Shown: piece by piece, positions 1 to 13,201 of the stretch
Numbering within the stretch: the first letter of the stretch is position 1
Layout: each line of letters starts with the position of its first letter
Origin: a bacterium
GTDB taxonomy: Bacteria; CSSED10-310; JAJRTK01
DNA: 13,201 bases
Direction: 5' to 3'
Assembly: GCA_024278345.1 (NCBI GenBank)
Contig: JAJRTK010000235.1
Span: 1 to 13,201 of the forward strand
The notes under the pieces: model-generated
Databases searched by the model: none
What the model saw: only the letters and a program-made list of their open reading frames with translations
What the model was told of the DNA's origin: nothing
Position numbers and translations under genes: made by a program

Positions 1-708
1 GGTTACGCGCCGTACGGAGAGAAGGCGGAGCAGGGCGCGGAAGCGATGGGAATGCTGGGCTTCACGGGCCGGGAAGCGGAGGCGGAGCTTGGGCTGTACT
101 ACCTGCGAGCGCGGTATTACCGTCCCCGGTGCGGCTGCTTCACGCAGGAGGATCCGATAGGGTTGGCGGGGGGAGACCTGAATCTTTACCGGTATGTGGG
201 GAATGACCCGGTAAATTTTGTCGATCCTATAGGAATGATAAAACTTAGGTTCTATATTAATAGCGGGTTATTAGTTGTTGACCCAGAAACTGGATATGTG
301 AGCAATTTCTACTTTCATGCTGAATCGGGAAAAGGGAATTGTTTGAATAATACATCGGAAGAGTGTCAACGAAGTTTGAATGTAGGTCCTATTACTCCAG
401 GAAATTACATGATAAATGTAAATGAACTTAGTGATCCATGGTTTCCGCGAGATATTTATAGGAATCTATTTTTGGGTGCAGATTGGGGGGATTGGCGTGT
501 TCCTCTTCATCCAGATACTAATACTCAGCAGAGGATAAATGAAGCCGGACGAACTGGAGGATTTTACCTCCATGGAGGAATGTTTCCGGGTTCGGCTGGA
601 TGTATCGATATCGGCGGTGGATGGTTTGGAAATAGTAATTCAGATTCCATAAAGAACTTGATTTTGTCTGATCCGGATTGGCTCATTCCTTTATCTGTGC
701 ATAAATAG
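1..708 (+). CDS. RHS-repeat protein C-terminus with L,D-transpeptidase/Tlde1-like toxin tip (5' partial)
   Basis: The reading frame is open from base 1, so this is the end of a larger RHS polymorphic toxin gene. Window residues 1-78 are the RHS-associated core. They carry the usual YYLRARYY segment, a DPIG at 51-54 followed by NLYRYVGN, and the closing DPIG at 75-78 where RHS proteins are normally cut to release the toxin. Residues 79-235 form a variable tip. It has GPITPGNY (129-136) and YLHGG...PGSAGCIDIG, with His191 and Cys201 placed like the catalytic His and Cys of L,D-transpeptidase/YkuD and DUF2778 (Tlde1) enzymes. Known members of that fold cut or exchange D-amino acids on peptidoglycan stem peptides in the periplasm, so a cell-wall toxin delivered to competitors is inferred. 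Base composition turns sharply AT-rich right after the DPIG codons, as expected for an exchanged tip. Confidence is high for RHS and moderate for the enzyme class. Confidence 0.85.
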   Translation, partial: GYAPYGEKAEQGAEAMGMLGFTGREAEAELGLYYLRARYYRPRCGCFTQEDPIGLAGGDLNLYRYVGNDPVNFVDPIGMIKLRFYINSGLLVVDPETGYVSNFYFHAESGKGNCLNNTSEECQRSLNVGPITPGNYMINVNELSDPWFPRDIYRNLFLGADWGDWRVPLHPDTNTQQRINEAGRTGGFYLHGGMFPGSAGCIDIGGGWFGNSNSDSIKNLILSDPDWLIPLSVHK

Positions 709-710
709 AG

Positions 711-1163
711 ATGGCAATAAACAATAAATTGCGTTATGATATTTTTACAGCATTTATCATTGGTGCATTGATGTCAACTATTAGTGTGTTTGGTTATTAC
801 TTGCTTTACTACAGCATGATAACGCCGAAGATGCGTTCGGGAGTGCTTGTGTCAAAGGCATGGCTTATTATTGCGTTTAATTTGAAGTATTTGCTTTGCT
901 TTGTATCTGGTTTGCTAATTGTTCGATGCCAATTTGCAATTGTTTTGTCGTTTTTTTTCTCTATCATTATTCATGGGTGTGATGCTTTCTTGGCCTTTTT
1001 GTCTTGTCCTGGTTATCGCAAGCATATATCTATCGAGAACCTATTGGTATATTGGACTGTTTATTTTGTGTTTTCTTGGATGGTTTGTTGCGTTATTATT
1101 ATTTTGGGAATGCGAATTCGCAGCTTGAGTTACGCTAAAAAGTATTTTAGGAGGCAAGTGTGA
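711..1163 (+). CDS. Four-helix membrane protein, candidate immunity protein for the RHS tip
   Basis: This 150-residue protein starts two bases after the toxin stop codon, so translational coupling is likely; no strong Shine-Dalgarno is seen. I do not recognise a family. Four hydrophobic stretches (about residues 11-35, 51-71, 75-99 and 111-134) predict an inner-membrane protein, with a basic tail (KKYFRRQV). Its AT-rich composition matches the toxin tip and differs from the GC-rich surroundings, so the two probably arrived as one cassette. In polymorphic toxin loci the gene directly after the toxin is usually its immunity gene. A membrane location would suit protection from a toxin acting at the periplasm or cell wall. 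The immunity role rests on position and composition only. An unrelated small membrane protein remains possible. Confidence 0.7.
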   Translation: MAINNKLRYDIFTAFIIGALMSTISVFGYYLLYYSMITPKMRSGVLVSKAWLIIAFNLKYLLCFVSGLLIVRCQFAIVLSFFFSIIIHGCDAFLAFLSCPGYRKHISIENLLVYWTVYFVFSWMVCCVIIILGMRIRSLSYAKKYFRRQV

Positions 1164-1234
1164 GCAGCGGCGGCCGAATGGACGCCGATGTGAACGGAAC
1201 GTAAGTATTAGAGGAAAAAGCGTTTCTCTGTCTA

Positions 1235-1858
1235 TTGGTTCTCTTGGCGGCGGTATCTCGAAGCCGCGTGGTGCGGACGTTGGTGACGGACCCGTTGGGG
1301 CGGAAGACGAGCTACCGATTCAATCCGAACCATTTCCGGACGGAGTACACCGACGCGCTGGGGAACACGTATCGTTACGAGCTGTCGCCGGTGATGAACC
1401 AGCTCTTGAAGAGGGTGGACCCGTTGGGCCGGACGACGCTCTTTTCGTACGACAGCCTTGGGAACCTGGTGTCGGTGACGGACGCCGGTGGGCACGGTGT
1501 GAGCTTGAATTACGAGCCCGTGGCCAGCCGCCTGACGTCCCTTGTGGATCCGGAGAGCCGCATCTGGAGCTTCCAGTAGGATGGCCTTGGGAACCTTGTG
1601 AAAGCGGTGGACCCTCTGGGCGGGGAGTGGTCGGCGACGCGGAACGAGCGTGGGCTGGTGAGCCAGGCGTCGGACCCGCTGGGGGCCGGTGTGAGCCTGG
1701 AATACGATGCATCTTGGGACCTGGTGTCGGCGACGGATCCGCTCGGGCGGCGTGTGTCGGTGGTGCGGGACGCCGGAGGCCGGGTGGACCACAGGCTTGC
1801 ACTGCCGAGGGCGGCTAGACCACAGGCTTGCACTGCCGAGGGCGGCAAGGCTCCGTGA
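1235..1858 (+). pseudogene. Displaced RHS YD-repeat fragment, interrupted by an in-frame TAG
   Basis: One continuous frame shows RHS repeats such as VTDPLGRKTSYRF, RVDPLGRTTLFSYD, LGNLVSVTDAGG and SATDPLGRRVSV. It is broken by a TAG at 1577-1579 and resumes at once with DGLGNLVKAVDPLGG. There is no RHS core, no DPxG junction and no toxin tip. The apparent TTG start (1235) lacks a ribosome binding site, and RHS-like sequence begins near 1258, so the left boundary is uncertain. The right end runs into a 29-bp tandem duplication and then a stop. RHS loci commonly accumulate such silent pieces downstream of the expressed gene through recombination, where they can serve as recombination donors. 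The fragment is GC-rich like the core and unlike the AT-rich toxin/immunity pair before it. It is unlikely to make a working protein. Confidence 0.75.
1787..1846. repeat. 29-bp direct duplication (31-bp period)
   Basis: The 29 bases at 1787-1815 recur exactly at 1818-1846, separated by the two bases TA. Each unit contains a TGCCG...CGGCA-type inverted stretch. The duplication lies at the decayed end of the RHS fragment and about 25 bases beyond the stop codon of the convergent hydrolase gene. No oligo-T tract follows it on either strand, so it is not a standard intrinsic terminator. Confidence 0.9.
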
Positions 1859-1869
1859 GACCCTGGGAC

Positions 1870-3714
1870 TTACTCACCCTCCGTATAAACAGGCCGGCTG
1901 TGTTCCTCAATCCAGGAAGAGATTTTCTCCAGCACCAGCGGCGCCATGGTCTCTTCTATCTTGGCGTATTCGGTTGGCGATCCGGTCTTGGCGGTCTGGA
2001 AAAGGTGATTGAGCCCGGGCAACAAGAGGGTGGTCACGTCATCGTTTCCTCCCTTTTTCAGTGCTGCCTCGATTTGTTGGAGGTTTTCCACGGCGGGAAC
2101 TTGCAGGTCGAGACTGCCGCCCAGGGCCAACACCGGGCAGCGGACTTTTTCCAGCGTGGGCCTCGGATCGTAGGAAAGGAAGAATCGGAACCAGGGCGTC
2201 ATGATTTGTTTCAGCTCCGCCTCAATGTTTTTGCCCTGGAGTTCCAACAGAACTTTCTCGTTGTCGGTCAGATTGGCGATCCAGTCTTTCATTTTTTTTG
2301 CGAGTTTCTCCAGCAGCTCGTCTTCCGGCAGGTCGGATTCCAGGAGTTCGAAGGTCTCTGCTTGGACTTTGCGACTCTTGGCTATGAGTTCTTCTGGAAC
2401 GCCGTTGGCACGGAGGATCTTCTCTTGCTGGGCCACGAGGATCCGGTTCCCCGGGACCCCCGGGCCCGCCAGCATGACGATGAAGGCGACGTCCGCCGAT
2501 TGTGCCGCCACCATGGGCGCGATGAGCCCGCCTTCGCTGTGTCCCACAAGGCCAATATGGCCCGGATCGATGCGGGGCTGTTTTTTCAGGTAGGCGATAG
2601 CGGCGGCGGCATCGGAGGCGAAATCTTCCGTCGTCGAGCCTTGGAAGGTCCCGCCGGACTCTCCGATCCCCCGATCATCGTAGCGCAGCACCGCGATCCC
2701 CTTGCGCGAGAGGTCATCGGCCAGAACCCAGAAAGGCTGATGCCCAAGGAGCGACTCGTTCCGATCCTGTGGCCCCGATCCCGACACCAATGCCACTGCG
2801 GGGAACGGCCCTTCTCCGGGAGGCAAGGTCAAGGTTCCCGCCAATTCGATGGAGGCTCGGGGGTTGGCGAATCGGGCTTTTTCCTCCCTGTAAGGAAACG
2901 GCGGTTTCGGCTCCTGGGGCCGGTTCACCTTCTCGATCTTCGCCGGATCGGTGCGGCTCAGCTTCAGTGGAAGCGAGTTGCCGCCCTGGACCCAAGTGCC
3001 ATCGATGGTCTGGCCATCAGAGCTAATCATTCCGTAGAAGCTTCCCGCGACGGCGGCGACCTGGAGCTCCAGTTGGTCGCCCGAGCCGCTGATGGAGCTT
3101 ACGGGTATCCCTTCCGCCCCTTGGTCAGGGCTGTCCATGGTGGCTTGAAGAGCTCCCTGTTTTTCGGTCACGTGGATGATAATTCGGATGGAGACTCCCA
3201 CATCCAAACTGCCCAGCCACGTCCCCGTGATCTCCTTGTCGGGCTTGGAGAGCGGAAGTTTTGGGATTTCTTCCTTCGCTCGCCGGGTGAGGTTGACGGG
3301 AATCGTCTTGCCGTTCTGGAGCCAGTCTCCCTCAAACGACTGGGTCTCAGCATTCCAATTGCCTGTGTATTTCCCATTGACGGTCGGCACCGCCATCCGC
3401 AACAGGCGGCCATCGAAAGAGATACTCCCCAAGGGAATGCCGACGGCACCCTGGTCCGGGCTCCCCATGGTTCCCGTGATCCGGCCCTCGCCATCCACGG
3501 CCAAATCGAAAACCAAGCGAAGGGAGACACCGGAAAACTCGAGTCTGCCCTCCCAGGCTCCTTGGATTTCGAATTGAGCGGTCTTCATGGGCGCCGTCCT
3601 GCCGGTGGAGGTGGAGGCACGACTCTCCACTTCCTCCCCCGCCACTGGTGCGGAGGCGACCGCCATTGCGGCCAGCAATAAAAAAGCGGAAGCTAACTGT
3701 TTTTTTTCACCCAT
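1870..3714 (-). CDS. Exported serine alpha/beta hydrolase with two tandem N-terminal beta domains
   Basis: The 614-residue product is read from the ATG at 3714, which has AGGAGG six bases upstream (3721-3726). A longer in-frame start at 3777 would add 21 residues before the signal peptide and has less support. The start MGEKKQLASAFLLLAAMAV...APVAG is a typical export signal. Residues about 50-144 and 161-254 are two copies of a ~95-residue beta-rich module, each with [GM][DG]SPDQGA.GIP and a closing W.QxG segment. The C-terminal half is an alpha/beta hydrolase of the S33/dienelactone-hydrolase-like group. It shows SGSGPQDRNE, RYDDRGIGES, the nucleophile elbow GHSEGG (Ser393), an acid in GGSLDLQVP (Asp536) and a His in LPGLNHLF (His570), so the triad looks complete. 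It probably hydrolyses an ester or peptide substrate in the periplasm or outside the cell; the substrate cannot be told. It stands alone and converges on the RHS debris. Confidence 0.88.
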   Translation of the reverse strand: MGEKKQLASAFLLLAAMAVASAPVAGEEVESRASTSTGRTAPMKTAQFEIQGAWEGRLEFSGVSLRLVFDLAVDGEGRITGTMGSPDQGAVGIPLGSISFDGRLLRMAVPTVNGKYTGNWNAETQSFEGDWLQNGKTIPVNLTRRAKEEIPKLPLSKPDKEITGTWLGSLDVGVSIRIIIHVTEKQGALQATMDSPDQGAEGIPVSSISGSGDQLELQVAAVAGSFYGMISSDGQTIDGTWVQGGNSLPLKLSRTDPAKIEKVNRPQEPKPPFPYREEKARFANPRASIELAGTLTLPPGEGPFPAVALVSGSGPQDRNESLLGHQPFWVLADDLSRKGIAVLRYDDRGIGESGGTFQGSTTEDFASDAAAAIAYLKKQPRIDPGHIGLVGHSEGGLIAPMVAAQSADVAFIVMLAGPGVPGNRILVAQQEKILRANGVPEELIAKSRKVQAETFELLESDLPEDELLEKLAKKMKDWIANLTDNEKVLLELQGKNIEAELKQIMTPWFRFFLSYDPRPTLEKVRCPVLALGGSLDLQVPAVENLQQIEAALKKGGNDDVTTLLLPGLNHLFQTAKTGSPTEYAKIEETMAPLVLEKISSWIEEHSRPVYTEGE

Positions 3715-3720
3715 TGGGAA

Positions 3721-3726
3721 CCTCCT
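3721..3726 (-). promoter_or_regulatory. Ribosome binding site of the exported hydrolase
   Basis: A perfect AGGAGG on the minus strand lies six bases before the ATG at 3714. It decides between that start and the longer in-frame one at 3777, and it places the signal peptide exactly at the N-terminus. Confidence 0.85.
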
Positions 3727-3765
3727 TGTTCCTTGATTCGGGTACGCACCAAAGGCGGGACAGTT

Positions 3766-3913
3766 GGAACCTATCAAATCGATCCTTTTGTTTTACAATC
3801 TTCTTCGCTGAAACCGTAGCGCAGGCAATCTTGCCTGTGCAGTGCTGTCCGGGCTTCAGGGAGTCAGAGAGGAGACCCGACGCTGAAGTTGTCAGCCCGG
3901 TCTGACAGGTCCC
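3766..3913 (-). repeat. ~150-bp interspersed element with inverted ends, copy 1
   Basis: The element is bounded by GGAACCTATCAAATC (3766-3780) and, inverted at the other end, GGGACCTGTCAGACC (complement of 3899-3913). The 15-base ends differ only by four transitions. Internally it shares with 8849-9001 the blocks ggagtcagagagga and cgctgaagttgt, a hairpin (3819-3840) and an ATTGTAA...GATTTGAT pair near the gene-proximal end. It begins about 50 bases before the hydrolase start and has the same orientation to its gene as copy 2 has to the kinase. It looks like a MITE-like or REP-like non-autonomous element. A conserved leader or promoter module is the alternative. The outer limits are my estimate from two copies. 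Confidence 0.65.
3819..3840. repeat. Hairpin inside interspersed element copy 1
   Basis: GCGCAGGCA and TGCCTGTGC pair over nine positions (one G-T) around a four-base ATCT loop. The equivalent site in copy 2 (8903-8923) also pairs, with an A-T pair replaced by G-C. Confidence 0.7.
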
Positions 3914-3999
3914 GGAGGGTATCCACGCAAGGCGGGACATTCCCGGGACTGTGGAATCGCAAGCGTCCGGGCAACGCCTCGCTATCGCTCGGCGGTCGT

Positions 4000-4140
4000 C
4001 CGGGGACTCCGTCCCCGGTCCCCTGGCAGGGCTTCGCCCCGCACCCACCAGGGAGCTAGCTTCCTGGCGAGGTCCAGGAGCAGCGCTCCTGGCGAAGGTC
4101 CGGAGGCGGAGCCTCCGCCGGGGTCCGGGGCCGGAGGCCC
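4000..4140. repeat. Array of six short GC-rich hairpins
   Basis: At least six short-loop inverted repeats follow each other: 4000-4018 (8-bp stem, loop TCC), 4029-4039 (GGGC/GCCC, loop TTC), 4048-4067 (8 pairs including one G-T, loop CTAG), 4074-4092 (8 bp, loop AGC), 4101-4117 (7 bp, loop GGA) and 4128-4140 (GGGCC/GGCCC, loop GGA). Several are joined by a similar linker such as GGCGAGGTC or GGCGAAGGTC. No oligo-T tract follows any stem, so they are not ordinary intrinsic terminators. The stretch 3778-4178 contains no convincing gene, only this array and interspersed element copy 1. Confidence 0.8.
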
Positions 4141-4178
4141 AGGCGCCGGGCCTGTAATTCACTGGGTGGCCGAAACGG

Positions 4179-4463
4179 ATGGACGAGGCCGCCAACTTCT
4201 ACCGCGGCTTGGACGCCTCCTTCGAAGGCAAGGAGACAACTGAACGGTTCTGTCGTTTCTTTTTGGTGGTGTTCTTAGGGCTTCCCTTCGCCATCATGGC
4301 CATCCCGTTTCAGGCGTCAGCTCTCAAGAAAGTTGGCGACCTGCTTGAGAGTGCTGCGGTTGCATCTGGCGAAGCAAAAAGAGCACCATTGGAAACCAGT
4401 GGCTCAATCCGGAAAACGAACATTTCGGTCGAAAGACGCCTTGTGGGCAGGGAGACCGGTTGA
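4179..4463 (+). CDS. Small hypothetical protein with one possible membrane helix (doubtful)
   Basis: A 94-residue open frame begins MDEAANFYRGLDASF and contains one hydrophobic stretch (about residues 27-47, FFLVVFLGLPFAIMAIPF) followed by a polar tail. The first part has plausible GC-rich codon usage. There is only a weak purine-rich stretch (ggtgg) before the ATG, I recognise no family, and an overlapping opposite-strand frame is of similar quality. It might be a real small membrane-anchored protein, a gene remnant, or chance. The following 4464-4702 shows no gene or clear signal. Confidence 0.25.
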   Translation: MDEAANFYRGLDASFEGKETTERFCRFFLVVFLGLPFAIMAIPFQASALKKVGDLLESAAVASGEAKRAPLETSGSIRKTNISVERRLVGRETG

Positions 4464-4702
4464 AGGGCGATGATAGGGGAGGGGCGGCGGACGGACTGCC
4501 GCCGACCCGACCGGACCTCAACCCCGAGCGAAGAGAACGGTTTTCCGGAGTTATGCCCTGAAGACGTGGATCGCGCCGCCGCGAGCGGAAGGTAGCCCAA
4601 AGAGACAAGAGCATTTTTTCTCAATGTGCCCTCAAGGCGTGCCACCACCCGCCATCGGCCAACCCAAATGCTTTGAACTTTGCCGTGAGGATGGAACATA
4701 AC

Positions 4703-4864
4703 ATGAACAAGCTCTCTATTTTCGTCGGTGTGACAATCTTCAGTTCGCTTGGCTGGTGGATGGGTCAAGGAATTGGCGTCATGACCGCGTTTACGCTCAG
4801 CAGTGTGGGAAGCGTCATAGGCGTTTATGTCGGCTGGCGCGTCAATCGCAATCATTTCGGCTGA
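4703..4864 (+). CDS. 53-residue two-helix membrane protein
   Basis: This is read from the ATG at 4703 (MNKLSIFVGVTIFSSLG...). Two hydrophobic segments (about residues 3-22 and 25-45, with the loop GWWMGQGIG between them) are followed by a short polar end, WRVNRNHFG. The glycine-rich, aromatic loop and WRVNR ending resemble conserved small hypothetical membrane proteins seen in many bacteria; I know no function for them. An in-frame ATG at 4673 would add ten residues, but the shorter start places the first helix at the N-terminus. Purine-rich GTGAGGATGGAA lies upstream. The gene is convergent with the TPR gene and their 3' ends overlap by 13 bases (4852-4864). Confidence 0.6.
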   Translation: MNKLSIFVGVTIFSSLGWWMGQGIGVMTAFTLSSVGSVIGVYVGWRVNRNHFG

Positions 4865-7059
4865 CTTCGAGTTCCTGGAAACCGCCCTTCCTTTTCCAAC
4901 CAGCGGCGGAGGCTCCCGGGTAACTCTTCGGTAAGCTCGCCGCGGTAGAGGCGGTGAGTTTGCCCGGCTTCGAAAGCTATCTGAGCCCGCTGCAGAGCCT
5001 GGATTCTCTGGCTGATCTCACCGCCGTCGGCGACTTTAAGCTCCTGATGCAAGACCCGAGCTCGACGCAACAAGCCGCGGGCAGAGCGATTCTCGGACAG
5101 CCGGAAATGTCCCCGGAAGCAGGCCAACCTGGCAAGCTCCTGCTTATCCTTCACCGAGCTCAAAAGCCGTAGACTGCGCCGAAAAAGGGGCTGGAGATCA
5201 GCCGGCTTCAGGGCTGGCGCAGTCTGCCGTTGAAGGTCGGCCTGGTGGGCAAGCAGAATCCCTTCCAAGCGCCGGTCGCGGAGCTTCCGAAGAAGGCTCA
5301 AGGCTTCCTGAATGAGATCCGCGGCACTTTCCAGGCGGCCTTGCTTTCGCCTCAAGGTGGCCAGATGTCCCAAGGTCACCCCCTCCCCCCGGCGATCTCC
5401 AGTGTCTCGATGAAGCCCCTGTGCCCGTAAAAGGAAGGATTCGGCCTTTTCGAGCCGATTCTCCCGGCTGTAGAGTTCGGCAAGATTACTGAGAATCACG
5501 GCTTGATGGCGGCTGTGCTCAAGCTTCTCGAAAATCCCAAGGGCCTCTTCCAGCAGGGTTCTGGTTTTCGCCAAATCTCCGTGCCGTTCGTGGTACTCGG
5601 CAAGGTTGGATAACGTGATGGCCTCATCCAGCCGGTTGGCAAAATCAGAGTGAATCTGCAGGGCCTGGAGGAGCAATAAATGAGACACATCTAGCTGCCC
5701 CTGCTCCTGGTGGAGCATGGCGAGGTTGTTGACCACTTGCCCCTCGAAGCGCCGGTTTCCACATTCCCGGTGCAACCGCAAAGCTTCCTCGTACAACCTC
5801 TGGGCTTCCGCTATCCGACCCTGGGCATGATGCAAGACAGCCAAATGACCACGGACAATGCCTTCTCTGCCACGATCTTCGGCCTGGCTAAAAATGCTCA
5901 AGGCCTCTTCGAAGAGTTTGCGTGCCTTGTCCATCTCGGCATGATCCCAATGCAAGCCGGCCAGGTTGGTCAGGGTCTTGGCCCGAGCCAGGGGATTTCC
6001 AGACTTTTCATGGATGGCCAGGGCGATGAGAAAGCGTTCACGGGCTGACTCCATCCGGCCCCGTTCCCGGTCAATGCTTCCCAAATTATCTTGGGTTTTC
6101 GCGATTTCATCGTCATCGGAAAGCTGCTGGAAGAGCTTGATCGCGTCTGTAAGAAGCTCCCCGGCACTATCGACGCGACCCGTTCTCCAGTGGATGATTC
6201 CCATGGCCCGCAAGCTTTGGCCTTCCAACACCGGCCGGCCCAGTTTCCGCGCCTCCGCCAAAGCATCCCCATGCGCCCGTTCCGCTTCCGCCATGAGCCC
6301 CTGAACGTAAAGCACACCGTAGCCATATTCATTCCGAACCCGGATCGCCTCGGAAGTGGGGACCGTGACAAGACGCAGGTAATCTTGATATGATTGCCGT
6401 GCTTCAACCAGTGCATAGCCTTTCCGGGCGCGACGGCCAGCGCGAAGGTAGCTAGCCTGAGCTCGATCAATGTCGCATGCCCGTTCCCAATGGAATCCGA
6501 GTTCCCCCCAATAGTCGCTCAGATCCGCCGCATAGACGGACTCCAAGCTCCGAGCCGCCATCCGATGGAACCTGGACCTGTCCTTCTGAGAGTTCTGCTC
6601 GTATGCGCCCTCCCTTAGAGTCTCATGGGAGAAACGCAAAGCCCTGGCCCCGGTTTCGACGATCCACTCCCGTCGGGCGAGTTCGGTCCAAGCATCCTTC
6701 CACCACACGGAATCCTCTTCCGGCTCACAAAGCCTCAAAAACTCTTCCAGGAGAGGTAAACTGATTTCGCGGCCCAGAATGGCAGCGAGCTGGGCCAGGT
6801 AACGGGCGGAAGGGGAAAGAGCTGCCAACCGGCGACCCACCAGGTCGCGGAGCGACGCCGGTAGCTCGAGGCGTTCATAATCGGCGGCATCGGGCTCCAC
6901 GATTCCCGGACCCAGCCGCCAACGGCCCTGCTCGTCTCTCCACAGCAGAGTACTGTCCACCGCGGTGCGCAAGTACTCCGCCACGAAAAATGGATTGCCC
7001 TCCGAGCGGCGGGCAAGAAACTCCGTCAATCCCTCCGGCGCGACCTCTAACGCCAACAT
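4852..7059 (-). CDS. ATPase C-terminal part plus TPR array (second half of split kinase-ATPase-TPR regulator)
   Basis: The 735-residue frame opens with LTEFLARRSEGNPFFVAEYLR (residues 11-31), the sensor-like GNPFF segment that closes the NTPase core in PknK/MalT/STAND-type proteins. It therefore starts in the middle of a domain. A helical region resembling the winged-helix part of such ATPases follows (LPASLRDLVGRRLAALS..., about 67-155). From about residue 278 to 600 there are roughly eight 40-residue tetratricopeptide repeats of the pattern NLA.L....G....A...L.EAL.IH, a protein-binding scaffold. The N-terminus lacks Walker A and B, which lie in the preceding ORF. The ATG at 7059 overlaps the kinase ORF stop by 13 bases and has only a weak upstream purine stretch. 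I read it as the rest of the kinase protein after a frameshift; a separate, translationally coupled subunit is the alternative. Confidence 0.85.
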   Translation of the reverse strand: MLALEVAPEGLTEFLARRSEGNPFFVAEYLRTAVDSTLLWRDEQGRWRLGPGIVEPDAADYERLELPASLRDLVGRRLAALSPSARYLAQLAAILGREISLPLLEEFLRLCEPEEDSVWWKDAWTELARREWIVETGARALRFSHETLREGAYEQNSQKDRSRFHRMAARSLESVYAADLSDYWGELGFHWERACDIDRAQASYLRAGRRARKGYALVEARQSYQDYLRLVTVPTSEAIRVRNEYGYGVLYVQGLMAEAERAHGDALAEARKLGRPVLEGQSLRAMGIIHWRTGRVDSAGELLTDAIKLFQQLSDDDEIAKTQDNLGSIDRERGRMESARERFLIALAIHEKSGNPLARAKTLTNLAGLHWDHAEMDKARKLFEEALSIFSQAEDRGREGIVRGHLAVLHHAQGRIAEAQRLYEEALRLHRECGNRRFEGQVVNNLAMLHQEQGQLDVSHLLLLQALQIHSDFANRLDEAITLSNLAEYHERHGDLAKTRTLLEEALGIFEKLEHSRHQAVILSNLAELYSRENRLEKAESFLLRAQGLHRDTGDRRGEGVTLGHLATLRRKQGRLESAADLIQEALSLLRKLRDRRLEGILLAHQADLQRQTAPALKPADLQPLFRRSLRLLSSVKDKQELARLACFRGHFRLSENRSARGLLRRARVLHQELKVADGGEISQRIQALQRAQIAFEAGQTHRLYRGELTEELPGSLRRWLEKEGRFPGTRSQPK

Positions 7060-8771
7060 GTCGGTGAAATTCCAGCTACGTCGGGTGGCAAAAGCCGTAC
7101 CAGCTCCATGCGCTCGGCCCCGGAACCGGCCAAGATCTCAGCCAAAACAGGAGAGAGGGAGGAGCCCAGCTCTTCGCTTCGATAGGCCCCAAGGACGAGC
7201 AGAGGCCCACAATCAGATGTTTGGGCATAGTGCTGAAGAAAACTCAGGCTCAGATCGTCGGCCCACTGGAGATCGTCAAGGATAAGGAGGGTTGGGTTGG
7301 TTGCCGCAAATGCATCCAGAGTCTTGGTCAAATCGCGATAGAGCCGCGCCTGGGCGTCGGCGACTGGCAAAGACGACAAGTCGATGGACTTGGCCTGTCC
7401 CGGTAGCTTGGAAAGAGCTGGCTCATAGGCCGCCAGGCGGCCGCCGTGCTTGGCCAAGAGGAAACCGGTCATCTCGGGTCCTTCCTGCAAGCAGATGTCA
7501 ACGACCGCCCTCAGCGCGGGACGCAGAAGCTGGAGTGGCCCCTTGCGCTCCACGGTAGCCTCGCTCACAACTACGCGAAACCCCGATTTCTTGGCCTCCC
7601 GAGCCAACTCCACAAGGAGTCGGGTTTTGCCGATACCGCTTTCGCCTCCAAGGAGGATCACGCCTCCGCCATCCCGCTCCAGGTTTTCGAGCCGGTTGCG
7701 CAGCCGCCTTAGCTCCAGATCCCGGCCGCTCAAGCCTGGCCGGTACAGATAGCTCAGCGATGTCGAGCTAACGGGCCAAATCCCATTGCTCGCGCCCAAC
7801 CCACCCAAGGCCCTGGCAAGGTCAGTGGCATAGCCAAATCTCTTTCCAGGGTCTTTTTCCAGCAGTTTCAAGACGAGCCGATCCAAGGCCAGGGGGATCT
7901 CGTCTCGGTGCTCGGAAGGCGGTGGAGGCGCATCGTGAAGGTGGCCGTGCAAAAGAGGGCCAGATTCTTTGCCTACAAATGGAGGACTCCCAGTGAGCAA
8001 CTCGTACAAGATGCAGCCCAACGCATAAAGATCGGTGCGAGCATCGCAAACTTCCCCCCGGATCTGCTCGGGAGCCATGTAGGCTGCCGTGCCCGCCGCG
8101 AGGCCGGCGACCTGCAAAACTTCTTGATTCATCCCGGCGGGAAAGTGCTGCGTGAGGCCAAAATCGACCAGCACGGGCCTCGCATCAGGACGCAACAGAA
8201 TGTTCTCCGGTTTCAAATCGCAATGTACGACACCGTGGCTGTGGAGATAATCCAGCGGATCACATAACCGCCGCACCAAAGTCAGCGATGCCTGGAAGTC
8301 CCCCAAGGCGCAGTCTTGACCGGACTCCCCAGGGCGAAAAATCTCCCCCGGGGATCTCTTGGAGCGAAAGGAATGCCCCAAGCGCTCCGAAGAGAAACCG
8401 CTCTCCGGATCCTGCCGCGCATTCCCGGCCAAAGGTCCCGCAAGCGAGCTTGTCCACCAAGGCAAAGTGGGACTTTCACCCAGCCATTGCCGCAGGGAAA
8501 GTCCCGGTATGATCTCCATGGCATACCATGGAACCGCACCCTGGATTCCCTCGTCGCGAATCGCCACGATCCCGGGATGAGAGAGCTTGGCCAGCGCCCT
8601 GATCTCCCGCCTTAGACTGTCCAACAGCCCGGCTGCTGGGCTTCGAACGGTCTTGAGGGCGACCTGGGCCTTGGACTGCCGGCACTCCGCCAGCCAAACG
8701 ACTCCCATCCCTCCCTGTCCCAACGGCCTGAGAAGGCGATACGGTCCCACTGTAGAGTCTGGTGCTAACAC
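7047..8771 (-). CDS. Serine/threonine protein kinase with AAA-type NTPase domain (first half of split regulator)
   Basis: The GTG at 8771 is chosen as start because GAGGGG (8781-8786) lies nine bases upstream and the kinase domain begins directly after it. A TTG at 8798 would add nine residues. In GTG numbering the kinase has a glycine loop GQGGMGVV (19-26), Lys40, HCDLKPEN (183-190, Cys in place of the usual Arg), DFG (203-205) and APE (233-235), so it should be catalytically competent. An unusual ~50-residue insert sits between hinge and helix E (about 98-155). After a linker comes an NTPase with Walker A GGESGIGKT (375-383) and Walker B LLILDD (495-500). The ORF ends LPPDVAGISPTCWR just before the conserved GNPFF segment, which continues in the overlapping ORF at 4852-7059. 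The arrangement resembles PknK-like regulators in which TPR or ATPase domains sense a signal and control the kinase. The target is unknown. Confidence 0.88.
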   Translation of the reverse strand: MLAPDSTVGPYRLLRPLGQGGMGVVWLAECRQSKAQVALKTVRSPAAGLLDSLRREIRALAKLSHPGIVAIRDEGIQGAVPWYAMEIIPGLSLRQWLGESPTLPWWTSSLAGPLAGNARQDPESGFSSERLGHSFRSKRSPGEIFRPGESGQDCALGDFQASLTLVRRLCDPLDYLHSHGVVHCDLKPENILLRPDARPVLVDFGLTQHFPAGMNQEVLQVAGLAAGTAAYMAPEQIRGEVCDARTDLYALGCILYELLTGSPPFVGKESGPLLHGHLHDAPPPPSEHRDEIPLALDRLVLKLLEKDPGKRFGYATDLARALGGLGASNGIWPVSSTSLSYLYRPGLSGRDLELRRLRNRLENLERDGGGVILLGGESGIGKTRLLVELAREAKKSGFRVVVSEATVERKGPLQLLRPALRAVVDICLQEGPEMTGFLLAKHGGRLAAYEPALSKLPGQAKSIDLSSLPVADAQARLYRDLTKTLDAFAATNPTLLILDDLQWADDLSLSFLQHYAQTSDCGPLLVLGAYRSEELGSSLSPVLAEILAGSGAERMELVRLLPPDVAGISPTCWR

Positions 8772-8780
8772 GAATCCGCT

Positions 8781-8786
8781 CCCCTC
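8781..8786 (-). promoter_or_regulatory. Ribosome binding site supporting the kinase GTG start
   Basis: GAGGGG on the minus strand, nine bases from the GTG at 8771. No comparable site precedes the alternative TTG (8798) or the GTG at 8789. Confidence 0.55.
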
Positions 8787-8848
8787 CACTGCCCGCAACA
8801 GGCCATTCTGCTGGACTGCACGGCAGGATCCAAGCCTTGGTTGAACCG

Positions 8849-9001
8849 CCGCCCATCAAATCGTCGTTTTTCTACGTTACAATTACCTCCGCCGAAATCG
8901 TGGCGCGGGCATCTTGCCCATGCCGTGCCAGCGGGACTTGACGGAGTCAGAGAGGATACCGGCCCCACCGCTGAAGTTGTAAACCGGGTTTGATAGGTCC
9001 C
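8849..9001 (-). repeat. ~150-bp interspersed element with inverted ends, copy 2
   Basis: This is the second copy of the element at 3766-3913. Its far end is GGGACCTATCAAACC (complement of 8987-9001), almost the same as the near end of copy 1. Its own near end is more diverged (CCATCAAATC, 8853-8862). Shared blocks are ggagtcagagagga, cgctgaagttgt, the hairpin at 8903-8923 and ATTGTAA...GATTTGAT. It lies about 77 bases before the kinase start and points the same way relative to the gene as copy 1. A further inverted match, GACCTGTCAA, follows immediately (around 9009-9018). The rest of the gap 8799-9170 holds a 13-bp direct repeat (9095-9107 and 9148-9160) and no gene that I can support. Confidence 0.6.
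8903..8923. repeat. Hairpin inside interspersed element copy 2
   Basis: GCGCGGGCA and TGCCCATGC can pair around a three-base TCT loop with one mismatch and one G-T. This matches the hairpin of copy 1 and includes an A-T to G-C compensatory pair. Confidence 0.6.
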
Positions 9002-9170
9002 GTTGAAGAGACCTGTCAAGCTTTCCCGCAGCTCTGCTCCAAAGCTTGCCGCCGAAAGCCGCCGCGCCCATTCTCCCGGCCCGCATGCAGAACCCCGCCA
9101 CGGTCTTTTTCCGCCCCCCGGCAGCGCGTGCGGGCCGGGAGACCCGCCCGCCACGGTCTTCCTTCATCAG

Positions 9171-11132
9171 CTAGCCTTGCATCAACTGCTCCGGCGTCAC
9201 GATGGAGCCGAACTGCTTCTTGAGGAGCAAAAGGCCGGCTCTCTGCTCGTCGTAGACCTCGAAGAGACGCTCGGGAACATCGTGGCTCTTCCTGTACGCC
9301 TCGGTCTGTAGATCGATGCGGCCAATAATATTGTCGATGTACAGGGAGAACTGCATGTCGTACAGCTCCCGAGTATATTCCTTGTCAATCGCGGCAAAAA
9401 GCGCCTTGAGGTCCTCGTATTTGGGAAGGAACCCAATGGGAGTCTCAATGGCGTCAGCCTCCTTGTGAACAAAGAGGTCGAGCCATCCGAGCCAGACTCT
9501 GACATCCCGTTTCTCGCCAAGAAGCCCCGGCCTGTCGCTTCCTCGATTCTCATGGGTCAGGAAGTAGTTCAAGCCGGCCATGGCGGGCCGGCCTCCGCCA
9601 CTCAACTTGGGCGAGTTGAAGAACTGGAACTGGGCCTTCATATAATCGCCCAACGGGCCGGGAATGAAGGGCGCGTTGGCCCAGGGCTGCCGCCGAACAC
9701 CGGAAACACCAATCTCCGTGGCCGTGGCCTTGGAAACCACGGAGGCGCCGATGGCGACACCGGCATCGGGATTCTTGGCCACCCAGACGGGAGGCATCGT
9801 ATCGGCATCCCTGCCCGAATAGGTGATCACCTTGACAGGCACACCGGCAGGGTCTTCCGCCGCTTCGGTATTGTGGTTGGCGATGGAGGAGGCAAGAAGC
9901 GTGCAACGGGAATTGGGGTGCGAGATGGGGATTGGCTTGCCATTGGCATCCAGCTTCCTTTCCCACCAGTTGCCCTGAAAGTTCCGGCCGCTGCTGGGAT
10001 GCTCCTCGCCATTGCCCTCCCAGTGGGGAACCAGATTCTCGTCCACCAAGACATTGGACCAAATCACCTCCGTTCCATCGCCCCGGAGACAGTCCATCAA
10101 GAAGGGGTCGCCTTCCTTGTTGACGTCGCGGACGATACCGAAGATTCCCTTCTCTGGGTTCACCGCTCGGAGCGTGCCATCTTCCGCAATCCAGATCTGG
10201 GCCAGGTCATCGCCGATGAAGTCTGTCCCAACCATGGCGGTGGTGGTCTTTCCGCAGCCGGACGGAGCAGCGCCCGCAAAAAAGGTCTTCCGCCCACCAG
10301 GCCCGGTAAGCCCGGTAATGAACATGTGCTCCGAAAGCTCTTCGCCCAACTTGAAGTAGGTGGAATAATCGACGGTGAACCGGTGGTTGCCCTTCTTGAG
10401 GAGCAGCGTATTCCCGGCATAGGTGCAGAAGGTGGAAAAGGTGGTAAACCAGCTCCTATCCATGAAAATCCTGGCTCGTGGCAGGTCCTCTGGCCGATTC
10501 GGACCTTCCGCGTGGAGGTTGGTGTAGAAAATTCCCTTTCGTTGAACCTCTTGATCGAACTGGGCGAAACAGTTCCTGTACAGGATTTCCGCGGAATGGA
10601 AGACATAGCCCGACGAAGAAATCTCAATGGCCGGAACCGCCGCCTGCGCCCCCGCGGGTCCACGGATAAAAAAACCGACGATGAGCGTTTTGCCGCTCAT
10701 GACTCCCCGCATCTGCTCCCGGACATAGTCCAATGCCTCGGCACGCGGAAGACTCAATGCAAGAGAGCTCACATTCTCGTCTTCATTGACGATGTAATAG
10801 GTTTGCTTTACCAGCCGCGCCTGCTCCTGCGGCAGATCGAAATGGATGGTGTGCTTCTCCTTGGCCAGCTTCTCCTCTTCTCCTTGCTTGAGGGCATACT
10901 CCCGTATCCACTGAAGGTCGTCAGCAGATCCGGTATCGACGAACACGTTGTCGGGCAAGCAGATGGCGATGGTGTTGGCAACCTTGATCAGAGCTTCTTC
11001 GGTCTCGATCCGGCTAATCTTCGCCAGATTCTCGCCGCTGAGCTTCTCCCTGAACAAGGCCTTGGCCTCGGCGATGGTGCGGATCCCGCCCACCTCCATA
11101 AGGATGTCCACGCCTTTCTTCAACTCAAACAT
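9171..11132 (-). CDS. pckG: Phosphoenolpyruvate carboxykinase (GTP-type)
   Basis: The 653-residue enzyme is predicted to interconvert oxaloacetate + GTP with phosphoenolpyruvate + CO2 + GDP, the entry step of gluconeogenesis (or the reverse, anaplerotic reaction), in the cytoplasm. The sequence shows the PEPCK P-loop APSGCGKTTTAM (289-300) with the GTP-type cysteine (Cys293), IGDD (307-310) as the metal-binding kinase-2 motif, NPEKGIFGI (325-333), HPNSRC (405-410) and the C-terminal nucleotide-binding region PFIPGPLGDY (488-497). The P-loop differs from the common PSACGKTN form, and the protein is somewhat longer than the usual ~600 residues, so it belongs to a divergent branch. The ATG at 11132 has AGGGAG (11139-11144) six bases upstream. 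The gene stands alone; no terminator with an oligo-T tract is seen after it. GTP dependence is inferred from family resemblance. Confidence 0.9.
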   Translation of the reverse strand: MFELKKGVDILMEVGGIRTIAEAKALFREKLSGENLAKISRIETEEALIKVANTIAICLPDNVFVDTGSADDLQWIREYALKQGEEEKLAKEKHTIHFDLPQEQARLVKQTYYIVNEDENVSSLALSLPRAEALDYVREQMRGVMSGKTLIVGFFIRGPAGAQAAVPAIEISSSGYVFHSAEILYRNCFAQFDQEVQRKGIFYTNLHAEGPNRPEDLPRARIFMDRSWFTTFSTFCTYAGNTLLLKKGNHRFTVDYSTYFKLGEELSEHMFITGLTGPGGRKTFFAGAAPSGCGKTTTAMVGTDFIGDDLAQIWIAEDGTLRAVNPEKGIFGIVRDVNKEGDPFLMDCLRGDGTEVIWSNVLVDENLVPHWEGNGEEHPSSGRNFQGNWWERKLDANGKPIPISHPNSRCTLLASSIANHNTEAAEDPAGVPVKVITYSGRDADTMPPVWVAKNPDAGVAIGASVVSKATATEIGVSGVRRQPWANAPFIPGPLGDYMKAQFQFFNSPKLSGGGRPAMAGLNYFLTHENRGSDRPGLLGEKRDVRVWLGWLDLFVHKEADAIETPIGFLPKYEDLKALFAAIDKEYTRELYDMQFSLYIDNIIGRIDLQTEAYRKSHDVPERLFEVYDEQRAGLLLLKKQFGSIVTPEQLMQG

Positions 11133-11138
11133 TACTTA

Positions 11139-11144
11139 CTCCCT
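11139..11144 (-). promoter_or_regulatory. Ribosome binding site of the PEP carboxykinase gene
   Basis: AGGGAG on the minus strand, six bases before the ATG at 11132, supporting that start. The remaining intergenic stretch to 11413 shows no gene. A single motif GGGACCGACAAACC (11211-11224) resembles the end of the interspersed element but has no visible partner. Confidence 0.75.
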
Positions 11145-11402
11145 ACTCGTTTTTGTCGTTTGGCGTCAGGCTGACATTCAGATAAAACTTGCCCGCGCTC
11201 TTTGCAAGCCGGGACCGACAAACCTTGGGCGCAGCCCCACCGATCGGTTCCTCAAACGGGCCTGGCATGCCCCATTTCCACGACCGGCACCGCCCGGGAT
11301 CCACCGGAGAGAACCAAAAGAAAAAAGGGCCTTTCCGGGTCACACAAGGAAGCAGGACTCGACGATTCTCCAGGCTTGTGCCATTCTGACGACGCATGGA
11401 CT

Positions 11403-11408
11403 GGAGGT
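11403..11408 (+). promoter_or_regulatory. Ribosome binding site selecting the nucleotidyltransferase start
   Basis: GGAGGT, five bases before the ATG at 11414. It lies inside the extra codons that a start at 11396 would require, so it favours the shorter protein. Confidence 0.75.
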
Positions 11409-11413
11409 GCGGA

Positions 11414-12328
11414 ATGCTTTACGGGCGACCGGAATTTTTCGACACAAGCCACTACGAACGTTGCCGAGGCCGGGCTCCCGCCTATCTCTGCGAGCTCGTT
11501 TGCCATTGCCTGGAGCTCGTGAGCCAACTGGCGGCATCCGGGCTCGAGTTCCGGTTCAAAGGAGGAAACTCGCTTCTACTCTTACTCGGCCAGCCTCAAC
11601 GCTTTTCCATTGACGTGGATATCGTCACCACCACGGATCGCGAGATCCTCACCACCACCGTCAAGGAAATCATCGCCAACTGCGATCTTTTCAACCGCTT
11701 CGAGGTCCGTCACCCCAAGACCAAGCCCTGGCTGCCCCTGGCCAGTTACAAGCTCTTCTTCGAGTCCGCCTACCGAGCCCCCGAAGAGGCCTACGTGATG
11801 CTGGATGCCGTATTCGAGGCCGCTCCCTACGATGGCATTACAAGGCCAGTGCGCTGTGGAAATATCTATCATTCGGACCAAACCGTGGAGGTCCCCTCCA
11901 TTTCGGGGCTTCTTGGAGACAAGCTCCTGACCCTGGGCCCATCGACCTTGGGAATCCCCTTTGGCAAGGGCAAAGAGGCCCATCGCCTCAAGCACGTCTT
12001 CGACGTCTCGCGCCTACTGGACGAAGAGTGGGATCTGGGTAAGGTCAACCAGGCTGTCCGAGGCTGCATGGAGCAAGAAAACCGCATTCAGAGAAGCCAT
12101 TGGGACTGGCCCACCACCCGCGGCGACACCCTGGAGTTCCTCCGCGCCCCATTGCCCTTCGACGCACCTCCTGACGCGGGAAAGCTCGACCCAAAGGGCT
12201 ATCTCTACGAAACAGCCATAGGATTCCAGGAGTTTCGGCAAGTCCTGTTCGCCCTGGACTTCACCTGGCCTGACTTTCTGGAGGCCTGCCGGAAAGTGAT
12301 TTCCCTCACGGAAAAAATCACGGCTTGA
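11414..12328 (+). CDS. Nucleotidyltransferase of the AbiEii/AbiGii toxin family (solo)
   Basis: The 304-residue protein is read from the ATG at 11414, preceded by GGAGGT (11403-11408) five bases upstream; an ATG at 11396 has no such site. Near the N-terminus FKGGNSLLLLL (48-58) and RFSIDVDIV (63-71) give the GG-N/S motif and the DxD metal pair of the polymerase-beta nucleotidyltransferase fold. A further acid is at Asp131, and the segment LGDKLLTLG...HRLKHVFDVSRL (168-201) matches the Lys and K-H..D pattern of the AbiEii family. Characterised relatives are toxins of type IV toxin-antitoxin/abortive-infection systems that transfer nucleotides, in some cases onto tRNA ends. The AbiEi-type antitoxin gene normally sits just before the toxin, and none is visible here: the upstream 280 bases are non-coding. 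It may be a stand-alone enzyme, a housekeeping relative, or a toxin with an unlinked partner. Confidence 0.75.
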   Translation: MLYGRPEFFDTSHYERCRGRAPAYLCELVCHCLELVSQLAASGLEFRFKGGNSLLLLLGQPQRFSIDVDIVTTTDREILTTTVKEIIANCDLFNRFEVRHPKTKPWLPLASYKLFFESAYRAPEEAYVMLDAVFEAAPYDGITRPVRCGNIYHSDQTVEVPSISGLLGDKLLTLGPSTLGIPFGKGKEAHRLKHVFDVSRLLDEEWDLGKVNQAVRGCMEQENRIQRSHWDWPTTRGDTLEFLRAPLPFDAPPDAGKLDPKGYLYETAIGFQEFRQVLFALDFTWPDFLEACRKVISLTEKITA

Positions 12329-12536
12329 AATTCGGGCTGGACAGCGTTTCAATGACGAGAAGCAGTTCAGTTGGAGTTCTTTTCTTATTGCTGAGTCCGC
12401 TCCCGTCGCTCACATCCGCTGCGCGCCACTCGCCCAAAGGTGGCCGCGGAATGAAAAAACAACCCCCGGGGCGCGGCTTCCCCCGAACCACACCACTGGA
12501 CCCTCATCGCCGGCAAGATGAAGAGGAAGAACCGAC

Positions 12537-12956
12537 ATGCCAGGGAAAAAAAACGAAATGACCCTCTCCACCGGCCTGGGAAAACGTCTTGTACCCTCCC
12601 TTCTCGTTCGCGACATGGAGGCAACCCTTCTATTTTACCAACAGCTTGGATTCCAAGTCACCGGCAGCCATCCGCCGGGAGAACCCCCATTTTGGGCGGA
12701 AGTCAGCCAAGACGGAGTCGTTTTCCAGTTTTTCGCCGATCCTCCCCAAGGGACCTTGGACCATCCCATTTGTAGTGGAGTTTTTTACATCTTTCCCCAA
12801 GACGTCAAGGCCCTGGCCGAAAAACTCCAAGACAAGACCGAGTTCCTTTGGGGCCCCGAGGTCATGGACTACGGCATGCTCGAATTCGCCATCCGCGATC
12901 CCAACGGCTACATCCTGGCGTTCACCGAACCGGCAGACCAAGGCGAAATGTCCTGA
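12537..12956 (+). CDS. VOC-superfamily (glyoxalase/bleomycin-resistance-like) protein
   Basis: The 139-residue protein has one vicinal-oxygen-chelate domain made of two beta-alpha-beta-beta-beta halves. The first half is LVPSLLVRDMEATLLFYQQLGF (18-39). The second contains GVFYIFPQDVKALAEKL and ends with the signature DYGMLEFAIRDPNGYILAFTEP (111-132). The glutamate at 131 sits where the second half supplies a metal ligand, but the usual first-strand His/Glu is replaced (LVPSL). A complete metal site is therefore doubtful, and a binding or resistance role like bleomycin-binding proteins is as likely as catalysis. The ATG at 12537 has GAGGA nine bases upstream; an ATG at 12558 would trim seven charged residues. 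It follows the nucleotidyltransferase on the same strand after 208 bases, too far to infer an operon. Substrate unknown. Confidence 0.85.
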   Translation: MPGKKNEMTLSTGLGKRLVPSLLVRDMEATLLFYQQLGFQVTGSHPPGEPPFWAEVSQDGVVFQFFADPPQGTLDHPICSGVFYIFPQDVKALAEKLQDKTEFLWGPEVMDYGMLEFAIRDPNGYILAFTEPADQGEMS

Positions 12957-13003
12957 CGCGGCTCCACCCTCGCGGAACTCAATAGAAATTGGGGGTATCC
13001 ACG

Positions 13004-13197
13004 TACCATGAAAGTACATGGTTAAATCCATCTTCGACGGCGTGGTTATGGCGCTCGGCGCCATTCACTTTCATCTTCCGGGGTGTGGTCGCCAGGATCA
13101 TGCTCGTTACCATGAAAGTACATGGTTAAATCCATCTTCGACGGCGTGGTTATGGCGCTCGGCGCCATTCACTTTCATCTTCCGGGGTGTGGTCGCC
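13004..13197. repeat. Two identical 90-bp direct repeats, 104-bp period
   Basis: Bases 13004-13093 recur without a difference at 13108-13197, separated by a 14-base spacer. Each unit contains ACCATG-AAAGTA-CATGGT and GGCGC-TCG-GCGCC inverted repeats. An outer pair, ATGAAAGT and ACTTTCAT, could close the whole unit into a stem-loop. The window stops four bases after the second copy, so more units may follow. No gene is evident in 12957-13201. Confidence 0.9.
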
Positions 13198-13201
13198 GGG
13201 A

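Follow-up and report, generated by a model that had tools for sequence, protein, structure and literature searches.

The first frame of the window (the whole stretch of DNA analysed, 13,201 nucleotides) ends in a domain that had been read, from the DNA alone, as the peptidoglycan-targeting tip of an RHS protein. This raises the question of whether the domain does belong to a family of cell-wall enzymes, and whether the locus that carries it is organized as a toxin with a partner that would protect its producer.

The RHS core, the tip and the AT-rich cassette

Starting at the first base of the contig, frame +1 runs uninterrupted to the stop codon at 706-708 and encodes 235 residues. Its first part (1-234, plus strand) is the C-terminal end of an RHS-associated core, the 5' part of which is lost at the contig start. 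In a profile search of the window protein, the RHS-associated core model TIGR03696 matched residues 2-79 with an E of 1e-25, ending exactly where the second of two DPIG motifs stands. The first of these motifs occupies residues 51-54 and the second, at the junction of core and tip, residues 75-78 (223-234, plus strand); the two are 20 residues apart, or 19 if a fifth residue is counted as in DPLGL, and are of the autocleavage plug type. The cleavage site of the Rhs1 toxin follows a pair of DPLGL motifs spaced by 17 residues, and cleavage depends on the Asp in the second of them (PMC8636562). Going by the motif, release of the tip by autocleavage just 3' of the second DPIG is predicted. As residues 1-78 belong to the core, the tip proper comprises 157 residues, encoded by 235-705 on the plus strand and followed by the stop codon.

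The protein is thus built as an RHS-associated core that ends in DPxG and is followed by a variable tip, and this tip differs from the core in composition. The GC content is 62% in the core (GC3 0.71), 39.5% in the tip (GC3 0.30), 35.6% in the next gene (711-1163) and 65% in the RHS fragment beyond it, with a GC break at either end of the pair formed by the toxin tip and its neighbouring gene. Because the composition shifts sharply from residue 79, the tip and the gene at 711-1163 look like one inserted cassette. The original prediction had described an AT-rich domain of about 157 residues immediately after DPIG, and the frame, the core boundary and the drop in GC all bear this out. On its 3' side, the cassette is bounded by a decayed RHS-repeat fragment (1235-1858, plus strand; the 65% GC refers to 1268-1798) with an in-frame TAG at about 1577, which is not required for the function proposed below. 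A stretch of contig C484 matches 96 bases of this fragment (1244-1339) at 99% identity; elsewhere in the window, 49 bases (4484-4532) are 84% alike to part of the same contig.

Family and fold of the tip

When searched alone, the tip matched the Pfam family Tlde1_dom (PF10908, formerly DUF2778) with an E of 6e-7 and 30.3 bits, which marginally exceeds the gathering cut-off of 30.1; with the core attached, the score was 29.0 bits. That the Pfam score of the single window protein is barely above the cut-off should be counted against our best reading. For YkuD (PF03734), a Pfam search with E up to 10 reported no match to the tip, the curated cut-off was not reached, and YkuD as the direct family of the tip was dropped in favour of PF10908. 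The expectation of an L,D-transpeptidase or DUF2778 enzyme therefore holds for the second of the two profiles that had been named for checking, whereas the first gives no match to the tip itself.

Relatives of the tip were gathered from plasmids, one phage-like record, viral contigs and genomes. An alignment of the window tip with 16 viral relatives (A5, 17 rows) served for further comparison: all 17 rows match PF10908 at an E of 1e-3 or better, and 11 of the 17 also match YkuD PF03734. In a search of the PDB with the A5 profile, Tlde1a was the sole significant match (E 1.1e-5), and it also ranked first, at an E of 0.05, when the tip was searched as a single sequence; in that alignment FYLHGGMFPGSAGC of the tip lies opposite FYIHDSTKGYSHGC of Tlde1a, ungapped. 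The positions invariant in A5, in tip numbering (add 78 for the window residue), are S31-G32, G51-P52, W84-G85, R88, R106, H113-G114-G115, G119-S120, G122-C123 and D125. Judged from these comparisons, the likeness of the tip to the Tlde1 family goes beyond chance.

A structure of the tip predicted with A5 as alignment reached a mean pLDDT of 77.9 and a pTM of 0.77, with a poor stretch at 74-82; an earlier model from a poor six-row alignment (pLDDT 49) was left out of the results. Foldseek placed Tlde1a best for this model (E 9e-5), followed by B. subtilis YkuD, and VIA-align gave Tlde1a a Z of 12.9 with an rmsd of 2.4 Å over 122 residues, followed by Csd6 (Z 11.1), Pgp2 (Z 10.8) and YkuD (1Y7M, Z 9.8). 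When predicted viral proteins were used as structural targets, one top match was named Tlde1 domain-containing protein. The profile and the predicted model agree in showing a Tlde1/L,D-transpeptidase fold for the tip, and not the unrelated one that structure prediction might have returned. On the whole, the original interpretation stands.

Some candidate relatives were rejected. One genome-contig match (L002) proved to be a local similarity by chance within a long ORF that is unrelated (penicillin-acylase-like by reading), and protein matches of low significance (E 0.01-1) in 60 relatives were not accepted as homologs, the one that was inspected (L004) being an unrelated frame. A PF10908 scan of 386 genomes missed the window's own match, and its counts should for this reason be considered lower bounds.

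Genome context and delivery

The RHS core of the window is the single one found in the assembly, and PADLOC reported nothing for the RHS protein. Searches of the assembly for the VipB sheath, PAAR and Phage_base_V (VgrG) gave no match; as the assembly is about 88% complete, this absence of a T6SS is suggestive at most. A secretion signal cannot be seen, as the N-terminus of the RHS protein is cut off by the contig start; this and the lack of T6SS parts among the matches count against our best reading.

The lack of T6SS sheath, PAAR and VgrG matches, together with the cut RHS gene and the broken RHS fragment with its in-frame TAG at 1235-1858, would also suit a locus whose tip has the Tlde1 fold but which is an RHS remnant, decaying or displaced, and delivers nothing now. 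We consider this unlikely, although it is the strongest of the alternatives: where visible, the core, the tip and the downstream gene are intact and in frame, the tip has retained its catalytic residues, and RHS toxins also occur where there is no T6SS.

Several other features of the window were seen. On the minus strand, a kinase-like and ATPase-like ORF (7047-8798) has an overlap of a few bases with a TPR-like ORF (4852-7059), and the pair (4852-8798) resembles a single large protein that a frameshift or an assembly error has divided. A near-perfect direct repeat of 94 bases (13004-13097 and 13108-13201) at the contig end is possibly an assembly artefact, and two repeats of about 150 bases (3770-3914 and 8852-9002) are 74% alike.

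The active site and the SAGC variant

The motifs GPITPGNY and YLHGGMFPGSAGC, by which the domain had originally been recognized (the latter as YLHGG...PGSAGC), are both present in the tip. His191 (571-573, plus strand) aligns with H121 of Tlde1a, and Ser198-Ala199-Gly200-Cys201 (592-603, plus strand) places Cys201 (601-603) opposite C131 and Ala199 opposite H129. The spacing from His191 to Cys201 is 10 residues, equal to that of H121 and C131, with no gaps in the alignment, so that the spacing argument of the original prediction stands. His191, Ser198, Gly200 and Cys201 are invariant across A5, and the fold and the alignment suggest that His191 and Cys201 share one pocket.

The published (S/T)HGC motif of Tlde1 is not found in the window tip, which reads GSAGC where Tlde1a has S128-H129-G130-C131; PF10908 itself takes in members without (S/T)HGC. 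GSAGC or GSIGC is found in a Photobacterium plasmid protein, an Eleftheria plasmid protein, the phage-like record MT836786 and viral relatives, and GTAGC, which likewise occurs in the branch related to the tip, in a DUF4157-like fusion. The latter is a 516-residue frame in another genome (L041:652-2199) with an N-terminus that is DUF4157-like by eye, and the ORF next to it has a similar N-terminus. In a small tree, whose deeper nodes are weakly supported and which did not include Tlde1a, the members with SHGC, SQGC, SDGC and SEGC group with full support in a branch of their own, while the GS[A/I]GC relatives of plasmid, phage-like and phage origin fall into one branch apart from them; the nearest neighbour of the window tip is the Photobacterium protein, the two being paired at a support of 0.998. 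On these sequences, SAGC in place of SHGC is the rule within the tip's branch. The tip does diverge from the usual SHGC form, as had been noted, but it shares this divergence with its branch and is not private in it.

The Tlde1a variant H129A exchanges D-amino acids at the wild-type level, loses most of its crosslinking and part of its carboxypeptidase activity (PMC9638812). By analogy, enzymes of the GS[A/I]GC branch are predicted to behave like H129A. As the conserved His is replaced by Ala or Ile throughout the branch, the tip might instead share the fold with altered catalysis, targeting a different amide bond or serving as a binder, which we regard as improbable given that the four residues named above are invariant in A5 and that H129A retains wild-type exchange activity.

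The downstream gene as candidate immunity gene

Two bases after the toxin stop begins a gene of 150 codons (711-1163, plus strand; 35.6% GC) that the original prediction had overlooked. In a simple hydropathy scan, its product shows four membrane segments. For this protein, Pfam, PHROGs, PADLOC and plasmids gave no match and NCBIfam a single, meaningless one (E 8.1); comparison with the candidate immunity proteins of other loci revealed no convincing sequence similarity. By position and composition, the gene suits a linked immunity gene, and the layout is repeated elsewhere. Membrane-protein genes adjoin the GSAGC relatives at three other loci (L019, L020 and L021), among them those of the Photobacterium and Eleftheria proteins, each of which has a small ORF directly 3', with two predicted membrane segments. 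At five sampled S[H/Q/D/E]GC loci (L022, L023, L062, L063 and L064), the product of the next gene has a signal-peptide-like start, as read in this small sample without a signal-peptide predictor. Given its position, shared composition and repeated layout, the gene at 711-1163 is probably an immunity gene protecting the producer, a role that rests on position and layout since it has no family match and no convincing likeness among the candidates, which again counts against our best reading.

Several related membrane-protein ORFs flank the GSAGC Tlde1-like gene of MT836786 (L021:356-2902). Two of them are related at 29.5% identity (E 1.6e-9) and are possibly an immunity array.

Many relatives of the tip are encoded by phages and have no evident immunity gene, and it could be argued that the tip is an enzyme that serves the envelope of its producer, or a cell-wall enzyme that an RHS gene took over from a phage, and not an antibacterial toxin; this has little probability, as the closest relative, with which the tip pairs in the tree, is a plasmid protein with a membrane-protein gene directly 3', and toxins of this kind typically consist of a C-terminal tip on an RHS protein and a small gene linked to it (PMC3482391).

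More broadly, and only tentatively, the GS[A/I]GC proteins may represent a separate Tlde1-like branch in phages, plasmids and RHS toxins that has lost the substrate-positioning His and would mainly exchange D-amino acids or trim, rather than crosslink, with its toxin versions countered by integral membrane and not periplasmic immunity proteins.

Comparison with known systems

The best PDB match to the tip by both profile and fold, Tlde1a, is a T6SS effector of Salmonella Typhimurium (PDB 7UMA, 7UO3 and 7UO8). Besides the His-Cys spacing, the two share W84/G85/R88 and GGFY[L/I]H. Two disulfides are reported for Tlde1a, and the window tip cannot form both, as its cysteines are C36, C44 and C123 only (tip numbering). 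R99 of Tlde1a is not conserved in the tip and R115 is shifted by one residue, which should also be weighed against our best reading. Tlde1a is a free T6SS effector, whereas the domain analysed here is the tip of an RHS protein in a genome without a detected T6SS. YkuD-type L,D-transpeptidases (PF03734) have the same fold as the tip model, which differs from them in lacking the His of SHGC.

WP_237030757.1, a tlde1 domain-containing protein from a Photobacterium damselae plasmid, is 45.5% identical to the tip over 91% of its length. Like the window tip it has HGG-x3-GSAGCID and a membrane-protein gene directly downstream; unlike it, it is not an RHS protein, and it adjoins a terminase gene on the plasmid.

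Zhang et al. 2012 described Tox-LD-peptidase at the C-termini of RHS toxins, with linked immunity genes, and proposed that it damages the cell wall (PMC3482391). The window tip resembles it in being a C-terminal L,D-peptidase of an RHS protein with a linked gene and a motif of H, S and C, but the immunity partners given there are Imm16 and Imm57, and the product of 711-1163 matches no Pfam family. An unrelated genome (L022) encodes a second RHS protein whose tip matches PF10908. As the published toxins and this second protein share its make-up, the window locus belongs to an already known kind of weapon.

Proposed function

Our preferred reading, to which we give a probability of about three in four, is that the locus comprises the Tlde1-type tip of an RHS polymorphic toxin and its immunity gene, which arrived together in a single AT-rich cassette. 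The analysis shows the RHS core, the Tlde1-family tip with its fold and conserved catalytic residues, and the composition of the cassette; cleavage, delivery, activity, target and immunity are inferred. The RHS core forms the shell, and its terminal DPIG plug would, by its motif, cut the tip free. By homology, the tip would work in the periplasm of a target bacterium. Cys201 would be the nucleophile there, partnered by His191, and the tip would attack peptidoglycan stem peptides at the bond that precedes D-Ala4, as an L,D-carboxypeptidase, by D-amino-acid exchange, or both. With Ala in the place of Tlde1a H129, exchange and trimming may outweigh crosslinking, if the published variant is a guide, and the producer is probably shielded by the membrane protein with four segments that the next gene encodes.

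The locus adds an RHS-borne Tlde1 toxin for a poorly sampled lineage, in a genome without a detected T6SS. The GS[A/I]GC enzymes provide a natural set with the change that was introduced into Tlde1a by design (H129A), so that the role of this residue can be tested, and membrane proteins are the likely partners of this branch.
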